This document shows positions 1 through 64,000 of a DNA stretch of 64,000 nucleotides, one piece after another. Source of the DNA: Phycicoccus avicenniae (GTDB lineage Bacteria; Actinomycetota; Actinomycetes; Actinomycetales; Dermatophilaceae); contig NZ_JAGSNF010000004.1 of assembly GCF_018139485.1 (NCBI RefSeq), positions 1-64,000 of the forward strand, in the 5' to 3' direction. The translations under genes were made by a program, and so were the position numbers. The notes below the pieces were generated by a model, which was not told the DNA's origin, ran no database searches, and was given only the letters and a program-made list of their open reading frames with translations. Every line of letters begins with the position of its first letter. Position 1 is the first letter of the stretch.

Positions 1-262
1 CGAGCCGGAACCCGTCGACGCAGCAGCCTGCGAGTCCGAGCTCTTCGAGTCACCGACCACGGACACGGCGTTCCCACCGGCCGTCACCGGCGCCTGGACG
101 ACCGCGTCGGCATCGTTCCCGCCGGCCACGCTGTCCTCACCCGAGGTGGCGTCACCACCGGACGACCCCGAGCCGGAACCCGTCGACGCAGCAGCCTGCG
201 AGTCCGAGCTCTTCGAGTCACCGACCACGGACACGGCGTTCCCACCGGCCGTCACCGGCGCC
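1..262. repeat. Tandem 168-bp coding repeat (identical 94-bp cores)
   Basis: Positions 1-94 and 169-262 are identical base for base, offset 168 bp (56 codons). The identity covers the Ser-rich linker and the GGNAVSVVGDS block of the secreted protein. Identity at synonymous positions points to recent duplication or gene conversion. Copy number beyond the left edge is unknown. Confidence 0.9.
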
Positions 263-408
263 TCCACGACGGCTTCGACGACATTCCCTCCGAGGAGGCT
301 GTCCGTTCCCGACATGGACTCGTCGGCCCACGCCGATGCGGAGAAGAACACTCCGCTTCCGATCACGAGGGCTGCGGTTCCGAGCCCTCTGCGAATGCAT
401 GCACGCAT
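1..408 (-). CDS. Secreted chaplin-like repeat protein, C-terminus cut off by window edge
   Basis: The reading frame starts at the ATG at 408-406 behind a strong AGGAAAGGA ribosome site and runs off the left edge after 136 codons without a stop. Residues 1-28 form a signal peptide (RRG basic start, hydrophobic core, cleavage after SASAWA). The mature part is Gly/Ser/Asp-rich and contains the block APVTAGGNAVSVVGDSKSSD twice, 56 residues apart. GGNAVSVVGDS resembles the GN-x-VSVVG core of streptomycete chaplins, but the paired cysteines of classical chaplins are absent. I infer a cell-surface or extracellular protein. It lies 84 bp downstream of another secreted low-complexity protein on the same strand and may be co-transcribed. 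The family assignment is tentative. Confidence 0.6.
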   Translation of the reverse strand, partial: MRACIRRGLGTAALVIGSGVFFSASAWADESMSGTDSLLGGNVVEAVVEAPVTAGGNAVSVVGDSKSSDSQAAASTGSGSGSSGGDATSGEDSVAGGNDADAVVQAPVTAGGNAVSVVGDSKSSDSQAAASTGSGS

Positions 409-492
409 GATTCGACGTCCTTTCCTGACTGAATGTGTCCCGCGACGACCGCGGGTGGGCGCCCACGCACCTCGACGGTGCGCAGGGGCCGT

Positions 493-1734
493 TCAACCAG
501 GGCTGGTGCCGGGGATGAGGGCAGGGGACGGTGCAGGGCGCACCGTCAGCTCCCGCACGAGGTCGCTGAGCGCCTCGGGGAGCGCCGGCCAGACGACGGG
601 GAGGGCCGCGACGTCCGGACCCGGTCCGGCGCCCCCCTTCCCGCGGTTCGCGCCGGACGAGGAACCCAGGGCCCCCGCGGCCGCGGCGACTCCGAGGAGC
701 GACAGCGGCTGCAGGGGAGCGGGGGCCCCGGGAAGCTGAGGACGAACGCCGTCGGCGACAGCCGCGGCGACGACCGCCGAGGTCGCGGCGGCGGCAGCGA
801 CCACGGTGGCCGGCTGCACGACGGACCGAGCATGCTCGGCGAGGCGGAGGCTCGCGGCCTCCGCACGGAGGACCCCGGGCGCTGCACCGAGCACCGGACG
901 GGCCGAGGGATCGAGGTCACGAAGGACGCCCGGAGCCGGGTCGACGACGTCACGGCCCGAGGTCGGCGCCCCGACCGGGTCGAGCACGTCGCCCACCGGC
1001 TCGTCGACGACGTCGTGGGCGGCGCCCGGGGCGCCGCCGGCCACACCGTCGACGACGTCGGTCACAGGGTCCACGCCGCCGACGACGGTCTCGACGACCT
1101 CCGTGACATCACCCACGGCCCCGTCGGCGACGTCCGTGACGGGGTCGAGGGTGCCGGTCACCGCCCCGCCGAGTGCCTCGTCGGCCACGTCGGTGACCGA
1201 CGTGACGGCGCGGTCCGCGACGCGGGTCACCGTCCGGGCCGACTCGGTCGCCGTCGAGGTGGTGCTCCGGACGGCGGTCGTCGCGCTCTTGCCGGTGCGC
1301 TGGACGGTGGTGGTCGTGGTCTCGACGGTGTCAGCGGTCTTCGTCGTCGTCGACCGGACGGTGGCATCGACCGCGGTGGACGCCGAGTCGACCACCGGCT
1401 CGACGACCGGCGCGGCGGGCGTCGCCGCCTTCACGGTCTCGGTGGTCTTCGTGACCGTCGCGGCCACGTCGTCGGTCGTCGTCCGCGCGGTCGAGGCCAC
1501 GGCCGCGGTCGTCGACTCGACGACCTCGTCGACCGGCTCGGTCACGGCCTTCTCGACGACGGTGTCGGCGTTCTCGAGGACCTTCCCCGCGCTCCCGAGG
1601 AGACCCTCGTCGGCCGATGCGGAGCTCGCGAAGGCGACGGTGAGGAGGAACCAGGTGAGCCCGAGGACGGCAGCGCCGAGCACGACCCTCACGGGCCCCC
1701 TCAGCACCACACGGTCGTCCACCACGGCTCCCAT
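493..1734 (-). CDS. Exported Thr/Val/Asp-rich low-complexity protein
   Basis: The chosen ATG at 1734 has AGGTGAGAG about 7 nt upstream; an in-frame TTG at 1791 is the only longer option. The 413-residue product has a signal peptide or N-terminal anchor (residues 12-40, ending FASSASA-DEG). A long Thr/Val/Asp-rich stretch follows, built from degenerate motifs such as TTTxxTV and DPVTDVADG, then an Ala/Pro/Gly-rich C-terminus with a short hydrophobic stretch (ATVVAAAAATSAVVAAAV). No catalytic domain or LPXTG sorting signal is visible. The composition suggests an extended surface or matrix protein. Its function is unknown. It precedes the chaplin-like gene on the same strand. Confidence 0.65.
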   Translation of the reverse strand: MGAVVDDRVVLRGPVRVVLGAAVLGLTWFLLTVAFASSASADEGLLGSAGKVLENADTVVEKAVTEPVDEVVESTTAAVASTARTTTDDVAATVTKTTETVKAATPAAPVVEPVVDSASTAVDATVRSTTTKTADTVETTTTTVQRTGKSATTAVRSTTSTATESARTVTRVADRAVTSVTDVADEALGGAVTGTLDPVTDVADGAVGDVTEVVETVVGGVDPVTDVVDGVAGGAPGAAHDVVDEPVGDVLDPVGAPTSGRDVVDPAPGVLRDLDPSARPVLGAAPGVLRAEAASLRLAEHARSVVQPATVVAAAAATSAVVAAAVADGVRPQLPGAPAPLQPLSLLGVAAAAGALGSSSGANRGKGGAGPGPDVAALPVVWPALPEALSDLVRELTVRPAPSPALIPGTSPG

Positions 1735-2059
1735 CGGTTCTCTCACCTGGAACTTCGTTTCACTAGACCACGCCGGATTGCATTCCCTCAAGCATTTCTC
1801 CGAATTCGTTCGCGCAACTATTCGCCGACTGAGGAATAGCGCAATTCGCCGCCCGGAGAGCCGTGTCGACCGGACGGTCGGTCATTGCCATTTCAATCAC
1901 AGGTGTCTACGCCGGAAATGACAACGTTGACGTCGGTCCGTCGCCGTCGCCGGGCTCGCCTCCCGGGCGTCGCCGCTGATCGGTTGCGACACAGCGGATC
2001 CCGGGCGCTCAGCGCGTGACGTTCGGACCCTGCGCGGCAGGGTGCGCGATACTGGCCGG
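1735..2059. other. 325-bp divergent intergenic region with AT-richer core
   Basis: This is the only gap over 300 bp. Roughly 1745-1915 is clearly richer in A/T than its surroundings, as expected of a promoter region for the exported protein on the minus strand. The right end carries a GATACT element (2048-2053) for the hydrolase on the plus strand. I see no small gene, RNA or terminator in it. Confidence 0.5.
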
Positions 2060-2758
2060 ATGAGCACCGTGATCGAGGTCGCGACCCCTGACGGACCCAT
2101 GCCGACGCACCTGTGGACCCCCGCCTCGGGCACCGGTCCGGGCGTGCTCCTGCTCCAGGAGATCTTCGGTGTCAGCCCCTACGTCCGACGCCGGGCCCAG
2201 GACCTCGCCGACCTCGGATACGCCGTCCTCGCCCCCGAGATCTACTGGCGGATCGGCGTCGGCGAGGTGGCCGACGGCCCCTCGATGCTCGACGAGGGAC
2301 TCGCCGCCGCCGGCCGGCTGGACTGGGACCTCGCCGTCGCCGATGCGCGCACGGCCCTGGACGCGCTGGCCGCCCGCGACGACGTCACGGGCGGCGTCGC
2401 GGTCGTCGGGTTCTGCTTCGGTGGGGGCCTGGGGTACGCGGCCGTCGCCGAGCGCCCGGCCGACGCCCTCGTCTCGTTCTACGGCTCGGCCCTGCCCGAC
2501 CTCGTGCAGGCGGTCCCGTCGGTGTCCACCCCCTCGCTCCACGTCTTCGGTGAGGCGGACTCCTACATCCCCATGGACGTCGTCGCCCGCATCCGGGACA
2601 GCGTGACCTCCGGTCCCGCCCCGGCCGACGTCGTGACCTACCCCGGCGCCGACCACGCCTTCGACAACCCGGACTTCGTCAACCACGACCCGGACGCGAG
2701 CCGCGACGCCTGGGCCACGGCGACGCGCTGGCTCGGCCAGCGGCTCCCGACCGGCTGA
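2060..2758 (+). CDS. Dienelactone hydrolase family protein
   Basis: This is an alpha/beta hydrolase of 232 residues, the usual length for the dienelactone hydrolase (DLH) family. The nucleophile is Cys119 in GFCFGGG, with Asp167 in GEADSYIP and His199 in GADHAF completing a Cys-Asp-His triad. LLLQEIFGVSPYVRR near residue 31 is the typical family signature. These cytosolic enzymes open lactone or ester substrates; no aromatic-pathway neighbours are present to fix the substrate. The ATG at 2060 lies 6 nt after a GATACT -10-like element, suggesting a leaderless message. An upstream GTG at 2042 is less likely. Confidence 0.88.
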   Translation: MSTVIEVATPDGPMPTHLWTPASGTGPGVLLLQEIFGVSPYVRRRAQDLADLGYAVLAPEIYWRIGVGEVADGPSMLDEGLAAAGRLDWDLAVADARTALDALAARDDVTGGVAVVGFCFGGGLGYAAVAERPADALVSFYGSALPDLVQAVPSVSTPSLHVFGEADSYIPMDVVARIRDSVTSGPAPADVVTYPGADHAFDNPDFVNHDPDASRDAWATATRWLGQRLPTG

Positions 2759-2779
2759 CCGCCCCGTCGCTCAGGGCGG
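2759..2779. terminator. Possible short bidirectional terminator
   Basis: CCGCCC at 2759-2764 pairs with GGGCGG at 2774-2779 across a 9-nt loop, between the convergent hydrolase and MazG-like genes. There is no T-run, as is common in high-GC genomes. The stem is short, so this is a weak call. Confidence 0.35.
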
Positions 2780-2782
2780 ACG

Positions 2783-3064
2783 TCAGGGGCAGGCGCACGG
2801 GGCGCAGCCGCACCGCGGACACCCCTGGGCGTAGCGGGCGACCGCGGCGTCGAGGTCGACGCCCATCTGGTTCGCGAGCGAGGCGACCCAGGCCACGACG
2901 TCGCCGAACTCGTGCTCGCGCTGCTCGTGGGTGCCCTTGCGCACCGCCTGCGCGAGCTCACCGACCTCCTCGGCCAGCCACGCGACGGTGCTCGGCACCC
3001 CTCGGGCTCGGTCCCGCTCGCCGTAGGTGTCCTCGATGACCCGCTGCAGGTGTGCCAGCTCCAT
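2783..3064 (-). CDS. MazG-like nucleotide pyrophosphohydrolase with Cys-rich tail
   Basis: A 93-residue all-helical protein. Glu32/Glu33-Glu36 in AEEVGEL and Glu52-Asp55 in HEFGDVV form the ExxE...ExxD metal-binding motif of the MazG/dUTPase superfamily, which hydrolyses (d)NTPs to the monophosphate and pyrophosphate. The last 14 residues, GCPRCGCAPCAC, hold five cysteines in a CPxCGCxPC pattern, which could bind a metal. The gene is convergent with the hydrolase and 41 bp downstream of the Lon-N domain gene. House-cleaning of aberrant nucleotides is the likely role, inferred from the family. Confidence 0.82.
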   Translation of the reverse strand: MELAHLQRVIEDTYGERDRARGVPSTVAWLAEEVGELAQAVRKGTHEQREHEFGDVVAWVASLANQMGVDLDAAVARYAQGCPRCGCAPCACP

Positions 3065-3105
3065 CCCCGCAACGTACCCGCGAGGCGACGCGGGGCCCCG
3101 CGCCG

Positions 3106-3771
3106 TCAGTTGAGCGACGGCCCCTCGGGCTCCGGCACCGACGGCAGCGCCCCGAACTCGCCCACGATCGCGGTCTCCCGGCGCAGCAGCGACAGCACCG
3201 TCCGCAGGCGCGTCGCGGGGTCGGGGCCGTCGAGGACCCGCTGGCGGTCGGCGACGTCGAGGACCATCCGTTCCGCCACGCGGTACGGCACGTCCTTCGC
3301 GAGCGCCTCGAGCGGCTCGGCCGTCGCGCCGACGGTGTCGAGGTACTGCTCGTGCGCCAGGCGCACCCGCGCCGCGAGGGCCTCGAGGGGCGCGTCCTCG
3401 GGAACGGGCTCGTCCTCGAGCCAGGTGACGTCTCCGGTGACGTACGGGGTGCCCGCGGCGTCGTCGACCCGGTCGAGACGGAACCGCCGCGCACCGCGTC
3501 CGACGAGGTGCACCACCGTCCCGGAGGGTCCCTCCGCGAGCGCCATCGCGTCGACGACGGCCTCGCACCCGATGCCCTGGAGGTCGGCGGCACGTCCGTC
3601 GCCGACCTCGTGCCCCTGACGGATGAGGAGGACCCCGAACCGCCGCTCGCCCTCGGGCAGCTCGGCGAGGTCCTGCGCGAGCCGCAGGTAGCGCGGCTCG
3701 AACAGCTGCAGCGGCAGCCTGCCCCCGGGCAGCAGGACGGTGCCGAGCGGGAACAGCGGCAACGGACTCAC
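3106..3771 (-). CDS. Stand-alone Lon N-terminal (LON substrate-binding) domain protein
   Basis: A 221-residue protein that is all Lon-N domain: PLFPLGTVLLPGGRLPLQLFEPRY opens it (quoted here as the PLFPLGTVLLPGG and LQLFEPRY blocks) and a helical bundle follows. It lacks the AAA+ and Ser-Lys protease parts of Lon. Similar free-standing proteins are widespread in actinobacteria, with unknown role. The start is GTG at 3771, 6 nt after TACAGT (minus strand, 3783-3778), so the transcript is probably leaderless. Confidence 0.85.
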   Translation of the reverse strand: MSPLPLFPLGTVLLPGGRLPLQLFEPRYLRLAQDLAELPEGERRFGVLLIRQGHEVGDGRAADLQGIGCEAVVDAMALAEGPSGTVVHLVGRGARRFRLDRVDDAAGTPYVTGDVTWLEDEPVPEDAPLEALAARVRLAHEQYLDTVGATAEPLEALAKDVPYRVAERMVLDVADRQRVLDGPDPATRLRTVLSLLRRETAIVGEFGALPSVPEPEGPSLN

Positions 3772-3807
3772 CCCGCCACTGTAGGCGCGGCGGCCGAGGG
3801 CCAGGAG

Positions 3808-4758
3808 TCAGCCGAGCCCGACGGCGCGGGCGGGGGTGAGGGTCGCGGCCCGTAGGGCGTCCGCCCTGTCGATGCCGGCGACCTCGACGGCCCAGCGGAC
3901 GGCGCCGGGCAGCGTCGTCGTGCTCCCCGCGATCGACCCGCCGTCGACGAGGCGGGCCGTCCCCTCGGACACGGTGACGGCCAGCCCCCCGAGCTCGTAG
4001 TCACCGTCACCGAGTCCGGTCGCCGTCATCGCGTCGGAGACGAGCGCCACGTGGTCGGGTCCGACGACGTCGAAGACCATCCGGACCACCTCCGGGGCGA
4101 CGTGCACGCCGTCGGCGATGAGCTCGACGACCGCCTCACCGCGCGCCGCGGCGGCGAGCGCCGCCGCCACCGGGCCGCCCGCGCGGTGGTGCATCGGGGG
4201 CATCCCGTTGAAGAGGTGCGTCACGAGGGCCGGGGTGCCCTGCAGGTCGGCCACCGCCGCGAGGGTCCGCGCCGTCGTCTCCGCGTCGGCGTCGGTGTGG
4301 CCGACGGACGGGCGGATGCCGTGTGCGACGAGGGTCCGCACGAGGGCGTCCGCCCCCGGCAGCTCGGGGGCGAACGTGAGGTGGCGCAGCGCCCGGGGCG
4401 CTCCGCCGGCCGCGGCGGCCTCGACGAGCCGCTCGACGAGGGCCGGGTCGGGTGCGCGGAGGGCATCCGGGTCGTGCGCCCCACGGCGCTCGACGGACAG
4501 GAATGGTCCCTCGAGGTGGATGCCGGCGAGGACGCCCTCCGCGACGAGGGGCGCGAGGACCCCGACCTGGGCCACGAGGTCGTCCGGACGGGCGGAGACC
4601 AGGCTCGCGACGAGTGTCCCGACACCGTCGGCGGCGTGGTGGGAGGCCGCGCGGCGGCTGCCGTCCGCGCTCGTCCCGAAGGCGTCCCCGACGGCACCGT
4701 GGCAGTGGACGTCGACGAGCCCTCCGGGTGGCAGCAGGTCGGTGGGTGGGGCGCTCAC
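3808..4758 (-). CDS. nagA: N-acetylglucosamine-6-phosphate deacetylase, minimal form
   Basis: A TIM-barrel amidohydrolase of 316 residues that should remove acetate from N-acetylated hexosamine 6-phosphate. Visible elements are the HxH pair in VDVHCHG (His18, His20), the metal Glu in GIHLEGPF, His in SVGHTDA and THLFNGMPP, and the catalytic Asp in LVSDAMTATG. NagA proteins are usually about 380 residues. This one begins right at the first barrel strand and stops right after TLTPARAVGLG, so both halves of the small beta-sandwich domain are missing. The start is GTG, 8 nt after TAGCGT. The amino-sugar operon about 9 kb away is a plausible partner. Confidence 0.85.
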   Translation of the reverse strand: MSAPPTDLLPPGGLVDVHCHGAVGDAFGTSADGSRRAASHHAADGVGTLVASLVSARPDDLVAQVGVLAPLVAEGVLAGIHLEGPFLSVERRGAHDPDALRAPDPALVERLVEAAAAGGAPRALRHLTFAPELPGADALVRTLVAHGIRPSVGHTDADAETTARTLAAVADLQGTPALVTHLFNGMPPMHHRAGGPVAAALAAAARGEAVVELIADGVHVAPEVVRMVFDVVGPDHVALVSDAMTATGLGDGDYELGGLAVTVSEGTARLVDGGSIAGSTTTLPGAVRWAVEVAGIDRADALRAATLTPARAVGLG

Positions 4759-4766
4759 GACGGGTG

Positions 4767-4823
4767 ACGCTACCGGGGTCGGCCGGGGCGGTGGGGTCCG
4801 GGCACAGGTCGCGCCAGTAGCGT
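4767..4823. promoter_or_regulatory. Divergent leaderless promoters of nagA and the M50-like gene
   Basis: TAGCGT occurs on the minus strand at 4772-4767, 8 nt before the nagA GTG, and on the plus strand at 4818-4823, 7 nt before the M50-like GTG. Neither gene has a ribosome-binding sequence in the remaining space, so both messages probably begin at or next to the start codon. Confidence 0.6.
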
Positions 4824-4830
4824 CGCGCCC

Positions 4831-5538
4831 GTGGACCGGCTCGACCAGGCGTGGGACCGGGTGCAGCCCGTGGGCGAGGTGACCCTGAGCGGCACCCCGC
4901 TCCTCGTCGTGCTCGGCGCCGCCCTCGTCGTCGTCGGGGTCCGTCCGCTCTGGTCGGTGCTGCGGCTCGCGGTCACCCTGGTCCACGAGCTGGGGCACGC
5001 GGGCGTGGGCGTGCTCTCCGGGCGGCGCTTCACCGGGTTCGTGCTGCGCGGGGACATGTCGGGCCACGCCGTGACGGTCGGCCCGGCGCGGGGGTTCGGC
5101 CGGGTCGCCACGACGTGGGCCGGCTACCCCGCTCCCGCCGTCGTCGGTGCGCTGCTCGTCGTGCTGGCCGTCGCGGGCTGGGGTCCCGCCGTGCTCGCCG
5201 TCGTGCTCCTCGTCCTCGTGCTCTCCCTCGTGCGGGCCCGCTCGGTGCTCACCGCCGCCGTCGTCCTCGCCGTCGGCGCCGCGACGGCCACCCTGTGGTG
5301 GTCCGCGGGCGACCTGCTCCAGGCACAGGTGCTCGTCGGCACCGGCCTCGTGCTCCTCGTCGGGGCCTGGCGCCACCTCGGCGCCGTGGCCGGCAGCCGG
5401 GACGGGCAGAGCGACGCGGCCGTGCTCGCCCGGCTCACCCCGCTGCCTCGGACCGTCTGGCTGCTCAGCTTCGTCGTCGTGTGCGCCGGGGCGACGTGGG
5501 TCGTCGCGGGCGCCGTCCTGCCGGCGCTGCGCGGCTGA
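4831..5538 (+). CDS. M50B-like membrane metalloprotease family protein
   Basis: A 235-residue integral membrane protein with about six hydrophobic segments. VHELGHA (His52, Glu53, His56) lies inside the second segment and is the HExxH zinc motif of site-2-protease-like families, here the M50B-like group. A third zinc ligand of the NPDG type is not obvious. The substrate is unknown. The GTG start at 4831 sits 7 nt after TAGCGT. It is divergent from nagA, and no anti-sigma factor is adjacent to suggest a signalling role. Confidence 0.75.
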   Translation: MDRLDQAWDRVQPVGEVTLSGTPLLVVLGAALVVVGVRPLWSVLRLAVTLVHELGHAGVGVLSGRRFTGFVLRGDMSGHAVTVGPARGFGRVATTWAGYPAPAVVGALLVVLAVAGWGPAVLAVVLLVLVLSLVRARSVLTAAVVLAVGAATATLWWSAGDLLQAQVLVGTGLVLLVGAWRHLGAVAGSRDGQSDAAVLARLTPLPRTVWLLSFVVVCAGATWVVAGAVLPALRG

Positions 5539-5598
5539 CCCGCGGCCACACCGGGCGGCACGTCCCCCGCGGTGTCGGGTCGGGCCCCGGGGGTGCCG

Positions 5599-5604
5599 TA
5601 GTCT
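5599..5604 (+). promoter_or_regulatory. Candidate -10 element of the DEAD-box helicase gene
   Basis: TAGTCT at 5599-5604 fits the TAnnnT pattern seen at other genes here. If used, transcription starts near 5611 and leaves a leader of about 160 nt before the GTG at 5773. Long leaders are common on cold-induced RNA helicase genes. Confidence 0.4.
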
Positions 5605-5772
5605 TGACCCATCGGGCCGTCCAGTTCTGCCCCGGACCCGATCCTTTGATGTCGATGCCGATGTGACGAGCACGTCACGGCGCCGCGGCCCCGAAGCCCG
5701 CCCGGCAGAACATCCGACGCCGACGCCGGTGACCGCACCCGCGTCGAGCCAGACCGCCTTGGAGAACCCTCC

Positions 5773-7311
5773 GTGTCCGACGACACCTTCGGCACGCTCG
5801 GCGTGCCCCCCGTCCTCGTCGACGTCCTCGCCTCCGCGGGGATCTCGACGCCCACCCCCATCCAGCAGGCCACCCTGCCCGACTCTCTCGCCGGCCGGGA
5901 CGTCCTCGGCCGGGGACGCACCGGCTCGGGCAAGACGCTCGCGTTCGTGCTGCCGCTGCTCTCCCGGGTCGCCGCCGACAAGGGAGGCCGCGCCCCGAGG
6001 CGCCCCCGCGCCCTCGTCCTCGCCCCCACCCGCGAGCTCGCGGCGCAGATCGACGAGGTGGCCGCACCCCTGGCGGCCGCTCTCGGGCTGCGGACGACGA
6101 CGGTGTTCGGCGGCGTCGGCCAGGGCCCCCAGGTGTCCGCGCTACGGCGCGGGATCGACCTCCTCGTCGCCTGCCCCGGCCGGCTCGAGGACCTCATCGG
6201 CCAGGGCCACGCCGACCTGTCCCGCGTGGAGGTCACCGTCATCGACGAGGCCGACCACATGTCGGACCTCGGGTTCCTCCCCCAGGTCAAGCGCCTCCTG
6301 GACGCCACCCCGCCGGGGGGCCAGCGGATGCTGTTCTCCGCGACCCTCGACTCCGGGATCGGCGTGCTCGCGAAGCGGTACCTGCACGACCCGGTGAAGC
6401 ACGAGGCCGACTCGGACCGCTCGCCGGTGTCCGCGATGGCCCACCACGTGCTGCACGTCGCGCCGACCGCCCACCTCGCCGTCCTCACCGACCTCGCCGC
6501 CGCGCCGGGACGCACGGTCGTGTTCACCCGGACCAAGCACCGCGCCAAGCGGATCGCCCGGCAGCTCAACGCCGCCGGGGTCGCCGCGGTCGAGCTGCAC
6601 GGCAACCTCAGCCAGGGCCAGCGGACCCGCACGATGGAGGCCTTCCACAGCGGTGCCGCGGGGACCCTCGTCGCGACCGACATCGCGGCGCGGGGCATCC
6701 ACGTCGACGACGTCGCCCTCGTCGTCCACGCGGACCCGCCGGTCGAGCACAAGGCGTACCTGCACCGCTCCGGGCGCACCGCCCGGGCCGGCGCCTCCGG
6801 CACCGTCGTCACGCTCATGACCGACGACCAGGTCCGTGACGTGCGCGACCTCACCCGCAAGGCCGGGATCCGCCCCACCGTCACCCGCGCGCACGAGACC
6901 CACCCCGTCCTCCTCGAGCTCGCTCCCGGGGACCGCTCGTTCGAGGGCGGGCTGGTCCCGTCCGGGCCGGGCGGCTCGCGTGGCGGTTCCGGTGGCGGCG
7001 GCCGGTCCGACGGCGGCCGGTCCGGTGGCCGTTCCGGCGGCGGCCGATCCGGTGGTCGCGCCGGCGGCGGCCGATCCGGCGGCGGCCGGTCCGGCGGTGG
7101 CCGGTCCGACGGTGGCTCTGCGGGCGGTCGACGGTCCGGTGGGACACGCTCGACGGGCGTCCCCGCCGCCGCGGCCTCCGGTGACGGGGGCGGTCGGCGC
7201 GGGAACGGTCGCCGCCGCGGCTCGCGTAGGGGTGGCGCCGCGTCGCCGACGTCCCGCCCCGGCGGTGCCGCGGCCTTCTCCGAGCGCGCGGGCGGACGCC
7301 GCACCCGCTGA
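5773..7311 (+). CDS. DEAD-box ATP-dependent RNA helicase with Gly/Ser/Arg-rich tail
   Basis: A 512-residue protein that unwinds RNA duplexes using ATP. Motifs in order: Q motif TPTPIQQATLP (27-36), Walker A GRTGSGKT (48-55), PTREL, DEAD (158-161), SAT (189-191), ARGIHVDDV and HRSGRTARAG (about 330-340). Residues about 394-512 are a low-complexity tail of GGRSGG/GGRSDGG repeats, as in the RNA-binding RGG tails of RhlE-type helicases. The start is GTG with GGAG about 9 nt upstream. Likely roles are ribosome assembly or RNA turnover at low temperature, inferred from the family. Confidence 0.93.
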   Translation: MSDDTFGTLGVPPVLVDVLASAGISTPTPIQQATLPDSLAGRDVLGRGRTGSGKTLAFVLPLLSRVAADKGGRAPRRPRALVLAPTRELAAQIDEVAAPLAAALGLRTTTVFGGVGQGPQVSALRRGIDLLVACPGRLEDLIGQGHADLSRVEVTVIDEADHMSDLGFLPQVKRLLDATPPGGQRMLFSATLDSGIGVLAKRYLHDPVKHEADSDRSPVSAMAHHVLHVAPTAHLAVLTDLAAAPGRTVVFTRTKHRAKRIARQLNAAGVAAVELHGNLSQGQRTRTMEAFHSGAAGTLVATDIAARGIHVDDVALVVHADPPVEHKAYLHRSGRTARAGASGTVVTLMTDDQVRDVRDLTRKAGIRPTVTRAHETHPVLLELAPGDRSFEGGLVPSGPGGSRGGSGGGGRSDGGRSGGRSGGGRSGGRAGGGRSGGGRSGGGRSDGGSAGGRRSGGTRSTGVPAAAASGDGGGRRGNGRRRGSRRGGAASPTSRPGGAAAFSERAGGRRTR

Positions 7312-7318
7312 GCCACCG

Positions 7319-7365
7319 CCACGACGAGGGCCCCACGGCAGGATGCCGTGGGGCCCTCGTCGTGG
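7319..7365. terminator. Strong bidirectional terminator hairpin
   Basis: A perfect 21-bp inverted repeat (7319-7339 with 7345-7365) around a 5-nt loop lies between the convergent helicase and nuclease genes. It should stop transcription from both sides. Confidence 0.9.
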
Positions 7366-7373
7366 CTCGCCGG

Positions 7374-10300
7374 TCAGCGCAGGACGAAGCCGCTCGTCAG
7401 CGTCTGACCGTTCCACGGCACGACGACGGTGACCTCGTAGGTGGCGCCCCGCTCGGGGAGGCCCCGCGTGCGGAGGAGGTAGACCCACTCGCCGTCCTCG
7501 AGGCGCATCTCGCCCTCCGCGACGACGTCCCCGTCGAGGGTGACGACGACCTCGGGCTGCAGGCCCTCGGGCACCGAGCCGTCGGCCAGGGTGAAGGAGG
7601 CCTTCACCGGGACCGTCGAGTTCTGCTTCACCGAGCGCCCGGCCTTGGCGAGCGGGCCGGTGATGCCGTCCGTCTCCAGGGTCGCGTTCGGCGCGAGACC
7701 GACCATGACGGGGTCGTGGTCGGAGACCCGGAACTCGTCCGGCGCGAAGAGGGTGTCGATCTGGCCCGCGGACTTGAAGTCGGTGTTGTAGTCGAGCACC
7801 GACGGCTCGTCCGCGTTGACGTGGTAGTCCGCGACCCCGGTGACCTGCCCGAGCAGCGTCTCCGAGGAGAGCGCGTGGTCGAGGTAGCCCCACTGTCCGT
7901 CGAAGACGTAGGAGTAGGCGTCCTCACCGAGGTACTCCCGGACGAGGTTGGTGAAGCCACCCTCCTCGAGCGTCGTGATCGGTGTCTCCATCGCGTAGGA
8001 GTTGTAGTCGCCGACCATGAGGACGTCGAGGTCGCCGGTGCCCGTCGGGTCGGTGCCGAACCAGTCGAGCAGGTCCCGCACCGCGTTCGTCCGCACGACC
8101 GCGCAGTTGCCCTGGCCGTCACCGAGGTCCGGCGTCTCGCACGCCGAGCCCTTGGACTTCAGGTGGTTGACGTTCGTCGAGAAGACACCACCGGTCGCAT
8201 CGACCTCCCACGCCTGGAGCAGCGAGGCGCGGTTCTTCGGGGACGCATCGCCGCCGGTGATGAACTCGTCGGTGTTGAGCACCGCGGTCTCACCGACCGG
8301 CGTGACGGTGCCGGGCCGGTAGATGGCCCCGACCTTGATGGCGTCGGCCCCGAGGGCGTCGACCTGCCCGGTCAGCGCGTCGACGTCGAGCACCTCGTAG
8401 GTGCCGGCTCCCATCTCGGCGTTCACGGCGTCGACGAGGTACTGCAGGGCGCTGTCGGCGCCGTAGCCGTCGTTCTCGACCTCGTTGACCCCGACGACGT
8501 CGGCGTCCATCTCGACGATAGCGGCGACGGTCTTCACGGTCTGGCGGTCGAGCTCGGTCTGGTCGCCGGCGCCGCGGCAGTCGAGCGGCGGGCCGCTCAC
8601 GCCTCCCGTACAGCCGGTGAAGGTGTCGAAGTAGTTGAGCAGGTTCATCCCGACGGCGGTGACGTCACCGCCGACCTCCGGGGCGCCCTCGGGGCGGGGG
8701 TTGGCCGCCTCGAAGGTGATGCCCTCCCCGGTCTGCTCGAGAGGGCGAAGGCGCCACGTGTTGGGGCTCGCCCCGTTGCCACCCCAGCCGTACGTCATGA
8801 CACCGGTCGCGTCGGTGACGGTGTCGCCACCACGCAGGGTGTTCTCGGCACTGAGCGGCTGCCCGCCCCGGCCCCAGATGATCGGCTCGGGGTTCTGGTT
8901 CTGCAGCGTGTCGTCGATGACGAGGCGGTTGAGGTCGTTCTGCGCCTGGAGGGCGAGAGCCTCCTCGCCGGGGGCGACGACGTTCGTCGGCTGCTGGAGG
9001 CGGCCGCCCGAGGACACCGTCACCTGGCCGAACCGGCCGAGCTGGAAGTGCTCGGTGACCGACAGGTCCTGCGGGAAGGTCACCGACATGCCCTCGTACC
9101 GCTCCGGCTCGTCGGGCGAGGAGAAGGGCAGGGTCACCTCGGTCGGCTCGACCGAGCCGGTGCCGCAGAGCTCGATGCTCGTGACGCCCGAGACCTGGGT
9201 CTGGTCCTGGAAGTCACCGGCCGTGCCCGTGACGACGACGAGGTCGCCGACCGAGACGGAGTCGTTGCTGCCGTTGAAGACGAAGAGCGCGTCGGAGGTG
9301 GCGGGGTCGCCGTCACCCTCCGGGTCCTGGATGTAGAAGCCGCGCAGGGCCGGCGACGGGCCCTCGTAGTCGGCGACGACGACGCCGCGCGTCGTGACCG
9401 GACCGGTGACCGCGGCGCTCGCGCCGTAGCCCTGGATCTCGTACGTCGGGGTGACCGCGACCGAGCAGGCGTCGGCCACGCCGAAGGTGACGACGTGGTC
9501 GGCCTCCATCGTGTCCGGCGGGTCGTTCGCGTCGAGGTCGGCGACCCCGTCCGCGGCGACGGTGAGCGTGCAGTCCTGACCGGTGGCCGGGGCGGACGCG
9601 GGGTCGACGGTGAAGGTCTCGGCGCCACCGGAGACGGTGACGTCGACGGCCCCGTCCTGGGTGCAGACGAGCGAGACGGCGCCGTCGGCGAGCGCGACCG
9701 GCTCGCTGAAGGTCACCGAGTACGACTGCGACGGGGTTGCCGTGCCGCCGTCCTCGGGGGTGCTGGACACGACGATCGGGGACTCGTCGGGGGCCGGCTC
9801 GCCGTCGCAGTCCGCGGTGTGCGACCCCAGCCCGTCGAACGTGTTGTTCGGGAAGGCGTCCCACTCGAGGGCGGGGTCGAACGCGTCGTCCGGGGTCGTG
9901 TCGCCGGCGCACACGCTCGCCATCCGGCGCAGCGTGCTGTCCTGCGTCGTCACGTCACCGGTGCCCCACCGGGTGCCGGGGTCGACGCCGACCTGGCCGA
10001 AGGAGTCGACGACCGACCCCGTCGCCCCGCCCTTGCGCAGGACCACCGCGTCGTCGCCGTTGAAGTTGACGACCCCGCCGTTCGTCACGTCGGCCTGGGC
10101 GAGGATCGCCGGGTCGGCGCTGGGGTGGGCAGCGACGAAGACGTCGCCCGCGGCCACCGTGCCGGTCAACGCCAGCGACGAGGTGACGCCCGACGAGCCG
10201 TTGCTGTAGAGCTCGAGACGGTAGCCACCGCCGGAGAGGTCGATGTCCGCCCCGGTGCCGTTGTAGATCTCGAGCGCCTTGTTGAAGCTCGAGCCCTCGA

Positions 10301-10433
10301 CGTACTCCGAGACGACGAGGTCGGTGGCGGGGTCGGCCGACGCGGGGGTGGGCGTCAGGGCGACGGGGGTGGCCAGGGCGAGGGCGCCGACGGCGACCCT
10401 TCCCACGAGCCGACGCAGCGGCGTCCGGTGCAT
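7374..10433 (-). CDS. Secreted ExeM/NucH-like endonuclease/exonuclease/phosphatase with lamin-tail domain
   Basis: A 1019-residue exported protein. Order: signal peptide 1-31 (ending TPASA-DP); lamin-tail fold about 34-150 (VVSEYVEGSSFNKALEIYN); an Ig-like domain about 200-305; an OB-like region about 315-430; the EEP nuclease domain about 550-865; and a C-terminal beta-domain starting near 880 (SVKQNSTVPVKASF). Catalytic elements are VNEVEND, NHLKSKG, VGDYNSY and SDHDPVM. The family degrades extracellular DNA, giving phosphate or remodelling biofilm matrix. The ATG at 10433 has GGAGG 5 nt upstream. A TAGGTT -10-like element lies at 10510-10505 on the minus strand. Confidence 0.9.
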   Translation of the reverse strand: MHRTPLRRLVGRVAVGALALATPVALTPTPASADPATDLVVSEYVEGSSFNKALEIYNGTGADIDLSGGGYRLELYSNGSSGVTSSLALTGTVAAGDVFVAAHPSADPAILAQADVTNGGVVNFNGDDAVVLRKGGATGSVVDSFGQVGVDPGTRWGTGDVTTQDSTLRRMASVCAGDTTPDDAFDPALEWDAFPNNTFDGLGSHTADCDGEPAPDESPIVVSSTPEDGGTATPSQSYSVTFSEPVALADGAVSLVCTQDGAVDVTVSGGAETFTVDPASAPATGQDCTLTVAADGVADLDANDPPDTMEADHVVTFGVADACSVAVTPTYEIQGYGASAAVTGPVTTRGVVVADYEGPSPALRGFYIQDPEGDGDPATSDALFVFNGSNDSVSVGDLVVVTGTAGDFQDQTQVSGVTSIELCGTGSVEPTEVTLPFSSPDEPERYEGMSVTFPQDLSVTEHFQLGRFGQVTVSSGGRLQQPTNVVAPGEEALALQAQNDLNRLVIDDTLQNQNPEPIIWGRGGQPLSAENTLRGGDTVTDATGVMTYGWGGNGASPNTWRLRPLEQTGEGITFEAANPRPEGAPEVGGDVTAVGMNLLNYFDTFTGCTGGVSGPPLDCRGAGDQTELDRQTVKTVAAIVEMDADVVGVNEVENDGYGADSALQYLVDAVNAEMGAGTYEVLDVDALTGQVDALGADAIKVGAIYRPGTVTPVGETAVLNTDEFITGGDASPKNRASLLQAWEVDATGGVFSTNVNHLKSKGSACETPDLGDGQGNCAVVRTNAVRDLLDWFGTDPTGTGDLDVLMVGDYNSYAMETPITTLEEGGFTNLVREYLGEDAYSYVFDGQWGYLDHALSSETLLGQVTGVADYHVNADEPSVLDYNTDFKSAGQIDTLFAPDEFRVSDHDPVMVGLAPNATLETDGITGPLAKAGRSVKQNSTVPVKASFTLADGSVPEGLQPEVVVTLDGDVVAEGEMRLEDGEWVYLLRTRGLPERGATYEVTVVVPWNGQTLTSGFVLR

Positions 10434-10663
10434 GCATCCTCCAGAGGTATCGCGGGGGGCCGCCGACCTGTCCTCGGTGCCTCGACCCGCAGTGGTGCGC
10501 GGCGAACCTAACACCGTCGTCAGACAGGGAACAGGGCTGCAGCGTGACCTGCGGGTAAGGACTGGGTAAAGCCTCGGACCGTCCACCCGCGCGCCTCCTC
10601 CCACCGTGCGTCGGGTTTGTCGAACCTGCAGGTCACAGCCGGTCCCGGGCGGCGCGCAGCGGC

Positions 10664-10669
10664 TAGCGT
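10664..10669 (+). promoter_or_regulatory. -10 element of the DUF2945 operon
   Basis: TAGCGT at 10664-10669 lies about 33 nt before the ATG at 10703, leaving room for the GAAGGAG ribosome site just upstream of the start. Confidence 0.45.
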
Positions 10670-10702
10670 CGAGGGCGTCCGACCGACGAAGGAGCATCGA
10701 CG

Positions 10703-10909
10703 ATGGCGTACAGCAAGGGCGACGAGGTCAGCTGGAAGACCTCGCAGGGCACGACGCACGGCACGGTCAAGGAGAAGCGGGTGAAGGAGTTCCAGCACGA
10801 CGGGCAGACCTTCAAGCCCGAGGACGACGACCCGTACTACCTCGTGGAGTCCGAGAAGACGGGGTCGGTCGCCGCCCACAAGGAGTCGGCCCTGAGGAAG
10901 AAGTCGTGA
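10703..10909 (+). CDS. DUF2945 (Tudor-like, hypervirulence-associated) small protein
   Basis: A 68-residue acidic/basic protein fitting DUF2945: KGDEVSWKTSQGTTHGTV at the start, DDDPYYLVESEKTG in the middle and AAHKESALRKK at the end. The family has an SH3/Tudor-like barrel and appears in bacteria and fungi; its molecular function is not established. GAAGGAG precedes the ATG. The stop overlaps the next gene by 4 nt, so the two are translationally coupled. Confidence 0.85.
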   Translation: MAYSKGDEVSWKTSQGTTHGTVKEKRVKEFQHDGQTFKPEDDDPYYLVESEKTGSVAAHKESALRKKS

Positions 10910-11217
10910 GCCCCGTCCCGCCGAAGGACGTCCAGGAGGCCGCCGCCCGCGCGGTCCGCTGGATCGAGGACGGCAAGGCCGGCAAGAACTTCACCGACAC
11001 CGGACGGAGGCGGGCGCACCAGCTCGCCGACGGCGACGACGTGAGCGAGCAGGTCGTGAAGAAGATGCACGCCTACTTCGCGCGACACTCCGTCGACAAG
11101 GACGCCGACGGCTTCAAGCACGGGACCGACGGCTTCCCGAGCCCCGGCCGCGTCGCGTGGGACGCCTGGGGCGGCGACCCCGGCGAGCGGTGGGCGAACA
11201 GCCAGGTCGACGGCTGA
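10906..11217 (+). CDS. Small protein resembling a domain of phage head/protease proteins
   Basis: A 103-residue protein whose GTG start overlaps the DUF2945 stop (GTGA). Features are AVRWIEDGKAGKNF, an ARxLADGDDVSEQVVKKMHAYFARH helix block (shown in part) and a C-terminal FPSPGRVAWDAWGGDPGERW. From memory, the same arrangement (charged helix, YFARH, then a Trp-rich WGGD-GxxWA end) occurs as a module at the ends of phage prohead protease or portal-associated proteins. No other phage gene is nearby, so I treat it as a domesticated or stand-alone module of unknown function. Confidence 0.6.
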   Translation: MSPVPPKDVQEAAARAVRWIEDGKAGKNFTDTGRRRAHQLADGDDVSEQVVKKMHAYFARHSVDKDADGFKHGTDGFPSPGRVAWDAWGGDPGERWANSQVDG

Positions 11218-11230
11218 CCCGACGGCCGGG

Positions 11231-12043
11231 TCAGTCGGACTGGGCACCGGGGACGGAGACCTCCCGGAGGAACCGGGCGAGCACCGGCGCCATCGCCTCG
11301 GGGTCCCAGGCGTGGCCGGCGCCGGGCAGCTCTGCCACCGTCGCCCGGGGCAGGACCTCGGCGAGACGAGCCGCGGCCGCCGGCATCTCCGGGAAGGTCT
11401 CCGACCCGAAGCACGTGAGCACCGGGAGGTCGACGGTCGACCCGAGGGACCGGTCCTCCAGCGCCGCCGTCGCCCACGCCAACGCCTGAGCGTCCGCCCG
11501 CTGCGTCCGTGTGGCCGCGGCGAGCCGGGGCCAGGCCGGCGAGGACCTCATGCCGTCCAGCCACTCGGGCGGCATGTCCCGCATGTACTGCTCCGTCGCC
11601 GCCTCGAGGTCGCCGGCGTCGAGGTGCCGCTCCACGTCGGCGGCCCACGCCGCCGTGTCCGCCGCTGGGCCCGCGAGCGGCGCCTCCCAGAGCACGAGCC
11701 CCTCCGCTCGCACCCCGTCGGCCACCGCCCGGAGCGCCAGCGAGCACCCGGAGGAGTGCCCGACGAGGACGACGGGTTCCCCGACGTGGTCGACGACCGC
11801 ACGGAGCGCCGCGACCTCCCGGGCGAGGTCCAGCACCCCGTGGGCCACCGACTCGTTCCGCCCGAGGCGGTCCGGGACGAGCGCGCGGCAGCCGCCGTCG
11901 GCGAGGAGGCGGGCGGTCGACGCGGTCATCTCGTCGTCCGCCCTCGACGGGCCGGCTCCGGCGACGAACACGACGGCCGGACCGGACCCGAGGTCGTCGA
12001 GGGCGACGCGGTCGCCGCGGCTGCTCGTCACGAAGGTGGTCAT
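11231..12043 (-). CDS. Alpha/beta hydrolase
   Basis: A 270-residue alpha/beta-fold hydrolase. The nucleophile Ser is in GHSSG and the catalytic His in GAGHAW near the C-terminus; the oxyanion region is VVFVAGAGPS. The ATG at 12043 is chosen because AGGGAGTG lies about 7 nt upstream; a GTG two codons earlier is possible. It is divergent from a TetR gene with an inverted repeat between them, so its expression is probably controlled by that regulator. The substrate cannot be told from sequence. Confidence 0.85.
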   Translation of the reverse strand: MTTFVTSSRGDRVALDDLGSGPAVVFVAGAGPSRADDEMTASTARLLADGGCRALVPDRLGRNESVAHGVLDLAREVAALRAVVDHVGEPVVLVGHSSGCSLALRAVADGVRAEGLVLWEAPLAGPAADTAAWAADVERHLDAGDLEAATEQYMRDMPPEWLDGMRSSPAWPRLAAATRTQRADAQALAWATAALEDRSLGSTVDLPVLTCFGSETFPEMPAAAARLAEVLPRATVAELPGAGHAWDPEAMAPVLARFLREVSVPGAQSD

Positions 12044-12062
12044 CGTCACTCCCTGATATTGG

Positions 12063-12090
12063 ACTAGTGAGTACAGAAAGTGACACTAGA
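12063..12090. promoter_or_regulatory. Candidate TetR operator
   Basis: CTAGTG at 12064-12069 and CACTAG at 12084-12089 are exact inverted half-sites 14 nt apart, flanked by A on both sides. They sit between the divergent hydrolase and TetR genes. Confidence 0.5.
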
Positions 12091-12126
12091 CTGAGTCGTC
12101 CAGAGTCGCAAGAGGAAGGACGTCCC

Positions 12127-12744
12127 GTGCCGGCCGCACTCCGCCCCAGCTCCGCGCGCAAGCGCGCCGCCGTGCTCGCTGCCGCCGAGCAGGTGTTCCT
12201 CCGCGACGGCTACCGCGCGGCGACGATGGACGAGGTGGCGTCGATCTCCGGGGTGTCGAAGCAGACGGCCTACGCGCACTTCGGCTCGAAGGAGGCACTG
12301 TTCGTCGCCCTCGTCACGTCGATGACCGAGGACGCCGGCGAACGGACCGAGCCGGAGCCGCCCGACGCGGTGGGCGGGGTCGAGGCGTTCCTCCTCGAGC
12401 ACGCCCGGGCCCTCCTCGAGGCGGTCCTCGCGCCGCGGATCGTCCGGCTGCGACGGCTCGTCGTCGGGGAGGCGATGCACTTCCCCGGGCTCGGCGAGGC
12501 GCTGTGGACCCACGGCCCGGCGGCGTCGATGGCGTGGGTCGCGCAGCACCTGCGGGACTTCGCCGACCGGGGGTGGCTGCACGTCCCGGACCCCGACCGG
12601 TCCGCCGCGACGTGGAACTGGCTCGTCATGGCGGCCCCCCTCGAGGAGGCGATGCTCCGCGGCGGCCCGGACGAGGGGGCAGACGGCCTCGAAGCCCACT
12701 GCCGGGAGGCGGTCCGGGTCTTCCTCGCCGCGCACGCCGCCTGA
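12127..12744 (+). CDS. TetR/AcrR family transcriptional regulator
   Basis: A 205-residue regulator. The N-terminal helix-turn-helix runs from ARKRAAVLAAAEQVFLRDGY through MDEVASISGVSKQTAYAHFGSKEALF (residues about 10-55). The C-terminal ligand domain resembles the AefR-like group (RIVRLRRLVVGEAMHFPGL). The start is GTG at 12127 with AGGAAGGA upstream. Divergence from the alpha/beta hydrolase and a palindrome in the 83-bp gap suggest autoregulation and control of the hydrolase; the ligand is unknown. Confidence 0.9.
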   Translation: MPAALRPSSARKRAAVLAAAEQVFLRDGYRAATMDEVASISGVSKQTAYAHFGSKEALFVALVTSMTEDAGERTEPEPPDAVGGVEAFLLEHARALLEAVLAPRIVRLRRLVVGEAMHFPGLGEALWTHGPAASMAWVAQHLRDFADRGWLHVPDPDRSAATWNWLVMAAPLEEAMLRGGPDEGADGLEAHCREAVRVFLAAHAA

Positions 12745-12753
12745 GCACCGGCG

Positions 12754-13548
12754 TCAGGGGGCCGGGGCCACCACCGTCTCGACCTCGGCGGCCTCCAGCG
12801 CGTGGGCCGTCTCGTCGTCGACCGGACGGTCCGTGACGAGCACGTCGACGGCCGACAGCGGCAGGATCCGCGCGAACGTGCCACGCCCGATCTTCGTCGC
12901 GTCGGCCGCCACGACGACCCTGCGGGCCACCGCCGCGAGGTCGCGGCTGGCCTGGGCCTCGCCCTCGTGCACCGTCGTCGCCCCGAAGCGACCGCTCAGC
13001 CCGTCGACGCCGAGGACCGCGAGGTCGAGGGCGACGTCCTGCAGCGAGGCCGTGACCATCGGGCCGACGAGCTCGTAGGACTGCCGGCGCGGCACGCCTC
13101 CGGTGACGACGATCTTCACGTGCTCCCGCACCGACAGCTCGTAGGCGATGTTGAGGGCGTTCGTCACGACGGTGACCCCGGGCGCCCCGTCGGCCGGGCG
13201 CAGGGCGTCGTCGCGGCCGAGCCGCCGGGCGACCTCGGTCGTCGTCGTCCCCCCGTTGAGGCCGACGGCGTCCCCCGGGCGGACGAGACAGGCGACGGCG
13301 TCGGCGATGGCGACCTTGGCCGACGCCTGCCGAGCCGCCTTGTACTGCAGTGGCAGCTCGTACCCCGAGCCGCGCGCCGTCGCCCCGCCGTGGGTGCGGG
13401 TGACGAGGCCCTGCTCGGCGAGCGTCGTGAGATCCCGGCGCACCGTGGCGCCCGAGACGCCGAGCGCGCGCTCCACGTCCGCCACCGTCACCGTGCCGCG
13501 CTCGCTCACGAGGTCGAGGAGGGCGGCGAGCCGCTGTTGGGGGGTCAT
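12754..13548 (-). CDS. DeoR/AgaR-family repressor of the amino-sugar operon
   Basis: A 264-residue DeoR-type regulator. The N-terminal winged helix (MTPQQRLAALLDLV, then VADVERALGVSGATVRRDL and THGGA) is followed by the sugar-phosphate sensor domain with LNGGTTTTEVARRL, VVTNALNIA and ADATKIGRG. Such repressors usually release DNA on binding a phosphorylated sugar. AGGAGACC precedes the ATG at 13548. It is divergent from the SIS-ROK-PfkB-aldolase operon, with a palindromic site between. An intermediate such as galactosamine or tagatose 6-phosphate is a likely inducer (inference). Confidence 0.9.
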   Translation of the reverse strand: MTPQQRLAALLDLVSERGTVTVADVERALGVSGATVRRDLTTLAEQGLVTRTHGGATARGSGYELPLQYKAARQASAKVAIADAVACLVRPGDAVGLNGGTTTTEVARRLGRDDALRPADGAPGVTVVTNALNIAYELSVREHVKIVVTGGVPRRQSYELVGPMVTASLQDVALDLAVLGVDGLSGRFGATTVHEGEAQASRDLAAVARRVVVAADATKIGRGTFARILPLSAVDVLVTDRPVDDETAHALEAAEVETVVAPAP

Positions 13549-13590
13549 CCGGTCTCCTGTCCGGTCGGTGCGGACAGTGTTGCACGCGCT

Positions 13591-13624
13591 GATCGTTTCT
13601 GATCGAATGAAGATCGTTCGATCA
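13591..13624. promoter_or_regulatory. Candidate DeoR-family operator
   Basis: TGATCGAA at 13600-13607 and TTCGATCA at 13617-13624 are a perfect 8-bp inverted repeat with a 9-nt spacer. Additional GATCG copies occur at 13591 and 13612. The cluster lies in the 126-bp gap between the repressor and the operon it faces. Confidence 0.6.
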
Positions 13625-13674
13625 TTCTCGTGCAGCACCGTCGTGGTGCGCACCCCACCACTGGAGACCGCCCC

Positions 13675-14550
13675 ATGCCCCGCTTCCACGTCGAGGACGA
13701 GATCGCCTCGCAGCCCGAGACCTGGGCGGCGGCCCTCGCGCTCGCGCCGACCGTCGCCGACCACCTGCCCGCCCCCGGGGAGCGGGTCGCCGTCGTCGGG
13801 TGCGGCACGAGCTGGTTCGTCGCGATGGCCTACGCGGTCCTGCGCGAGCAGGCGGACCACGGCCTCACGGACGCCTTCGCCGGCAGCGAGTTCCCCACGA
13901 CCCGGGACTACGACCGCGTCGTCGCGATCTCGCGGTCCGGCACGACGACCGAGATCGTGACGCTGCTCGAGCGTCTCCACGGCCGGCCGACGACCCTGCT
14001 CACCGCGGTGCCCGACGCCCCGGCGGCCGCGGTCGCCGGGGCGGTCGTCGACCTGTCCTTCGCCGACGAGCGGTCCGTCGTCCAGACCCGGTTCGCGACG
14101 AGCGCCCTCGCGCTCCTGCGGGCGCACACCGGTGAGGACCTCGACCGGGCCGTCGCCGACGCCCGCACCGCGCTCACGACCCCGCTCCCGGACGCCGGGA
14201 CCGACCAGTGCACCTTCCTCGGCCAGGGCTGGACCGTCGGCCTCGCGGCCGAGGCCGCCCTGAAGACCCGTGAGGCCGCGCAGTTCTGGGCCGAGTCCTA
14301 CCCGGCGATGGACTACCGCCACGGACCCGTCGCCATCGCCCAGCCGGGCCGCCTCGTCTGGAGCCTCGGCGAGGTCCCCGAGGGCCTCGACGAGGAGGTC
14401 GCCGCCACCGGCGCGACGTTCGTGCACCACGACCTCGACCCGATGGCGGGCCTCGTCGTCGCCCAGCGCTTCGCCGTCGCGCTCGCCGTGGCGCGCGGGC
14501 TCGACCCCGACAACCCCCGATCCCTCACCCGGTCCGTCATCCTCACGTGA
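13675..14550 (+). CDS. SIS-domain sugar isomerase/deaminase (AgaS/GlmS-like)
   Basis: A 291-residue protein with two SIS subdomains and no glutaminase domain. The first SIS signature is VVGCGTSWFVAMAYA (about residues 40-54) with ISRSGTTTEIV near 84; the second half has FLGQGWTVGLAAEAALKTRE and SYPAMDYRHGP. It matches the AgaS/GlmS-isomerase group that converts hexosamine 6-phosphate to ketose 6-phosphate plus ammonia. With a tagatose-type kinase and aldolase next door, galactosamine 6-phosphate is a likely substrate (inference). GGAG precedes the ATG, and the stop overlaps the next start (TGATG). Confidence 0.85.
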   Translation: MPRFHVEDEIASQPETWAAALALAPTVADHLPAPGERVAVVGCGTSWFVAMAYAVLREQADHGLTDAFAGSEFPTTRDYDRVVAISRSGTTTEIVTLLERLHGRPTTLLTAVPDAPAAAVAGAVVDLSFADERSVVQTRFATSALALLRAHTGEDLDRAVADARTALTTPLPDAGTDQCTFLGQGWTVGLAAEAALKTREAAQFWAESYPAMDYRHGPVAIAQPGRLVWSLGEVPEGLDEEVAATGATFVHHDLDPMAGLVVAQRFAVALAVARGLDPDNPRSLTRSVILT

Positions 14551-15452
14551 TGGACACCTCCGTCCCCGTGTGGGGGGTCGACGTCGGCGGGACGACGACC
14601 AAGGCCCTCCGGCTCGACGCCGCGGGCGCCGTGCTCGACGAGCGCCGCGCGCCGACGACGGGACCGGACCCCGACGGCACGCTCGTCACGGCGACGGTGG
14701 CCCGGCTGCTCGACGGACGGGACCCGCGCGAGCCGGTGGGGGTCGTCGTGCCCGGCATCGTCGACGACGAGGCGGGGGTCGCGCGCTGGTCGGCGAACCT
14801 CGGCTTCCGCGACGCCCCGCTGCTGCGCCACCTCACCGACCGGCTGCGCGGGCCGGTGGCCTTCGGGCACGACGTCCGCGCGGGCGCCCTCGCGGAGGCC
14901 GCCGACGGCGCGGCGGCCGGCGTCGAGGGCCCGGTCGTCTTCCTCCCGGTCGGGACGGGCATCGCCGCGGCGACGCTCGTCGACGGCCGGCCGGTCGTCT
15001 CCGAGGGCTGGGCGGGCGAGGTCGGCCAGCTCGTCCTGCCCGGCGGCCGCTGCGCCGGGCACCGGGTCGAGGAGGTCGGGTCGGCCGCGGCCCTCGCGCG
15101 GCGAGCCGGCGAGCCGGACGCCCTGAGCGTCGCCCGCCGGGTCGAGGCGGGCGACCCCGACGCCCGCGCGCTGTGGGACGACGCGGTCGAGGCCCTCGCC
15201 GTCGCGACCGCCGCGCTCGTCGTGTCGGTCGCCCCGACCGTGGTCGTCCTCGGGGGCGGGCTCTCCCGGTCCGGTCGCCTGCTCCTCGACCCGCTGGGGG
15301 ACGCGCTCGCCGCACTCGTGCCGGGCCTGCGCGTCCCGCGTCTCGTCACCGCGAGCCACGGCGACCTCGCCGCGGCCCGCGGTGCCGCCGTCCTCGCGCG
15401 CCGGGCCGATGCGAGGACCTCGCCCGACGGCGGGGACGGAGCCCTCCGGTGA
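14550..15452 (+). CDS. ROK-fold sugar kinase lacking the ROK zinc motif
   Basis: A 300-residue ASKHA-fold kinase. The phosphate-binding loop is GVDVGGTTTKAL at residues 8-19, the likely catalytic Asp is in AFGHDVRAGA, and a second phosphate loop is LPVGTGIAAAT. ROK kinases usually carry a CxCGxxGC zinc motif after a GH dipeptide; here that segment is shortened to LPGGRCAGHRVEE and only one Cys remains. The gene overlaps the SIS gene by one base and PfkB by four. It probably phosphorylates the amino sugar, or N-acetyl amino sugar, that feeds the operon. Confidence 0.8.
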   Translation: MDTSVPVWGVDVGGTTTKALRLDAAGAVLDERRAPTTGPDPDGTLVTATVARLLDGRDPREPVGVVVPGIVDDEAGVARWSANLGFRDAPLLRHLTDRLRGPVAFGHDVRAGALAEAADGAAAGVEGPVVFLPVGTGIAAATLVDGRPVVSEGWAGEVGQLVLPGGRCAGHRVEEVGSAAALARRAGEPDALSVARRVEAGDPDARALWDDAVEALAVATAALVVSVAPTVVVLGGGLSRSGRLLLDPLGDALAALVPGLRVPRLVTASHGDLAAARGAAVLARRADARTSPDGGDGALR

Positions 15453-16411
15453 CCACGCCGTCCCGGGTCGTCGTCGTGACCCCCAACCCGGCCGTCGACG
15501 TCACGTACCGGGTCGACGAGCAGCGCCTCGGGGAGACCGTCCGGGTCCGCGACGTCGTCCGGCGCCCGGGCGGCAAGGGGGTCAACGTCACCCGCGTCCT
15601 CACCGCGCTCGGCGTCCCCGCGGTCGCGGTCCAGCCCGTCGGCGGCGCCGCGGGGGCCTGGTTCGCCGAGTCGCTCGGCGCGGACGTCGACGCCGTCTGC
15701 GTCCCGAGCCCCGTCGGCACCCGCACGACGGTCGCCGTGGACGACCGTGCGACCCACCCGACGCTCTTCGCCGAGCCGGGTGACCCGCAGCCGGCCGAGG
15801 TCTGGGACCGGGTCGTCGGCGAGGTGGACCGGCTCGCCGTCCCCGGCGGCTGGGTGGTCGTGTCGGGGTCCCTGCCACCGGAAACCCCGGTCGACCTCGT
15901 GGCCCGGCTCGTCGCGGCGTCGCACGGCGCCGGAGCCCGGGTGCTCGTCGACACCTCCGGGGCACCCCTCCTCGCCGCCGCCGAGGCCCGCGCCGACCTC
16001 CTGACCCCCAACGCCGACGAGGCCCGCTCCGCCACCGGCGCGGACGACGTCCGGCTCGCCGTCGACGACCTCCTCGCCTGCGGGGCGGGTGCGGTCGTCG
16101 TCTCGCGAGGGGCGGACGGACTCCTCGCCCGGACCGCGACCGGTGCCGAGGCCGAGCAAGCCGCCGTCCCCGGGGTCTCGGGCAACCCGACCGGCGCGGG
16201 CGACGCCGCGACCGCGGGGCTGCTCGAGGCTCTCGGCGCTGACGCCGTCTCCGCCGCCAGCCTGGCGCCCGCCCTTCGCCGGGCAGCCGTCGTGGCGGCT
16301 GCCGCCGTGCTGTCGGCGGTCGCGGGCGACGCCGACCCGGCCGTCCTCGACGGGCTCGACGCCCGTCTCGCCCCACCACCGCCCACCCGTCCCCGCGAGG
16401 AGAGCCCGTGA
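15449..16411 (+). CDS. PfkB-family kinase (1-phosphofructokinase / tagatose-6-phosphate kinase type)
   Basis: A 320-residue ribokinase-fold enzyme. VTPNPAVDVTYRVDE and RPGGKGVNVTRVLTALG are the N-terminal signature of the FruK/LacC branch. The C-terminal anion hole is the GNPTGAGDAATAG block, with catalytic Asp in GAGD. The branch phosphorylates fructose 1-phosphate or tagatose 6-phosphate to the bisphosphate. The bisphosphate aldolase encoded immediately downstream (4-nt overlap) favours the tagatose 6-phosphate reading. Start GTG at 15449. Confidence 0.87.
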   Translation: MTTPSRVVVVTPNPAVDVTYRVDEQRLGETVRVRDVVRRPGGKGVNVTRVLTALGVPAVAVQPVGGAAGAWFAESLGADVDAVCVPSPVGTRTTVAVDDRATHPTLFAEPGDPQPAEVWDRVVGEVDRLAVPGGWVVVSGSLPPETPVDLVARLVAASHGAGARVLVDTSGAPLLAAAEARADLLTPNADEARSATGADDVRLAVDDLLACGAGAVVVSRGADGLLARTATGAEAEQAAVPGVSGNPTGAGDAATAGLLEALGADAVSAASLAPALRRAAVVAAAAVLSAVAGDADPAVLDGLDARLAPPPPTRPREESP

Positions 16412-17253
16412 CCCCGTCCACCCCCCGGCAGCAGGCCCGGCCCGACCTCGTCGGCGAGTCCCGGTCCGCCGGCCGCGGCCTCGGCGCCTTCAACGTCGTC
16501 CTCCTCGAGCACGCCGAGGGCATCGTGTCCGGTGCCGAGGACGCCGGCCTGCCGGTCGTGCTCCAGGTGAGCCAGAACACCGCGCGCTACCACGGCGCCT
16601 TCGAGCCGGTCGGCGTCGCGAGCATCGCCCTCGCCAGGGCCGCGACGGTCCCGGTCCTCGTCCACCTCGACCACGCCGAGGACGTCGACCTCGTCCAGCG
16701 CGCCGTGGCCCTCGGGGTCGACAGCGTCATGTACGACGGGTCCGCCCTGCCCTACGACGAGAACGTCGCGACGACCCGTGCCGTCGTCGAGCACTGCCAC
16801 GCCCACGGCGTCCGGGTCGAGGCCGAGCTCGGCGAGGTCGGCGGCAAGGACGGCGTCCACGCCCCCGGGGCGCGGACCGACCCCGACGAGGCGGCGGCCT
16901 TCGTCGCCGCCACGGGCGTCGACTCGCTCGCGGTCGCCGTCGGCACCTCGCACGCGATGACGACGCGGACGGCGGCCGTCGACCACGACCTCATCGCGCG
17001 ACTCGCCGCGACCGTGCCGGTCCCGCTCGTGCTCCACGGCTCGTCGGGGCTCGACGACGCCGGTCTCGCCGCGGCCGTCGCCGCCGGGATGACGAAGGTC
17101 AACATCTCGACCCACCTCAACGCGCTCTTCACCGCCGCCGTCCGCGACGCCCTGACCGACGACGCGGTCGTCGACCCCAGGAAGTACGTCGGCCCGGGCC
17201 GGGACGCCCTCGCCGCCGAGGTCACGCGCCTGCTGCGGCTGCTCCACGGATGA
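16408..17253 (+). CDS. Class II ketose-bisphosphate aldolase (tagatose-bisphosphate aldolase-like)
   Basis: A 281-residue zinc-dependent aldolase. HLDHAED carries the catalytic Asp and first zinc His; GTSHAM and LHGSSGLDD carry the other His ligands; MTKVNISTHLN binds substrate phosphate. The family splits fructose or tagatose 1,6-bisphosphate into DHAP and glyceraldehyde 3-phosphate. The operon context favours tagatose bisphosphate, as in the GatY/KbaY enzymes. GTG start, 4-nt overlaps on both sides. Confidence 0.87.
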   Translation: MTPSTPRQQARPDLVGESRSAGRGLGAFNVVLLEHAEGIVSGAEDAGLPVVLQVSQNTARYHGAFEPVGVASIALARAATVPVLVHLDHAEDVDLVQRAVALGVDSVMYDGSALPYDENVATTRAVVEHCHAHGVRVEAELGEVGGKDGVHAPGARTDPDEAAAFVAATGVDSLAVAVGTSHAMTTRTAAVDHDLIARLAATVPVPLVLHGSSGLDDAGLAAAVAAGMTKVNISTHLNALFTAAVRDALTDDAVVDPRKYVGPGRDALAAEVTRLLRLLHG

Positions 17254-17981
17254 CCTCGCTCCTCGGCCTGCCACCGTCGTCCGCCCCGCCGGACGCGGGC
17301 CTCCTCGAGCGGGTGCGCGACGCCCTCGGGGCGGACCGGCCACCGGGCGAGGCCGCCGACCTGCCGCACCCCGACCTGCCCGCCCTCGTCGCGACCCTGC
17401 GGGCGCTCGAGGACGACGCCGTGCGACGGCACCGCTCGCTCGGGCTGTCGGAGGGGCGGACCGCGGCGACGCTCGCCGACGTCGGACGCAAGGTCGCGAC
17501 GTACGGCGCGGACGCGCCCCTGTGGTGGCTCGTCGAGATCCTCCGCGGCGACGTCGTCGCCGCCGGCCGGCTCCAGGTGCAGCGGGTGCCGGCCGCGGAC
17601 GGGGCCGCGCTCCACGTCCCGGAAGGCGGCCCGCTCACCCCGGACGCGGTCGACGAGGCCCTCGCCGAGGTCCGACGCGTCGTCGGGCCGGTCCCCCTGC
17701 ACTGCACGACGTGGCTCTTCGACCCGGTGCTCGACGGGCTCGCCCCGACGTCGAACATCCGCCGTCTCCGCGCCCGCTTCGACGTCGCGCCCGCCGCGCC
17801 GTCGCCGGAGGGGGACGAGGACGCCTGCCGGTTCGTCTTCCGGCGCACCGTCGCGGAGGTGCTCGACGTCGAGACCGTCCACCCCCGCACCTCCCTCGAG
17901 CGGCTCGTCGCCGGTCACCTGCGCGCGGGCGGTCACTGGTCGGTCCCCCGCGGGACCGTGCGCGCGTCGGTCGCCGCCTGA
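17250..17981 (+). CDS. Acyltransferase-domain protein (DUF5596 / GNAT_C type)
   Basis: A 243-residue protein whose order of blocks matches the two-domain acyltransferase family with an N-terminal helical domain and C-terminal GNAT-like fold: TAATLADVGRKV, PLWWLVEILRG, AGRLQVQRV, LHVPEGGPLTPDAVDEAL, CTTWLFDPVL, SNIRRLRARFD and LRAGGHWSVPRG. The activity of the family is not defined. It is the last gene of the operon (ATGA overlap with the aldolase), so its acceptor could be an amino sugar or derived amine (inference). Confidence 0.75.
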   Translation: MTSLLGLPPSSAPPDAGLLERVRDALGADRPPGEAADLPHPDLPALVATLRALEDDAVRRHRSLGLSEGRTAATLADVGRKVATYGADAPLWWLVEILRGDVVAAGRLQVQRVPAADGAALHVPEGGPLTPDAVDEALAEVRRVVGPVPLHCTTWLFDPVLDGLAPTSNIRRLRARFDVAPAAPSPEGDEDACRFVFRRTVAEVLDVETVHPRTSLERLVAGHLRAGGHWSVPRGTVRASVAA

Positions 17982-18115
17982 CCTGCCCGGAACCCTCGAC
18001 GGCTGCACCGGCGCCGGGAACATCACACCGGTCGGGGACCTTGGCACGGAGGTAGCAGGACGACGCCCTCCGGGCCCCGGAGCGGTGTCCTTCGCCCATC
18101 AGCAGGAGTGATGAC

Positions 18116-18982
18116 ATGAAGCAGCGTGCGCTCGGAGACGTCCAGGTCGGTGCCGTCGGTCTCGGCGGGATGCCGATGTCCATCGAGGGCCGCCCCGACG
18201 AGGCGCGCTCGGTCTCCACGATCCACGCCGCCCTCGACGCGGGCGTGACGCTCGTCGACACCGCCGACGCGTACCACCGGGACGCCGGCGAGGTCGGCCA
18301 CAACGAGTCCCTCATCGCCAAGGCCCTCGCGACCTACGGCGGGGACACCTCCGCGGTCGTCGTCGCGACGAAGGGCGGGCACCTGCGCCCCGGCGACGGC
18401 TCGTGGACCCAGAACGGCCGTCCCGAGTACCTCCAGGAGGCGGCTCGCGCCTCGGCGCGTCGTCTCGGGGTCGAGTCCATCGGTCTCTACCAGTTCCACC
18501 GGCCGGACCCGGAGGTCCCCTACGCCGAGTCGATCGGGGCGCTCGTGCAGCTGCTCGACGACGGCGTCATCCAGCGGGCCGGCATCTCGAACGCCTCCGT
18601 GGCGCAGATCGACGAGGCGAACGAGGTCCTCGGCGGCCGGCTCGTGTCGGTGCAGAACCAGTTCTCCCCGGCGTTCCGGTCCTCGCGCGCCGAGCTCGAC
18701 CGGTGCGCGGAGCTCGGGATCGCCTTCCTGCCGTGGAGCCCGCTCGGCGGCATCAAGAGCGCGGCCGACCTCGGCGGCAACCACTCGGCGTTCGGCACGA
18801 TCGCACAGGAGCGCGGCGTGAGCCCGCAGCAGGTCGCCCTCGCGTGGGAGCTGGCCCTGTCCGACGTCGTCCTGCCGATCCCCGGGTCCTCGCGTCCGGC
18901 GTCGATCGAGGACTCGGTGCGTGCGGCCGACCTCGAGCTGACCGCCGAGGAGCTCGCGGCGCTCGAGGCCGACCCCGCCTGA
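18116..18982 (+). CDS. Aldo/keto reductase
   Basis: A 288-residue TIM-barrel oxidoreductase. Catalytic residues of the family are recognisable: Asp and Tyr in DTADAYHRD, Lys in VVATKGGHLRP, His in YQFHRPDP. The NADPH-binding end is LPIPGSSRPASIEDSV. It reduces aldehydes or ketones with NADPH; the substrate is unknown. AGGAG lies upstream of the ATG at 18116. It follows the amino-sugar operon after a 134-bp gap, so it probably has its own promoter. It is convergent with the sugar ABC operon, only 6 bp away. Confidence 0.9.
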   Translation: MKQRALGDVQVGAVGLGGMPMSIEGRPDEARSVSTIHAALDAGVTLVDTADAYHRDAGEVGHNESLIAKALATYGGDTSAVVVATKGGHLRPGDGSWTQNGRPEYLQEAARASARRLGVESIGLYQFHRPDPEVPYAESIGALVQLLDDGVIQRAGISNASVAQIDEANEVLGGRLVSVQNQFSPAFRSSRAELDRCAELGIAFLPWSPLGGIKSAADLGGNHSAFGTIAQERGVSPQQVALAWELALSDVVLPIPGSSRPASIEDSVRAADLELTAEELAALEADPA

Positions 18983-18988
18983 CGGCCC

Positions 18989-20083
18989 TCAGACGCCCAC
19001 GGCGACGGGGTCGGGCAGACGCGCTCCCGTCTCCGCGTCGAACAGGTGCCGGGTGGCCCCGTCGACCGTGACGTCGACGGGGTCACCTGCGCGGAGGTCC
19101 GTGAAGCCAGGTACTCGCACCCGGAACGCACCGACCGCCGTGTCCAGGGCGATGTCGGTGTGGCTCCCGAGAGGCTCGGTCACCCGGACCCGCCCGAGCC
19201 CACCGCCGTCGCTCGCCCGCCGCACGGAGCACTCGCTGGGGCGCAGCCCGAGGCGGACGGTACGTCCTTCTCCCAGGGTGTGCGGGTGGGTGATCTCCCA
19301 GCCGTCGGCGATCCGCAGGCCCCCGCCGGTCGTCGTCACGGTCTGGAGGTTCATCTGCGGCTTGCCGACGAACGAGGCGACGAACTCGGTGGCCGGCCGC
19401 TCGTAGATCTCTCCCGGGGTACCGAACTGCTCGAGCCGTCCCTTGCTCATGACGGCGATCTCGTCCGAGAGGGACATCGCCTCCTCCTGGTCGTGCGTGA
19501 CGTAGACCGTCGTCGCCCCGACCTCGGCGTGGAGGACCTTCAGCTCCTCACGGGTCCGGTCGCGCAGCAGCGCGTCGAGGTTCGACAGCGGCTCGTCGAA
19601 GAGCAGCACCGCCGGGCGTCGGGCGATGGCGCGGGCCAGGGCGACGCGCTGGCGCTGCCCACCCGAGAGCGCCCGGGGCCTCTTGCCGAGCTGCGAGGTG
19701 ATCTCGAGACGCTCGGCGGCGTCGCGGACCCGCTGATCGAGCTCGGCGCGGTCCATCTTGCGCATCCGCAGGCCGAAGGCGATGTTGTCGTACACGTCGA
19801 GGTGCGGGTAGAGCGCGTAGTCCTGGAAGACGAACGCGAGGTCCCGCTTGTGCGGCTCGACGTCCTGGACCGGACGACCGCCGATGCTGATCGACCCCTC
19901 GGTGACCCCCTCGAGGCCGGCGATCATGTTGAGGGTCGTCGACTTCCCGCACCCCGACGGACCGAGCAAGGACACGAAGTGTCCGCCCTCGATCGTGTAG
20001 GAGAGCGCTTTGACGGCCGGCTCGGTGTCCTTGGCGCCGTACCGCTTGCTGACGTTGTCGAACGTGATGTCTGCCGAGGTCAT
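18989..20083 (-). CDS. Carbohydrate ABC transporter ATP-binding protein (MsmX/UgpC type)
   Basis: A 364-residue ATPase with Walker A GPSGCGKST, Q-loop FVFQDYALYPHL, signature LSGGQRQR, Walker B VLLFDEPLSNLD and switch VTHDQEEA, then a C-terminal TOBE/MOP domain from about residue 240. This layout marks the CUT1 sugar importers. The ATG overlaps the upstream permease stop by 4 nt. It is the last gene of a five-gene operon that supplies its own permeases and binding protein. Confidence 0.93.
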   Translation of the reverse strand: MTSADITFDNVSKRYGAKDTEPAVKALSYTIEGGHFVSLLGPSGCGKSTTLNMIAGLEGVTEGSISIGGRPVQDVEPHKRDLAFVFQDYALYPHLDVYDNIAFGLRMRKMDRAELDQRVRDAAERLEITSQLGKRPRALSGGQRQRVALARAIARRPAVLLFDEPLSNLDALLRDRTREELKVLHAEVGATTVYVTHDQEEAMSLSDEIAVMSKGRLEQFGTPGEIYERPATEFVASFVGKPQMNLQTVTTTGGGLRIADGWEITHPHTLGEGRTVRLGLRPSECSVRRASDGGGLGRVRVTEPLGSHTDIALDTAVGAFRVRVPGFTDLRAGDPVDVTVDGATRHLFDAETGARLPDPVAVGV

Positions 20084-20928
20084 CCCTTGACGGCTCCTTC
20101 GGTGATCCCCTGGACGATCCAGCGCTGGGCCACGAGGGCCAGCGCCAGCACGGGGAGGGCGGTGATCACCCCGGCCGTCGCGGCCGCGGTGTAGTCGGTG
20201 GCGAAGAGACCCTGGAACGCGGCGGTGCGCACCGGGAGGGTCTCGGCGTTCGGTCCGGTGAGGATCTTGGCCAGGAAGAAGTCGCTCCACGCGGTGATGA
20301 AGGCGAAGATCGCGGTGGCCGCGAACCCCGGCCCGGACAGCGGGATGACGACGCGCCGCAGGACCCCGAGGTGGCTGCAGCCGTCGATCCGTGCGGCCCG
20401 CTCGAGGTTGACCGGGATGGAGTCGAAGAAGCTCACCATCATCCAGATGACGAGCGGCAGGATGAAGGCCGCGTACGTGAGCACGAGCCCCGTGAGGCTG
20501 TCGTAGAGCCCGAAGTCGCGCATGAGCACGAACAGCGGCACCGCGAGCACGATCGCCGGGATGGCCTGCACGGTCATCATCGCCAGGAGCAGCGTCTGGC
20601 TGCCCCGGAAGCGGAATCGCGAGATCGAGTACGCCGCGAGGCTGCCGAGCAGCATGCAGATGACGGTCGTGGCCACGCCGACCACGACGGAGTTGGTCAT
20701 CGAGCGCACGAACCCCGAGTCCCCGAACAGCTCGCCGTACTTGGCGAGGGTCAGGTCCGTGGGGGCGAAGCTCATCGGCGAGGAACGGAGGTTCTCCGAC
20801 GGGTAGACGCTGTACACGACCATCCACAGGAACGGGACGACGAGGTACACGACGAGCAGGGCCACGGCGACACGGTGCGCGACGCGGCCCACGTCGACGC
20901 GGCGACGGGGTCCGGCAGTGTCGTTCAT
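20080..20928 (-). CDS. Sugar ABC transporter permease, MalG type
   Basis: A 282-residue inner-membrane protein with about six transmembrane segments, the first at residues 20-42 (VALLVVYLVVPFLWMVVYSV). The cytoplasmic EAA loop is ERAARIDGCSHLGVLRRVV, which docks the ATPase. Length and order match MalG-type CUT1 permeases. The start overlaps the MalF-type permease stop by 4 nt. Confidence 0.92.
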   Translation of the reverse strand: MNDTAGPRRRVDVGRVAHRVAVALLVVYLVVPFLWMVVYSVYPSENLRSSPMSFAPTDLTLAKYGELFGDSGFVRSMTNSVVVGVATTVICMLLGSLAAYSISRFRFRGSQTLLLAMMTVQAIPAIVLAVPLFVLMRDFGLYDSLTGLVLTYAAFILPLVIWMMVSFFDSIPVNLERAARIDGCSHLGVLRRVVIPLSGPGFAATAIFAFITAWSDFFLAKILTGPNAETLPVRTAAFQGLFATDYTAAATAGVITALPVLALALVAQRWIVQGITEGAVKG

Positions 20929-21845
20929 CGGCGGGTCTCCTTGTCACGTCGGCCGAGCAGCAGGACCCAGAACGCCGCCACGAGGATGACGATGACCATG
21001 ATCGCGATCGACATGGACGCGCCGTAGCCGCGGTCGAGGTAGCTGAAGGTCGTGAGGTAGGCGAGGAAGTTCACCGTCGTCGTGGCGCCCGCCGGCCCAC
21101 CGGAGCCGCCCGTCAGGACGTAGATGCTGTCGAACACCTTGATGCTCCACATCGACTGCACGATGAGCAGGAACATGATGGTGCCGCGCAGGTTCGGCAG
21201 GGTCATCCGCCAGAACCGCTGCCACGACCCCGCCCCGTCGATGCTCGCCGCCCGGTAGATGTTCGCCGGGATCGACTGCAGCGACGCGATCGTCATGAGC
21301 GCGAGGAAGGGGGTGAGCTTCCACACCTCGGCGAAGATGAGGACGCCGAGGGTGAGGTCCGGTACCGCGAGCCACTGCACCGGCCGGTCGACGATGCCGA
21401 GGGTCATGAGGATGCTGTTCGCGACGCCGTAGGTGCCGTCGAAGATGAGCTTCCACATGATGCCGTTGACCACCGGCGGGACCGCCCACGGCACGAGGAG
21501 CAGGACCCGGGCGACGGCACGGCCACGGAAGCGCTGGTTGAGGAGCACCCCCATGCCGACGGCGAAGGCCACGCCGCCGAACACCGTGAAGAGGCAGAAC
21601 ACCCCGGTCCGTGCGAGTGACGCGAGGAACGCGTCGTCGCCGAGCAGGCGGACGTAGTTCGCCAACCCGACGACGCGCGTCGCCTCGGGTCGCTTGTCGT
21701 TGAGCTCGTAGAGGCTGAGGACGAACGCGTAGACCAGCGGGTAGAGGAACAGGGCGGCGATGGTCAGCCCCGCCGGGGTGGCCGCGAAGATCGCGAACCG
21801 CCGGTCCTTGCGCTCGACCGCCGACAGCGTGGTTCGTCCCAGCAC
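20925..21845 (-). CDS. Sugar ABC transporter permease, MalF type
   Basis: A 306-residue permease with about six transmembrane helices. The N-terminal helix FAATPAGLTIAALFLYPLVY and the EAA loop YRAASIDGAGSWQRFWRMT are typical of MalF-type CUT1 subunits. The GTG start lies 3 nt after the binding-protein stop without a clear ribosome site, so translation is probably coupled. Confidence 0.92.
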   Translation of the reverse strand: MLGRTTLSAVERKDRRFAIFAATPAGLTIAALFLYPLVYAFVLSLYELNDKRPEATRVVGLANYVRLLGDDAFLASLARTGVFCLFTVFGGVAFAVGMGVLLNQRFRGRAVARVLLLVPWAVPPVVNGIMWKLIFDGTYGVANSILMTLGIVDRPVQWLAVPDLTLGVLIFAEVWKLTPFLALMTIASLQSIPANIYRAASIDGAGSWQRFWRMTLPNLRGTIMFLLIVQSMWSIKVFDSIYVLTGGSGGPAGATTTVNFLAYLTTFSYLDRGYGASMSIAIMVIVILVAAFWVLLLGRRDKETRR

Positions 21846-21848
21846 GCG

Positions 21849-23174
21849 TCAGCCCAGGTACTTCTCGACGACGGGCAGGAGCTCCTGCTGCGAGGCGCGC
21901 ATCGCCGCCGCGGGCTCCTCGTCGCCGTTCATCGCGCGGTTGACGTGGACGCTGAGCAGCTGGTCGAGCTCGTTCGACCAAGGAGTGCCGTAGCGCCTCG
22001 TGACGTACTCGGTCGACTGCTCGTAGGTCGCGACGACCGGAAGCGCCTCCTCGGTCGCGGGGTCGTCGAGGATCTCCTGCGAGACCGGGAACCACCCCTC
22101 CTTCTCGACGATCTCCCGCTGGGAGGTGGCGCTCGCGGCGAACTCCAGCCACTTCAGGGCGGCGGACTTGTTCTCGGAGAACGCGCTGATCGCGTAGCCC
22201 TCGGACCCGTCGATCGAGGCCGAGCGGACGTTGATGCCCGGGATCAGCCCGTTCCCGACGGTCGCCGCACTCGTCGTCGCCGCGTCGGAGGTCGCCACCG
22301 ACCACTGGAAGGGCCAGTTGAAGACGATCGAGGTGTTGCCCTGCGAGAACACCTCGACGAGGTCGGAGGCGTTCGTGATCTGCAGGGACGCGGGGTTCAT
22401 CACCTCGTGGTCGCGGTACAGCTCGACGAGCTTGGTCATCGCCTCGACGCCCGCCTCGCTGTCGAGCTGCGGGGTGTAGTCGGCGTCGTACAGCTCGCCA
22501 CCGCACAGCAGCATCGTGCGCAGGAAGTTCTGGTACGCGCCGGCGGGGTTGCCCATGTCGCAGGTGTACCCGTAGCGGCCGTCGGTCGTGAGCTTCTTCG
22601 CCGCGGCGACGAACTCGTCCCAGCTCTCCGGGGCGGCGTCCGGGTCGAGGCCGGCGCGCTCGAAGTGCTCCTTGTTCCAGAACATCGTCTGGACGCTGGC
22701 GAACTTCGGCAGTCCGTACACCGTGTCGTCCCAGGAGACGGCGTCCAGGGCCGGGCGGATGACGTCGGCGGGGAGGGAGTCCTGGGCGAGCGGCTGCAGC
22801 CAGCCGGCCTGACCGAACTCCGCCGACCACCCGGCCCACGTCATGATGACGTCGTAGGACGTGTCCTGACCGGCGAACATCGTCGCGAAGCGGTCGTGCA
22901 GGTCGTTGAAGTTGGCCATCTCGTAGTTGCGGACGGTGATGCCGGTCTGCTCCTGGAAGGTCTCGATGAGGCCGTTCTGGAACACCTGGTTCGTGTTGTC
23001 GTCGAGGATCGAGATCTCGCCGCCGGCCTCGCCGCCGGAGGACAGGGCGCTCGGGCTCGCGGAGGACCCCGCGGAGCCGCCGGGGCTCACGCACCCGGCG
23101 AGGGCGGTGCCCCCGAGGACGAGGCCACCCCCGAGGAGGGAGCGACGGGTGAGGATCGACTGGTGTCTGGGCAT
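21849..23174 (-). CDS. Sugar-binding lipoprotein of the ABC importer
   Basis: A 441-residue family-1 extracellular solute-binding protein. The N-terminus has twin arginines (RRSLLGGGLVLGG) and a lipobox LAGC at about residues 25-28, so it is probably lipid-anchored after export, possibly by Tat. The mature protein shows the CUT1 pattern: YDVIMTWAGW, VYGLPKFASVQTMFWNKEHF and an NWPFQW block. The ligand is unknown; the neighbouring oxidoreductase suggests a sugar or inositol-like compound. GAAGGAC precedes the ATG. Confidence 0.92.
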   Translation of the reverse strand: MPRHQSILTRRSLLGGGLVLGGTALAGCVSPGGSAGSSASPSALSSGGEAGGEISILDDNTNQVFQNGLIETFQEQTGITVRNYEMANFNDLHDRFATMFAGQDTSYDVIMTWAGWSAEFGQAGWLQPLAQDSLPADVIRPALDAVSWDDTVYGLPKFASVQTMFWNKEHFERAGLDPDAAPESWDEFVAAAKKLTTDGRYGYTCDMGNPAGAYQNFLRTMLLCGGELYDADYTPQLDSEAGVEAMTKLVELYRDHEVMNPASLQITNASDLVEVFSQGNTSIVFNWPFQWSVATSDAATTSAATVGNGLIPGINVRSASIDGSEGYAISAFSENKSAALKWLEFAASATSQREIVEKEGWFPVSQEILDDPATEEALPVVATYEQSTEYVTRRYGTPWSNELDQLLSVHVNRAMNGDEEPAAAMRASQQELLPVVEKYLG

Positions 23175-23185
23175 GGCGCGGTCCT

Positions 23186-24202
23186 TCAGTGGGTGATGGG
23201 GGTGTTCTGACCGGTCTCGAGGGAGTCATGGAGGGCGGCGACCGCCCGGGTGACGAGGAGGCCGTGGTCGGCGTCCGGGACGTCGACGGGGTCCCCCAGG
23301 CAGAGGTCGACGAAGTCGCGCGTCATCTCGACCGGCGCCCCCCTGAGCCGTCCGCGGGGGTCCGTCCCGGACTCGCCGACGTAGCTGAGCCGGTCGCTCC
23401 CCACCCGGACGACGCCGGACCGGTCGACGTCGACGAGGTAGTGGTCGGTCGCGGTCTCGACCTCGAAGCGGAAGTCGAAGACCGCGGGCCGCCCCGTGGG
23501 CAGCGCCCACCCGGAGTCGAGGGTGACGACCGAGTCGTCCGACATCCGGAACGAGGCGGAGACCCGGTCCCACGTGTCGATCCCGTCGGCGCTCAGCACC
23601 TTGCGCACCCCCCGGGCGAAGACCTCGACGGGACGGGCCCCGGACAGCCACATCGCCATGTCGAGGCTGTGCGGCACGAGGAACCAGCCGGGGGTGGACC
23701 GAGCGCTCCAGGACAGCATCTCGCGGGGCACCCAGGCGGTGTCCTGCAACGAGGCCCGCTGGGCGACGAAGACCTGGTCCGTGGCCCGGAGCGCGCTGCG
23801 CACGGTCTGGAACCGCGGGTTCCACCGGTTCTCGAAGCCGAGCATGACGTGGGTCCCGGGCGACGCGGCGCCCGCCAGGGCCTCGGCGTCCTCGACGGTC
23901 GTCGCGAGCGGCTTCTCGAAGAGGGTGTGCAGCCCGTGGCCGAGGGCGACGAGCCCCGGCTCGCGGTGGGCGAAGTCGGGGGTCGCCACGATGACGGCGT
24001 CGACCCGGTCGAGGCCGGACAGCAGGTCCTCGAGCGACTCCCGCACGGGCACCCCGAAGTCGGACCCCAGGGCCTCCGCCGTCATGGGAGCCGTCTCGAC
24101 GAAGCCCACGACCTCGCCGCGCGGGTGCTCACGGACGACCTCGCCGTACATCCGTCCGCGGATCCCTCCGCCGACGACCACGACGTCCAGTCGTTCGCCC
24201 AT
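23186..24202 (-). CDS. Gfo/Idh/MocA family oxidoreductase
   Basis: A 338-residue NAD(P)-dependent dehydrogenase. The Rossmann start VVVVGGGIRGRMYGEVV shows an atypical GGGIRG loop in place of GxGxxG. EKPLATTVEDAEAL carries the catalytic Lys of the EKP motif. GWFLVPHSLDMAMWLSG is the substrate-side helix. Such enzymes oxidise sugars, inositols or their derivatives. It is the first gene of the importer operon and probably acts on the imported ligand. The divergent ROK repressor shares its control region. Confidence 0.9.
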   Translation of the reverse strand: MGERLDVVVVGGGIRGRMYGEVVREHPRGEVVGFVETAPMTAEALGSDFGVPVRESLEDLLSGLDRVDAVIVATPDFAHREPGLVALGHGLHTLFEKPLATTVEDAEALAGAASPGTHVMLGFENRWNPRFQTVRSALRATDQVFVAQRASLQDTAWVPREMLSWSARSTPGWFLVPHSLDMAMWLSGARPVEVFARGVRKVLSADGIDTWDRVSASFRMSDDSVVTLDSGWALPTGRPAVFDFRFEVETATDHYLVDVDRSGVVRVGSDRLSYVGESGTDPRGRLRGAPVEMTRDFVDLCLGDPVDVPDADHGLLVTRAVAALHDSLETGQNTPITH

Positions 24203-24249
24203 GCTGGTCCTCCACCTGTTCGGTCCGTCCCTCGCGGCTGCTCCGACGA

Positions 24250-24274
24250 GGTATGTTGGGGAACCCTACAAACC
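24250..24274. promoter_or_regulatory. Candidate ROK-repressor operator overlapping divergent promoters
   Basis: GGTATGTTGGG (24250-24260) and CCCTACAAACC (24264-24274) form an inverted repeat matching at 9 of 11 positions around a GAA centre. TATGTT on the plus strand and TAGGGT on the minus strand lie inside it and fit the local TAnnnT -10 pattern, so binding could shut off both directions. Confidence 0.6.
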
Positions 24275-24386
24275 TCCTGACCTGGTGTCCAGGGGTTCCG
24301 TCGGACGAGTTGGACCGGAGACGCGACAAGATGGGCACATCCGGGGTCCCGCGGACCCACCGCCCGCACCACGGAGAGGAACGGCC

Positions 24387-25556
24387 ATGACCGACTCGTT
24401 GTCGACGCTCGTGACGAGCGCCGACGTCGGCGGCGTGAACCGGGCCAGGGTGATGCGGGCGCTCTACCGCCACGGCCCACTGAGCCGCTCCGACCTGGCG
24501 AAGCAGCTCGACGTCAGCCGGGCCACGATCACGGCCGTCGTCCAGCCCCTCATCAGCGCGACCGCGCTGCGCGAGCTCCCGGCGAGGTCCACGACGGCGG
24601 CCGGCGGCAAGCCTCCGCGACCATTGTGGTTCGGGTCCGACCGGTGCATCGGCGCCGTCTACCTCGGGGCCGACGAGATCACGGTGGCCACGGTCGCGAA
24701 GGACGGCACCGTCCTTCAGCGGCACGACGTCGCGCTGCCGCGCACGTCGGACCCGGAGGCCTTCCTCGAGGCGCTGCGCTCGGCCCTCGTCCCCTTGCGC
24801 GACCAGCCGCTCCTCGGCATCGGGATCGGCCTCGCCGGCATGGTGGACACCGACGAGGGGAGGGTCCTGCTGAGCTTCCGCGCCCCGGTCCTCAGCGGCA
24901 TGCCCGTCGGGGCGCACGTCGCCTCGTGGTTCGACGTCCCCGTCCACATCGACCACCACCCGAGGGTCCAGGCGATCGGCGACCAGTGGTTCGGGCTGGG
25001 TCGGGACCTCACCGACTTCGTCTCCGTCTTCACGGGGGAGGTCCTGGGCGCCGGCGTCGTCATGGCCGGCCGTGTCGTGCGGGGCCCGCGCGGCGCGGGC
25101 GGCGAGGCCGGACACATGATGGTCGACGCACGCGGATCACAGTGCGAGTGCGGACGACGAGGATGCTGGGAGACGGTCGCCACGCTGCCCTGGCTCCGGG
25201 CCGAGGCGGTGCGGACGCGACTGACCGACGGTGACCTGGCCACGAGCCGTCGCCTCAGCGACCTGGCCGACGAGGGGTCGGAGGAGGCGGAACGCCTGCT
25301 CGACCGGTACGCACGCAACCTCGCCGAGGGGATGGGGAATCTCGACCAGCTGTTGGGGCTGCACCACTACATCGTCCACGGTGACGCCGTCGGCGGCGGT
25401 GAGCGGATGCGGGCACGCATCGCCGGTCACCTGGCGGCGGCGTCTCCCGACCGGGGCGGGCCGCCGGTCGTGACCCTCGCCGAGCCGTCGGACGACGCCA
25501 CGATCCTCGGCGCCGCGGGGCTCGTCCTCTCACACGTCTACGCCTGCAGCCTCTGA
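24387..25556 (+). CDS. ROK family transcriptional repressor
   Basis: A 389-residue regulator (NagC/XylR type). An N-terminal winged helix (NRARVMRALYRHGPLSRSDL, then SRATITAVV) joins a ROK sugar-binding domain. CECGRRGCWE near residue 255 is the ROK zinc motif, with EAGHMMV just before it. The kinase-type N-terminal DxGxT loop is replaced by YLGADEITVAT, so it is unlikely to phosphorylate sugar. GAGAGG precedes the ATG. It is divergent from the sugar importer and likely controls it in response to the transported sugar. Confidence 0.9.
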   Translation: MTDSLSTLVTSADVGGVNRARVMRALYRHGPLSRSDLAKQLDVSRATITAVVQPLISATALRELPARSTTAAGGKPPRPLWFGSDRCIGAVYLGADEITVATVAKDGTVLQRHDVALPRTSDPEAFLEALRSALVPLRDQPLLGIGIGLAGMVDTDEGRVLLSFRAPVLSGMPVGAHVASWFDVPVHIDHHPRVQAIGDQWFGLGRDLTDFVSVFTGEVLGAGVVMAGRVVRGPRGAGGEAGHMMVDARGSQCECGRRGCWETVATLPWLRAEAVRTRLTDGDLATSRRLSDLADEGSEEAERLLDRYARNLAEGMGNLDQLLGLHHYIVHGDAVGGGERMRARIAGHLAAASPDRGGPPVVTLAEPSDDATILGAAGLVLSHVYACSL

Positions 25557-26828
25557 GGCGCGCGCCGCCCGGGTGGGCGAGCGACCCCGCCTGACGAGTG
25601 CACGGCGACCGACGGCGCGACCGCCCCGGTCGCGCCGGCGGTGGTCTAAGCCGAGGTGGCCGCGGACGCTCGCGTGCCCCTTGAGGAGGTTGCGGGCGAT
25701 GGTCCGGCGCTGGATCTCGTCGGTGCCCTCGTAGATCCGCAGCAGCCGCAGCTCGCGGTACCACCGCTCGAGCGGCAGCTCGCGGGTGTAGCCCATCCCG
25801 CCGTGCACCTGGAGCATCCGGTCGACGATCTCGTTGCAGTGCACGCCGCCGTACAGCTTGGCCATCGACTGCGCCTGCCGGGAGTCGTCGCCCCGGTCCA
25901 CCTGCCACGCCGCGGCCAGCACGAGCCACCGCAGCGCCTCGATGTCGACGGCGGAGTCCGCGACCATCCACTGGATGGCCTGCCGCTCGGCGATCGGCTT
26001 GCCGAAGGTCTCGCGGTTGCGGGCCCACTCCATGCCCATCTCGACCATCCGCTCGCACCCGCCGAGCGCGCGGGCCGGCAGCAGGTACCGGCCGCGGCCG
26101 ATCCACTGCATCGCGAGCGCGAAGCCCTTGCCCTCCTCGCCGAGGATCGCCGACGACGGCACCCGGACGCCGTCGAACGTCAGCGCCGCCGGGCCCCACT
26201 CGCCCATCGTGTCGATCTGGTCCGAGGTCCAGCCCTGGTCGCGGTCGACGATGAAGCACGTCACCGACTCCCCGGTCCGGCCCTCCTTGTGCTTCTCGGC
26301 ATCGGTGACGGCGAAGACCATGACGAAGTCCGCCTCCGTCCCGCCGGTGATGAACGTCTTCTCGCCGGTGATGACCCAGTCGTCTCCGTCCTGCTTCGCC
26401 GAGGTACGGATGGCCCGCGCGTCGGACCCCGCCCCTGGCTCGGTGATCGCGAAGCACGACTTCTTCGTGCCCTCGATCGTCGGGACGAGGTACTCCTCCT
26501 TCTGCGCGTCGTTGGCGTGGAAGAGGATGTTGTCGGCGTACCCGCCGAAGCGGAACGGGACGAACGAGCGCCCCAGCTCGACCTCGACGAGGGCCGCCAT
26601 GACGGCCGACAGCCCCATCCCGCCGTACTCCTCGGGCGTCTGCACCCCGAAGAACCCGGACTCTCGGGCCAGGTCCTGCAGCCGCTTCAGCTCCTCCGGC
26701 GGCAGGCCACGCTCACCGCGCCGCTCCCGGGCCAGCACGTCCTGCTCGAGCGGCAGGATCTCCTTCTCGACGAAGGTGCGCACCCACTGCCGGATGTCCT
26801 TCTCGTCCTCGGTCAGGTCCAGGTCCAT
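25530..26828 (-). CDS. Acyl-CoA dehydrogenase with unusual Arg-rich tail
   Basis: A 432-residue flavoprotein oxidising acyl-CoA to enoyl-CoA. FAITEPGAGSDA and ITGEKTFITGGTEADF are the FAD/substrate signatures; IYEGTDEIQRRTIARNLLKG is the C-terminal signature. Family members normally end soon after this. Here the frame continues for about 40 Arg/Ala-rich residues and its last 27 bp run antisense to the end of the ROK repressor gene. An out-of-frame TAG lies exactly where a normal end would be expected, so the tail may reflect a frameshift. GGAGAG precedes the ATG. It is 2 bp downstream of the acyl-CoA ligase. Confidence 0.87.
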   Translation of the reverse strand: MDLDLTEDEKDIRQWVRTFVEKEILPLEQDVLARERRGERGLPPEELKRLQDLARESGFFGVQTPEEYGGMGLSAVMAALVEVELGRSFVPFRFGGYADNILFHANDAQKEEYLVPTIEGTKKSCFAITEPGAGSDARAIRTSAKQDGDDWVITGEKTFITGGTEADFVMVFAVTDAEKHKEGRTGESVTCFIVDRDQGWTSDQIDTMGEWGPAALTFDGVRVPSSAILGEEGKGFALAMQWIGRGRYLLPARALGGCERMVEMGMEWARNRETFGKPIAERQAIQWMVADSAVDIEALRWLVLAAAWQVDRGDDSRQAQSMAKLYGGVHCNEIVDRMLQVHGGMGYTRELPLERWYRELRLLRIYEGTDEIQRRTIARNLLKGHASVRGHLGLDHRRRDRGGRAVGRRALVRRGRSPTRAARASEAAGVDV

Positions 26829-26830
26829 CG

Positions 26831-28390
26831 TCAGCTCTCCGTTCCGCGGGGGGTCGCGCCGGCGGTGCCGCCGGCGGTGGGGGTCGTGTCGTGCGGGTCG
26901 CCGAACCGGGCCCGCAGCTCACGCTTGAGGACCTTCATGCTCGGGCCGAGCGGCAGGGCGTCGACGACCTCGACCCGCCGCGGGTACTTGTGCTTGCCCA
27001 GCTGCTCGCGCGACCACGCGACGAGCGCCTCGGGGTCGAAGGCGTCGGAGGCCGGCACGACGACGGCGACGACCTCCTCGCCGTAGGTGTCGTCGGGGAC
27101 GCCGATGACGGCGACCTGCGCGACGTCCTCGTGCCGGGACAGGACGTCCTCGACGTCGCGGGGGTAGACATTGAAGCCGCCCCGGATGACGAGGTCCTTC
27201 GTCCGGTCGACGATCCGGACGAACCCGTCCTCGTCCTTGACGCCGATGTCCCCGGTCCGGAACCAGCCGTCGACCATGACCTGCTCCGTGGCGGCCGGGT
27301 CGTCGAGGTAGCCGGCGAAGACGTTGTGCCCCCGGACGACGACCTCGCCCCGCTCGCCGGTCGGGCGCAGCAGGATCGCGTCGGGCACCGTCTCGTCGGC
27401 GATCTCGACGTCGACGCCCCAGATCGGGTGGCCGATCGTGCCGGCGCGGGTGCCGAACTGCTTCTGGTTCGCCGTCGCCGTGGGTGAGGTCTCGGACAGC
27501 CCGTACCCCTCGTAGATCGGCGCCCCGAACGTCGCCTCGAACCGCTCGAGGACGACGACCGGCAGCGACGCCCCGCCGGACACGCAGTCCCGCAGCCGGG
27601 GCAGCGCGGCGGCCTGCGGGGCCGCCTCGAGCAGCTGGACGTACATCGTCGGCACGCCCATGAAGATCGTCGCGCCCTCGCGGACCATGAGGTCGATGGC
27701 GCCGGCGGCGTCGAACCGCGGCTGGAAGACGACGGTCGTCCCGAGCCGGAACGTCGTGTTCATCGCCACCGACTGCCCGTAGACATGGAAGAGCGGCAGG
27801 CTGCCCATGACGACGTCGTCGCGGCGGATCTCGTTGCCGTCGAACGCGTTCGTCGTGGCGTTCATGACGAGGTTGAGGTGGGTGAGCAGGGCGCCCTTGG
27901 GCAGCCCCGTCGTCCCGGAGGTGTAGAAGATGACGGCGGCGTCGCCGGGGTCGCGCGAGACGTAGGTCGGCAGCGGGTCGGCGTCGGCGGCCGCGAGGTC
28001 CGACGTCGACAGCGCCGGCACCCCCGTGCCCTCGGACACCGGTCCGGCGAGCGCGGCGAGGGCGTCGTGGTGCACGAGCAGCTCGGCGCCGCTGTGCTGG
28101 ACGAGGTAGGAGATCTCTCGGGCCCCGAGCAGCGTCGGGACCGGGACGACGACCCCGCCCGCGGCGAGGATGCCGTAGTAGGACGTGACGAACTCGGTGA
28201 CGTTCGGGGCGAGCAGCGCCACCCGGGAGCCCGGTCCGACGCCACGGGCTCGGAGCGCACCGGCCGCGGCGAGCGAGCGGTCCCACAGCTCGCGGTAGGT
28301 CGTGCGCCGATCGCCCTCGACGACGGCGACGTGGTCCGGCCGGCGCCGGGCCTGCTCGGCGACGAGGACGGCGAGGGAGAGGGTGGTCAT
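26831..28390 (-). CDS. Acyl-CoA synthetase (AMP-forming, FadD-like)
   Basis: A 519-residue adenylate-forming ligase that activates a carboxylic acid to its CoA thioester. FYTSGTTGLPKGA is the P-loop-like AMP motif, YGLSETSPT the adenine-binding motif, DGWFRTGDIG carries the catalytic Asp, RTKDLVIRGGFNVYP the hinge, and GPSMKVLKREL the C-terminal Lys. Chain-length preference cannot be read. The ATG at 28390 is preferred because GAGGAG lies upstream. It forms a unit with the following acyl-CoA dehydrogenase; a strong hairpin separates it from the liv operon. Confidence 0.92.
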   Translation of the reverse strand: MTTLSLAVLVAEQARRRPDHVAVVEGDRRTTYRELWDRSLAAAGALRARGVGPGSRVALLAPNVTEFVTSYYGILAAGGVVVPVPTLLGAREISYLVQHSGAELLVHHDALAALAGPVSEGTGVPALSTSDLAAADADPLPTYVSRDPGDAAVIFYTSGTTGLPKGALLTHLNLVMNATTNAFDGNEIRRDDVVMGSLPLFHVYGQSVAMNTTFRLGTTVVFQPRFDAAGAIDLMVREGATIFMGVPTMYVQLLEAAPQAAALPRLRDCVSGGASLPVVVLERFEATFGAPIYEGYGLSETSPTATANQKQFGTRAGTIGHPIWGVDVEIADETVPDAILLRPTGERGEVVVRGHNVFAGYLDDPAATEQVMVDGWFRTGDIGVKDEDGFVRIVDRTKDLVIRGGFNVYPRDVEDVLSRHEDVAQVAVIGVPDDTYGEEVVAVVVPASDAFDPEALVAWSREQLGKHKYPRRVEVVDALPLGPSMKVLKRELRARFGDPHDTTPTAGGTAGATPRGTES

Positions 28391-28446
28391 CGGGCTCCTC
28401 GGGGTCACGGGGTCGTGGACGACGGCGGCGACGGGCCGCCGACGGG

Positions 28447-28485
28447 GCCGACCGGCCCGGCGGGTGGTCCGCCGGGCCGGTCGGG
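28447..28485 (-). terminator. Strong hairpin terminator after livK-like gene
   Basis: A perfect 17-bp inverted repeat (28447-28463 with 28469-28485) around a 5-nt loop starts just 5 bp beyond the binding-protein stop. It separates the liv operon from the acyl-CoA ligase. Confidence 0.85.
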
Positions 28486-28490
28486 TGCGG

Positions 28491-29831
28491 TCACCCCGCG
28501 GACGGGACGCCGTTCTCCGGCGGCGCGTCGCCCGCGGCGGAGGCGTCCTCGGTGATCTCGGCGTCGCCGAGGTCGGTGACGAGGACGTCGGTCAGCTCCT
28601 CGCCGACCCCGCCCTGCAGCTCGACGACCTTGAGGCCGGACAGGCCGAGGTGGCTGTCGGCGGAGTACCGGAACGGGCCGTAGCCCGGCCCGACGAACCC
28701 GGCGCCACCGGACTCCAGCGCCTCGACGATGCCGTCGCGGCTCAGGTCGTCGCCCGCGGCCATCGCGGCCTGGACGAAGGTGTAGGCCCACGACATCCCG
28801 TAGATGCGGTAGTTCGTCAGCTCGCCCTCCTCGCCGTGGGCGTCCCAGACCTCCTGCCACAGCTGGACCCACGGGTTGTCCGGGCTGTCGACGCCGGGGA
28901 TGTACTCGGAGGTCATGACGCCGTCGAGGAGCGAGGCGTCGTCCTCCACCGCGCCCTCGGAGAACCGCGCGAGGAGCGAGCCGACGAGGTTGGGGTCCGA
29001 GCCGACGTTGCTGTAGTACCACTGCGGCTCGTAGCCCAGCCGCAGCGCGACGAGCTGCGACAGCGCCGTGTAGGACGGCACGTTGAAGCCGAGGACGAGG
29101 TCGGCGCCGGCCGCCTGGAGCGCCGCCACCTGCGGGCCGACGTCGGTGTTGCCGGGCGTGTACCGGACCGTCTCGACGATCTGGTCGTCGATGAACTGGC
29201 GGACGCCCATCTCCCCGTCCTCGCCGAAGTCGTCGTCCTGGAGGAAGAGACCGACCTGGGCGTCGGGCATGTTCTCGGCGATGTACTGGCCGATGACCTT
29301 GCCCTCGATGACGTAGTCCGGCTGCCAGCCGAAGGTGTACGGGTACTCCTCCGGCGTCTCGCCCCACTTGCGGGCCCCGGAGCTGACGAACAGGTCGGGC
29401 ACGCCCTCCTCGTTGAGGAAGTCGATGACCGCGCTGTGCGTCGGGGTCCCGAGACCGCCGACGATGCCGAAGACCTCGTCCTGCTGGACGAGCTCGTTCG
29501 TCACCTGCGTCGTGTTCGTCGGGTTGTACGCGTCGTCCTTGATGACGAGCTCGATGTCCCGCCCGCCGATGCCGCCGTTCTCGTTGACGTAGTCGAAGTA
29601 CGCCTGGGCGCCGCCGGGGATCTCGGAGTAGCCGGGGGCGGCGACGCCGGTGAGCGGCCAGTGGCCGCCGATGGTGATCGTGTCCTCGGTGATGCCGGGG
29701 ACGTCCTCCGCGGGCTCCGGTGCCGCGTCCTCCCTGCTCTCCCCGGCGCCGCACGCGGTGACCAGCGTGCAGGCCGCCGCGGCGAGGGCGACGACGACCG
29801 TGCGCCCCCTTCTCGTGGTGGTGCTCCTCAT
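28491..29831 (-). CDS. livK: Branched-chain amino acid-type ABC substrate-binding lipoprotein
   Basis: A 446-residue type I periplasmic-binding protein. The lipobox is VTACG at about residues 24-28 after a hydrophobic segment. The mature start ITEDTITIGGHWPLTGVAAP and GGIGGRDIELVIKDD are typical of the LivK/HAA family. In actinobacteria these proteins also bind fatty-acid-like or aromatic acids, so the ligand need not be an amino acid, especially with an acyl-CoA ligase next door. GAGGAAGAGG precedes the ATG, which overlaps the LivM stop. Confidence 0.88.
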   Translation of the reverse strand: MRSTTTRRGRTVVVALAAAACTLVTACGAGESREDAAPEPAEDVPGITEDTITIGGHWPLTGVAAPGYSEIPGGAQAYFDYVNENGGIGGRDIELVIKDDAYNPTNTTQVTNELVQQDEVFGIVGGLGTPTHSAVIDFLNEEGVPDLFVSSGARKWGETPEEYPYTFGWQPDYVIEGKVIGQYIAENMPDAQVGLFLQDDDFGEDGEMGVRQFIDDQIVETVRYTPGNTDVGPQVAALQAAGADLVLGFNVPSYTALSQLVALRLGYEPQWYYSNVGSDPNLVGSLLARFSEGAVEDDASLLDGVMTSEYIPGVDSPDNPWVQLWQEVWDAHGEEGELTNYRIYGMSWAYTFVQAAMAAGDDLSRDGIVEALESGGAGFVGPGYGPFRYSADSHLGLSGLKVVELQGGVGEELTDVLVTDLGDAEITEDASAAGDAPPENGVPSAG

Positions 29832-31036
29832 GACGACCTCTTCCTCTCGGTGCTGGGTGGTGCGTCGTGCTGGGGGTCCTCGGGACCGGTGGTGGCGCCC
29901 GTCCCCGAAGCGGCCCGGGTCCTCTCGTCGGCGGACGTCGGCGCGCCGGTGGACGCCGTCGCGCCGGCCGCGGCGGCCCGCCGCGCGGCGCGCTCGGCCC
30001 GCTTGAGGCGGATCGTCCCGACGAGCCCGCCGGGTGCGAGCAGGATGACGAGGACCATGACGAGGCCGTAGACGAGCGGGGCGAGCTCGGCGGACTGGAC
30101 GTCGCTGAGGCCGACGTCGCCGCCGACCGAGGTGACGACCTGCGGCAGGAAGGTGAGCAGGCCCGCACCGATGAGCGCCCCGGTGAGGCTGCCGAGACCG
30201 CCGAGGACGATCGCGGTGAGCAGGGTGAGCGACAGGGTGAGGGTGAAGCCGCTCGGTGCGGTGAGCCGGACGACGAACGCCATGAAGCCGCCGGCCAGCC
30301 CCGCGCAGGCGGCGCTGACCACGAAGGCCAGGACCCGCGCCCGGCCGAGGTCGATCCCCGCGAGCTGTGCCGCGACCTCGTCGTCGCGCACGGCCTGCCA
30401 GCGCCGACCGGTGCGGCTTCGGGCGACGTTGGCGAGCAGGACGAGGACGGCGACGAGCGCCAGCCCGGCGAGGTAGGCGACGTACCGGCTCGAGGACGGG
30501 TCGGTCGCGGTGAGGAAGAAGACCGCGTCGGCGAACCACGCCGGGACGTCCGGGAGCGGGACGGTGAGCCCCTGCTCGCCACCGAGCAGGTCGCGCCAGA
30601 AGATCGCCAGCCCGGGGACGGCGATGGCGAGCGCGAGCGTCGCGCCGGCGATGTACGGCCCGTGCAGCCGGGCGGCGGCCAGCCCGACGACGACGCCGAC
30701 GGCACCCGCGACGAGGACCGCGGCCACGAGGACGACGACGAGGGGCAGCCCGAGCTCGGTCCGCTGGAGCACCGCCGTCGTGTAGGCGCCGATCGCCATG
30801 AAGGCGCCGTGCCCGAGCGAGAGCTGGCCGTTGAGCCCGGTGAGGACGGTGAGCCCGGCGGCGGCGATCGCCAGGTAGGAGAAGGACGCGAGCTGCGAGA
30901 CCCGGAAGCCGCCGAGGAAGGACAGCAGGAGCACGACGACGACGGCGCCGACGAGGCCGGCGAGCAGGTGCCGGCCGAGGGTGTCGTCGGTGACCCGACG
31001 CAACCGGTCCGGCAGGGCGAGGGTGCGCTCGGCCAT
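29828..31036 (-). CDS. livM: Branched-chain-type ABC permease LivM
   Basis: A 402-residue permease with about nine transmembrane segments. LTGLNGQLSLGHGAFMAIGAYT and the cytoplasmic RRWQAVRDDEVAAQLAGID are the LivM signatures. The C-terminus extends about 60 residues past the last helix as a Ser/Thr/Ala-rich tail with a basic first part (RLKRAERAARRAAAAG). It lies one base after LivH and overlaps livK. Confidence 0.92.
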   Translation of the reverse strand: MAERTLALPDRLRRVTDDTLGRHLLAGLVGAVVVVLLLSFLGGFRVSQLASFSYLAIAAAGLTVLTGLNGQLSLGHGAFMAIGAYTTAVLQRTELGLPLVVVLVAAVLVAGAVGVVVGLAAARLHGPYIAGATLALAIAVPGLAIFWRDLLGGEQGLTVPLPDVPAWFADAVFFLTATDPSSSRYVAYLAGLALVAVLVLLANVARSRTGRRWQAVRDDEVAAQLAGIDLGRARVLAFVVSAACAGLAGGFMAFVVRLTAPSGFTLTLSLTLLTAIVLGGLGSLTGALIGAGLLTFLPQVVTSVGGDVGLSDVQSAELAPLVYGLVMVLVILLAPGGLVGTIRLKRAERAARRAAAAGATASTGAPTSADERTRAASGTGATTGPEDPQHDAPPSTERKRSS

Positions 31037-31037
31037 G

Positions 31038-31916
31038 TCAGACCCTCCGCTCGTGGACGGTCGAGAAGAGCCCGCCGGGCCTGACGAGCAGGACGACGAC
31101 GAGGACGAGCAGCGCGGCGAGCGGCACCACCTCGGACCCGACGTACCCGCTGACGACGCTGAGGGTGAGACCGAGGGACAGGCCGCCGACGACGGCCCCG
31201 CCGGGACTCTCGAGCCCGCCGAGCACCGCGGCGACGAAGCCGTAGACGACGACCGAGTCCATGTAGCCGGGGTGGACGAGCCCGCCGCCGGCGATGAGCA
31301 GCCCGGACAGCGAGCCGACGACCGATGCGAGCGCCCAGCCGAGCGTGAGCATCCGGCCGACCTTGACCCCGAGCAGCCGGGCGACCTCGGGGCCGAAGGC
31401 CGCCGCCCGCATCCGCAGCCCGATGTCGGTGCCGCGGAAGAGCGCGACGAGCAGACCCATGACCACGAGCACGGAGACGAGGGTGAAGATGCCGAACCCG
31501 GTGAGCGGGATCGTGCTGTCGCCGACGGTGAGCCCGCGGACCCCGAAGGGAGCCGGGAACGAGCGGAACCTCGAGCCGAAGACGAGCGCGGCGGCCGCGT
31601 GCAGCACGATGAACAGCCCGAGGGTGAGGATGACGGCGTTGAGCTCGGCCTTGCCCTCGACGTGCCGGACGACGACCCGCTCGATGACGGCGCCGAGGAC
31701 GAAGCCGCTGAGCAGGGCCGCGACGAAGCCGACCCAGTACGAGGCCCCGGCGTCGATGAGGACGAGCGCGACGTACGTCGTCACCATCGCCATCGGCGCC
31801 TGGGCGAAGTTCACGATGCGCGTCGAGCGCCAGATCATCACCAGGGCGAGGGCGAACGCCGAGAACACCGCCCCGAGGGTGAGCCCGGTGAGCAGGGTGG
31901 TCGTCAGCTGCTGCAT
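31038..31916 (-). CDS. livH: Branched-chain-type ABC permease LivH
   Basis: A 292-residue permease with about eight hydrophobic helices. GLTLGAVFSAFALALVMIWRSTRIVNFAQAP at the start (in parts) and a cytoplasmic RMRAAAFGPEVARLLGVKVG loop are typical of LivH. It lies between the ATPase genes and LivM with 1-nt gaps, so it is translated as part of the operon. Confidence 0.92.
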   Translation of the reverse strand: MQQLTTTLLTGLTLGAVFSAFALALVMIWRSTRIVNFAQAPMAMVTTYVALVLIDAGASYWVGFVAALLSGFVLGAVIERVVVRHVEGKAELNAVILTLGLFIVLHAAAALVFGSRFRSFPAPFGVRGLTVGDSTIPLTGFGIFTLVSVLVVMGLLVALFRGTDIGLRMRAAAFGPEVARLLGVKVGRMLTLGWALASVVGSLSGLLIAGGGLVHPGYMDSVVVYGFVAAVLGGLESPGGAVVGGLSLGLTLSVVSGYVGSEVVPLAALLVLVVVLLVRPGGLFSTVHERRV

Positions 31917-31917
31917 C

Positions 31918-32622
31918 TCAGAACCCCAGGTAGGCGTGACGGAGGGTGGCGTCGTCGACGAGGACCGCGGCGTCGTCGTGGACGACGACCTTCCCGAGGT
32001 CGAGGACGAGGCCGACGTCGCTGATGGACAGGGCGCTGCGGGCGTTCTGCTCGACGAGGACGACGGTGAGGCCGTCGTCGTCGACGAGCCCTCGGAGCAG
32101 GTCGAAGATCTGGGTGACGATGCGGGGCGCGAGGCCGAGCGACGGTTCGTCGAGCAGGAGGATGGCCGGGTCGGCGAGGAGGGCGCGGGCGATGACGAGC
32201 ATCTGCCGCTCGCCCCCGGAGAGGGTGTGCGCCACCTGGTGCCGGCGCTCGCCGAGGACCGGGAAGAGGTCGGTGACCCGGTCGAGGTCGGCCTTGCGGC
32301 CGCCGCCCCGCGCGCCGAGCGCCCCGAGCCGCAGGTTCTCCTCGACGGTGAGCTGGGCGATGACCCCGCGACCCTCGGGGACGTGGGCCAGACCCGCGCG
32401 GGTCATCTCCTCGGCGGGCGTCGTGAGCAGGTCGGTGTCGCCGAGCCGGGCGCTGCCGGAGGCGGCGGGGACGAGGCCGGACAGGGTCCGCAGCAGCGTC
32501 GTCTTCCCGGCGCCGTTCGCGCCGAGGACGGCGGTGATCCTTCCCTGCGGCGCGGTGAAGGTCACTCCGTCGAGGGCGCGCACGGCACCGTAGGTCGTCG
32601 TGAGGTCGCGGACGTCGAGCAC
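31918..32622 (-). CDS. livF: Branched-chain-type ABC ATPase LivF
   Basis: A 234-residue ATPase with Walker A GANGAGKTT, signature LSGGERQML, Walker B ILLLDEPSLGLAP and switch VEQNARSAL. Length and SLGLAP are diagnostic for LivF. GTG start one base after the LivG stop. Confidence 0.93.
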   Translation of the reverse strand: MLDVRDLTTTYGAVRALDGVTFTAPQGRITAVLGANGAGKTTLLRTLSGLVPAASGSARLGDTDLLTTPAEEMTRAGLAHVPEGRGVIAQLTVEENLRLGALGARGGGRKADLDRVTDLFPVLGERRHQVAHTLSGGERQMLVIARALLADPAILLLDEPSLGLAPRIVTQIFDLLRGLVDDDGLTVVLVEQNARSALSISDVGLVLDLGKVVVHDDAAVLVDDATLRHAYLGF

Positions 32623-32623
32623 C

Positions 32624-33433
32624 TCAGGCCTCCTGTCCGACGTCGTCGCCGAGGTAGGCCGCGACCACCGCAGGGTCCTCGCGCACCACGTCGGGGCTGC
32701 CGCGGGCGATGAGCCGGCCGAAGTCGAGGACGGCGATGTCGTCGCAGACGGTCATGACGAGGTCCATGTGGTGCTCGACGAGCATGACCGCCATCCGCGA
32801 GGTGAGGCCGCGCACCAGCCCGGCGAGCTCGTCCATCTCCTCCCCGGAGAGCCCGGAGGCGGGCTCGTCGAGCAGGACGAGCTCCGGCTCCGCGACGAGG
32901 GCCCGGGCCAGGGCGACCTTCTTCCGGACGGCGTACGGCAGGCTCGCCGGGTAGCGGGGAGCGGTGTGCGCGATCCCGAGCTCCTCGAGGGCGGCCATCG
33001 CCCGCTCCCGCAGCGCCGCCTCCTCCCGGGCGCTCCGCGGCAGGGCCAGCAGCCCGGACCAGAAGCCCGCCCGGCCGTGCCGGTCGGCGCCGACGGTGAC
33101 GTTGTCCAGGACGGTCATCCGCTCGAAGAGGCCGAGCCCCTGGAGGGTGCGGGCGATGCCGAGACCGGCGAGGTCGTGCGGGCGCAGCCGGTCCAGCCGC
33201 TCGCCCTTCCACGTGATCGTCCCCTCGTCGGGGCGCTGGAAGCCGCACGCGACGTTGAAGAGGGTCGTCTTGCCGGCGCCGTTCGGCCCGATGACGCCCA
33301 GGACGCGTCCGGGACCGACGTCGAGGCCGACCTCGGACAGGGCCATGATACCGCCGAAGCGCACCGTGACGCCCTCGAGCGCCAGCAGGGGGCTGCCGCT
33401 CGGCGCGGTCGCGTCGGGACGGGTGTCCGGCAC
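32624..33433 (-). CDS. livG: Branched-chain-type ABC ATPase LivG
   Basis: A 269-residue ATPase with Walker A GPNGAGKTT, Walker B LVLLDEPASGLSGEE and switch VEHHMDLVMTVCD, the LivG form. The signature is LPYAVRKKVALAR rather than the usual LSYGQQRRLEIAR, so the ABC motif is degenerate in this subunit. GTG start at 33433 with GAGGAG upstream. It is the first gene of the liv operon, divergent from a PucR-type regulator. Confidence 0.9.
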   Translation of the reverse strand: MPDTRPDATAPSGSPLLALEGVTVRFGGIMALSEVGLDVGPGRVLGVIGPNGAGKTTLFNVACGFQRPDEGTITWKGERLDRLRPHDLAGLGIARTLQGLGLFERMTVLDNVTVGADRHGRAGFWSGLLALPRSAREEAALRERAMAALEELGIAHTAPRYPASLPYAVRKKVALARALVAEPELVLLDEPASGLSGEEMDELAGLVRGLTSRMAVMLVEHHMDLVMTVCDDIAVLDFGRLIARGSPDVVREDPAVVAAYLGDDVGQEA

Positions 33434-33483
33434 GGTGGCTCCTCGACTCTGGGGAACACCTGGTGCGACGTCACGATGGTCGA

Positions 33484-33533
33484 TGTGCACAAAGCACGGA
33501 TATGGGCGCGCTGCACAGAAAGGGTGGTGCAGA
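33484..33533. promoter_or_regulatory. Repeated TGCACA elements in the livG / PucR gap
   Basis: TGTGCACA is a perfect 8-bp palindrome at 33484-33491. Related TGCACAGAAA follows at 33512 and TGCAGAA at 33528. They sit between the divergent livG and PucR genes and are candidate binding sites for that regulator. Confidence 0.4.
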
Positions 33534-33591
33534 ACGCCCCGAACGGGCCGCGGGGGGTGACGGATCTGTGCTCCGGTGCCACGCTGGGGCC

Positions 33592-34857
33592 ATGGCAGCA
33601 GCGGGGCCGCACCGGCTCCTCGCCCCGGCACCGACGCCCGTGGAGCCCGACGACGAGCTCGACGCGACGGTCCGGCGCGCCTGGGCGGCGCTGCTGCCGC
33701 AGGCCGACATGATCGCCGACGTCATCACCGCGACGATCTTCGACCGGGACCCCGACTGGTACGAGGCGGCCTCGGAGGCGCTGCTCGCCGACGTGCGGAT
33801 GAGCACCCGCGAGCACATCACCGAGGGCATCCGGACGATGGCCGGGCGCTCCGACCCCGAGCACCGGCCGCCGGACATCTGGCGCGACACGGGGCGGCGC
33901 CGGGCCCGGCAGGGCGTCCCCCTCGAGCTCGTGCTCAACTCGTACACCCTCGGCACCCGGCTGCTGTGGGAGGCGCTCGTCGCCCTCGAGCCCCGCGAGG
34001 AGCTGGGGCTGGACGACCACGTCCTCCTCGTCGCCGGACGTCGGCTGTGGCACTCGCTCCAGGTGCAGAACGCCGTCCTCATCGACGCCCACCGCCGCGA
34101 GAGCGCCCGGCTGGAGCGCCGCGACCTCCAACGGCAGCAGGGCGTCCTCGACGGGCTCGTCGACGGCCGCGGGTCGGACCCGGCCTTCGCGGGCGACGCC
34201 GCACAGGTGCTCGGGATCGCCGCCGACGAACCGCTGGCCTGCGTCGTCGCCTCGCTCGACGAGTCGCTCGACGAGCCGCTGCGGGCCCCCGACGACCGGC
34301 TCGAACGCGCCGGCCGGATGTCGTTCTGGCACGTCCGCGGTGGGGTGCGGTTCGGCCTCGTGCCGATGGGCGGGCTCGACGAGCCGGGGCTCGTCGAGCT
34401 GCTGCGCCCGGCCGTCACCGGGCGCGTCGGCGTCGCCTCGACCCCCGAGGGTCTCGGCGGCTTCGGGAGCGCCTACCAGCTCGCGGTGCGCGCCGTGCAG
34501 ACGCTGCCCCGCGGTGCCGCGGAGATCGCCCGGGTCACCGAACGGCTGCCGGAGGTGCTGCTCAGCGCGAACCCCGACATCACGGCGCTGCTCGTCGAAC
34601 AGTCGATCGGCCCGCTGCTCGGCCAGCCCGAGGCCCACCGCGAGGTCCTCCTCGACACCCTCGCCGCGCTCATCCGCTGCAACGTGTCGCACTCCCGCGC
34701 GGCGGAGGAGCTGTACTGCCACCGCAACACCGTCATCTACCGGCAGCGCCAGATCGAGCAGCTCATCGGCCGGGACCTGCGGGTCCCGCGGGACCGGCTG
34801 CTCCTCGCGCTCGGCCTCATGGCGACCGGCCGCACCGTCAACCCGCACGGGGGCTGA
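33592..34857 (+). CDS. PucR/CdaR-type transcriptional regulator
   Basis: A 421-residue regulator. The N-terminal ~170 residues resemble the RsbR-like/sensor segment found in actinobacterial PucR proteins (ITEGIRTMAGRSDPEHRPP, RQGVPLELVLNSYTLGTRLLWEAL, in parts). The C-terminal PucR helix-turn-helix is LIRCNVSHSRAAEELYCHRNTVIYRQRQIEQL (quoted as SHSRAAEELY and HRNTVIYRQRQ). The ATG at 33592 lies 6 nt after CACGCT, a weak leaderless-type -10. Divergence from livG suggests it regulates the importer and perhaps the fad genes. Confidence 0.85.
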   Translation: MAAAGPHRLLAPAPTPVEPDDELDATVRRAWAALLPQADMIADVITATIFDRDPDWYEAASEALLADVRMSTREHITEGIRTMAGRSDPEHRPPDIWRDTGRRRARQGVPLELVLNSYTLGTRLLWEALVALEPREELGLDDHVLLVAGRRLWHSLQVQNAVLIDAHRRESARLERRDLQRQQGVLDGLVDGRGSDPAFAGDAAQVLGIAADEPLACVVASLDESLDEPLRAPDDRLERAGRMSFWHVRGGVRFGLVPMGGLDEPGLVELLRPAVTGRVGVASTPEGLGGFGSAYQLAVRAVQTLPRGAAEIARVTERLPEVLLSANPDITALLVEQSIGPLLGQPEAHREVLLDTLAALIRCNVSHSRAAEELYCHRNTVIYRQRQIEQLIGRDLRVPRDRLLLALGLMATGRTVNPHGG

Positions 34858-35002
34858 GCCCGGCCGGGGGTCGTCGGCATGTCACGAAACGGCGTCGATG
34901 CCGCTCACGGTGCGGTCCCGATGTGCAATTCCACGCCGTCGACCCCCATCATGGGCGTCGTCCGTCTGCGCACGCAGGCACCGGGGAAGGATGAGGACGA
35001 CG

Positions 35003-36421
35003 ATGACGAAGCGGACGAAGGCGCTCCTCGCCGCCGCCGTCGCCCTGCCCATGGCGCTGGGGGGCGTCGGCACGGCGTACGCGACGCACTACCAGGACCG
35101 GGCCCTGCCCGGCAGCACGCTCGCCGGCACGTCCGTGTCCGGGTTGGCGCGCGCCGACCTCGTCACGGCGATCCGGGACCGGGCCGACGCCGTGACCGTC
35201 GAGGTCACCGCGGGCGACTCGCAGCGGACCGCGAGCCTCGCCGACCTCGGGTACGGCGTCGACGCGGAGGCGACGGCGGACGCCGTCCTCGCCGCCAACG
35301 GCTCGTGGTCCTCCTACGCCACCTCGCTGTACTCCGAGCGCGATCTCCCGGCCGTCGTGACGAGCGACGACGCGGTCGTCGCCGAGGTCGCGACCCGGCT
35401 CGTCGAGGACGCCGACCGGGTCGGCCGCGACGCCGCCGTCCGGCTGTCGGAGGACGAGGACTCCTTCACCGTGCGCAAGGCGGTCCCCGGCTTCACCGTC
35501 GACCCGGCGACCTTCCAGGACGCCGTCCGGGCCGCCGCCGCCTCGCTGTCCTCGACGAGCACCGTCGTCGAGTTCGTCGAGCGCGACCCGGCCGTGACGA
35601 CCGCGGACGCGAGGAAGGTCGCGAAGGCCGCCAACGCCATGGTCGGGCGCTCGGTCGTCGTCTCCGACGGCTCCGAGGACCACGAGGCGGACGCGGCGAC
35701 GAAGGCGTCCTGGGTGACCGTCCCCCTCACCGACGGCGTCCCGGGGATGCCGACCGTCGACGCCAAGGCCGTCACCGCCTGGGTCGACGGTCTCGCCGAC
35801 GAGGCCCACCGCGACCCGTCGGACGGGCTGCGGAACGTCAGCCCCAGCGGCGACGTGCTCTCCGTCGTCACCGAGGCCGTCGACGGACGGTCGGTGAACA
35901 ACGCCGAGGGCGTGACCGAGGCGGTCGTCGCGGCGATGGGCGGTGGCAGGAAGTACGCCGGGTCGTTCGAGTACGACGTCGCCGAGGGCGGCTACACCGA
36001 CCGGACCGTCGCCGTCGGCGCCGAGAACCTCGCCTACCCCGCGGCCCCCGGTGAGAAGTGGGTCGACGTGAACCTGTCGAACTACACGATCACCGGCTAC
36101 GTCGGCGCGGACGTCGTCCAGGGCCCGATCAAGATGGTCGACGGCGCCCCGGACACCCCCACCGTCACCGGGGTCTACCGCGTCTACCACAAGACGCCGA
36201 TGATGACGATGCGCGGGCAGAACGCCGACGGCTCGGACTACGAGACCGAGGACGTCCCCTGGGTGTCGTTCTTCCACCGCGGGTACGCCCTGCACGGCGC
36301 GTACTGGCGGGACTCGTTCGGCTACTCCGGCTCGCACGGGTGCATCAACCTGCCCGTCGAGGTCGCGAAGTGGTTCTACGACTTCGCCCCGATCGGCACC
36401 CCGGTCGCCAGCCACCACTGA
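35003..36421 (+). CDS. L,D-transpeptidase (YkuD) with N-terminal PG-binding region
   Basis: A 472-residue secreted or membrane-anchored enzyme making 3-3 cross-links in peptidoglycan. Residues 1-26 are a signal/anchor segment (TKRTKALLAAAVALPMALGG). About 35-330 contain PG_binding_4-like repeats (LADLGYGVDAEATADAV, VPGFTVDPATF). The YkuD domain occupies about 345-472 with WVDVNLSNYTITGYVG, LHGAYW and SHGCINL, Cys447 being the nucleophile. A GAGGAC ribosome site supports the ATG at 35003; an ATG four codons earlier is possible. Confidence 0.92.
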   Translation: MTKRTKALLAAAVALPMALGGVGTAYATHYQDRALPGSTLAGTSVSGLARADLVTAIRDRADAVTVEVTAGDSQRTASLADLGYGVDAEATADAVLAANGSWSSYATSLYSERDLPAVVTSDDAVVAEVATRLVEDADRVGRDAAVRLSEDEDSFTVRKAVPGFTVDPATFQDAVRAAAASLSSTSTVVEFVERDPAVTTADARKVAKAANAMVGRSVVVSDGSEDHEADAATKASWVTVPLTDGVPGMPTVDAKAVTAWVDGLADEAHRDPSDGLRNVSPSGDVLSVVTEAVDGRSVNNAEGVTEAVVAAMGGGRKYAGSFEYDVAEGGYTDRTVAVGAENLAYPAAPGEKWVDVNLSNYTITGYVGADVVQGPIKMVDGAPDTPTVTGVYRVYHKTPMMTMRGQNADGSDYETEDVPWVSFFHRGYALHGAYWRDSFGYSGSHGCINLPVEVAKWFYDFAPIGTPVASHH

Positions 36422-36518
36422 GCCCCCGAGCCTCACCTTCTGACCCCAGCCCAGGTCCCCGACTCACCCGGGCGACGTGCAGCTCACCCTTGCGAGGCAC
36501 TTCGCGACCGTCCTCAGG

Positions 36519-36893
36519 TCACAACACGTGATGTGCGATGAGCCGGTTGAGGTACGCCACGTCCGTGTTGCCCTTGAACTCGAACCGCACGCGTCCGAGC
36601 CCCGAGAACCACAGCTCGAGCTCGGCGTCGAGGTCGAAGGTGCCCGCCGTCTCGAGTGAGAAGGCTTGCACCTTGGCGAACGGCAGAGAGGTGTAGTCCT
36701 TCTTCTTACCCGTGATCCCCTGGATGTTGACCGCGATGATGCGCTTGCTCGTGAAGACGATGTAGTCCCGCATACCGCGGAACGCGAGGTAGCCCTGTTC
36801 TCCCTCGATGAGGAGTGGGTCGATCTGAGCGGCGACCTGCCCGTAGTCGATGCGCCCCAGCTTGACGTAGCTCGCGTTCTGGAAGTCGATCAT
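36519..36893 (-). CDS. Bacterial PH-domain protein
   Basis: A 124-residue single-domain protein that fits the bacterial pleckstrin-homology family: EGEQGYLAFRGMRDYIVFTSKRIIAVNIQG (seen as YIVFTSKRIIAVN) followed by beta-strands and a C-terminal helix YLNRLIAHHVL. No signal or membrane segment. The role of these proteins is unclear. Its codon use is somewhat less GC-extreme than its neighbours. The ATG lies 6 nt after TAGGGT (36905-36900, minus strand), suggesting a leaderless transcript. Confidence 0.8.
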   Translation of the reverse strand: MIDFQNASYVKLGRIDYGQVAAQIDPLLIEGEQGYLAFRGMRDYIVFTSKRIIAVNIQGITGKKKDYTSLPFAKVQAFSLETAGTFDLDAELELWFSGLGRVRFEFKGNTDVAYLNRLIAHHVL

Positions 36894-36948
36894 CACGGCA
36901 CCCTAGGACGGCAGTCGTGACCCGGTGACGGAGGGTGCCGGCCGGTCG

Positions 36949-36954
36949 TACGCT
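36949..36954 (+). promoter_or_regulatory. Leaderless promoter -10 of the YdeI-like gene
   Basis: TACGCT at 36949-36954 is followed by 6 nt and then the ATG at 36961. No ribosome-binding sequence fits between. Confidence 0.55.
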
Positions 36955-36960
36955 GAGCCC

Positions 36961-37515
36961 ATGGCGACGACCGCACCCGAGACGACCGAGGTCCGCTTCG
37001 GCGGCGAGCTCGAGGTCCTCGGGTCCACGACCCTCCTGCGCCTGCCGGCCGACGCGAGCGCGGCGCTGCCCTCCCGCGGCCAGGTCGCGACTCAGGGGAC
37101 CCTCGACGGGCACCCGCTGACGACGGTCGTCGAGCCGGACGGGCGACGCGGCCACTGGCTGCGCGTCGACGACGACCTCGCCCGCACGGCCGGCGTCGGC
37201 GCGGGCGACCACGTCGACGTCGTCCTCACCGTCGCCGAGTCGTGGCCCGAGCCGGAGGTCCCCGACGACCTCGCCGGCGCCCTCGCCGACGCCCCGGAGC
37301 ACATCCGGGACGTTTGGGACGACATCACCCCGATGGCCCGCTGGGAGTGGGTCCGCTGGGTGGGGGCGACGAAGAACCCGGACACCCGCGCCAAGCGGGT
37401 CGGCGTGAGCCTCGACAAGATGGACCACGGCAAGCGGCGGCCGTGCTGCTTCGACCTCGCCTCGTGCACCGACCCCGACGTCGCCCGCAGCGCCAAGCTG
37501 CCCGAGCGCGCCTGA
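36961..37515 (+). CDS. DUF1905 / YdeI-like (OmpD-associated) protein
   Basis: A 184-residue cytosolic protein. Residues about 8-95 form the DUF1905 beta-barrel (VRFGGELEV, LRLPADASAALPSRGQV, GHWLRVDDDL). The C-terminal segment (WDDITPMARWEWVRWVGATKN, PDTRAKRVGVSLDKM, HGKRRPCCFD) is the YdeI/OmpD-associated helical motif. No catalytic site is recognised. It is convergent with the MerR gene 6 bp away. Confidence 0.85.
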   Translation: MATTAPETTEVRFGGELEVLGSTTLLRLPADASAALPSRGQVATQGTLDGHPLTTVVEPDGRRGHWLRVDDDLARTAGVGAGDHVDVVLTVAESWPEPEVPDDLAGALADAPEHIRDVWDDITPMARWEWVRWVGATKNPDTRAKRVGVSLDKMDHGKRRPCCFDLASCTDPDVARSAKLPERA

Positions 37516-37521
37516 GCCCGC

Positions 37522-38301
37522 TCAGCTCCCTCGGTCGGGGTCGCGCTCGATGCGGGTCCAGCCACGCCACCCCCGCTCGTGCAGGATCTCGGTGAGGCGC
37601 GACGCCGCCGGCGCAGCCTGCTCGGCCGATGCGTCCATGACCTGGACGACGACGTCGTCGAGGCCGTCGCCGAGCGGAGGTCCTCCCGCCCCGCCGTCGA
37701 TCGCCGCCTCCACGAGCTTCTCGAGGAGGTCGGCGACCTCGACGACGCGGGGGTCGTCCGCGTCCCAGTCGACGGCGTCACCGAGGTACCCGTAGAGACG
37801 CTGCATGTCGGGGTCGTCGAGCTGGGTGTGCTTGTCTTCGATGATGGCGTCGATCCGCTCCGGTACCTGCGAGGCCAGCATGATCCAGGCGTCCCGCTCG
37901 AGCGTCACGTACCGCTCGTCGACCCCGAGGGCACGCAGCCGGTCGAGGTAGCCGACGACGCTGGGTGGCAGGGTCAACCGCTCACCGGAGCCCAGGAGAG
38001 CGATCCGACGCCGGTGCTCCCGCAACCGTCGGATCTCCGCCCGCAACGACGCGTCGACCTCGCCGACCGCGCGGTCGAACTCCCCCGGGCCGGCGTCGAG
38101 GAGCTCGCCGACCCGGAGCAGGGGCACGCCGGCTTCGGCCAGGGTCCGGATCCGGACGAGCCGGACGACCGCCGCGGCGTCGTAGGTGCGGTAGCCGGAC
38201 CGGTCCCGCTCCGGCTCGGGCAGCAGTCCGACCTGGTGGTAGTGCCGCACCGCCCGCACCGTGACCCCGGCGTACCGCGCCAGCTGGCTGATCGTGAGCA
38301 T
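37522..38301 (-). CDS. MerR family transcriptional regulator
   Basis: A 259-residue regulator. The MerR winged helix is at the N-terminus (MLTISQLARYAGVTVRAVRHYHQVGLLPEP, seen as ISQLARYAGV and VRHYHQVGLLPEP), then a coiled coil (about 80-110), then an effector domain resembling TipAS-like segments (PERIDAIIEDK). It is the third gene of a unit with an efflux-type ABC transporter, 17 bp downstream of the permease. The operon promoter has the long spacer MerR proteins need, so it probably activates its own operon on drug binding. Confidence 0.9.
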   Translation of the reverse strand: MLTISQLARYAGVTVRAVRHYHQVGLLPEPERDRSGYRTYDAAAVVRLVRIRTLAEAGVPLLRVGELLDAGPGEFDRAVGEVDASLRAEIRRLREHRRRIALLGSGERLTLPPSVVGYLDRLRALGVDERYVTLERDAWIMLASQVPERIDAIIEDKHTQLDDPDMQRLYGYLGDAVDWDADDPRVVEVADLLEKLVEAAIDGGAGGPPLGDGLDDVVVQVMDASAEQAAPAASRLTEILHERGWRGWTRIERDPDRGS

Positions 38302-38318
38302 CGCGGGTCCATCCTCGC

Positions 38319-39080
38319 TCAGGCGGCCGTGCGCGCGTAGACGCTGCGCGCGGCGAGGAAGGCGACGACGAGGAGTCCCGTGCACCAGGCGAGCGCGACC
38401 CACAGGTCGGCGCCGACCGGCTGTCCGGCGAACAGCGAGCGGATCGCGTCGACGATCGCGGTCACCGGTTGGTGCTCGGCGAAGAACCGGACCGGGCCGG
38501 GCATGGAGTCGGTCGGGACGAACGCCGAGCTGACGAACGGCAGGAAGACGAGCGGGTACGAGAACGCGCTCGCCCCGTCGACGGTCGTCGCCGTGAGCCC
38601 CGGGACGACGGCGAGCCAGGTGAGGGCCAGCGTGAAGAGGGCGAGGATGCCGGCGATGCCCAGCCACGCGAGGAGCCCCGCGTCGGAGCGGAACCCCATC
38701 AGGAGGGCCACCGCGACGACGAGGACGAGCGAGACCGCCGTCGCGACGACCGAGGTGAGGACGTGGGCCCACAGGACCGACGTCCGAGCGATCGGCAACG
38801 AGCGGAAGCGCTCGAGGATCCCGCCTTGGAGGTCGAGGAAGAGCCGGTAGGCCGTGTAGGCGACGCCGGAGGCGATCGTGACGACGAGGATGCCCGGCAA
38901 CAGGTAGTCGACGTAGCTGCCACCGCCGGTCTCGATGGCGCCGCCGAGGACGTAGACGAACACCAGGAGCAGGGCGACCGGGGTCACGGCCGTCGTGACG
39001 ACGGTGTCCGGACTGCGCAGGACGTGACGCAGGGACCGGCCGAGCAGGGCCGTGGTGTCAGCGAGGGGACGGGCGCTCAT
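38319..39080 (-). CDS. ABC-2 type efflux permease (DrrB-like)
   Basis: A 253-residue membrane protein with six hydrophobic segments and the ABC-2 permease hallmark LQGGILERFRSLPIARTSVLWAH (seen as ERFRSLPIARTS) after the second helix. Paired with the ATPase it would form a DrrAB-type exporter of hydrophobic drugs. The ATG overlaps the ATPase stop (ATGA). Confidence 0.9.
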   Translation of the reverse strand: MSARPLADTTALLGRSLRHVLRSPDTVVTTAVTPVALLLVFVYVLGGAIETGGGSYVDYLLPGILVVTIASGVAYTAYRLFLDLQGGILERFRSLPIARTSVLWAHVLTSVVATAVSLVLVVAVALLMGFRSDAGLLAWLGIAGILALFTLALTWLAVVPGLTATTVDGASAFSYPLVFLPFVSSAFVPTDSMPGPVRFFAEHQPVTAIVDAIRSLFAGQPVGADLWVALAWCTGLLVVAFLAARSVYARTAA

Positions 39081-39874
39081 CGGGCGTCCCCCGTCGGGGT
39101 GTCGTGGGTGCCCCCGCCGACGACGGCGAGGAAGACGTCCTCGAGCGTCGGCTGCTTCTCGACGTACTCGACGGTCGCCGGCGGCATGAGGGCCTTGAGC
39201 TCGGCGAGAGTGCCCTCGGTGATGACCCGGCCCTCGTGGAGGATCGAGATCCGGTCGGCGAGCTGCTCGGCCTCCTCCAGGTACTGCGTCGTGAGCAGGA
39301 CGGTCGTGCCACCGCGGGACAGCTCGCGGACGGCGTCCCACACCTCGATCCGGGACCGGGGGTCCAGACCCGTCGTCGGCTCGTCGAGGACCACGACCGG
39401 CGGCTCGCCGACGAGGCTCATCGCGAGGTCGAGCCGCCGCCGCATCCCACCGCTGTAGGTCCCGGCCCTGCGGTCCGCGGCGTCGGTGAGCGAGAAGCGG
39501 TCGAGCATCCGGTCCGCGAGGGTCCCGGGACCGGACAGGTGCCGCAACCGCGCGACGAGGACGAGGTTCTCGCGTCCGGTGAGGACGTCGTCGACCGCAG
39601 CGAACTGACCGGTCAGGCTCAGCGACTCGCGCACGCCCTCGGGGTCGCGGGCGACGTCGTGACCGTCGACCGTCGCCGTCCCGGCGTCGGCACGCAGCAG
39701 CGTCGCCAGGATGCGCACGAGCGTCGTCTTACCCGCGCCGTTGGAGCCCAGCAGGGCGTGGATGCTGCCGCGAGAGACCTCCAGGTCGACGCCGCGCAGG
39801 ACCTCGAGGTCCCCGAAGGACCGCGTGAGGCCGGCGACGCGTATCGCAGGATCGGGGATGCGTGGGGCCGGCAC
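39077..39874 (-). CDS. ABC exporter ATP-binding protein (DrrA-like)
   Basis: A 265-residue ATPase with Walker A GSNGAGKTT, signature YSGGMRRRLDLA, Walker B VVVLDEPTTGLDPRSR and the DrrA-type switch TTQYLEEAEQLADRISI. The C-terminus (ATVEYVEKQPTLEDVFLAVVG) matches the daunorubicin-resistance branch. GTG start at 39874 with AAGGAGG 6 nt upstream. First gene of the exporter-MerR operon. Confidence 0.92.
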   Translation of the reverse strand: MPAPRIPDPAIRVAGLTRSFGDLEVLRGVDLEVSRGSIHALLGSNGAGKTTLVRILATLLRADAGTATVDGHDVARDPEGVRESLSLTGQFAAVDDVLTGRENLVLVARLRHLSGPGTLADRMLDRFSLTDAADRRAGTYSGGMRRRLDLAMSLVGEPPVVVLDEPTTGLDPRSRIEVWDAVRELSRGGTTVLLTTQYLEEAEQLADRISILHEGRVITEGTLAELKALMPPATVEYVEKQPTLEDVFLAVVGGGTHDTPTGDAR

Positions 39875-39913
39875 TGGCCCTCCTTCGTGTCGTGTCGGGT
39901 GGGGCACGGCACG

Positions 39914-39945
39914 AGCGTGGAGGGTTGACCCTGCGTCAATGTCAA
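39914..39945 (-). promoter_or_regulatory. MerR-type promoter with 20-bp spacer and dyad
   Basis: On the minus strand, a consensus -35 TTGACA (39945-39940) is followed by exactly 20 nt and CACGCT (39919-39914) as a -10. The spacer contains TTGAC-GCAGG-GTCAA, a perfect dyad at 39939-39925. Overlong spacers with a central dyad are the classical target of MerR activators, which untwist the DNA. Confidence 0.75.
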
Positions 39946-39983
39946 GCACCCGGCCGTGGCGTCCCCACCGGCCGGGCCCGGGA

Positions 39984-40328
39984 TCAGATCGCCGGGTCGT
40001 CCGTCGCCGGACGGGCGGCGGCGCCGTCCGGGTCGGGCTCCACGCCCGGCGACGCGTCGGACCCGTTCGAGCGGACCCGGTCCACCGCGTCGCTCGCGGT
40101 GTCGCCGACCTTGCGCCCGGCCTCGGCCGCCTTGGCCCCGAAGACGCGTCCCGCCTCCCGTCCCTTGCGGACGGCGGCATCCTGGGTGCGGTCCTTCTGG
40201 CGCTGCACGGTGGGGTTCGACCAGAGGTCCCGGGCGGCCCCGGCGATCTCGTCGTACCGCTCACGGCCGGCCCGGGCGCCCAGCACGTAGCCCACGGCCG
40301 CGGCGGCCAGGATCGTCAGCTTCGACAT
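39984..40328 (-). CDS. YtxH-like single-pass membrane protein
   Basis: A 114-residue protein with an N-terminal membrane segment (LTILAAAAVGYVLGARAGRERYDE), the GYVLGxRAGRERY motif of YtxH-like proteins, a charged helical middle and a Pro/Asp-rich tail. Function is unknown; relatives are often stress-linked. GAGAGGACGAG precedes the ATG. It stands alone between the ABC exporter promoter and the arginase-like gene. Confidence 0.75.
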   Translation of the reverse strand: MSKLTILAAAAVGYVLGARAGRERYDEIAGAARDLWSNPTVQRQKDRTQDAAVRKGREAGRVFGAKAAEAGRKVGDTASDAVDRVRSNGSDASPGVEPDPDGAAARPATDDPAI

Positions 40329-40431
40329 GTCTCGTCCTCTCGCGCGGGCCGCGGCGGCGACCCGGTCGTCGTCCGGTCCGACCCTTCCTACCCCGTCGGG
40401 AGCGGCTCCACACCGCAGGACACTCCCGTGC

Positions 40432-41256
40432 TCACTGCATGACCGCGGCGAGGAGGGGCTCGAGGGCCTCGATCAGTGCCGTGACGTACCCGGGCGGGTC
40501 GGCGTCGTCGGGTGCCGACTCGAGCTCACCGACCTCGATGCCGACGACCTCACCCCCGGCGAGCACGGCCGCACACCGACGTAGGTCCTCGAGGGTCATC
40601 CCGCCCGGGACGCGGTAGTCGGTCGGCACGGTCCCGGGCTCGAGGACGTCGCAGTCGACGTGGACGAACACCGGACGGCCGGCGACGACGCGGCCCAGGT
40701 CCTCCGCCGTGCCCGGGCCGACCTCGACAAGAGTCACGATGTCGTCCTCGATCCGCGCCCGCTCGGGCGGGTCGACGTCCCGGGCACCGACGAGCACCGC
40801 GTTCCGGGACGCGAGCCCCGCGCCGAGCCCCGAGTCCCACAGTCCGAGCGGACCGCTGAACGCCAGCCCGCCGAGGTAGCCGGTCGTCGTGTCGTCGGGG
40901 GTGTTGAGGTCGGCGTGGGCGTCGAACCACACGACGACGGCGTCGGGCCGGTGCCGGGCGAGCACCGGGAGGGTGGCGAGCGCGACGGCGCAGCGGCTCG
41001 AGGCGAGGACGGGCGTCCGGCCGGCGACGAGGGCCGTGTCGAGCGCGTGGGCCGTCGCCTCGAGCGTCGGGCGGGCCGCGGCCAGCTCCTCGGCCCAGCC
41101 CGTCGACAGCGCGGGCTCGGGCCACCCGACGACCTCGGGGCGGACCCCCAGACGGTCGCCGAGGGCGGCGGCCAGCTGCCCGGAGCCGACCATCGCGAGG
41201 TCGTTGTAGTCGCCGGCGCGACCGGCGTGGTGGATGAGGGTGACGCTGTCGGGCAC
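40432..41256 (-). CDS. Arginase-fold (ureohydrolase) family protein with altered metal site
   Basis: A 274-residue ureohydrolase-fold protein. WFDAHADLNTP keeps the DAHxD metal motif and VHVDCDVLEPG the DxD motif. The first metal His, normally in GGDH, is replaced: the aligned segment reads ASSRCAVAL. The final substrate-side Glu may be in GIEVGELES. Loss of one Mn ligand makes ordinary arginase or agmatinase activity doubtful; a different hydrolase function is possible. GTG start at 41256 with GAGGAGG upstream. Confidence 0.8.
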   Translation of the reverse strand: MPDSVTLIHHAGRAGDYNDLAMVGSGQLAAALGDRLGVRPEVVGWPEPALSTGWAEELAAARPTLEATAHALDTALVAGRTPVLASSRCAVALATLPVLARHRPDAVVVWFDAHADLNTPDDTTTGYLGGLAFSGPLGLWDSGLGAGLASRNAVLVGARDVDPPERARIEDDIVTLVEVGPGTAEDLGRVVAGRPVFVHVDCDVLEPGTVPTDYRVPGGMTLEDLRRCAAVLAGGEVVGIEVGELESAPDDADPPGYVTALIEALEPLLAAVMQ

Positions 41257-41362
41257 GGGACCTCCTCGGTGTCGGGCCGCCGGAGGGACGCCCCGCCAGC
41301 GTCGTCCACGCTAGGAACGGGCGGATCCCGCGGCAACCGGGTTCGGCGCCTACGATCGCCCG

Positions 41363-43009
41363 GTGAGCGCCGACCTCGTCGTCAAGGACCTCGCCGGTGG
41401 GTACGCGCACCGGACCCTCTTCGAGGCCCTCGACCTCACGGTGGCGCCGGGCGACGTCGTCGGCGTCGTGGGGGCGAACGGGGCCGGCAAGAGCACCCTC
41501 CTGCGCATCCTCGCGGGAGACCTCGATCCCCTCGCCGGGTCGGTCGCCACCGCGCCGGCGGACGCCTTCGTCGGCTGGCTCCCCCAGGAGCACGAGCGGG
41601 TCGAGGGCGAGACGGTGGCCGGGTACGTCGCTCGCCGGACCGGGGCCGCCGACGCCACGGCCTCGATGGAGTCGGCCGCCGCCGCGCTGGGCGGCGGGTC
41701 GGCCGCGGCCGACGACGCGTTCGCCCTGGCGCTCGACCACTGGCAGGCCAGCGGGGCCCCGGACCTCGACGACCGGCTGCCGACGGTGCTCGCCGACCTC
41801 GGCCTCGACGTCGGTCCCGAGGCCGCGATGACGACGCTGTCCGGAGGGCAGGCCGCCCGGGTCGCACTCGCGGCGCTGCTGCTCAGCCGGTTCGACGTCG
41901 TCCTCCTCGACGAGCCGACGAACGACCTGGACCTGCTCGGGCTGCAGCGCCTCGAGGACGTCGTCCGTGGGCAGCGCGCCGGGGTCGTTCTCGTCTCGCA
42001 CGACCGCGAGTTCCTGTCCCGGGTCGTGACGCGGGTCGTCGAGCTCGACCTCGCGCAGCACCGGGTCGCGGTGTACGACGGCGGGTACGACGCCTACCTC
42101 GAGGAGCGGGCCGTCGCCCGTCGGCACGCCCGGGAGGCCTACGAGGAGTTCGCCGACCGCAAGGCCGACCTCGTCGCCCGGGCCCGGGTGCAGCGCGAGT
42201 GGAGCAGCCAGGGCGTGCGCAACGCGATGCGCAAGAGCCCCGACAACGACAAGATCCGGCGTCGCGCGCAGACCGAGTCCTCGGAGAAGCAGGGCCGCAA
42301 GGTCCGTCAGATGGAGTCGCGCATCGCCCGCCTCGAGGAGGTCGATGAGCCCCGCAAGGAGTGGGAGCTGCGGTTCTCCATCGGGCGGGCACCACGGTCC
42401 AGCACGGTCGTCGCGACGCTCGACGCCGCGACGGTGCGGCGGGGGACGTTCGCGTTCGGGCCCGCGTCGCTCCAGGTGAGCGCGGGCGACCGGATCGGGG
42501 TCACGGGACCGAACGGTGCCGGGAAGACGACCCTCCTGCGGCTGCTCACCGGGGCCCTCGCCCCGGACGCCGGACGCGCCGGGCTGGGGTCCTCGGTCGC
42601 GGTGGGCGAGATCGACCAGGCCCGCACCGGCCTGGCCGAGGACCTGCCGCTCCTCGCGGCGTTCGAGGCGGCGCTGCCGAGCACGACCCCGGCGGACCTG
42701 CGGACCCTCCTCGCGAAGTTCGGCCTGCGGGCCGGGCAGGTGACGAGTCTGGTCGGCCGGCTCTCACCCGGGGAGCGGACCCGCGCGGCGATGGCCCTCC
42801 TCCAGGCCCGCGGCGTCAACGTGCTCGTCCTCGACGAGCCGACCAACCACCTCGACCTCCCGGCCATCGAGCAGCTGGAGTCCGCGCTGGAGTCCTACGA
42901 CGGGACGCTGCTGCTCGTCTCGCACGACCGGCGTCTGCTCGACGCCGTCCGGCTCGACCAGCGCTGGCACGTCGACGACGGCCGGGTCACCGTCGAGCAC
43001 GTCGGCTGA
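41363..43009 (+). CDS. ABC-F family ATPase (ribosome-associated)
   Basis: A 548-residue soluble protein with two ABC domains and no membrane part. Walker A GANGAGKST (about 38-46) and GPNGAGKTT (about 381); signatures LSGGQAARVALAA and LSPGERTRAAMAL; Walker B LLDEPTNDLD and LDEPTNHLD. The charged linker (about 240-330, rich in Arg/Lys/Glu) is the tRNA-interaction motif that lets ABC-F proteins act on the ribosome. Translation factor or antibiotic protection are both possible. GTG start 6 nt after TACGAT (41351-41356), so leaderless. Confidence 0.92.
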   Translation: MSADLVVKDLAGGYAHRTLFEALDLTVAPGDVVGVVGANGAGKSTLLRILAGDLDPLAGSVATAPADAFVGWLPQEHERVEGETVAGYVARRTGAADATASMESAAAALGGGSAAADDAFALALDHWQASGAPDLDDRLPTVLADLGLDVGPEAAMTTLSGGQAARVALAALLLSRFDVVLLDEPTNDLDLLGLQRLEDVVRGQRAGVVLVSHDREFLSRVVTRVVELDLAQHRVAVYDGGYDAYLEERAVARRHAREAYEEFADRKADLVARARVQREWSSQGVRNAMRKSPDNDKIRRRAQTESSEKQGRKVRQMESRIARLEEVDEPRKEWELRFSIGRAPRSSTVVATLDAATVRRGTFAFGPASLQVSAGDRIGVTGPNGAGKTTLLRLLTGALAPDAGRAGLGSSVAVGEIDQARTGLAEDLPLLAAFEAALPSTTPADLRTLLAKFGLRAGQVTSLVGRLSPGERTRAAMALLQARGVNVLVLDEPTNHLDLPAIEQLESALESYDGTLLLVSHDRRLLDAVRLDQRWHVDDGRVTVEHVG

Positions 43010-43023
43010 GGACGCGCGACCGC

Positions 43024-43956
43024 TCAGTCCTCGCGTGCGGCGACCCAGGCGTCGAGCGCCTCGAGGACGGTGTCGGTGACCGAGTGCGCCGGGACGAAGC
43101 CCAGCACGTCGCGGGCCTTGTCCATCGAGAACATCGGGGCCCGGGCGACGTGGTCGAGGGTGATCGCCGCGTTCTCGGGTCCGGCCCGCTCGGCGAACTC
43201 GGCCCAGGGCACGTACTCGAGCCGGGGCTCGTGGCCGAAGTGCCGTGCGACGAGCTCGGCGTAGCCGCGCAGGGTCAGCGCCTCGGTGCAGACGCTGTTG
43301 AAGCTCTCACCGGTCGCGGCCTCGGGGTTCTCGACGCACGCGAGGTGCAGCCCGGCGACGTCCTCGGCGTGGACGTGATGGATCGTCTCGCCGCCGCGGT
43401 CGGGCAGCAGGCAGGACCCGTCGGCGCGCAGCCGCTCGACGACGGCCGGGTCGAGGTTGCCGGAGGGGCCGATGGGCATCCATCCCGGTCCGCTGATGTG
43501 GCCCGGGTGGACGACCGAGGCGCGCACCCGGTCCTGCCCCACGAGGTACCGCTCGATCGCGAGCTTCGCGACGCCGTAGTCGCCGTACGGATGCTTCGGT
43601 GCGGCCTCGGTCGTCGGGACGAGCGTGCTCGGCCCGTAGGACCACACGGACCCGGTGTGCACGACGTGCTGACCGTCGAGCGCCTCGACGAGGTGGCGTG
43701 CCTGGTCGGTCGTGAAGCAGGTGAGGTCGACGACGGCGTCGGGCGACAGGCCGGCGACCGTGTCGCCGAACGTCCCGTCGGCCTCGGCGACCTCCCGGTC
43801 GACGGTGACCGGACGCGCCTCGCCCCACGCGGGGTCGCGGGTGTAGGGCTGCTGCCGTCCGCGGCTGACGACCGACACCTCGTGCCCGGCCCGCACGAGC
43901 TGCGGGACGAGGTAGGTGCCGACGTGCCCGGTTCCTCCGATGACGGTGACGCGCAT
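43024..43956 (-). CDS. NAD-dependent epimerase/dehydratase (extended SDR)
   Basis: A 310-residue extended short-chain dehydrogenase. The N-terminal VTVIGGTGHVGTYL binds NAD(P); YGDYGVAKLAIE carries the YxxxK catalytic pair. The C-terminal half resembles nucleoside-sugar epimerases, but no partner gene indicates the sugar. The ATG lies 7 nt after TAGCGT (43969-43964, minus strand), suggesting a leaderless message. It is convergent with the ABC-F gene. Confidence 0.87.
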   Translation of the reverse strand: MRVTVIGGTGHVGTYLVPQLVRAGHEVSVVSRGRQQPYTRDPAWGEARPVTVDREVAEADGTFGDTVAGLSPDAVVDLTCFTTDQARHLVEALDGQHVVHTGSVWSYGPSTLVPTTEAAPKHPYGDYGVAKLAIERYLVGQDRVRASVVHPGHISGPGWMPIGPSGNLDPAVVERLRADGSCLLPDRGGETIHHVHAEDVAGLHLACVENPEAATGESFNSVCTEALTLRGYAELVARHFGHEPRLEYVPWAEFAERAGPENAAITLDHVARAPMFSMDKARDVLGFVPAHSVTDTVLEALDAWVAARED

Positions 43957-44154
43957 GGTCCCGACGCTACGCGCCCACCGGGGTCGGGATGCTGCCGAGG
44001 GCCGGCACGCGTCGGGCGTCGCCTCGTCCTCGGGGTGGAGCCCGCCTCAGCCTCCGTGGTGAGGACGTCCGGGACGTCCCGGCCTAGCGTCGAGGACAGC
44101 ACGCGCGGCCCCGGACCTCCCGGGACGACGTCCGCGCCGGACCGAGGAGACACG

Positions 44155-44799
44155 ATGAGTCCGCTGCTCGACGACCTCACCCTCCCCGAGACCCTCATGG
44201 CCTTCCTGCACACCGACGACGGCCAGGTCCGGCAGTCGGTCCGGCCGGTGCACCTGACGGCCGCCGCCGAGCTCGGCGAGCTGGCGCTCGACGGGCACGT
44301 CGACATCGAGGACGACGGGTCGGTCACGCTGCTCGAGAGCGAGCACGCTCCGTCCCGCCCCTGGGTCGAGGTGGCGCTCGCCGAGCTGTCCGAGCACCCC
44401 ACGACGGTGGAGCGCTGGGTGCGCGGTCGCCGCGACGCCGTGCAGGTCCAGCAGCGGGCCGCGCTCGAGCGGGGCGTGCTGTCCAAGGACCGCGGCCGCT
44501 TCCTGGGGTTCATCGGGTACGACCGGCACCTCGTCGCGCCGCAGCTCCGCGAGGACCTGCTGGGCGATCTGGAGGCGCCCGGGGCCGAGGAGGTGCCCCG
44601 CGCCGCCGCGCTGGCCGCGCTCCTCACGACCCCCGCGATGCGCCGTGCCCTGCGGTTCGACGGGGACCGGGTCGAGCGGCTCACCGCCCTCGCGAGCACG
44701 GCCGAGGACGCGGTCGACCCCGGGCCGATGTTCCGCACGATGGACTACGCGATCGCCACGGCGGTGGCGGGCGTCGTCCTCGGCGGCTCGGGCGACTGA
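44155..44799 (+). CDS. GPP34 (Golgi phosphoprotein 3-like) family protein
   Basis: A 214-residue cytosolic protein following the GPP34 pattern: LLDDLTLPETLMAFLHTDDG, AAELGELALDGHVDIEDDGSV, a WVRG block, LERGVLSKDRGRFLGFIGYDRH (in parts), and an Ala/Leu-rich end. The eukaryotic relatives bind phosphatidylinositol 4-phosphate; actinobacterial members have no settled role, though some may act at membranes. GAGGAG precedes the ATG. TAGCGT at 44085-44090 is a likely -10, giving a leader of about 58 nt. Confidence 0.85.
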   Translation: MSPLLDDLTLPETLMAFLHTDDGQVRQSVRPVHLTAAAELGELALDGHVDIEDDGSVTLLESEHAPSRPWVEVALAELSEHPTTVERWVRGRRDAVQVQQRAALERGVLSKDRGRFLGFIGYDRHLVAPQLREDLLGDLEAPGAEEVPRAAALAALLTTPAMRRALRFDGDRVERLTALASTAEDAVDPGPMFRTMDYAIATAVAGVVLGGSGD

Positions 44800-44837
44800 G
44801 CCCGGCCGAGTCGGCCCGTCCCCGGCGGGAGACCGGC

Positions 44838-46070
44838 TCAGCGGGCCTGGCGGCGGAGCTCGGCCTTCGCGAGGGCGTTCTTGTGCACCTCGTCCGGGCC
44901 GTCCGCGAAGCGCAGCGTGCGGTTGCCCGCCCAGGCCGCGGCGAGGTCGAAGTCCTGGGAGATGCCGCCGGCCCCGTGCACCTGGATGGCCTTGTCGAGG
45001 ATCCACTCGACGGTCGCCGGGGTGGCGATCTTGATGGCCTGGATCTCGGTGTGCGCGCCTTTGTTGCCGACGGTGTCCATGAGCCAGGCCGCCTTGAGGA
45101 CGAGGAGGCGCAGCTGCTCGATCCGCACCCGGGACTCGGCGATCCAGTCGCGGACCACGCCCTGCTCGGACAGCGTCCGGCCGAAGGCGACCCGTTCCGA
45201 GGCGCGGGTGCACATCATCTCGAGGGCCTTCTCGGCCACCCCGATGGCCCGCATGCAGTGGTGGATGCGGCCCGGGCCGAGCCGGGCCTGGGCGATGGCG
45301 AACCCGGCCCCCTCCTCGCCGACGAGCGCCGACGCCGGCACCCGGACGTCGTGGAACGCGAGCTCCGCGTGCCCACCGTGGTCGCGGTCGTCGTAGCCGA
45401 AGACCTCCATCGGCCGGACGACCTCGACGCCCTCGGCGTCCCGCGGGACGAGGATCATCGAATGCTGCCGGTGCCGGTCGGCCGACGGGTCGGTCTTGCC
45501 CATGACGACGAAGACCTCGCACTGCGGGTTCATCGCCCCGGTGATCCACCACTTGCGCCCCGACACGACGTACTCGTCGCCCTCTCGGCGGATGGACGTC
45601 GAGACGTTCGTCGCGTCGGACGAGGCGACGTCGGGTTCGGTCATCGCGAACGCGGAGCGAATGCGCCCGTCGAGCAGCGGTCGAAGCCACCGGTCCTTCT
45701 GCTCGGGGGTACCGAACATCGCGAGGACCTCCATGTTCCCCGTGTCCGGCGCGGCGCAGTTGAGCGCCGCGGGGGCGAGACGGCCCATGCGGCCGGTGAC
45801 CTCGGCGAGCGGGGCGTACTGGAGGTTCGTCAGACCGGCGCCGTACCGCTCACCCCCCGTCTCGCCGGGGAGGAAGAGGTTCCACAGCCCGCGGTCGCGC
45901 GCCTCGGCCCGCAGCTCGTCGAGCACCGGGACGCTCGACCAGGCCCACGGGTCGTCGAGAGCGGCGAGCTGCTCGTCGAACACCGGGCCGGCGGGGGCGA
46001 TCCGGGTGTCGAGGAAGTCGAGCAGCGCGGTGCGCAGCTCCTCGGTGCGGGCATCGGGCGCGAAGTCCAT
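44838..46070 (-). CDS. Acyl-CoA dehydrogenase (ACAD10/11-like)
   Basis: A 410-residue flavoprotein with FAMTEPDVASSDATN, GRKWWITGAMNPQC, VHGAGGISQDFDLA and the C-terminal RTLRFADGPDEVHKNALA. These features fit the branch related to mammalian ACAD10/11, which is encoded beside a phosphotransferase, as here. It should oxidise an acyl- or hydroxyacyl-CoA derivative. GAGGAG precedes the ATG at 46070. Upstream lie twin palindromes that could control it. Confidence 0.92.
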   Translation of the reverse strand: MDFAPDARTEELRTALLDFLDTRIAPAGPVFDEQLAALDDPWAWSSVPVLDELRAEARDRGLWNLFLPGETGGERYGAGLTNLQYAPLAEVTGRMGRLAPAALNCAAPDTGNMEVLAMFGTPEQKDRWLRPLLDGRIRSAFAMTEPDVASSDATNVSTSIRREGDEYVVSGRKWWITGAMNPQCEVFVVMGKTDPSADRHRQHSMILVPRDAEGVEVVRPMEVFGYDDRDHGGHAELAFHDVRVPASALVGEEGAGFAIAQARLGPGRIHHCMRAIGVAEKALEMMCTRASERVAFGRTLSEQGVVRDWIAESRVRIEQLRLLVLKAAWLMDTVGNKGAHTEIQAIKIATPATVEWILDKAIQVHGAGGISQDFDLAAAWAGNRTLRFADGPDEVHKNALAKAELRRQAR

Positions 46071-46163
46071 GGGTGCTCCTCGGGTGGCGGTCGGGTGGGC
46101 GGTCGGGACGCGGGGCGAGTCAGGTGGTCGTTCGGCGGGGAGGCCGGGACAGGGGTGTGCTGC

Positions 46164-46203
46164 GAGATGCTCCGGATCCGGCGGAGATACTCCGGATCCG
46201 GAG
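46164..46203. promoter_or_regulatory. Twin palindromic sites upstream of the acyl-CoA dehydrogenase
   Basis: Two 20-bp direct repeats (46164-46183 and 46184-46203, 2 mismatches) each contain a palindrome: CTCCGGATCCGGCG at 46170-46183 (inner 10 bp perfect) and CTCCGGATCCGGAG at 46190-46203 (14 bp perfect). Their centres are 20 bp apart, about two helical turns, so a cooperative dimer-of-dimers repressor would fit. Confidence 0.55.
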
Positions 46204-46243
46204 GGTTCCGGCGCCACACCCCCTCCGGCGGAGCGCTGGGCGT

Positions 46244-46295
46244 GTGACGCGCGGCGCGGGGCGCGTCACGCGGAGCGCGGGGCGCGTCACGCGGA
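46244..46295. repeat. 21-bp perfect tandem repeat forming a terminator-like hairpin
   Basis: Positions 46254-46274 and 46275-46295 are identical 21-mers. The second spans the stop codon of the phosphotransferase gene. GTGACGCGC at 46244-46252 pairs with GCGCGTCAC at 46261-46269 in the first copy (9-bp stem, 8-nt loop), giving a candidate terminator for the phosphotransferase operon. Confidence 0.6.
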
Positions 46296-47384
46296 CCGAC
46301 CCCCGAGCGCGGCGAGACCGGCCTCGAGGAGCGGGTCGACGACGGCGCCGACCCCTTCGAAGCCGTCGCCGACGGTCTGCCCGGCGAGGTAGCGGTGGTG
46401 GATGCCCTCGAGGATGGCCGCGAGCTTGTAGGCGGCGAGCGCCACGCGGAAGCCGAGGTCGAGGTCGTCGACCCCGATGCCGCACGCCGCCGCGTACCGC
46501 TGGAGCATCTCCGCCTCGCTGAGGTGCCCGGGCGCCCGGACGGCGTCCGCGACCGCCCCGGGCGCGACGTCCGCGAGCCGCCCGTAGAGGACGAGGAGCG
46601 CGACGTCGGTGAGGGTGTCGCCGAGGGTGGCCATCTCCCAGTCGATGACGGCGGCGATGCGGTCCCCGTCGTCGGTGAGGCAGTTGTCGAGCCGGTAGTC
46701 GCCGTGGACGATGCCCGGACGGGCCTGCGCTTGGGCCTGCTCGACCCCGGCCGCGAGTGCCTCCCCGAGCCGCGCCTCGAGCGGGCGCTCGGTCGTCAAG
46801 GACCGCTCCATCTGGCCTCGCCACCGTCGGACCTGCCGCTCGAGGAAGCCGTCCGGGCGCCCGAAGTCGGCGAGCCCGACCGCGGTCGGGTCGACCCGGT
46901 GCAGCGCGGCGAGGGTGTCGACCATCCGCTCGCTCACGACCCGGGTGCGCTCCGGGCCGAGGGCGGACAACTCGCGGGCCGTGCGGTAGGGGCGGCCCGA
47001 CACGTCGGCCATGACGTAGAAGGGTGCGCCGACGACGGACTCGTCCTCGCACAGGGCGTACGTCGCGGGGACGTGGACGTCCGTGCCCGCGAGCGCGGCC
47101 ATGACCCGGTGCTCGCGCGGCATGTCGTGGGCGGTCGCGAGGACGTGCCCGAGCGGGGGCCGACGGACGACCCAGGTCCGCGCACCGTCACCGACGCGGT
47201 ACGTGAGGTTCGACTTGCCGCCCGCGATGTGGGCGACCGCGAGGTCCCGGTCACCGGCGAGCGCGGTCGCCGGGTCGTCGCCGAGGGTGCGTCGCCACCA
47301 GGCGGTGAGCGCCGCCGGGTCGAGCCCGGGGACGGCCGACCCGTCGTCCGGGCCGGGGCCGTCGGCGGCCGGCCGGTCGCTCAC
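46287..47384 (-). CDS. Phosphotransferase family protein (APH-like, ACAD10/11 partner)
   Basis: A 365-residue kinase-fold protein. GGKSNLTYRV is the nucleotide loop, VVRRP holds the position of the ATP Lys (here Arg), IVHGDYRLDNCL is the catalytic loop and VIDWEMATLGD the metal-binding Asp. It matches the phosphotransferases linked or fused to ACAD10/11 dehydrogenases, thought to phosphorylate 4-hydroxyacyl-CoA. GTG start overlaps the MaoC stop by 4 nt. It is probably the last gene of the long operon that starts with the thiolase. Confidence 0.87.
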   Translation of the reverse strand: MSDRPAADGPGPDDGSAVPGLDPAALTAWWRRTLGDDPATALAGDRDLAVAHIAGGKSNLTYRVGDGARTWVVRRPPLGHVLATAHDMPREHRVMAALAGTDVHVPATYALCEDESVVGAPFYVMADVSGRPYRTARELSALGPERTRVVSERMVDTLAALHRVDPTAVGLADFGRPDGFLERQVRRWRGQMERSLTTERPLEARLGEALAAGVEQAQAQARPGIVHGDYRLDNCLTDDGDRIAAVIDWEMATLGDTLTDVALLVLYGRLADVAPGAVADAVRAPGHLSEAEMLQRYAAACGIGVDDLDLGFRVALAAYKLAAILEGIHHRYLAGQTVGDGFEGVGAVVDPLLEAGLAALGGRSA

Positions 47385-47833
47385 GGCACCACGACGCTGA
47401 TGACCTCGGCGACGCAGCCCGGCTTGGCCCCGTCCTCGATCTCGACGGTGACCTTCGTGCGCACCTGGTAGCCACCCCCGCCGGGCTCGACGGAGAGCAG
47501 CTCGACACCGGCCCGCACCCGCGCCCCGACCGGCACCGGCGCCGGGTAGCGGACCTTGTCCGAGCCGTAGTTGACACCCATGGAGATGCCATCGACGGCG
47601 TAGACCTGCCAGACGAGCATCGGGACGAGCGACAGCGTGAGGTAGCCGTGGGCGATCGTCCCGCCGAACGGCCCGTGCTTCGCCCGCTCGACGTCGACGT
47701 GGATCCACTGGTGGTCCCCCGTCGCGTCGGCGAAGGTGTCGACCTGCTCCTGGGTCACGGTGTGCCAGGGCGAGTGCCCGAGGTGCTCGCCGGCGGCGGC
47801 CATGAGCTCCTCGACGCCGTGGAAGGTGCGCAT
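47381..47833 (-). CDS. MaoC-like (R)-specific enoyl-CoA hydratase
   Basis: A 150-residue hot-dog-fold protein. FADATGDHQWIHVD carries the Asp-His pair of the hydratase-2 motif, followed by GPFGGTIAHGYLTLSL. It should add water to an enoyl-CoA to give the (R)-3-hydroxyacyl-CoA, matching the neighbouring dehydrogenases. AGGAG precedes the ATG. Confidence 0.92.
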   Translation of the reverse strand: MRTFHGVEELMAAAGEHLGHSPWHTVTQEQVDTFADATGDHQWIHVDVERAKHGPFGGTIAHGYLTLSLVPMLVWQVYAVDGISMGVNYGSDKVRYPAPVPVGARVRAGVELLSVEPGGGGYQVRTKVTVEIEDGAKPGCVAEVISVVVP

Positions 47834-47891
47834 CGTCTACTCCTGTCGTCGATATCGGTGTGCTGCGGGTCGTACCCGGTGCGTCCCGGCC

Positions 47892-48647
47892 TCAGTCCCG
47901 AGGCCCGCCGGCGACGTAGAGCACCTGACCCGAGACGAACCCGGCGCCCTCGCTGCAGAAGAACGACGCCGCGTGGGCGATGTCCTCGGGCCGGCCGGTC
48001 CTCGCGACGGGGATCTGCGACGCGGCGGCCGCCTTGAACTCCTCGAAGCCCATCCCGACGCGCTCGGCCGTCGCGGCCGTCATGTCGGTCTCGATGAAGC
48101 CGGGGGCGATGGCGTTGGCCGTGACGTCGTACCGACCGAGCTCGAAGGCCAGCGTCTTCGTGAACCCCTGCATCCCGGCCTTGGCGGCGGAGTAGTTCGC
48201 CTGGCCGCGGTTGCCGAGCGCCGAGGTGCTCGAGAGGTTGACGATGCGGCCGTGCTTCGCCTCGACCATGTGCGCCTGGCACGCCCGGCTCATGAGGAAC
48301 GCACCGCGGAGGTGGACGTTCATCACGGCGTCCCAGTCGTCGGTCGTCATCTTGAAGAGCAGGTTGTCCCGGATGATGCCGGCGTTGTTGACGAGCACCG
48401 TCGGCGGGCCGAGCTCGCCCGCGATGCGCTCGACGGCGGCGGCGACGGCGGCCTCGTCGGACACGTCGCAGCCGACGGCGAGCGCGCGACCCCCGGCGTG
48501 CGTGATGTCGTCGACGACGCCCTGGCAGGCCGACTCGTCGAGGTCGACGACGGCGACGGCCATCCCGTCCGACGCGAGACGGCGGGCGACCTCGGCGCCG
48601 ATGCCGCGGGCGGATCCGGTGACGACGGCGGTGCGGGGGGTGCTCAT
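47892..48647 (-). CDS. Short-chain dehydrogenase, 3-oxoacyl-reductase (FabG) type
   Basis: A 251-residue classical SDR. TGSARGIG is the cofactor loop, NNAG the structural motif, Ser in NLSSTSALG and YSAAK (Tyr/Lys) the catalytic residues. C-terminal GFVSGQVLYVAGG is FabG-like. It likely oxidises a 3-hydroxyacyl-CoA in this operon. AAGGAG lies about 10 nt before the ATG. Confidence 0.9.
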   Translation of the reverse strand: MSTPRTAVVTGSARGIGAEVARRLASDGMAVAVVDLDESACQGVVDDITHAGGRALAVGCDVSDEAAVAAAVERIAGELGPPTVLVNNAGIIRDNLLFKMTTDDWDAVMNVHLRGAFLMSRACQAHMVEAKHGRIVNLSSTSALGNRGQANYSAAKAGMQGFTKTLAFELGRYDVTANAIAPGFIETDMTAATAERVGMGFEEFKAAAASQIPVARTGRPEDIAHAASFFCSEGAGFVSGQVLYVAGGPRD

Positions 48648-48712
48648 CGGGTGGTGCTCCTTCGGGGGTTCGGGGTCGGTGGTGCGGGATCGGGTGGCGC
48701 CGTCGACGCCGG

Positions 48713-49708
48713 TCAGGCGTCGGCGACGTACGCGACGCGGCCGACGGTGTCGCCGTCGGCGAGCCGCTGGATGCCGTCGGCGACGGCGGTGAGGGCGAGC
48801 CGCTCGCTGACGAGCGGAGCGACGACACCCTCGGCGGCGAGCCGGACGAGGTCGTCGTGGCAGCGGCGGACGGCGGCGGGATCCATCCGCTGGTAGAGCC
48901 CCCAGTGCAGGCCGAGGACGGAGTAGTTCTTCACGAGGGCGTGGCCGAGCGCGGGCGCCTGGATCTCGCCGCCGGCGAACCCGACGACGACGATGCGGCC
49001 CTCGAAGGCGATGCACTTCGTCGAGCGGCGGTAGGTCTCACCGCCGACCGGGTCGTAGACGACGTCCGCGCCGCGGCCTCCGGTCTCGGCCTTGACGACC
49101 TCGACGAAGTCCTCGGTGTGCCGGTCGACGACGACGTCGGCGCCGAGCGTGCGGGCGACCTCGGCCTTCGCCGGTCCGCCGACGACGCCGATGACCCGCG
49201 CCCCCGCCGCCTTGCCGAGCTGGATCGCGGCGGAGCCGACGCCCCCGGCGGCGGCGTGGACGAGCAGCGTCTCGCCCTCGCGCAGCGCCGCGCGGCGGTG
49301 CAGGCCGAACCAGCCGGTCTGGTAGCCGATGAAGAGCGAGGACGCCTGGGCGTCGTCGAGGGCGTCCGGCGCGGGGAAGGTCGAGGCGACGTCCATGACG
49401 GCGAGCTCGGCGAACCCGCCCCGGGGCAGGACCGTGCCGCCGACGACGCGGTCGCCGACCGCCGGTCCGTCGGGACCGACGCCCTCACCGAGCGCGACGA
49501 CCTCGCCGCACACCTCGACGCCGGGGGTGAACGGCAGGTCGGGCTTGACCTGGTACTCCCCGCGGCACATGAGGACGTCGGGGAAGTTCGCCGGCGTCGC
49601 GAGGACGCGGACGACGACCTGCCCCGGCCCGGGGGTGGGGTCGGGGACGTCGGCGAGCGTGAGGACGTCGCGAGGCGCGCCGAGCTCGGAGACCAGCCAG
49701 CCGCGCAT
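48713..49708 (-). CDS. NADPH:quinone oxidoreductase family (zinc-free MDR)
   Basis: A 331-residue medium-chain reductase. TPGVEVCGEVVALG and the Rossmann loop HAAAGGVGSAAIQLGK define the quinone oxidoreductase branch, with no zinc-cysteine lobe. In acyl-CoA cassettes such enzymes often act as 2-enoyl-CoA or quinone reductases. ATG overlaps the neighbouring SDR stop by one base (TGATG). Confidence 0.9.
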   Translation of the reverse strand: MRGWLVSELGAPRDVLTLADVPDPTPGPGQVVVRVLATPANFPDVLMCRGEYQVKPDLPFTPGVEVCGEVVALGEGVGPDGPAVGDRVVGGTVLPRGGFAELAVMDVASTFPAPDALDDAQASSLFIGYQTGWFGLHRRAALREGETLLVHAAAGGVGSAAIQLGKAAGARVIGVVGGPAKAEVARTLGADVVVDRHTEDFVEVVKAETGGRGADVVYDPVGGETYRRSTKCIAFEGRIVVVGFAGGEIQAPALGHALVKNYSVLGLHWGLYQRMDPAAVRRCHDDLVRLAAEGVVAPLVSERLALTAVADGIQRLADGDTVGRVAYVADA

Positions 49709-50505
49709 CAGACGCTCGCCCCCGTGCCGGGTCCGGCGAGCACGCCGGCGTCCTCGAGCTTGCGCTGGAGCCGGTTCATCCCGCCGAGCCACCGGTCGCT
49801 GTCGTGCGCCCGGGCCTCGTAGTAGCCGGCGACCTCGGGGTGCGGCAGGACGAGGAAGCGGTCGTCGGCGAGCGCCTCGACGGCGAGGTCGGCGACCTCC
49901 TCGGGGGTGCGGGCGGAGTCGCGGCTCAGCAGGCCCGCGAGGCCCGAGGCGTTCTCGAGCATCCGGGTGCGGACCCCCTGCGGGCAGATCGCCTGGCTCA
50001 CGATCCCGCGGTGCCGGTAGGTGACGGACAGCCACTCCGCGAGGGCGACGGCGCCGTGCTTCGTCACGGAGTACGTCGGGCTGCCGAGCATCGTGAGCAG
50101 GCCCGCGGCCGACGCGGTGACGACGTACCGTCCGGAGCCGCGCTCGAGCCACCGCGGGACGAGCAGCCGGGCCGTGCGCACGTGCGCCATGACGTTGACG
50201 TCGTGGACCGCCCGCCAGTCGTCCTCCGAGGAGTCGAGACCGCCGATCCGGTCGATACCGGCGTTGCCGAACCACACGTCGACCTCGCCGAGCGCGTCGT
50301 GGGCGGCGGCGACGAGCGCCTCGACGCCCGCGACGGTCCCGACGTCGGCGGTCACCGGGGTGGCGCCGGTCGTCCCGGCGACGTCGGTGAGCGCGTCGCC
50401 GTCGACGTCCGCGGCGACGACCCGCAGGCCCTCGGCGGCGAGCCGGGCGGTGAGGGCGGCGCCGATGCCGTGCGCGGCGCCGGTGACGACGGCGGTCGCG
50501 ACCAT
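49708..50505 (-). CDS. Short-chain dehydrogenase
   Basis: A 265-residue SDR with cofactor loop TGAAHGIG, FGNAG in place of NNAG, catalytic Ser in VTASAAG and YSVTK. The C-terminal tail (WLGGMNRLQRKLEDAGV) is longer than in FabG and typical of a group found in actinobacterial acyl-CoA operons. The substrate is unknown. Confidence 0.9.
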   Translation of the reverse strand: MVATAVVTGAAHGIGAALTARLAAEGLRVVAADVDGDALTDVAGTTGATPVTADVGTVAGVEALVAAAHDALGEVDVWFGNAGIDRIGGLDSSEDDWRAVHDVNVMAHVRTARLLVPRWLERGSGRYVVTASAAGLLTMLGSPTYSVTKHGAVALAEWLSVTYRHRGIVSQAICPQGVRTRMLENASGLAGLLSRDSARTPEEVADLAVEALADDRFLVLPHPEVAGYYEARAHDSDRWLGGMNRLQRKLEDAGVLAGPGTGASV

Positions 50506-51284
50506 CAGACGCCGCCGGTGAGGGTGACCCCGCCGTCGACGACGAGCGTCTGACCGGTGAGCCAGCCCGCGTCGTCGGAGAGGAGGAAGGCGACGACCGA
50601 CCCGATGTCCTCGGGGACGCCGAGCCGCTTCAGCGGGTACTGCGCGGCGACCTGCTCCTCACGGCCCTCGTAGAGGGCGCGGGCGAACTGGGTCTTGACG
50701 ACGGCCGGGGCGACGGCGTTGACCCGCACCGTCGGCCCGAGCTCGACGGCGAGCGACTCGGTGAGGCTGACGAGCGCGGCCTTGCTCGCGCCGTACATCG
50801 AGATCCCGGGCGCGGGCTTCGTGCCGGCGACCGAGGCGACGTTGACGACGGACCCGCCGTGCTCGCCCATCCACGCGGCGTGCGCGGCCTGGGTCCAACC
50901 GAGCGCGGCGACGACGTTGACCTCGAGGATCTTGCGCGCCGCGTCGAGGTCGAGCTCGACGAGCGGACCGTACGCCGGGTTGATGCCCGCGTTGTTGACG
51001 AGCAGGTCGAGGCTGCCGAACGTGTCGACCGCCGTGGCGACGGCGGCCGCACGGTGCTCGGCGTCGTCCGCCTTGCCGGCGACGGCGACCGCGTGGTCCG
51101 CACCGCCGAGCGCGCTGACAGCCTCGTCGAGCGCCTCCTGCTTGCGCGCGGTGAGGACGACGCGTCCGCCCTCGGCGACGACCCGCTCGGCGATCCCGAG
51201 GCCGATGCCCCGACTCGCCCCGGTGACGAGGGCGACCTTGCCCTCGAGCCGGCGGCCGGTGGGCTCGGACGGGGTGGCGGTCAC
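50505..51284 (-). CDS. Short-chain dehydrogenase
   Basis: A 259-residue SDR: TGASRGIGLGIA, NNAGINPAYGPL, Ser in NVASVAG, YGASKAAL, and LTGQTLVVDGG at the end. NPAYGPL is characteristic of actinobacterial 3-oxoacyl reductases linked to acyl-CoA breakdown. GTG start overlaps the thiolase stop by 4 nt. Confidence 0.9.
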   Translation of the reverse strand: MTATPSEPTGRRLEGKVALVTGASRGIGLGIAERVVAEGGRVVLTARKQEALDEAVSALGGADHAVAVAGKADDAEHRAAAVATAVDTFGSLDLLVNNAGINPAYGPLVELDLDAARKILEVNVVAALGWTQAAHAAWMGEHGGSVVNVASVAGTKPAPGISMYGASKAALVSLTESLAVELGPTVRVNAVAPAVVKTQFARALYEGREEQVAAQYPLKRLGVPEDIGSVVAFLLSDDAGWLTGQTLVVDGGVTLTGGV

Positions 51285-52501
51285 GACAGCCGCTCCAGGA
51301 CCATCGCCATGCCCTGGCCACCGCCGACGCACATCGTCTCGAGCCCGATCTGGCCGTCGGTGCGGCGCAGCCCGTTGAGCAGGGTCGAGGTGATCCGGGC
51401 GCCGGTCATCCCGAACGGGTGGCCGACGGCGATCGCGCCGCCGTGGACGTTGAGCTTGTCCTCGTCGAGCCCGAGCTCGCGGGCGGACCCGATGACCTGC
51501 GCGGCGAACGCCTCGTTGAGCTCGACGAGGTCGAGGTCGGCGACGGACATCCCGGCGCGGGCGAGCGCCTGGCGGGTCGCGTCGACGGGGCCGAGGCCCA
51601 TGATCTCGGGCGAGAGCCCGGAGACGCCGGTCGAGACGATCCGGGCGAGCGGGGTGATGCCCAGCTCCTTCGCCTTCGTGTCGGACATGACGACGACCGC
51701 GGCAGCGCCGTCGTTGAGCGGGCAGCAGTTGCCGGCCGTCACCGTGCCGTCGGGCCGGAAGACCGGTTGCAGCTGGGAGACACCCTCGTAGGTGACGCCG
51801 GCGCGGGGGCCGTCGTCGCGGTCGACGACGGTGCCGTCCGGGAGGGTGACGGGGGTGATGTCGGTGGCCCAGAAGCCGTCGGCGATGGCCTGCTCGGCGC
51901 GGTTCTGGCTGCGCACGCCCCAGCGGTCCTGGTCCTCGCGGGAGACCCCGTTCCGCTGCGCGACGTTCTCGGCGGTCTGGCCCATCGCGATAAAGACGTC
52001 GGGCAGCTCGCCGGACTCGCGCGGGTCTGTCCAGGTGTCGGCACCACCCTGGGCGCGGCGCTCGGTGCGGGCCTCGGCGTCGGCGACCCTCGGGTTGTGG
52101 CTGCCGGGCAGGCCGTCGGAGCGGCCGGTGCCGTAGCGGCTCACGGTCTCGACACCCATGGAGACGAAGACGTCGCCCTCCCCGGCGCGGATCGCGTGCA
52201 TCGCCATCCGCGTCGTCTGGAGCGAGGAGGAGCAGTACCGGTTGACGGTGACCCCGGGCAGGTGGTCCATCCCGGCGAGGACGGCGACGGCACGGCCGAG
52301 GTTGTGCCCCGACTCCCCGGCCGGCTGGCCGACGCCGAGCATGAGGTCGTCGATCTCGCGGCGGTCCAGCTGGGGGACCTGGGCGAGTGCGGCCTCGAGC
52401 ATCTGGACCGACAGGTCGTCCGGTCGGGCGTCGACGAGCGAGCCCTTCCCGGCGCGGCCGATCGGGGATCGTGCGGTCGCGACGATGACGGCGTCCGGCA
52501 T
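51281..52501 (-). CDS. Acetyl-CoA C-acyltransferase (thiolase)
   Basis: A 406-residue thiolase performing the last step of beta-oxidation, cleaving 3-ketoacyl-CoA with CoA. The nucleophile is Cys90 in NRYCSSSLQ; NEAFAAQ and GGAIAVGHPFG carry the catalytic His, and MCVGGGQG the second Cys. GGGAGG precedes the ATG. It is the first gene of an operon of about 6 kb that contains the SDRs, quinone oxidoreductase, hydratase and phosphotransferase. A TetR-type palindrome sits just upstream. Confidence 0.95.
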   Translation of the reverse strand: MPDAVIVATARSPIGRAGKGSLVDARPDDLSVQMLEAALAQVPQLDRREIDDLMLGVGQPAGESGHNLGRAVAVLAGMDHLPGVTVNRYCSSSLQTTRMAMHAIRAGEGDVFVSMGVETVSRYGTGRSDGLPGSHNPRVADAEARTERRAQGGADTWTDPRESGELPDVFIAMGQTAENVAQRNGVSREDQDRWGVRSQNRAEQAIADGFWATDITPVTLPDGTVVDRDDGPRAGVTYEGVSQLQPVFRPDGTVTAGNCCPLNDGAAAVVVMSDTKAKELGITPLARIVSTGVSGLSPEIMGLGPVDATRQALARAGMSVADLDLVELNEAFAAQVIGSARELGLDEDKLNVHGGAIAVGHPFGMTGARITSTLLNGLRRTDGQIGLETMCVGGGQGMAMVLERLS

Positions 52502-52519
52502 CGAGCACCTCCCTGTGCT

Positions 52520-52537
52520 TGACTAAGCGCTTGTTCA
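52520..52537. promoter_or_regulatory. TetR-type operator between thiolase operon and TetR gene
   Basis: TGACTAAGC / GCTTGTTCA is an 18-bp near-palindrome (7 of 9 positions paired) with the AAGC-GCTT core common to TetR regulators of lipid catabolism. It lies 19 bp upstream of the thiolase ATG. Confidence 0.65.
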
Positions 52538-52671
52538 GCCACAGCATGGTGCGGCGACCCGACGGTCGTCAACCCCGGGCAGGACCGGCCCGGTGGGACG
52601 TCCGTCACGGTCGGACCCGGCCGACGGTCCGGCCTGCAGCGATGACGGGTGACGACGTGAGGAGGCGACCG

Positions 52672-53280
52672 GTGACGACGACCCCCCGCCGTGCCGCGCG
52701 CCCGGAGGAGACCCGGGACCGGCTCTACGCCGCCGCCGTCGAGGCGTTCGCGACGAAGGGCTTCCACGGCACGACGACCCGGGACATCGCGGCGGCCGCC
52801 GGCATGTCGCCCGCGGCGCTGTACGTCCACCACCGGTCGAAGGAGGAGATCCTCTACCGGATCTCCCGCCGAGGGCACGAGACGACGCTCGGCATCGTCC
52901 GCTCGGCCCGGGCCACGCCGGGGGACCAGGTCGACCGGCTGCGCGCGGTCGTCCGGGAGTTCGTGACGTACCACGCCCGCGCGCACACCTCGGCGCGCAT
53001 CGTGAACTACGAGCTCGCCGCCCTCGCCCCGGAGCACCGCGAGGAGATCGAGACGCTGCGGCACGCCATCGACGTCGAGATGCAGGGGGTCGTGCGGGAC
53101 GGTGTCGACGCGGGGCTCTTCACGTGCCCCGAGCCCCGGGTCGCGGCGGCGGCGCTGCTGTCGCTCGGGGTCGACGTCGCCCGGTGGTACCGGGACGGCG
53201 GGGCGTGGAGCCCCGAGACGCTCGCCGAGCACTACGCCGACGTCGCCGTCCGCGTCGTCGGAGCCCCCGCCGGTCGGTGA
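52672..53280 (+). CDS. TetR family regulator, lipid-catabolism type
   Basis: A 202-residue TetR protein. The DNA-binding part is ETRDRLYAAAVEAFATKGFHGTTTRDIA...SPAALYVHHRSKEEIL (in parts). The C-terminal domain (VNYELAALAPEHREEIETLR) resembles KstR2/FadR-like regulators that sense acyl-CoA. GTG at 52672 has GAGGAGG upstream; the earlier ATG at 52642 lacks one. Divergence from the thiolase and a palindrome in between indicate it represses the operon. Confidence 0.9.
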   Translation: MTTTPRRAARPEETRDRLYAAAVEAFATKGFHGTTTRDIAAAAGMSPAALYVHHRSKEEILYRISRRGHETTLGIVRSARATPGDQVDRLRAVVREFVTYHARAHTSARIVNYELAALAPEHREEIETLRHAIDVEMQGVVRDGVDAGLFTCPEPRVAAAALLSLGVDVARWYRDGGAWSPETLAEHYADVAVRVVGAPAGR

Positions 53281-53340
53281 TGAGTTCCCGGGCCCGCGGC
53301 CGTCATAACCCGTGACCGCACACGACACGGGAGGATGACG

Positions 53341-54369
53341 ATGACGACGGACACATCGACGAGGGAGGGGGCTGTGGACCCGCTGGCCGAGGTTGACGAG
53401 GCGGGGTTCGCCGCGCTCACCGAGCCGCACCGGCGCGAGCTGCACGTCCACTGCTACCGGATGCTCGGCTCGTTCGAGGACGCCGAGGACACCGTCCAGG
53501 AGACGTTCCTGCGCGCCTGGCGTCGCCGCGCGACGTACGAGGGCCGGGCCAGCGTCCGCGCCTGGCTCTACCGCATCGCGACGAACGCCTGCCTCGACCT
53601 CCTCGCCCGGCGCCGGCCGGACCCCGCGACCGGCGGCGAGGTGCGCTGGCTGCAGCCCTATCCCGACGTCCTCCTCGACGAGCTGCCCGCCGACGCTGCG
53701 CAGGAGCCGGAGAGCCGGGCCCTGTCCCGGGAGACCATCGAGCTCGCCTACGTCGTCGCCGTCCAGCACCTGGCGCCGCGGCCACGAGCGGTACTCGTCC
53801 TCCGCGACGTCCTCGGTTGGCCGGCGAAGGACGTCGCCGACCTCCTCGGCGACTCCGTGCACTCGGTGAACAGCGCCCTCCAGCGCGCCCGCGCCCGGAT
53901 GCGCGAACACCTGCCGGCCGACCGGCAGTCGTGGACCGGGCCCGACGGCGACGCCACGGCCCAGGACCTCGTGCGGCGCTACACGGAGGCGAGCGTCGCG
54001 GCCGACGTCGGCGCCCTCGCCCGGATGCTCCGCGACGACGTCCGGTTCGCGATGCCGCCGTCGCACGGCCTCGTCGTCGGCCGGGACGCCGTCATCGCGG
54101 ACTGGACGGCGGAGGGCTTCCCGCAGATGTCCGGCCTGCGGGCGGTGCCCACGGCCGTCAACCGGCAGCCCGCCGTCGCGTTCTACCTGTGGAGCGAGAG
54201 CGAGGGCCTGCACCGCCCGCTGACCGTCGACGTGCTGCGGATCTCGGACGGGACGGTCGCCGAGGTGACGATCTTCGACGCGGACCGGTTCGCCGGCCTC
54301 GGGCTCCCGCCGAACCTGCCGCGCGGCGAGGTCCGCGTCGACCCCCGACGCGACGCACGGCGACGGTGA
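53341..54369 (+). CDS. ECF sigma factor with SnoaL-like C-terminal domain (SigG/SigX5 type)
   Basis: A 342-residue sigma factor. Region 2 is REL-HVHCYRMLGSFEDAEDTVQETFLRAWRRR (in parts), with RASVRAWLYRIATNACLDLL; WLQPYPDVLLDELP is characteristic of the SigX5/SigG group. Region 4 is LRDVLGWPAKDVADLLGDSVHSVNSALQRAR (in parts). About 205-330 is a SnoaL-like domain (DLVRRYTEASVAADVGALARML, in parts) used by this group in place of a separate anti-sigma factor. GGGAGG is well placed for the ATG at 53341. Confidence 0.9.
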   Translation: MTTDTSTREGAVDPLAEVDEAGFAALTEPHRRELHVHCYRMLGSFEDAEDTVQETFLRAWRRRATYEGRASVRAWLYRIATNACLDLLARRRPDPATGGEVRWLQPYPDVLLDELPADAAQEPESRALSRETIELAYVVAVQHLAPRPRAVLVLRDVLGWPAKDVADLLGDSVHSVNSALQRARARMREHLPADRQSWTGPDGDATAQDLVRRYTEASVAADVGALARMLRDDVRFAMPPSHGLVVGRDAVIADWTAEGFPQMSGLRAVPTAVNRQPAVAFYLWSESEGLHRPLTVDVLRISDGTVAEVTIFDADRFAGLGLPPNLPRGEVRVDPRRDARRR

Positions 54370-54464
54370 GCGGGTGGGCTCCTCGGCCGGGCCTTCCGCA
54401 CGACCCCTGGCGGGGTGTCGGCGCTCCGGCCTACCGTCGGGGCAGCACCGTCAGGAGGACCGCG

Positions 54465-54890
54465 ATGACCGACCACGGCGACCGCACGACCCGGCCGGGC
54501 GGCGGGGACGTCGACGCCCACCTCGCCGCCGTCGCCGATGACCGACGGCGTGCGGACGCGCAGGCCGTCCTCGTCCTCATGCGCGAGGTCACCGGCGCCG
54601 AGCCACGGATGTGGGGTGCGTCGACGATCGGCTTCGGCCGCCAGCCGTACCGCACCGCCGACGGCAAGGACCGGGAGTGGTTCGCGGTCGGCCTCGCGGC
54701 CCGCACGGCGGCGCTCACCCTCTACGGGCTGACGTACTACGGCTCGAACGACGACCTGCTGGCCCGGCTCGGCCCGCACACGACGGGCAAGGGGTGCCTC
54801 TACGTCAAGAGACTCTCCGACGTCGACCCCGCCGTCCTGCGCGACCTCGTCGCCCGCGCCTGGGCGACGAACTACGAGGAGCAGCCGTGA
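54465..54890 (+). CDS. DUF1801 protein
   Basis: A 141-residue YdhG-like protein: RRADAQAVLVLMREVTGAEPRMWGASTIGFG is the family start (in parts), then WFAVGLAARTAALTLYG and KGCLYVKRLSDVD. DUF1801 proteins adopt a frataxin/YdhG-like fold with unknown role. AGGAGG precedes the ATG; TACCGT at 54432-54437 is a possible -10. Its stop overlaps the next start (GTGA). Confidence 0.88.
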   Translation: MTDHGDRTTRPGGGDVDAHLAAVADDRRRADAQAVLVLMREVTGAEPRMWGASTIGFGRQPYRTADGKDREWFAVGLAARTAALTLYGLTYYGSNDDLLARLGPHTTGKGCLYVKRLSDVDPAVLRDLVARAWATNYEEQP

Positions 54891-55549
54891 GCGACGCAGC
54901 GGGGCACGGCATCCCGGTCGACGCCCTCGACTTCTACGACGACCTCGCCGCGGACAACTCCCGCGACTGGTGGCACGCCCACAAGGCCCGGTGGGAGTCC
55001 TCCGTCCGCGAGCCGATGGAGCGACTGTGCGACGCGCTCGCCGACGAGTTCGGGCAGGCCCACCTCTTCCGCCCTCAGCGCGACGTGCGGTTCAGCGCCG
55101 ACAAGTCCCCCTACAAGGACCACCAGGGCGCCCTCGTCTCGCTGGAGGCCGGCATCGGGTGGTACGTCCAGGTCTCGGCGGCCGGGCTCTTCGCCGGCGG
55201 CGGCTTCTACCCGACCGGCCCCGACCAGACCCGCCGGTACCGGGCCGCGGTCGACCGCCCCATGGCCGGCCAGGAGCTCGAGCGGCTCACGGCGGCGCTC
55301 GTCGCCGACGGCTTCGTCCTCGGCGGCGAACGGGTCAGGACCCGACCGCGGGACGTCCCGGCCGACCACCCCCGCCTCGAGCTGCTGCGCCACAAGCACC
55401 TCACCGCGGCCCGGGACCACGGTGCACCGGCGTGGCTGCCGACCGCCGAGGTCGTCGACCGGGTCCGCGCGGACTGGCGGGCCGTCCGGCCGCTCGTCGA
55501 GTGGGTCGCGGCGGAGGTCGGCCCGAGCGAGGAGCCGCGGCGGCGCTGA
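54887..55549 (+). CDS. DUF2461 (TIGR02453) protein
   Basis: A 220-residue protein. ALDFYDDLAADNSRDWWHAHKARWE and RDVRFSADKSPYKDHQGALV are the family signature (the first in parts), followed by GGGFYPTGPDQTRRYR. The family is widespread; its function is unknown. It is translationally coupled to the DUF1801 gene and 35 bp upstream of the helicase. Confidence 0.88.
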   Translation: MSDAAGHGIPVDALDFYDDLAADNSRDWWHAHKARWESSVREPMERLCDALADEFGQAHLFRPQRDVRFSADKSPYKDHQGALVSLEAGIGWYVQVSAAGLFAGGGFYPTGPDQTRRYRAAVDRPMAGQELERLTAALVADGFVLGGERVRTRPRDVPADHPRLELLRHKHLTAARDHGAPAWLPTAEVVDRVRADWRAVRPLVEWVAAEVGPSEEPRRR

Positions 55550-55584
55550 CGCCCGCGCCACACCGCGTGGAAGGATCGGCGGCG

Positions 55585-58419
55585 ATGACGCTCACCGAAC
55601 GACTCACCGGCTCCGCGGCCCCCGACCTCGGGGACGTCGACGCCCGCGGGTCCGGTGACGGCATCGGCGCCGACGCCGCCCTCGACGTGTTCGTCGAGTG
55701 GGCCGGGGAGCGCGGGTTCGTGCTCTACCCGGCGCAGGAGGAGGCCGTGCTCGCCCTCGCCGACGACGCGCACGTCGTCCTCGCGACCCCCACCGGGTCC
55801 GGCAAGTCGCTCGTCGCCGTCGCCGCGCACGCCCAGGCCCTCGCCACCGGGCGCCGGTCGTGGTACACCGCCCCGATCAAGGCCCTCGTGTCCGAGAAGT
55901 TCTTCGCCCTCGTCGAGACCTTCGGCGCCGAGAACGTCGGGATGCTCACCGGCGACGCCGCCGTGAACCCCGGCGCCCCGATCGTCTGCGCGACCGCCGA
56001 GGTCCTCGCCAACCACGCCCTGCGCGAGCGGGACGCCACCGACGTCGGCCTCGTCGTCATGGACGAGTTCCACTTCTACGGCGAGCCGGACCGCGGCTGG
56101 GCCTGGCAGGTCCCGCTCCTTCTCATGCCCGACACCCAGCACCTCCTCATGTCGGCGACCCTCGGCGACACGAGCGACCTCGAGCGCGACCTGCACCGCC
56201 GCACCGGCCGCGACGTCGTCGCCGTCACCGGTGCCGAGCGCCCCGTGCCGCTGGAGTTCGAGTGGGTCCTCACCCCGGTCCACGACACGATCGAGCTGCT
56301 CCTGCGCGACGGCCGGGCCCCCGTCTACGTCGTGTCCTTCACCCAGGCCGCCGCCGTCGAGCAGGCGCAGGCCCTCATGTCCGTCGAGGTCGTCTCCCAG
56401 GAGCGGAAGAAGGCAATCAAGGAGGCCGTCGGCGGCTTCCGGTTCGGCAAGGGGTTCGGCCACACCCTGCGCCGGCTCGTCCTCCACGGCATCGGCGTCC
56501 ACCACGCCGGGATGCTGCCGAAGTACCGGCGCCTCGTCGAGACACTGGCCCAGGCCGGGCTGCTCGCCGTCGTCAGCGGCACCGACACCCTCGGCGTCGG
56601 CATCAACGTGCCGATCCGCACGGTCCTGCTCACCTCGCTCACGAAGTACGACGGCCGCAAGCAGCGGGTCCTGCGGGCGCGGGAGTTCCACCAGATCGCC
56701 GGGCGGGCGGGGCGGGCAGGCTTCGACACCGTCGGGTACGTCGTCGTCCAGGCGCCGGACCACGTCATCGAGAACTCCAAGGCCCTCGCGAAGGCCGGCG
56801 GCGACCCGAAGAAGGAGCGTCGCATCGTCCGCAAGAAGCCGCCCGAGGGCGTGCTCACGTACAACGAGGCGGCGTACGACAAGCTCGTCGCTGGCGAGCC
56901 GGAGCCGCTGCGGTCCCGGATGCGGGTGACCCACGCGATGGTCCTGGGCGTCCTCGACCAGTGGGAGGTGCAGCAGGACGGTCTGTGGACCCTGCTGCTG
57001 GACAACCACGAGGACGACGAGCGCCGCGAGCGGCTCGTCGAGCGGGCCGTCCAGGTGCTCGGGTCGCTGCTGCGCTCCGGTGTCGTCGAGCCCGACGACG
57101 GGTCCGGCGTCGACGACTGGCTGCCGCCCGTCGAGGAGCACGACGCGCCGGCCACTCCCGAGGATGCCACCGAGGACGCACGGCCCGCCCAGGACGACCC
57201 ACCGCGCGCCGTCGACCCCGCCCCGGGCGGGTCCTCGCTCGGCGCGCTCGGCGAGGCGCTCGCCGCGGCCGGCCTCGCTCCGGCGTCCGACGACGGGCCG
57301 GACGCACCCGCCGACGACCCGGACGAGACACCCGAGCCCGAGCCGGCGGAGCCGACCGCCCTCGAGCGCTTCCTCCGCCGCGACGGTCGCCGCTACGAGG
57401 AGGGCCCGTTCCAGGTGGCGATGGACCTCCACGAGGGGTTCGCGCTCAACCAGTCGCTGTCGGCGTTCGCCCTCGCGGTGCTCGACGTGCTGGACCCCGA
57501 GCACCCGGACTACGCGCTCGACGTCCTCAGCGTCATCGAGGCCACCCTCGACGACCCCCGCCCGGTCCTCTCCGCCCAGCAGTACGAGGCGCGGGGTGAG
57601 GCGGTCGCGGCGATGAAGGCCGACGGGATGGAGTACGAGGAGCGGATGGACGCCCTCGAGGACGTCACGTGGCCCAAGCCCCTCGCCGACCTCCTCGAGC
57701 AGTCGCTGCGGACCTACCGGCAGAGCCACCCGTGGGTCGACCCGCGGGACCTGTCGCCGAAGTCCGTCGTGCGCGAGATGTTCGAGCGGGCCATGTCGTT
57801 CGGCGAGTTCACCGCCCACCACAAGCTCGCCCGGGCCGAGGGCGTCGTCCTGCGCTACCTCACCGACGCCTACCGGGCGCTGCGCTCGACCGTCCCGACG
57901 TCGGCCCGCACCGAGGACGTCGACGACCTCGTCGAGTGGCTCGGCGAGATCGTCCGGCACACCGACTCCAGCCTCCTCGACGAGTGGGAGGCGCTGACGA
58001 ACCCGACCGACGAACCGGGCACCGAGGTGCGGCCGACGACCGAGGGTCGGGCCCTGTCGGCGAACCCCCGGGCGCTGCGGGTCATGGTCCGCCAGAGCAT
58101 GTTCCGCCGCGTCGAGCTGCTGTCGCTCGGGCGGTACGAGGCGCTCGCCGCGCTCGACGGCGGGCTCACGGCCGACGCGTGGCAGGACGCCGCCGCCGAG
58201 TACGCGAGCGAGTACGACGGCATCGGGACCGGGCCGAGCGCCCGCGGCCCGGCGTTCTTCGGCGTCGAGACCGGCGACGGGGCGTGGACGGTGACCCAGA
58301 TCGTCGAGGACCCGGAGGGCGACCACGACTGGCGGATCACCGCCGAGCTCGACCTCGCCGCGACGGACGAGGCCGGCGAGCCCGCGCTCGTCGTCACCGC
58401 TTTCGCCCCGGCGACCTGA
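55585..58419 (+). CDS. Ski2-like DEAD/DEAH helicase with DUF3516 C-terminal domain
   Basis: A 944-residue superfamily-2 helicase. TPTGSGKS (68-75) is Walker A; VVMDEFHFYGEPD is motif II with DEFH in place of DEAH; LLMSATLG is motif III; VVSGTDTLGVGINVP and HQIAGRAGRAG are motifs V and VI. A disordered acidic/Pro linker (about 510-590) precedes a C-terminal domain about 590-940 that matches DUF3516. This architecture is typical of actinobacteria. A role in RNA processing or decay is inferred from Ski2/Mtr4 relatives. A weak AAGGA lies upstream of the ATG. Confidence 0.92.
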   Translation: MTLTERLTGSAAPDLGDVDARGSGDGIGADAALDVFVEWAGERGFVLYPAQEEAVLALADDAHVVLATPTGSGKSLVAVAAHAQALATGRRSWYTAPIKALVSEKFFALVETFGAENVGMLTGDAAVNPGAPIVCATAEVLANHALRERDATDVGLVVMDEFHFYGEPDRGWAWQVPLLLMPDTQHLLMSATLGDTSDLERDLHRRTGRDVVAVTGAERPVPLEFEWVLTPVHDTIELLLRDGRAPVYVVSFTQAAAVEQAQALMSVEVVSQERKKAIKEAVGGFRFGKGFGHTLRRLVLHGIGVHHAGMLPKYRRLVETLAQAGLLAVVSGTDTLGVGINVPIRTVLLTSLTKYDGRKQRVLRAREFHQIAGRAGRAGFDTVGYVVVQAPDHVIENSKALAKAGGDPKKERRIVRKKPPEGVLTYNEAAYDKLVAGEPEPLRSRMRVTHAMVLGVLDQWEVQQDGLWTLLLDNHEDDERRERLVERAVQVLGSLLRSGVVEPDDGSGVDDWLPPVEEHDAPATPEDATEDARPAQDDPPRAVDPAPGGSSLGALGEALAAAGLAPASDDGPDAPADDPDETPEPEPAEPTALERFLRRDGRRYEEGPFQVAMDLHEGFALNQSLSAFALAVLDVLDPEHPDYALDVLSVIEATLDDPRPVLSAQQYEARGEAVAAMKADGMEYEERMDALEDVTWPKPLADLLEQSLRTYRQSHPWVDPRDLSPKSVVREMFERAMSFGEFTAHHKLARAEGVVLRYLTDAYRALRSTVPTSARTEDVDDLVEWLGEIVRHTDSSLLDEWEALTNPTDEPGTEVRPTTEGRALSANPRALRVMVRQSMFRRVELLSLGRYEALAALDGGLTADAWQDAAAEYASEYDGIGTGPSARGPAFFGVETGDGAWTVTQIVEDPEGDHDWRITAELDLAATDEAGEPALVVTAFAPAT

Positions 58420-58508
58420 CCCCGTCGGCCACGGCGCGCATCCCAGGGCACGGGCACGAGGTCCCGCAACCCCTGGCGCCCCGATCGTTGCCGACCCGTG
58501 ACCCCCGA

Positions 58509-58555
58509 TGACGGGCGTCATCCAGACGGATGACACCTGTCACTGACGGGTGTGA
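58509..58555. promoter_or_regulatory. Dyad cluster upstream of the lanthipeptide synthetase
   Basis: TGACGGGCGTCA (58509-58520) and TGACACCTGTCA (58531-58542) are perfect 5-bp dyads around a 2-nt centre, 22 bp apart. A third, imperfect copy TGACGGGTGTGA follows at 58544-58555. The cluster is about 70-115 bp before the synthetase ATG, a good place for an activator of the NarL type encoded in the same cluster. Confidence 0.6.
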
Positions 58556-58623
58556 TCCGCGCCTCGACAGGATCGGCGCGGGGATCCGACCGGGCCCCGT
58601 GAGCCGCAGCAGGAGACCCCGCG

Positions 58624-61215
58624 ATGGACCATCGCCACCTCGCCCACCTCGACGCCGACCCCGACTTCTACGACGACGTGTGGCAGGTGGCCCCGGCGCC
58701 GGGCGACGTGCTCGGTCCCGCCGCGGTCCCCGACCGGGTCGAGGTCACCGACCACGGACCGTGGCGGATCTACCGCACCCCGGTCATGCTCCCCGACTCC
58801 GGGTGGAAGGTGCACGTCTCGTGCGTCCCCACCCGCGCCCGGGACGTGGTCGCGACCGTCGTCGCCGAGGCCCTGGCGGAGGACCTCACGTGCAAGCACC
58901 TGCGCAGCCGCCGGCTCGTCGCCGCGAGCCAGGCGAAGTACGCCGACCCCTCAGCGGCCGGGAAGGTCGTGACGATCTACACGGCGGAGGAGACCGCGCT
59001 CGCGCGGATCGTGGCGCGGCTCACCGCCCGGCTCGCCGGCGAACCGGGAGCACGCATCCTCAGCGACATCCCCGTGGACGGGGCGCCGGTGTCGGTCCGC
59101 TTCGGTGCCTTCCGGGGGGTCCACCACGTCGACGCGCTCGGCCGGTGCGCGGTCGGTCGGAGGGGTGCCGCCGGGTCGGCCGACCCGGTGGCCGACGACC
59201 GCTCACCGCACAGCGGTGCTCGCGCCGCGGGGTACGTGCCCGAGGTCGTCGCGATCCTGCGCGAGGCCGCGGCGGCACGCGACGCCGACGCGGTGCTGCC
59301 GGTCACCGACGTCCGGCTGATGCACCGCTCGAACGCCGGCGGGGTGTACTCCGCCACGTGGGAGGACGGACGCCGCGTCGTCCTCAAGGAGGCACGTCGG
59401 CACACCGGCTTCGACGCCTCCGGGTCGGACGCGGTGACCCGGCTGCGGCACGAGCGCCGTGCGCTCGAGCGGCTCGCCGGGACCGGCGTCGTCCCGGAGG
59501 TCGTGCGCCACCACGTCGCGGGCGACAGCGAGTTCCTCGTCCTCGAGCACGTCGACGGCCCGGTCCTCACCTCCGGGCTCGCGACGAGGCACCCGGCCGC
59601 CGTCCCCGGGGCGGACGGACCCGCCTACCGGCACTGGGTCGAGCGCGTCGTCTCGGGGACGCGGGCCTCGCTCGAGGTGCTCCACGCGCACGGCGTCACG
59701 CACCGCGACGTGCACAGCGGGAACGTCATCGACCGCGACGGACGGATGGTGCTCGTCGACCTCGAGTCCGCGGCCGTCGACGGGGTCGCCGTCGCCGAGG
59801 GCGTCGGCACCGTCCTGTCCAGCCCCGGAGCCGACGTCACGCCGCAGGGTGACCTCGACGCCCTCGAGCGGATGCGCGCCGTGCTCGTCAACCCGCAGTA
59901 CTCGCTCACCTCCCGCCGCCCCGACCTCGCGGCCGCTCTCGTGCGGGCGGGGGAGTCCGACCTCGACGACGCCGAGCAGCCGGTCGGCGCCGACGACACC
60001 GAGCCGACCGGCCCGGACCCGGCCCGCCTCCTCGCAGGCCTGCGTGTCGCGGCGGACCCGACCCGGACCGACCGCCTCCTGCCCTCGGACGTCGCGGGCT
60101 TCGCGGTGCCGGGGGGCGGGCTGGGACTGCTGCACGGCGCCGGGGGCGTCCTCGCGACCTTGGCCCGCACGGGGGCACAGGTCCCGGACGAGTGGCGCGC
60201 CTGGCTCGTGGCCCGCGCGCTCGAGGCGCCCTACCTCGCCCCGGGGCTCGGCGACGGCGCCGAAGGTGTCGCCCTGTGCCTCTCGATGCTCGGCGAGGAC
60301 GACGCGTCACGCACCGTCCTCGAACGGTGGGCCGACCGGTCGGGGGCCTGTCCCTGGTGGTCGCGCGGTGCCGCGGGTCGGGCCGTCGCCCTCGCCGAGC
60401 TCTCCGCCCGACTCGACGACCCGTCCCTCGCCGCGACCGCGCTCGGCCTCGCCACGGAGGTGCTGGAGGCGGTCGAGACCGACGTTCCGCCGCCCGGACA
60501 CCGCGCCGGGCTGCTCGACGGGTGGGCCGGGGTGGGCCTCGCCCTGCTCCGGGTCGCCGAGCTCACCGCCGGCGCCCCGCCCGGTCCCGGCGCCGACCTC
60601 ACCGGGCCCGGCGGCGCCCCGCTCGGGCCCGACGGGGTCGCCGCGCGCCTGCGCGCCGGCGCCCGCGCCGCCCTGCGCCGCGAGACCGGCGCCGTCCGGG
60701 TCAGCGCCGGGGCCTGGCTCACCGGTGACGGCCGGCGCGTCATGCCCTACCTCGGCACCGGGTCCGCCGCCCTCGGCCTGCTCGCCGCGGCCCTCGGCGA
60801 GGACGGGGACCCCGAGGCGGTCCGCGGGGTGCGGCTCGCGTGCTCGCTGCGCTCGGTGGCGGGTGCCGGCCTGCTGCACGGCCGGGCCGGACTCCTCGCC
60901 ACCCTCACACTGCTCGCGCCCGACGACCCGGTCGTCGCCACCCACCGGCGCCGGCTGGCCTGGTACACCGTCCCCGCCCACGCGACGGGTCGCCGCGAGC
61001 ACCCCGAGGCCGCGGAGGCCGACCTCGTCCTGGGCGACCAGAACATGCGCTGCGCGGCCGACGTCGGCTCGGGGGCCGCGGGCGTCCTGCTCGTGGCCGA
61101 CCCCGACCCGCGACGGGCGGCGGGGGCCTTCTCGGACCTGCTCTGCCTGCCCCGGGCCGGCACCGGATGGCACGACGTCACGGATGCCATGACACCCGTC
61201 ACGACAGGTCGCTGA
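58624..61215 (+). CDS. Class III lanthipeptide synthetase LanKC
   Basis: An 863-residue three-domain enzyme. Residues 1-225 are the N-terminal phosphoserine-lyase region (YDDVWQVAPAPGD, KVHVSCVPTRARDV, CKHLRS). About 230-440 are a Ser/Thr kinase: glycine-rich NAGGVYSA, Lys255, catalytic HRDVHSGN (360-367) and metal Asp379 in VDLES. About 495-850 are a LanC-like cyclase with seven GxxG repeats. The zinc Cys-Cys-His ligands of LanC/LanL are absent (SRGAAG and LLHGRAG at their places), which marks class III rather than class IV. It phosphorylates, eliminates and cyclises the precursor. AGGAG precedes the ATG. Confidence 0.92.
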   Translation: MDHRHLAHLDADPDFYDDVWQVAPAPGDVLGPAAVPDRVEVTDHGPWRIYRTPVMLPDSGWKVHVSCVPTRARDVVATVVAEALAEDLTCKHLRSRRLVAASQAKYADPSAAGKVVTIYTAEETALARIVARLTARLAGEPGARILSDIPVDGAPVSVRFGAFRGVHHVDALGRCAVGRRGAAGSADPVADDRSPHSGARAAGYVPEVVAILREAAAARDADAVLPVTDVRLMHRSNAGGVYSATWEDGRRVVLKEARRHTGFDASGSDAVTRLRHERRALERLAGTGVVPEVVRHHVAGDSEFLVLEHVDGPVLTSGLATRHPAAVPGADGPAYRHWVERVVSGTRASLEVLHAHGVTHRDVHSGNVIDRDGRMVLVDLESAAVDGVAVAEGVGTVLSSPGADVTPQGDLDALERMRAVLVNPQYSLTSRRPDLAAALVRAGESDLDDAEQPVGADDTEPTGPDPARLLAGLRVAADPTRTDRLLPSDVAGFAVPGGGLGLLHGAGGVLATLARTGAQVPDEWRAWLVARALEAPYLAPGLGDGAEGVALCLSMLGEDDASRTVLERWADRSGACPWWSRGAAGRAVALAELSARLDDPSLAATALGLATEVLEAVETDVPPPGHRAGLLDGWAGVGLALLRVAELTAGAPPGPGADLTGPGGAPLGPDGVAARLRAGARAALRRETGAVRVSAGAWLTGDGRRVMPYLGTGSAALGLLAAALGEDGDPEAVRGVRLACSLRSVAGAGLLHGRAGLLATLTLLAPDDPVVATHRRRLAWYTVPAHATGRREHPEAAEADLVLGDQNMRCAADVGSGAAGVLLVADPDPRRAAGAFSDLLCLPRAGTGWHDVTDAMTPVTTGR
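61190..61201. promoter_or_regulatory. Dyad upstream of the lanthipeptide precursor
   Basis: TGACACCCGTCA repeats the element found before the synthetase (4 of 5 arms paired; a 14-nt block ATGACACCyGTCAC is shared). It overlaps the end of the synthetase gene, 108 bp before the precursor ATG, and suggests a second promoter that allows high precursor expression. Confidence 0.5.
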
Positions 61216-61309
61216 CCGCGGCTACTACTGCGGCTCCCCGGGGCCGACGAGAGTGGAACCAGTCGAGCGGGAAGGCCGCCGGCACCACGTAGGGAGAGGA
61301 CGAACCACC

Positions 61310-61408
61310 ATGAGCGTCAACGAGATGCAGACCCTGACCACCGTCGACGAGGTCATCGACGGGCCGATGGACTGGCCCTTCAGCACGATCTCGATCGTCT
61401 ACTGCTGA
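61310..61408 (+). CDS. Class III lanthipeptide precursor, single labionin motif
   Basis: A 32-codon gene with GGGAGAGGA about 8 nt before the ATG. The leader contains the amphipathic NEMQTLTTVDEV segment, resembling the LxLQxL recognition helix of class III leaders, followed by DGPMDW. The C-terminal 8 residues STISIVYC are exactly Ser-x2-Ser-x3-Cys, the pattern that class III enzymes turn into one labionin or a lanthionine plus dehydroalanine. The Cys is the final residue. No GG or other classical protease site is present. The position, directly after the LanKC gene and before an ABC-like gene, supports the call. Confidence 0.88.
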   Translation: MSVNEMQTLTTVDEVIDGPMDWPFSTISIVYC

Positions 61409-61411
61409 GTC

Positions 61412-62107
61412 GTGGTCGTCATGACGTCCCCGGCCCCCGGGGGTCGACGCGAGCGGCCGGCCCTGCCCCGGGCCGGGGTGGTGGCACTCCGGGTCGACGG
61501 CCTCTCGGCCGACGGGGACGCGACCCGGGACTCCGCGACGGTCACGGACGTCGGGTTCGGGGTCGAGGCGGGCAGCGTCGTCCTCCTCACCCCGGCCGGC
61601 GCCGGCCGCACCGTCGTCCTGTGCCTCACCGGCGAGCTGCCCCGCCGTTCGGGTCGGGTCGAGAGCGGCTCGGGTGCGGCGCGTCGAGAGGTCGACGACA
61701 CGGCCTGGCGCGCGGTCCTCGGCCGGGTGCCCGGCCCGCCGGAGACCCCCGCCGACACCCCGGTGGGCACCGTGCTCGACGAGCGGGGTGAGGCCGCCCG
61801 TCGGATGGCGGCGCGCCTCGGGGTCACGGTCGACGCCGGGACCCACGTCGGCGACCTCGACCCGGCCGACGGGATCCTGCTCGGCGTCGCCGTCGCCCTC
61901 GCCGACGACCCGGACGTCGTCGCCGTCGACCTCCGGGGTCCGACCCGCGTCGTCGCCCACGCGGCCACCGTCCTCGACGCCGTCCGCGACGTCGTCGACG
62001 TCGACGGGCGGACCGTGCTCGTCGTCGCCGACGCCGGCGCCCTCGACGCGGCCGCGCTCCGTCTCGTCGACGAGGTCGTCGAGCTCGTCCCCGCCGACGG
62101 GCCGTGA
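61412..62107 (+). CDS. Degenerate ABC-ATPase-like protein of the lanthipeptide cluster
   Basis: A protein of up to 231 residues; GTG at 61412 follows the precursor stop by 3 nt, and an ATG at 61421 is an alternative. The order of segments is that of an ABC ATPase: VTDVGFGVEAGSVVLLTPAGAGRTVVLCLTGELPRRSG (in parts), where Walker A has Arg in place of Lys; then VGDLDPADGILLGVAVALA where LSGGQ should be; then VVAVDLRGPTR where Walker B lacks the catalytic Glu. ATP hydrolysis is therefore doubtful. It may be a regulatory or structural partner of a transporter encoded outside the window, or a decaying gene. Confidence 0.6.
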   Translation: MVVMTSPAPGGRRERPALPRAGVVALRVDGLSADGDATRDSATVTDVGFGVEAGSVVLLTPAGAGRTVVLCLTGELPRRSGRVESGSGAARREVDDTAWRAVLGRVPGPPETPADTPVGTVLDERGEAARRMAARLGVTVDAGTHVGDLDPADGILLGVAVALADDPDVVAVDLRGPTRVVAHAATVLDAVRDVVDVDGRTVLVVADAGALDAAALRLVDEVVELVPADGP

Positions 62108-62120
62108 CGCGTGGGCGCTG

Positions 62121-62126
62121 TTACAG
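62121..62126 (+). promoter_or_regulatory. -10 element of the two-component system
   Basis: TACAGT at 62122-62127 (within TTACAGTCG) fits the TAnnnT pattern and lies about 40 nt before the histidine kinase GTG at 62168, leaving room for a ribosome site (AACGAGG). Confidence 0.45.
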
Positions 62127-62167
62127 TCGCGACGAGCACCCAGGGGGCAGGAACGAGGCTGGTACCG

Positions 62168-63322
62168 GTGAAGAGCCAAGGCGGCGGTGACGCCCGCATC
62201 GCCCTCGTCGCCTCGTGGGGCGTCGTCGTCGTGGTCGTCGTCCAGGGCACCCTGTCGATGCTCACCCAGGAGAGCGACGACCTCACGCTCCTGACCCGGG
62301 CCGTCGCCGTCGTCACCGGCGCGCTCGCCGCGGTCCTCTTCACCGTCGTCCAGCTGCGCTCGGTCCGGGACCGCGACGTCCCCGCCTGGATGCCCTGGCT
62401 CGTCGTCCTGTTCGCCACGGTCGCCTTCGTCATCGGCGCCTGGCTGGCCGCGTCCCTGTCGTTGGGCGTGTTCGCGCTGCTCCTCACGCGGTGGCGGCTG
62501 CTCGCCGTCGGGGCCACCTACCTCGTCGCGCTCGCGGCGTTCATGGTGTCCCAGGAGGTCAACGCCTTCCTCGTCTTCTTCTTCGCGGTCGTCCTCGCGG
62601 CGATCGCCCTCATGCTCTACGTCCTCACCCGGCTCGCCATCACCGTCGGCGAGCTCGCCCGGGCCCGCGAGACCGTGGCCCGGCTCCGCGTCGACGAGGA
62701 GCGGCACCGCATCTCGCGCGACCTGCACGACATCCTCGGACGCAGCCTCGTGGCCGTCGGCCTGCGCGTGCAGACCGCCATCCGGCTCCTCGAGCGCGAC
62801 CCCGCCCGCTGCGGCGAGCAGCTCGAGGAGGTCGGTCGCATGGTCTCGGAGGGCCAGGCGCAGCTGCGCGGACTCACCAGGGGCGAGACGGTGCTCGGCT
62901 TCGCCGACGAGCTCGAGTCCGCCCAGGAGCTCTTCGCCCGGCTCGGCATCCGGTGCGAGGCCGACGTCACGACCGCCGGTCCGATGGGGGAGGTCGTCGA
63001 CTCCCTCGGGTCCCGGGTGCTGCGCGAGAGCGTGACGAACCTGCTCAAGCACTCCCGGCCGTCCTGGGTCGAGATCCGCCTGCGCCAGGAGGCCACCACC
63101 GCCGTGCTCGTCGTCGTCAACGACGGCGCCTCCGACGACGGCCGGGCGCGGGGGACGGGGCTCACCGACCTCGCGAGCCGGGCCGGCGACCTCGGCGGAT
63201 CGCTCGAGGCCGGCCACCTCTCCGACGGCCGCTTCCGGGTCATCGCCCGGCTGCCCCGGGTCGAGGGGTCCGACGCCGCCACGCCCAGCACCCACGAGAG
63301 TCCCTTGGGAGCCCGTCCGTGA
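62168..63322 (+). CDS. Sensor histidine kinase (DesK / HisKA_3 type)
   Basis: A 384-residue membrane kinase. Five to six hydrophobic segments occupy about residues 10-150 with no large external domain, so the signal is probably sensed within the membrane. The dimerisation box is ERHRISRDLHDILGRSL, with the phospho-His in DLHD. The ATPase domain has the N box RESVTNLLKHSRP and G box GTGLTDLASRAGDLGG. GTG at 62168 is preferred over GTG at 62111, which would start before the predicted promoter. The stop overlaps the response regulator start. Confidence 0.88.
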   Translation: MKSQGGGDARIALVASWGVVVVVVVQGTLSMLTQESDDLTLLTRAVAVVTGALAAVLFTVVQLRSVRDRDVPAWMPWLVVLFATVAFVIGAWLAASLSLGVFALLLTRWRLLAVGATYLVALAAFMVSQEVNAFLVFFFAVVLAAIALMLYVLTRLAITVGELARARETVARLRVDEERHRISRDLHDILGRSLVAVGLRVQTAIRLLERDPARCGEQLEEVGRMVSEGQAQLRGLTRGETVLGFADELESAQELFARLGIRCEADVTTAGPMGEVVDSLGSRVLRESVTNLLKHSRPSWVEIRLRQEATTAVLVVVNDGASDDGRARGTGLTDLASRAGDLGGSLEAGHLSDGRFRVIARLPRVEGSDAATPSTHESPLGARP

Positions 63323-63927
63323 CCGACACCGACCGCCTGCGCATCCTCATCGCCGACGACGTCGACCTCGTCGCGGAGGCCTTCCAGGCGCTCCTCGACA
63401 CCGAGCCCACCTTCGAGGTCGTCGGACGGGTGAGCCGCGGCGACGAGGTGGCCGCGGCCGTCGAGCGGCTCTCCCCCGACGTCGCCGTCCTCGACGTCGA
63501 CATGCCGGGGATGAGCGGCATCGAGGCCGCCGCCGGCGTCAGCGGCTGCAAGGTCCTCCTGCTCACGGCCCTCGAGGGTCCCGGGCACATGCACAAGGCG
63601 CTCGCCGCGGGCGCCAACGGCTACATCCTCAAGTCGACGACCGGCAGCCGGCTCGTCGAGGCCATCCGCACCGTCGCGTCCGGTGGGACGGCGATCGACC
63701 CCGAGCTCGCCGCCGAAGCACTGCGCAGCGGACCGTGCCCGCTCACCGACCGGGAGATCGACATCCTCCGGCTCGTCGGGCAGGGTCGCAGCACGGAGGC
63801 GATCGCCGGTGAGCTCTACCTGTCCCGGGGCACGGTGCGGAACTACCTGAGCAACGCCATGGTCAAGCTCGACGCCGAGTCCCGGGCCGAGGCCTTCGCC
63901 AAGGCCGAGCGACGCGGCTGGCTCTGA
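63319..63927 (+). CDS. NarL/FixJ-family response regulator
   Basis: A 202-residue regulator. The receiver domain has the acidic pair in ILIADDVD, the phospho-acceptor Asp in AVLDVDMPGMSG, Thr in LLLTALEG and Lys in YILKSTTG. The C-terminal LuxR-type helix-turn-helix is LTDREIDILRLVGQG then AGELYLSRGTVRNYL. It partners the kinase (GTGA overlap) and is the likely ligand of the dyads before the synthetase and precursor genes. The cluster may continue past the window edge 73 bp downstream. Confidence 0.92.
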   Translation: MTDTDRLRILIADDVDLVAEAFQALLDTEPTFEVVGRVSRGDEVAAAVERLSPDVAVLDVDMPGMSGIEAAAGVSGCKVLLLTALEGPGHMHKALAAGANGYILKSTTGSRLVEAIRTVASGGTAIDPELAAEALRSGPCPLTDREIDILRLVGQGRSTEAIAGELYLSRGTVRNYLSNAMVKLDAESRAEAFAKAERRGWL

Positions 63928-64000
63928 CCCCGCGGCCGGCTCGCGGCCCGCGGCCGGCTCCGAGGCCCCGTCCGGTCCCGACCACCGACCGGCACCCCTG

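Follow-up and report, generated by a model that had tools for sequence, protein, structure and literature searches.

In culture, a large number of the RiPP clusters of actinobacteria stay silent, with no trigger known. In autoinduced lantibiotics with LanRK, such as nisin, and in three-component bacteriocin systems, a peptide together with a two-component system (TCS) controls a bacteriocin-type cluster. In the ComQXPA system, a maturase, a short prepeptide, a histidine kinase (HK) and a response regulator (RR) are described as being encoded by four neighbouring genes of the same strand (PMC4008528), and its regulator is reported to act directly on the promoter of an antimicrobial pathway, that of surfactin (PMC7794433). 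In 22 Bacillus genomes, ComX was reported to be encoded close to class II lanthipeptide clusters (PMC12715929). Among class III-type peptides, noursin is described as having one labionin formed from a single Cys (PMC10206099), and lipolanthines as having one avionin each (PMC10435860).

The stretch of DNA analysed here (the window) comprises positions 1-64000 of contig C11 of a 3.54-Mb Phycicoccus genome. The reading of its open reading frames revealed lanKC, lanA, an ABC-like gene and the HK and RR genes, in that order, at 58624-63927 of the forward strand. All five genes were present where a preliminary description of this DNA had placed them, and the TCS claimed to lie inside the cluster is formed by a DesK-type HK and a NarL-type RR. 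The start codons of the five genes were picked by eye and by comparison with the related genome G008. The features are as follows:

58509..58520, no strand: palindromic box TGACGGGCGTCA, 5' of lanKC
58531..58542, no strand: palindromic box TGACACCTGTCA, centred 88 bp before the lanKC start, with a counterpart in G002 and G008
58624..61215, + strand: LanKC, divergent class III-type lanthipeptide synthetase of 863 aa, with a RamC_N lyase region, a kinase and a putative LanC-like part
61190..61201, no strand: palindromic box TGACACCCGTCA, within the 3' end of lanKC, centred 114 bp before lanA
61310..61408, + strand: lanA, conserved ORF for a 32-aa precursor with the C-terminus FSTISIVYC
61421..62107, + strand: degenerate ABC-ATPase-like protein lacking the Walker A Lys in the alignment
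62168..63322, + strand: DesK-type HK with the H-box and GTG box present and about five hydropathy-predicted membrane stretches
63319..63927, + strand: NarL-type RR with GTVRNYLS invariant in 10 rows

As in ComQXPA of Bacillus, the genes for the maturase, prepeptide, HK and RR follow one another on one strand, here with a pseudo-ABC gene between the prepeptide and the HK. In contrast to ComQXPA, a lanthipeptide synthetase, LanKC, replaces the ComQ isoprenyl transferase, a pseudo-ABC or a second kinase is present in several lineages, the hosts are actinobacterial, and the presumed output is encoded next door. Since the maturase differs, the cassette is not a member of the ComQXPA family, but by analogy it may work in a similar way. 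As with the ComX genes near class II clusters of Bacillus, a modified peptide for quorum sensing would be encoded in the vicinity of a RiPP cluster, although there the peptide is isoprenylated ComX, and here the presumed signal is a lanthipeptide-type peptide. In contrast to LanRK and three-component systems, the presumed signal here belongs to another class than the controlled product. The conserved lyase and kinase residues of LanKC, the short leader and the S-x2-S-x(n)-C motif are as in SapB/AmfS, labyrinthopeptin and noursin, whereas the single motif at the C-terminus, the cassette's own TCS with a distinct RR, and the adjoining RiPP cluster set it apart from them. No paper among the matches listed in the open literature, which leaves most subscription journals outside, describes a cassette of class III lanthipeptide and TCS genes that is linked to a further RiPP cluster.

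The best-matching model of the window LanKC was the NCBIfam LanKC model NF038151 (473.9 bits over residues 7-824), followed by the LanL model (198.5 bits). The N-terminal RamC-type lyase region matched PF25816 (RamC_N) with 124.1 bits (cut-off 27), and the LANC_like model gave 15.6 bits, under its cut-off of 23.2. Solved LanKC-type chains could be aligned to parts of residues 1-404. The class III assignment of the preliminary description was confirmed as to type; because the best model is that of LanKC, but its score lies below the cut-off of 575, we describe the enzyme as a divergent class III-type synthetase. Residues K62, H64, K91, K105, K114, R159, K255 and E277 were invariant in the clade alignment, and we take them, by position and by eye, as the likely counterparts of ThurKC K65, H67, K94, K108, K117, R163, K257 and E279. 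These are listed together with D152 and R191 as lyase/kinase residues of ThurKC (PMC10604976); counterparts of the latter two were absent among the invariant columns of the clade alignment. The synthetase and the peptide form a divergent class III-type pair, so that at most a variation of known chemistry is to be expected.

The window precursor (MSVNEMQTLTTVDEVIDGPMDWPFSTISIVYC) has 32 residues and, as stated in the preliminary description, one C-terminal S-x2-S-x3-C motif (S25-x2-S28-x3-C32), in which the single Cys is the final residue. A purine-rich ribosome site was recognized by eye upstream of lanA. Two genomes of the same genus, G002 and G008, encode LanKC proteins 72 and 73% identical to that of the window, followed at the equivalent place by 33-codon ORFs, and the nine C-terminal residues, FSTISIVYC, are invariant in all three Phycicoccus precursors. 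As ORFs of this length stand at the same place and share the same nine-residue end in two orthologous clusters, the precursor ORF is not a chance one. The preliminary description had named a lack of such conservation beside close LanKC homologues as grounds for dropping its proposal; orthologous ORFs were found in both genomes.

Other statements about the peptide need correction. Two rings are not a general feature of class III peptides, as noursin and lipolanthines have one, and a one-Cys precursor is not unusual: at least 15 of the 67 scanned LanKC loci have single-Cys precursors, a lower bound because candidates had to pass filters on the ribosome site and the leader pattern. The labionin pattern is exact as a motif, but Sx2Sx3C is reported to yield either lanthionine or labionin, depending on the peptide (PMC7268733). 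Similarly, the expected product of core mass minus 36 Da becomes minus 36 or 54 Da, since T26 might be dehydrated too.

A full-length relative of this LanKC was present in 3 of the 12 searched genomes of the genus (G000, G002 and G008). A profile of eight related LanKC proteins matched 17 of 186 family genomes, seven of them with at least 733 bits and the others with at most 505, and 69 of 394 genomes of a class-wide sample, where the best score apart from G000 and G020 was 535.4 bits. In total, the clade comprises 10 genomes of about seven lineages, including Nocardioides litoris and two Rhodococcus; three of the ten are Phycicoccus, and G020 and G207 belong to a common genus. Eight members formed one clade with an SH-aLRT of 100 in a tree of 74 rows, in which long branches meet at that place; G202 and G207, absent among these eight rows, were assigned by score only.

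The gene order LanKC-LanA-(pseudo-ABC)-HK-RR was found across the clade. Its precursors have 32-36 residues, and beside LanKC they carry [ST]-x2-S-x(2-5)-C, except in G207, where S-x-S stands instead of S-x2-S. Cys is the last residue in Phycicoccus, G029, G020 and G207, and is followed by one residue in G202 and Rhodococcus and by four in N. litoris; the G029 precursor has an additional Cys in the leader. An outer relative, G079 (505 bits), has a LanA with two Cys, one of them last, and its LanA, pseudo-ABC, HK and RR genes are separated from LanKC by a YcaO gene.

The cassette RR of the window is 59-66% identical to those of the other lineages, and its motif GTVRNYLS is invariant in 10 of 10 rows. 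In contrast, RRs beside other LanKC loci showed at most 37% identity, save one short match of 44% that is truncated where the locus ends. Two kinases per cassette are encoded in G029, G020, N. litoris and G207 (L034, L035, L048 and L154); there, HK2 lacks the phospho-accepting His (Asn in three, Arg in one) and HK1 has no GTG motif in its ATP site. The single kinases of Phycicoccus, G202, G079 and Rhodococcus retain both motifs, and together with the reciprocal losses in HK1 and HK2 this suggests that the paired kinases may be obligate pairs.

Three lineages retain the ABC-like gene, placed next to the LanA and kinase genes or between the two (window 61421-62107; L155 7526-8290; L165 3634-4170). 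Its product is 48-50% identical within the genus and more diverged in G202 and G079, and in all three lineages the Walker A lysine is missing from the alignment. The G202 protein matched PF00005 (ABC_tran) with 27.2 bits (cut-off 25), and those of the window and G079 had no Pfam ABC match, so that the probable relation to ABC proteins is drawn from the G202 match and the alignment. AlphaFold predictions for five of the sequences were uninformative (mean pLDDT 53.5).

Downstream of the cassette (L031, L159) follow genes for an ABC transporter ATPase, a multicopper oxidase, an AMP-ligase, an aldolase, a DHQS-II and a LuxR protein. They are joined by a thiopeptide precursor (NF033400, 51.9 bits, cut-off 30), a TbtD/PbtD-like protein (125.8 bits, below the cut-off of 325), a YcaO/SagD cyclodehydratase (224.1 bits, cut-off 219.25) and a TIGR03891 protein (93.1 bits, cut-off 48.45). 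The thiopeptide cluster (C11:73.9-84 kb; L159) lies past the window; its precursor (L031 15936-16094) has the core ...SSGSIGTSSSSSSTCSAC, which is identical in G008. The DHQS-II, which scored 497 bits against the 3,4-AHBA synthase model BagC/FevH, below the cut-off of 750, is present in the same 3 of 12 genus genomes as this LanKC and in no others. The 3,4-AHBA-type genes (DHQS-II, aldolase), the AMP-ligase and the multicopper oxidase are an unusual mix for a thiopeptide cluster. A hybrid of the lanthipeptide with a 3,4-AHBA-type aromatic moiety was considered and rejected, as no joining enzyme was noticed and the aromatic genes belong to the neighbouring cluster.

The neighbours differ between lineages. 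Two LanM, a C39 transporter and a lantibiotic alpha precursor (class II) are encoded near the G207 cassette, and YcaO, ThcOx and a thiocillin-family precursor near that of G202. The G020 neighbourhood encodes APH, HopA1, luciferase-like and PF02441 proteins, a combination known from class V lanthipeptides and thioamitides, and APH and PF02441 genes also lie near the RR gene of N. litoris. G029 has a YcaO gene at a distance of 16 kb and a gene for a PF02441 protein at 25 kb, and the Rhodococcus sp. locus L085 includes an upstream gene of the ketosynthase type.

A YcaO or LanM gene lay within 25 kb of LanKC in 7 of the 10 clade genomes, compared with 4 of 78 control places in 67 genomes (Fisher 5e-6), the control count being lowered because control contigs can be short. 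Counted by lineage, the figure was five of about seven (Fisher 7e-5), or Fisher 1e-3 if the N. litoris YcaO gene is treated as incidental, which it may be, as it is 19 kb distant with ordinary genes in between. The misses were G020 and the two Rhodococcus, in whose genomes there was no YcaO or LanM match at all. Of the outer relatives G009, G079 and G131, two lay near YcaO or LanM. From the 17 matching family genomes, this comparison drew on the seven of the clade and these three, with N. litoris added; G188, G074, G068, G088, G013, G031 and G143 were left out. Among the controls, G471, G312 and G224 have a YcaO gene merely 231-348 bp from LanKC, a distinct tight pairing of class III and YcaO genes.

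The cassette and its neighbours share a palindrome with the consensus TGAC-N4-GTCA, often ATGACACC(C/T)GTCA(C/T), which we defined post hoc, after inspection of the loci, and searched in the strict form RTGACRNNYGTCAY and in a loose form. A box precedes lanA in all 11 measured loci, centred 114-133 bp ahead of the start in nine of them (120 bp in Rhodococcus), 154 bp in G079 and 187 bp in G202; the spacing of the window box at 61190..61201 is identical in G002 and G008. Boxes also precede lanKC in Phycicoccus, G202, G029 and probably G020, where the start codon is unsure, and none was found before lanKC in G207, N. litoris, G079 and Rhodococcus. In L031, two boxes before lanKC and one before lanA (114 bp) are followed by boxes before the genes for the ABC transporter (124 bp), multicopper oxidase (82 bp, start by eye), LuxR (66 bp), thiopeptide precursor (156 bp) and TbtD-like protein (96 bp); several of these positions recur at similar distances in G008. 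Elsewhere, boxes stand 128 bp before the class II precursor (G207), about 129 bp before the PF02441 gene and 96 bp before the LuxR gene (G029), 122 bp before APH (G020), 170 bp before a putative peptide precursor with no Pfam match and 64 bp before an ABC gene (G079), and 64-66 bp before ABC genes (G202 and N. litoris). Contrary to the preliminary description, this is thus not a compact free-standing cluster of 5.4 kb, as the operator-like palindromes tie the cassette to the thiopeptide cluster, and the functional unit seems to reach past the window, as far as roughly 86 kb on the contig. A strict box is also present about 25-30 kb from lanKC in the three Phycicoccus (L159 8363, that is C11:86361; G002 C2:411685; G008 C1:762567).

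The 20 kb of L031 contain 8 boxes, compared with 0.30 in shuffles. The strict form occurs 11 times in the whole genome, 5 of them in the 28 kb of C11:58508-86361, and the backwards pattern once. Total and near-cassette counts in the other genomes were 7 and 4 (G002), 6 and 4 (G008), 4 and 3 (G029), 8 and 3 (G202), 8 and 2 (G207), 7 and 2 (N. litoris), 6 and 1 (G020), 8 and 1 (G079) and 10 and 1 (R. ruber, G586). The backwards pattern was found 0-3 times per genome except in R. ruber, where the strict form (10) is no commoner than the backwards pattern (9). When sites near LanKC were subtracted, the strict form was still in excess in the three Phycicoccus (P 0.0068, 0.002 and 0.0012); P was 0.03-0.11 in G029, G202, G207 and N. 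litoris, and there was no excess in G020 and G079 (P = 1).

Outside the cassette, the loose form was found at 18 sites in 229 kb of seven lineages, with G079 in and Rhodococcus out, compared with 2.7 expected at the rate of the control LanKC loci (10 sites in 847 kb; P 7e-10). The 22 other loci of the family and order have 3 sites in 76 kb, which raises the expectation to 9 of 18 (P 0.005). Two sites were present in 154 kb of 28 LanKC loci of the class, one in the 58 kb of the window ahead of the cassette, and one per Rhodococcus genome, with 14 kb examined in each. For single lineages the excess is weak (P 0.06-0.31 for G029, G202, G207, N. litoris and G079). Thirteen of the 18 sites lie 64-170 bp before a gene start, one of these starts being set by eye and two further starts assigned separately; the other five are intragenic or unplaceable.

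We give about an even chance (roughly 0.5) to the reading that this is a pheromone-like signal cassette with a ComQXPA-like layout, in which LanKC acts as the maturase and which controls the adjacent RiPP cluster; the earlier guess that the peptide is possibly a signal was, on this reading, a good one. LanKC would phosphorylate, dehydrate and cyclise the C-terminal S-x2-S-x3-C of LanA to give one lanthionine or labionin ring, and the peptide would be cut and exported, perhaps by the candidate exporter encoded by the ABC transporter genes after the RR gene. The DesK-type kinase would sense it, and the phosphorylated NarL-type RR would bind TGAC-N4-GTCA upstream of lanKC and lanA, giving feedback, as well as the boxes before the genes of the transporter, the multicopper oxidase, the LuxR protein and the thiopeptide precursor and enzymes. 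We infer from this that the cassette may switch on the neighbouring thiopeptide-type cluster, the control being presumably positive. Since there is one conserved RR and a shared box, and the class of the neighbour varies while the cassette is constant, a control cassette is the simplest account, and a peptide signal is the best guess because the peptide and its maturase sit between box and kinase. The box could also belong to another regulator, such as the LuxR protein encoded next door. More tentatively, the cassette may be a transferable actinobacterial quorum-sensing unit with a one-ring class III signal, joined separately to thiopeptide, class II and class V-like clusters by a single conserved operator, TGAC-N4-GTCA. 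What is new is how the cassette and the box are linked with RiPP clusters of several kinds. If true, the added peptide or a read-out of the box would be a direct handle for locating and activating the linked antibiotic clusters, small class III lanthipeptides would gain a plain signalling role, and such bacteria would have a new way to time antibiotic production.

The main rival to this signal cassette, which we regard as less likely, is that the one-ring peptide is a co-regulated second product, an effector such as an antibiotic helper, an immunity or a surface peptide, and that the TCS senses something else, e.g. envelope stress. Co-regulation would suffice to explain the shared boxes and the adjacency, membrane sensing is common among DesK-type kinases, and the paired kinases of four lineages may sense other cues. 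However, a control module fits a constant cassette with neighbours of changing class better than a fixed partner product does, and lanKC and lanA are themselves preceded by boxes.

The reading towards which the preliminary description leaned, a free-standing SapB-like morphogen or surface peptide, with RiPP neighbours and boxes incidental in an island of secondary metabolism, appears improbable. Although SapB and AmfS are described as class III peptides acting as extracellular differentiation signals (PMC13380574), and the precursor tail is hydrophobic, AmfS-type loci have two Cys motifs per precursor in contrast to the one Cys of the window precursor, YcaO or LanM genes are rare near control LanKC places (4/78, from contigs that can be short), and boxes are scarce in the control loci (10 in 847 kb).

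Finally, a lipolanthine-like product, with the C-terminal Cys oxidatively decarboxylated to avionin, is very improbable and was rejected for Phycicoccus: the class III-type synthetase, the C-terminal Cys after S-x2-S and the one ring predicted here are as in microvionin and nocaviogua, and PF02441 proteins are encoded in the LanKC neighbourhood of G020, G029 (25 kb) and N. litoris, as well as in that of P. flavus outside the clade, but G000, G002 and G008 lack a second PF02441 (LanD-type) gene, the single one, probably that of coenzyme A biosynthesis, being on another contig or 2.2 Mb off.

Other precursors were noticed as well. The different LanKC of P. flavus (G009; L036/L006), which falls outside the clade, is accompanied by two tandem precursors ending in SFQSTSC and by the PF02441 gene about 6 kb off, and this class III cluster looks lipolanthine-like. 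Six alike one-Cys class III precursors (..PWSS[ILF]S[LVIF]FNC[SH]) stand in a row after LanKC in Winogradskya (L045 and L046). In L051, L057, L093, L095 and L096, tandem 27-aa precursors have S-x2-S-x2-C at the very end, a spacing described for a lipolanthine (Avi2, Avi5, Avi8; PMC10435860).
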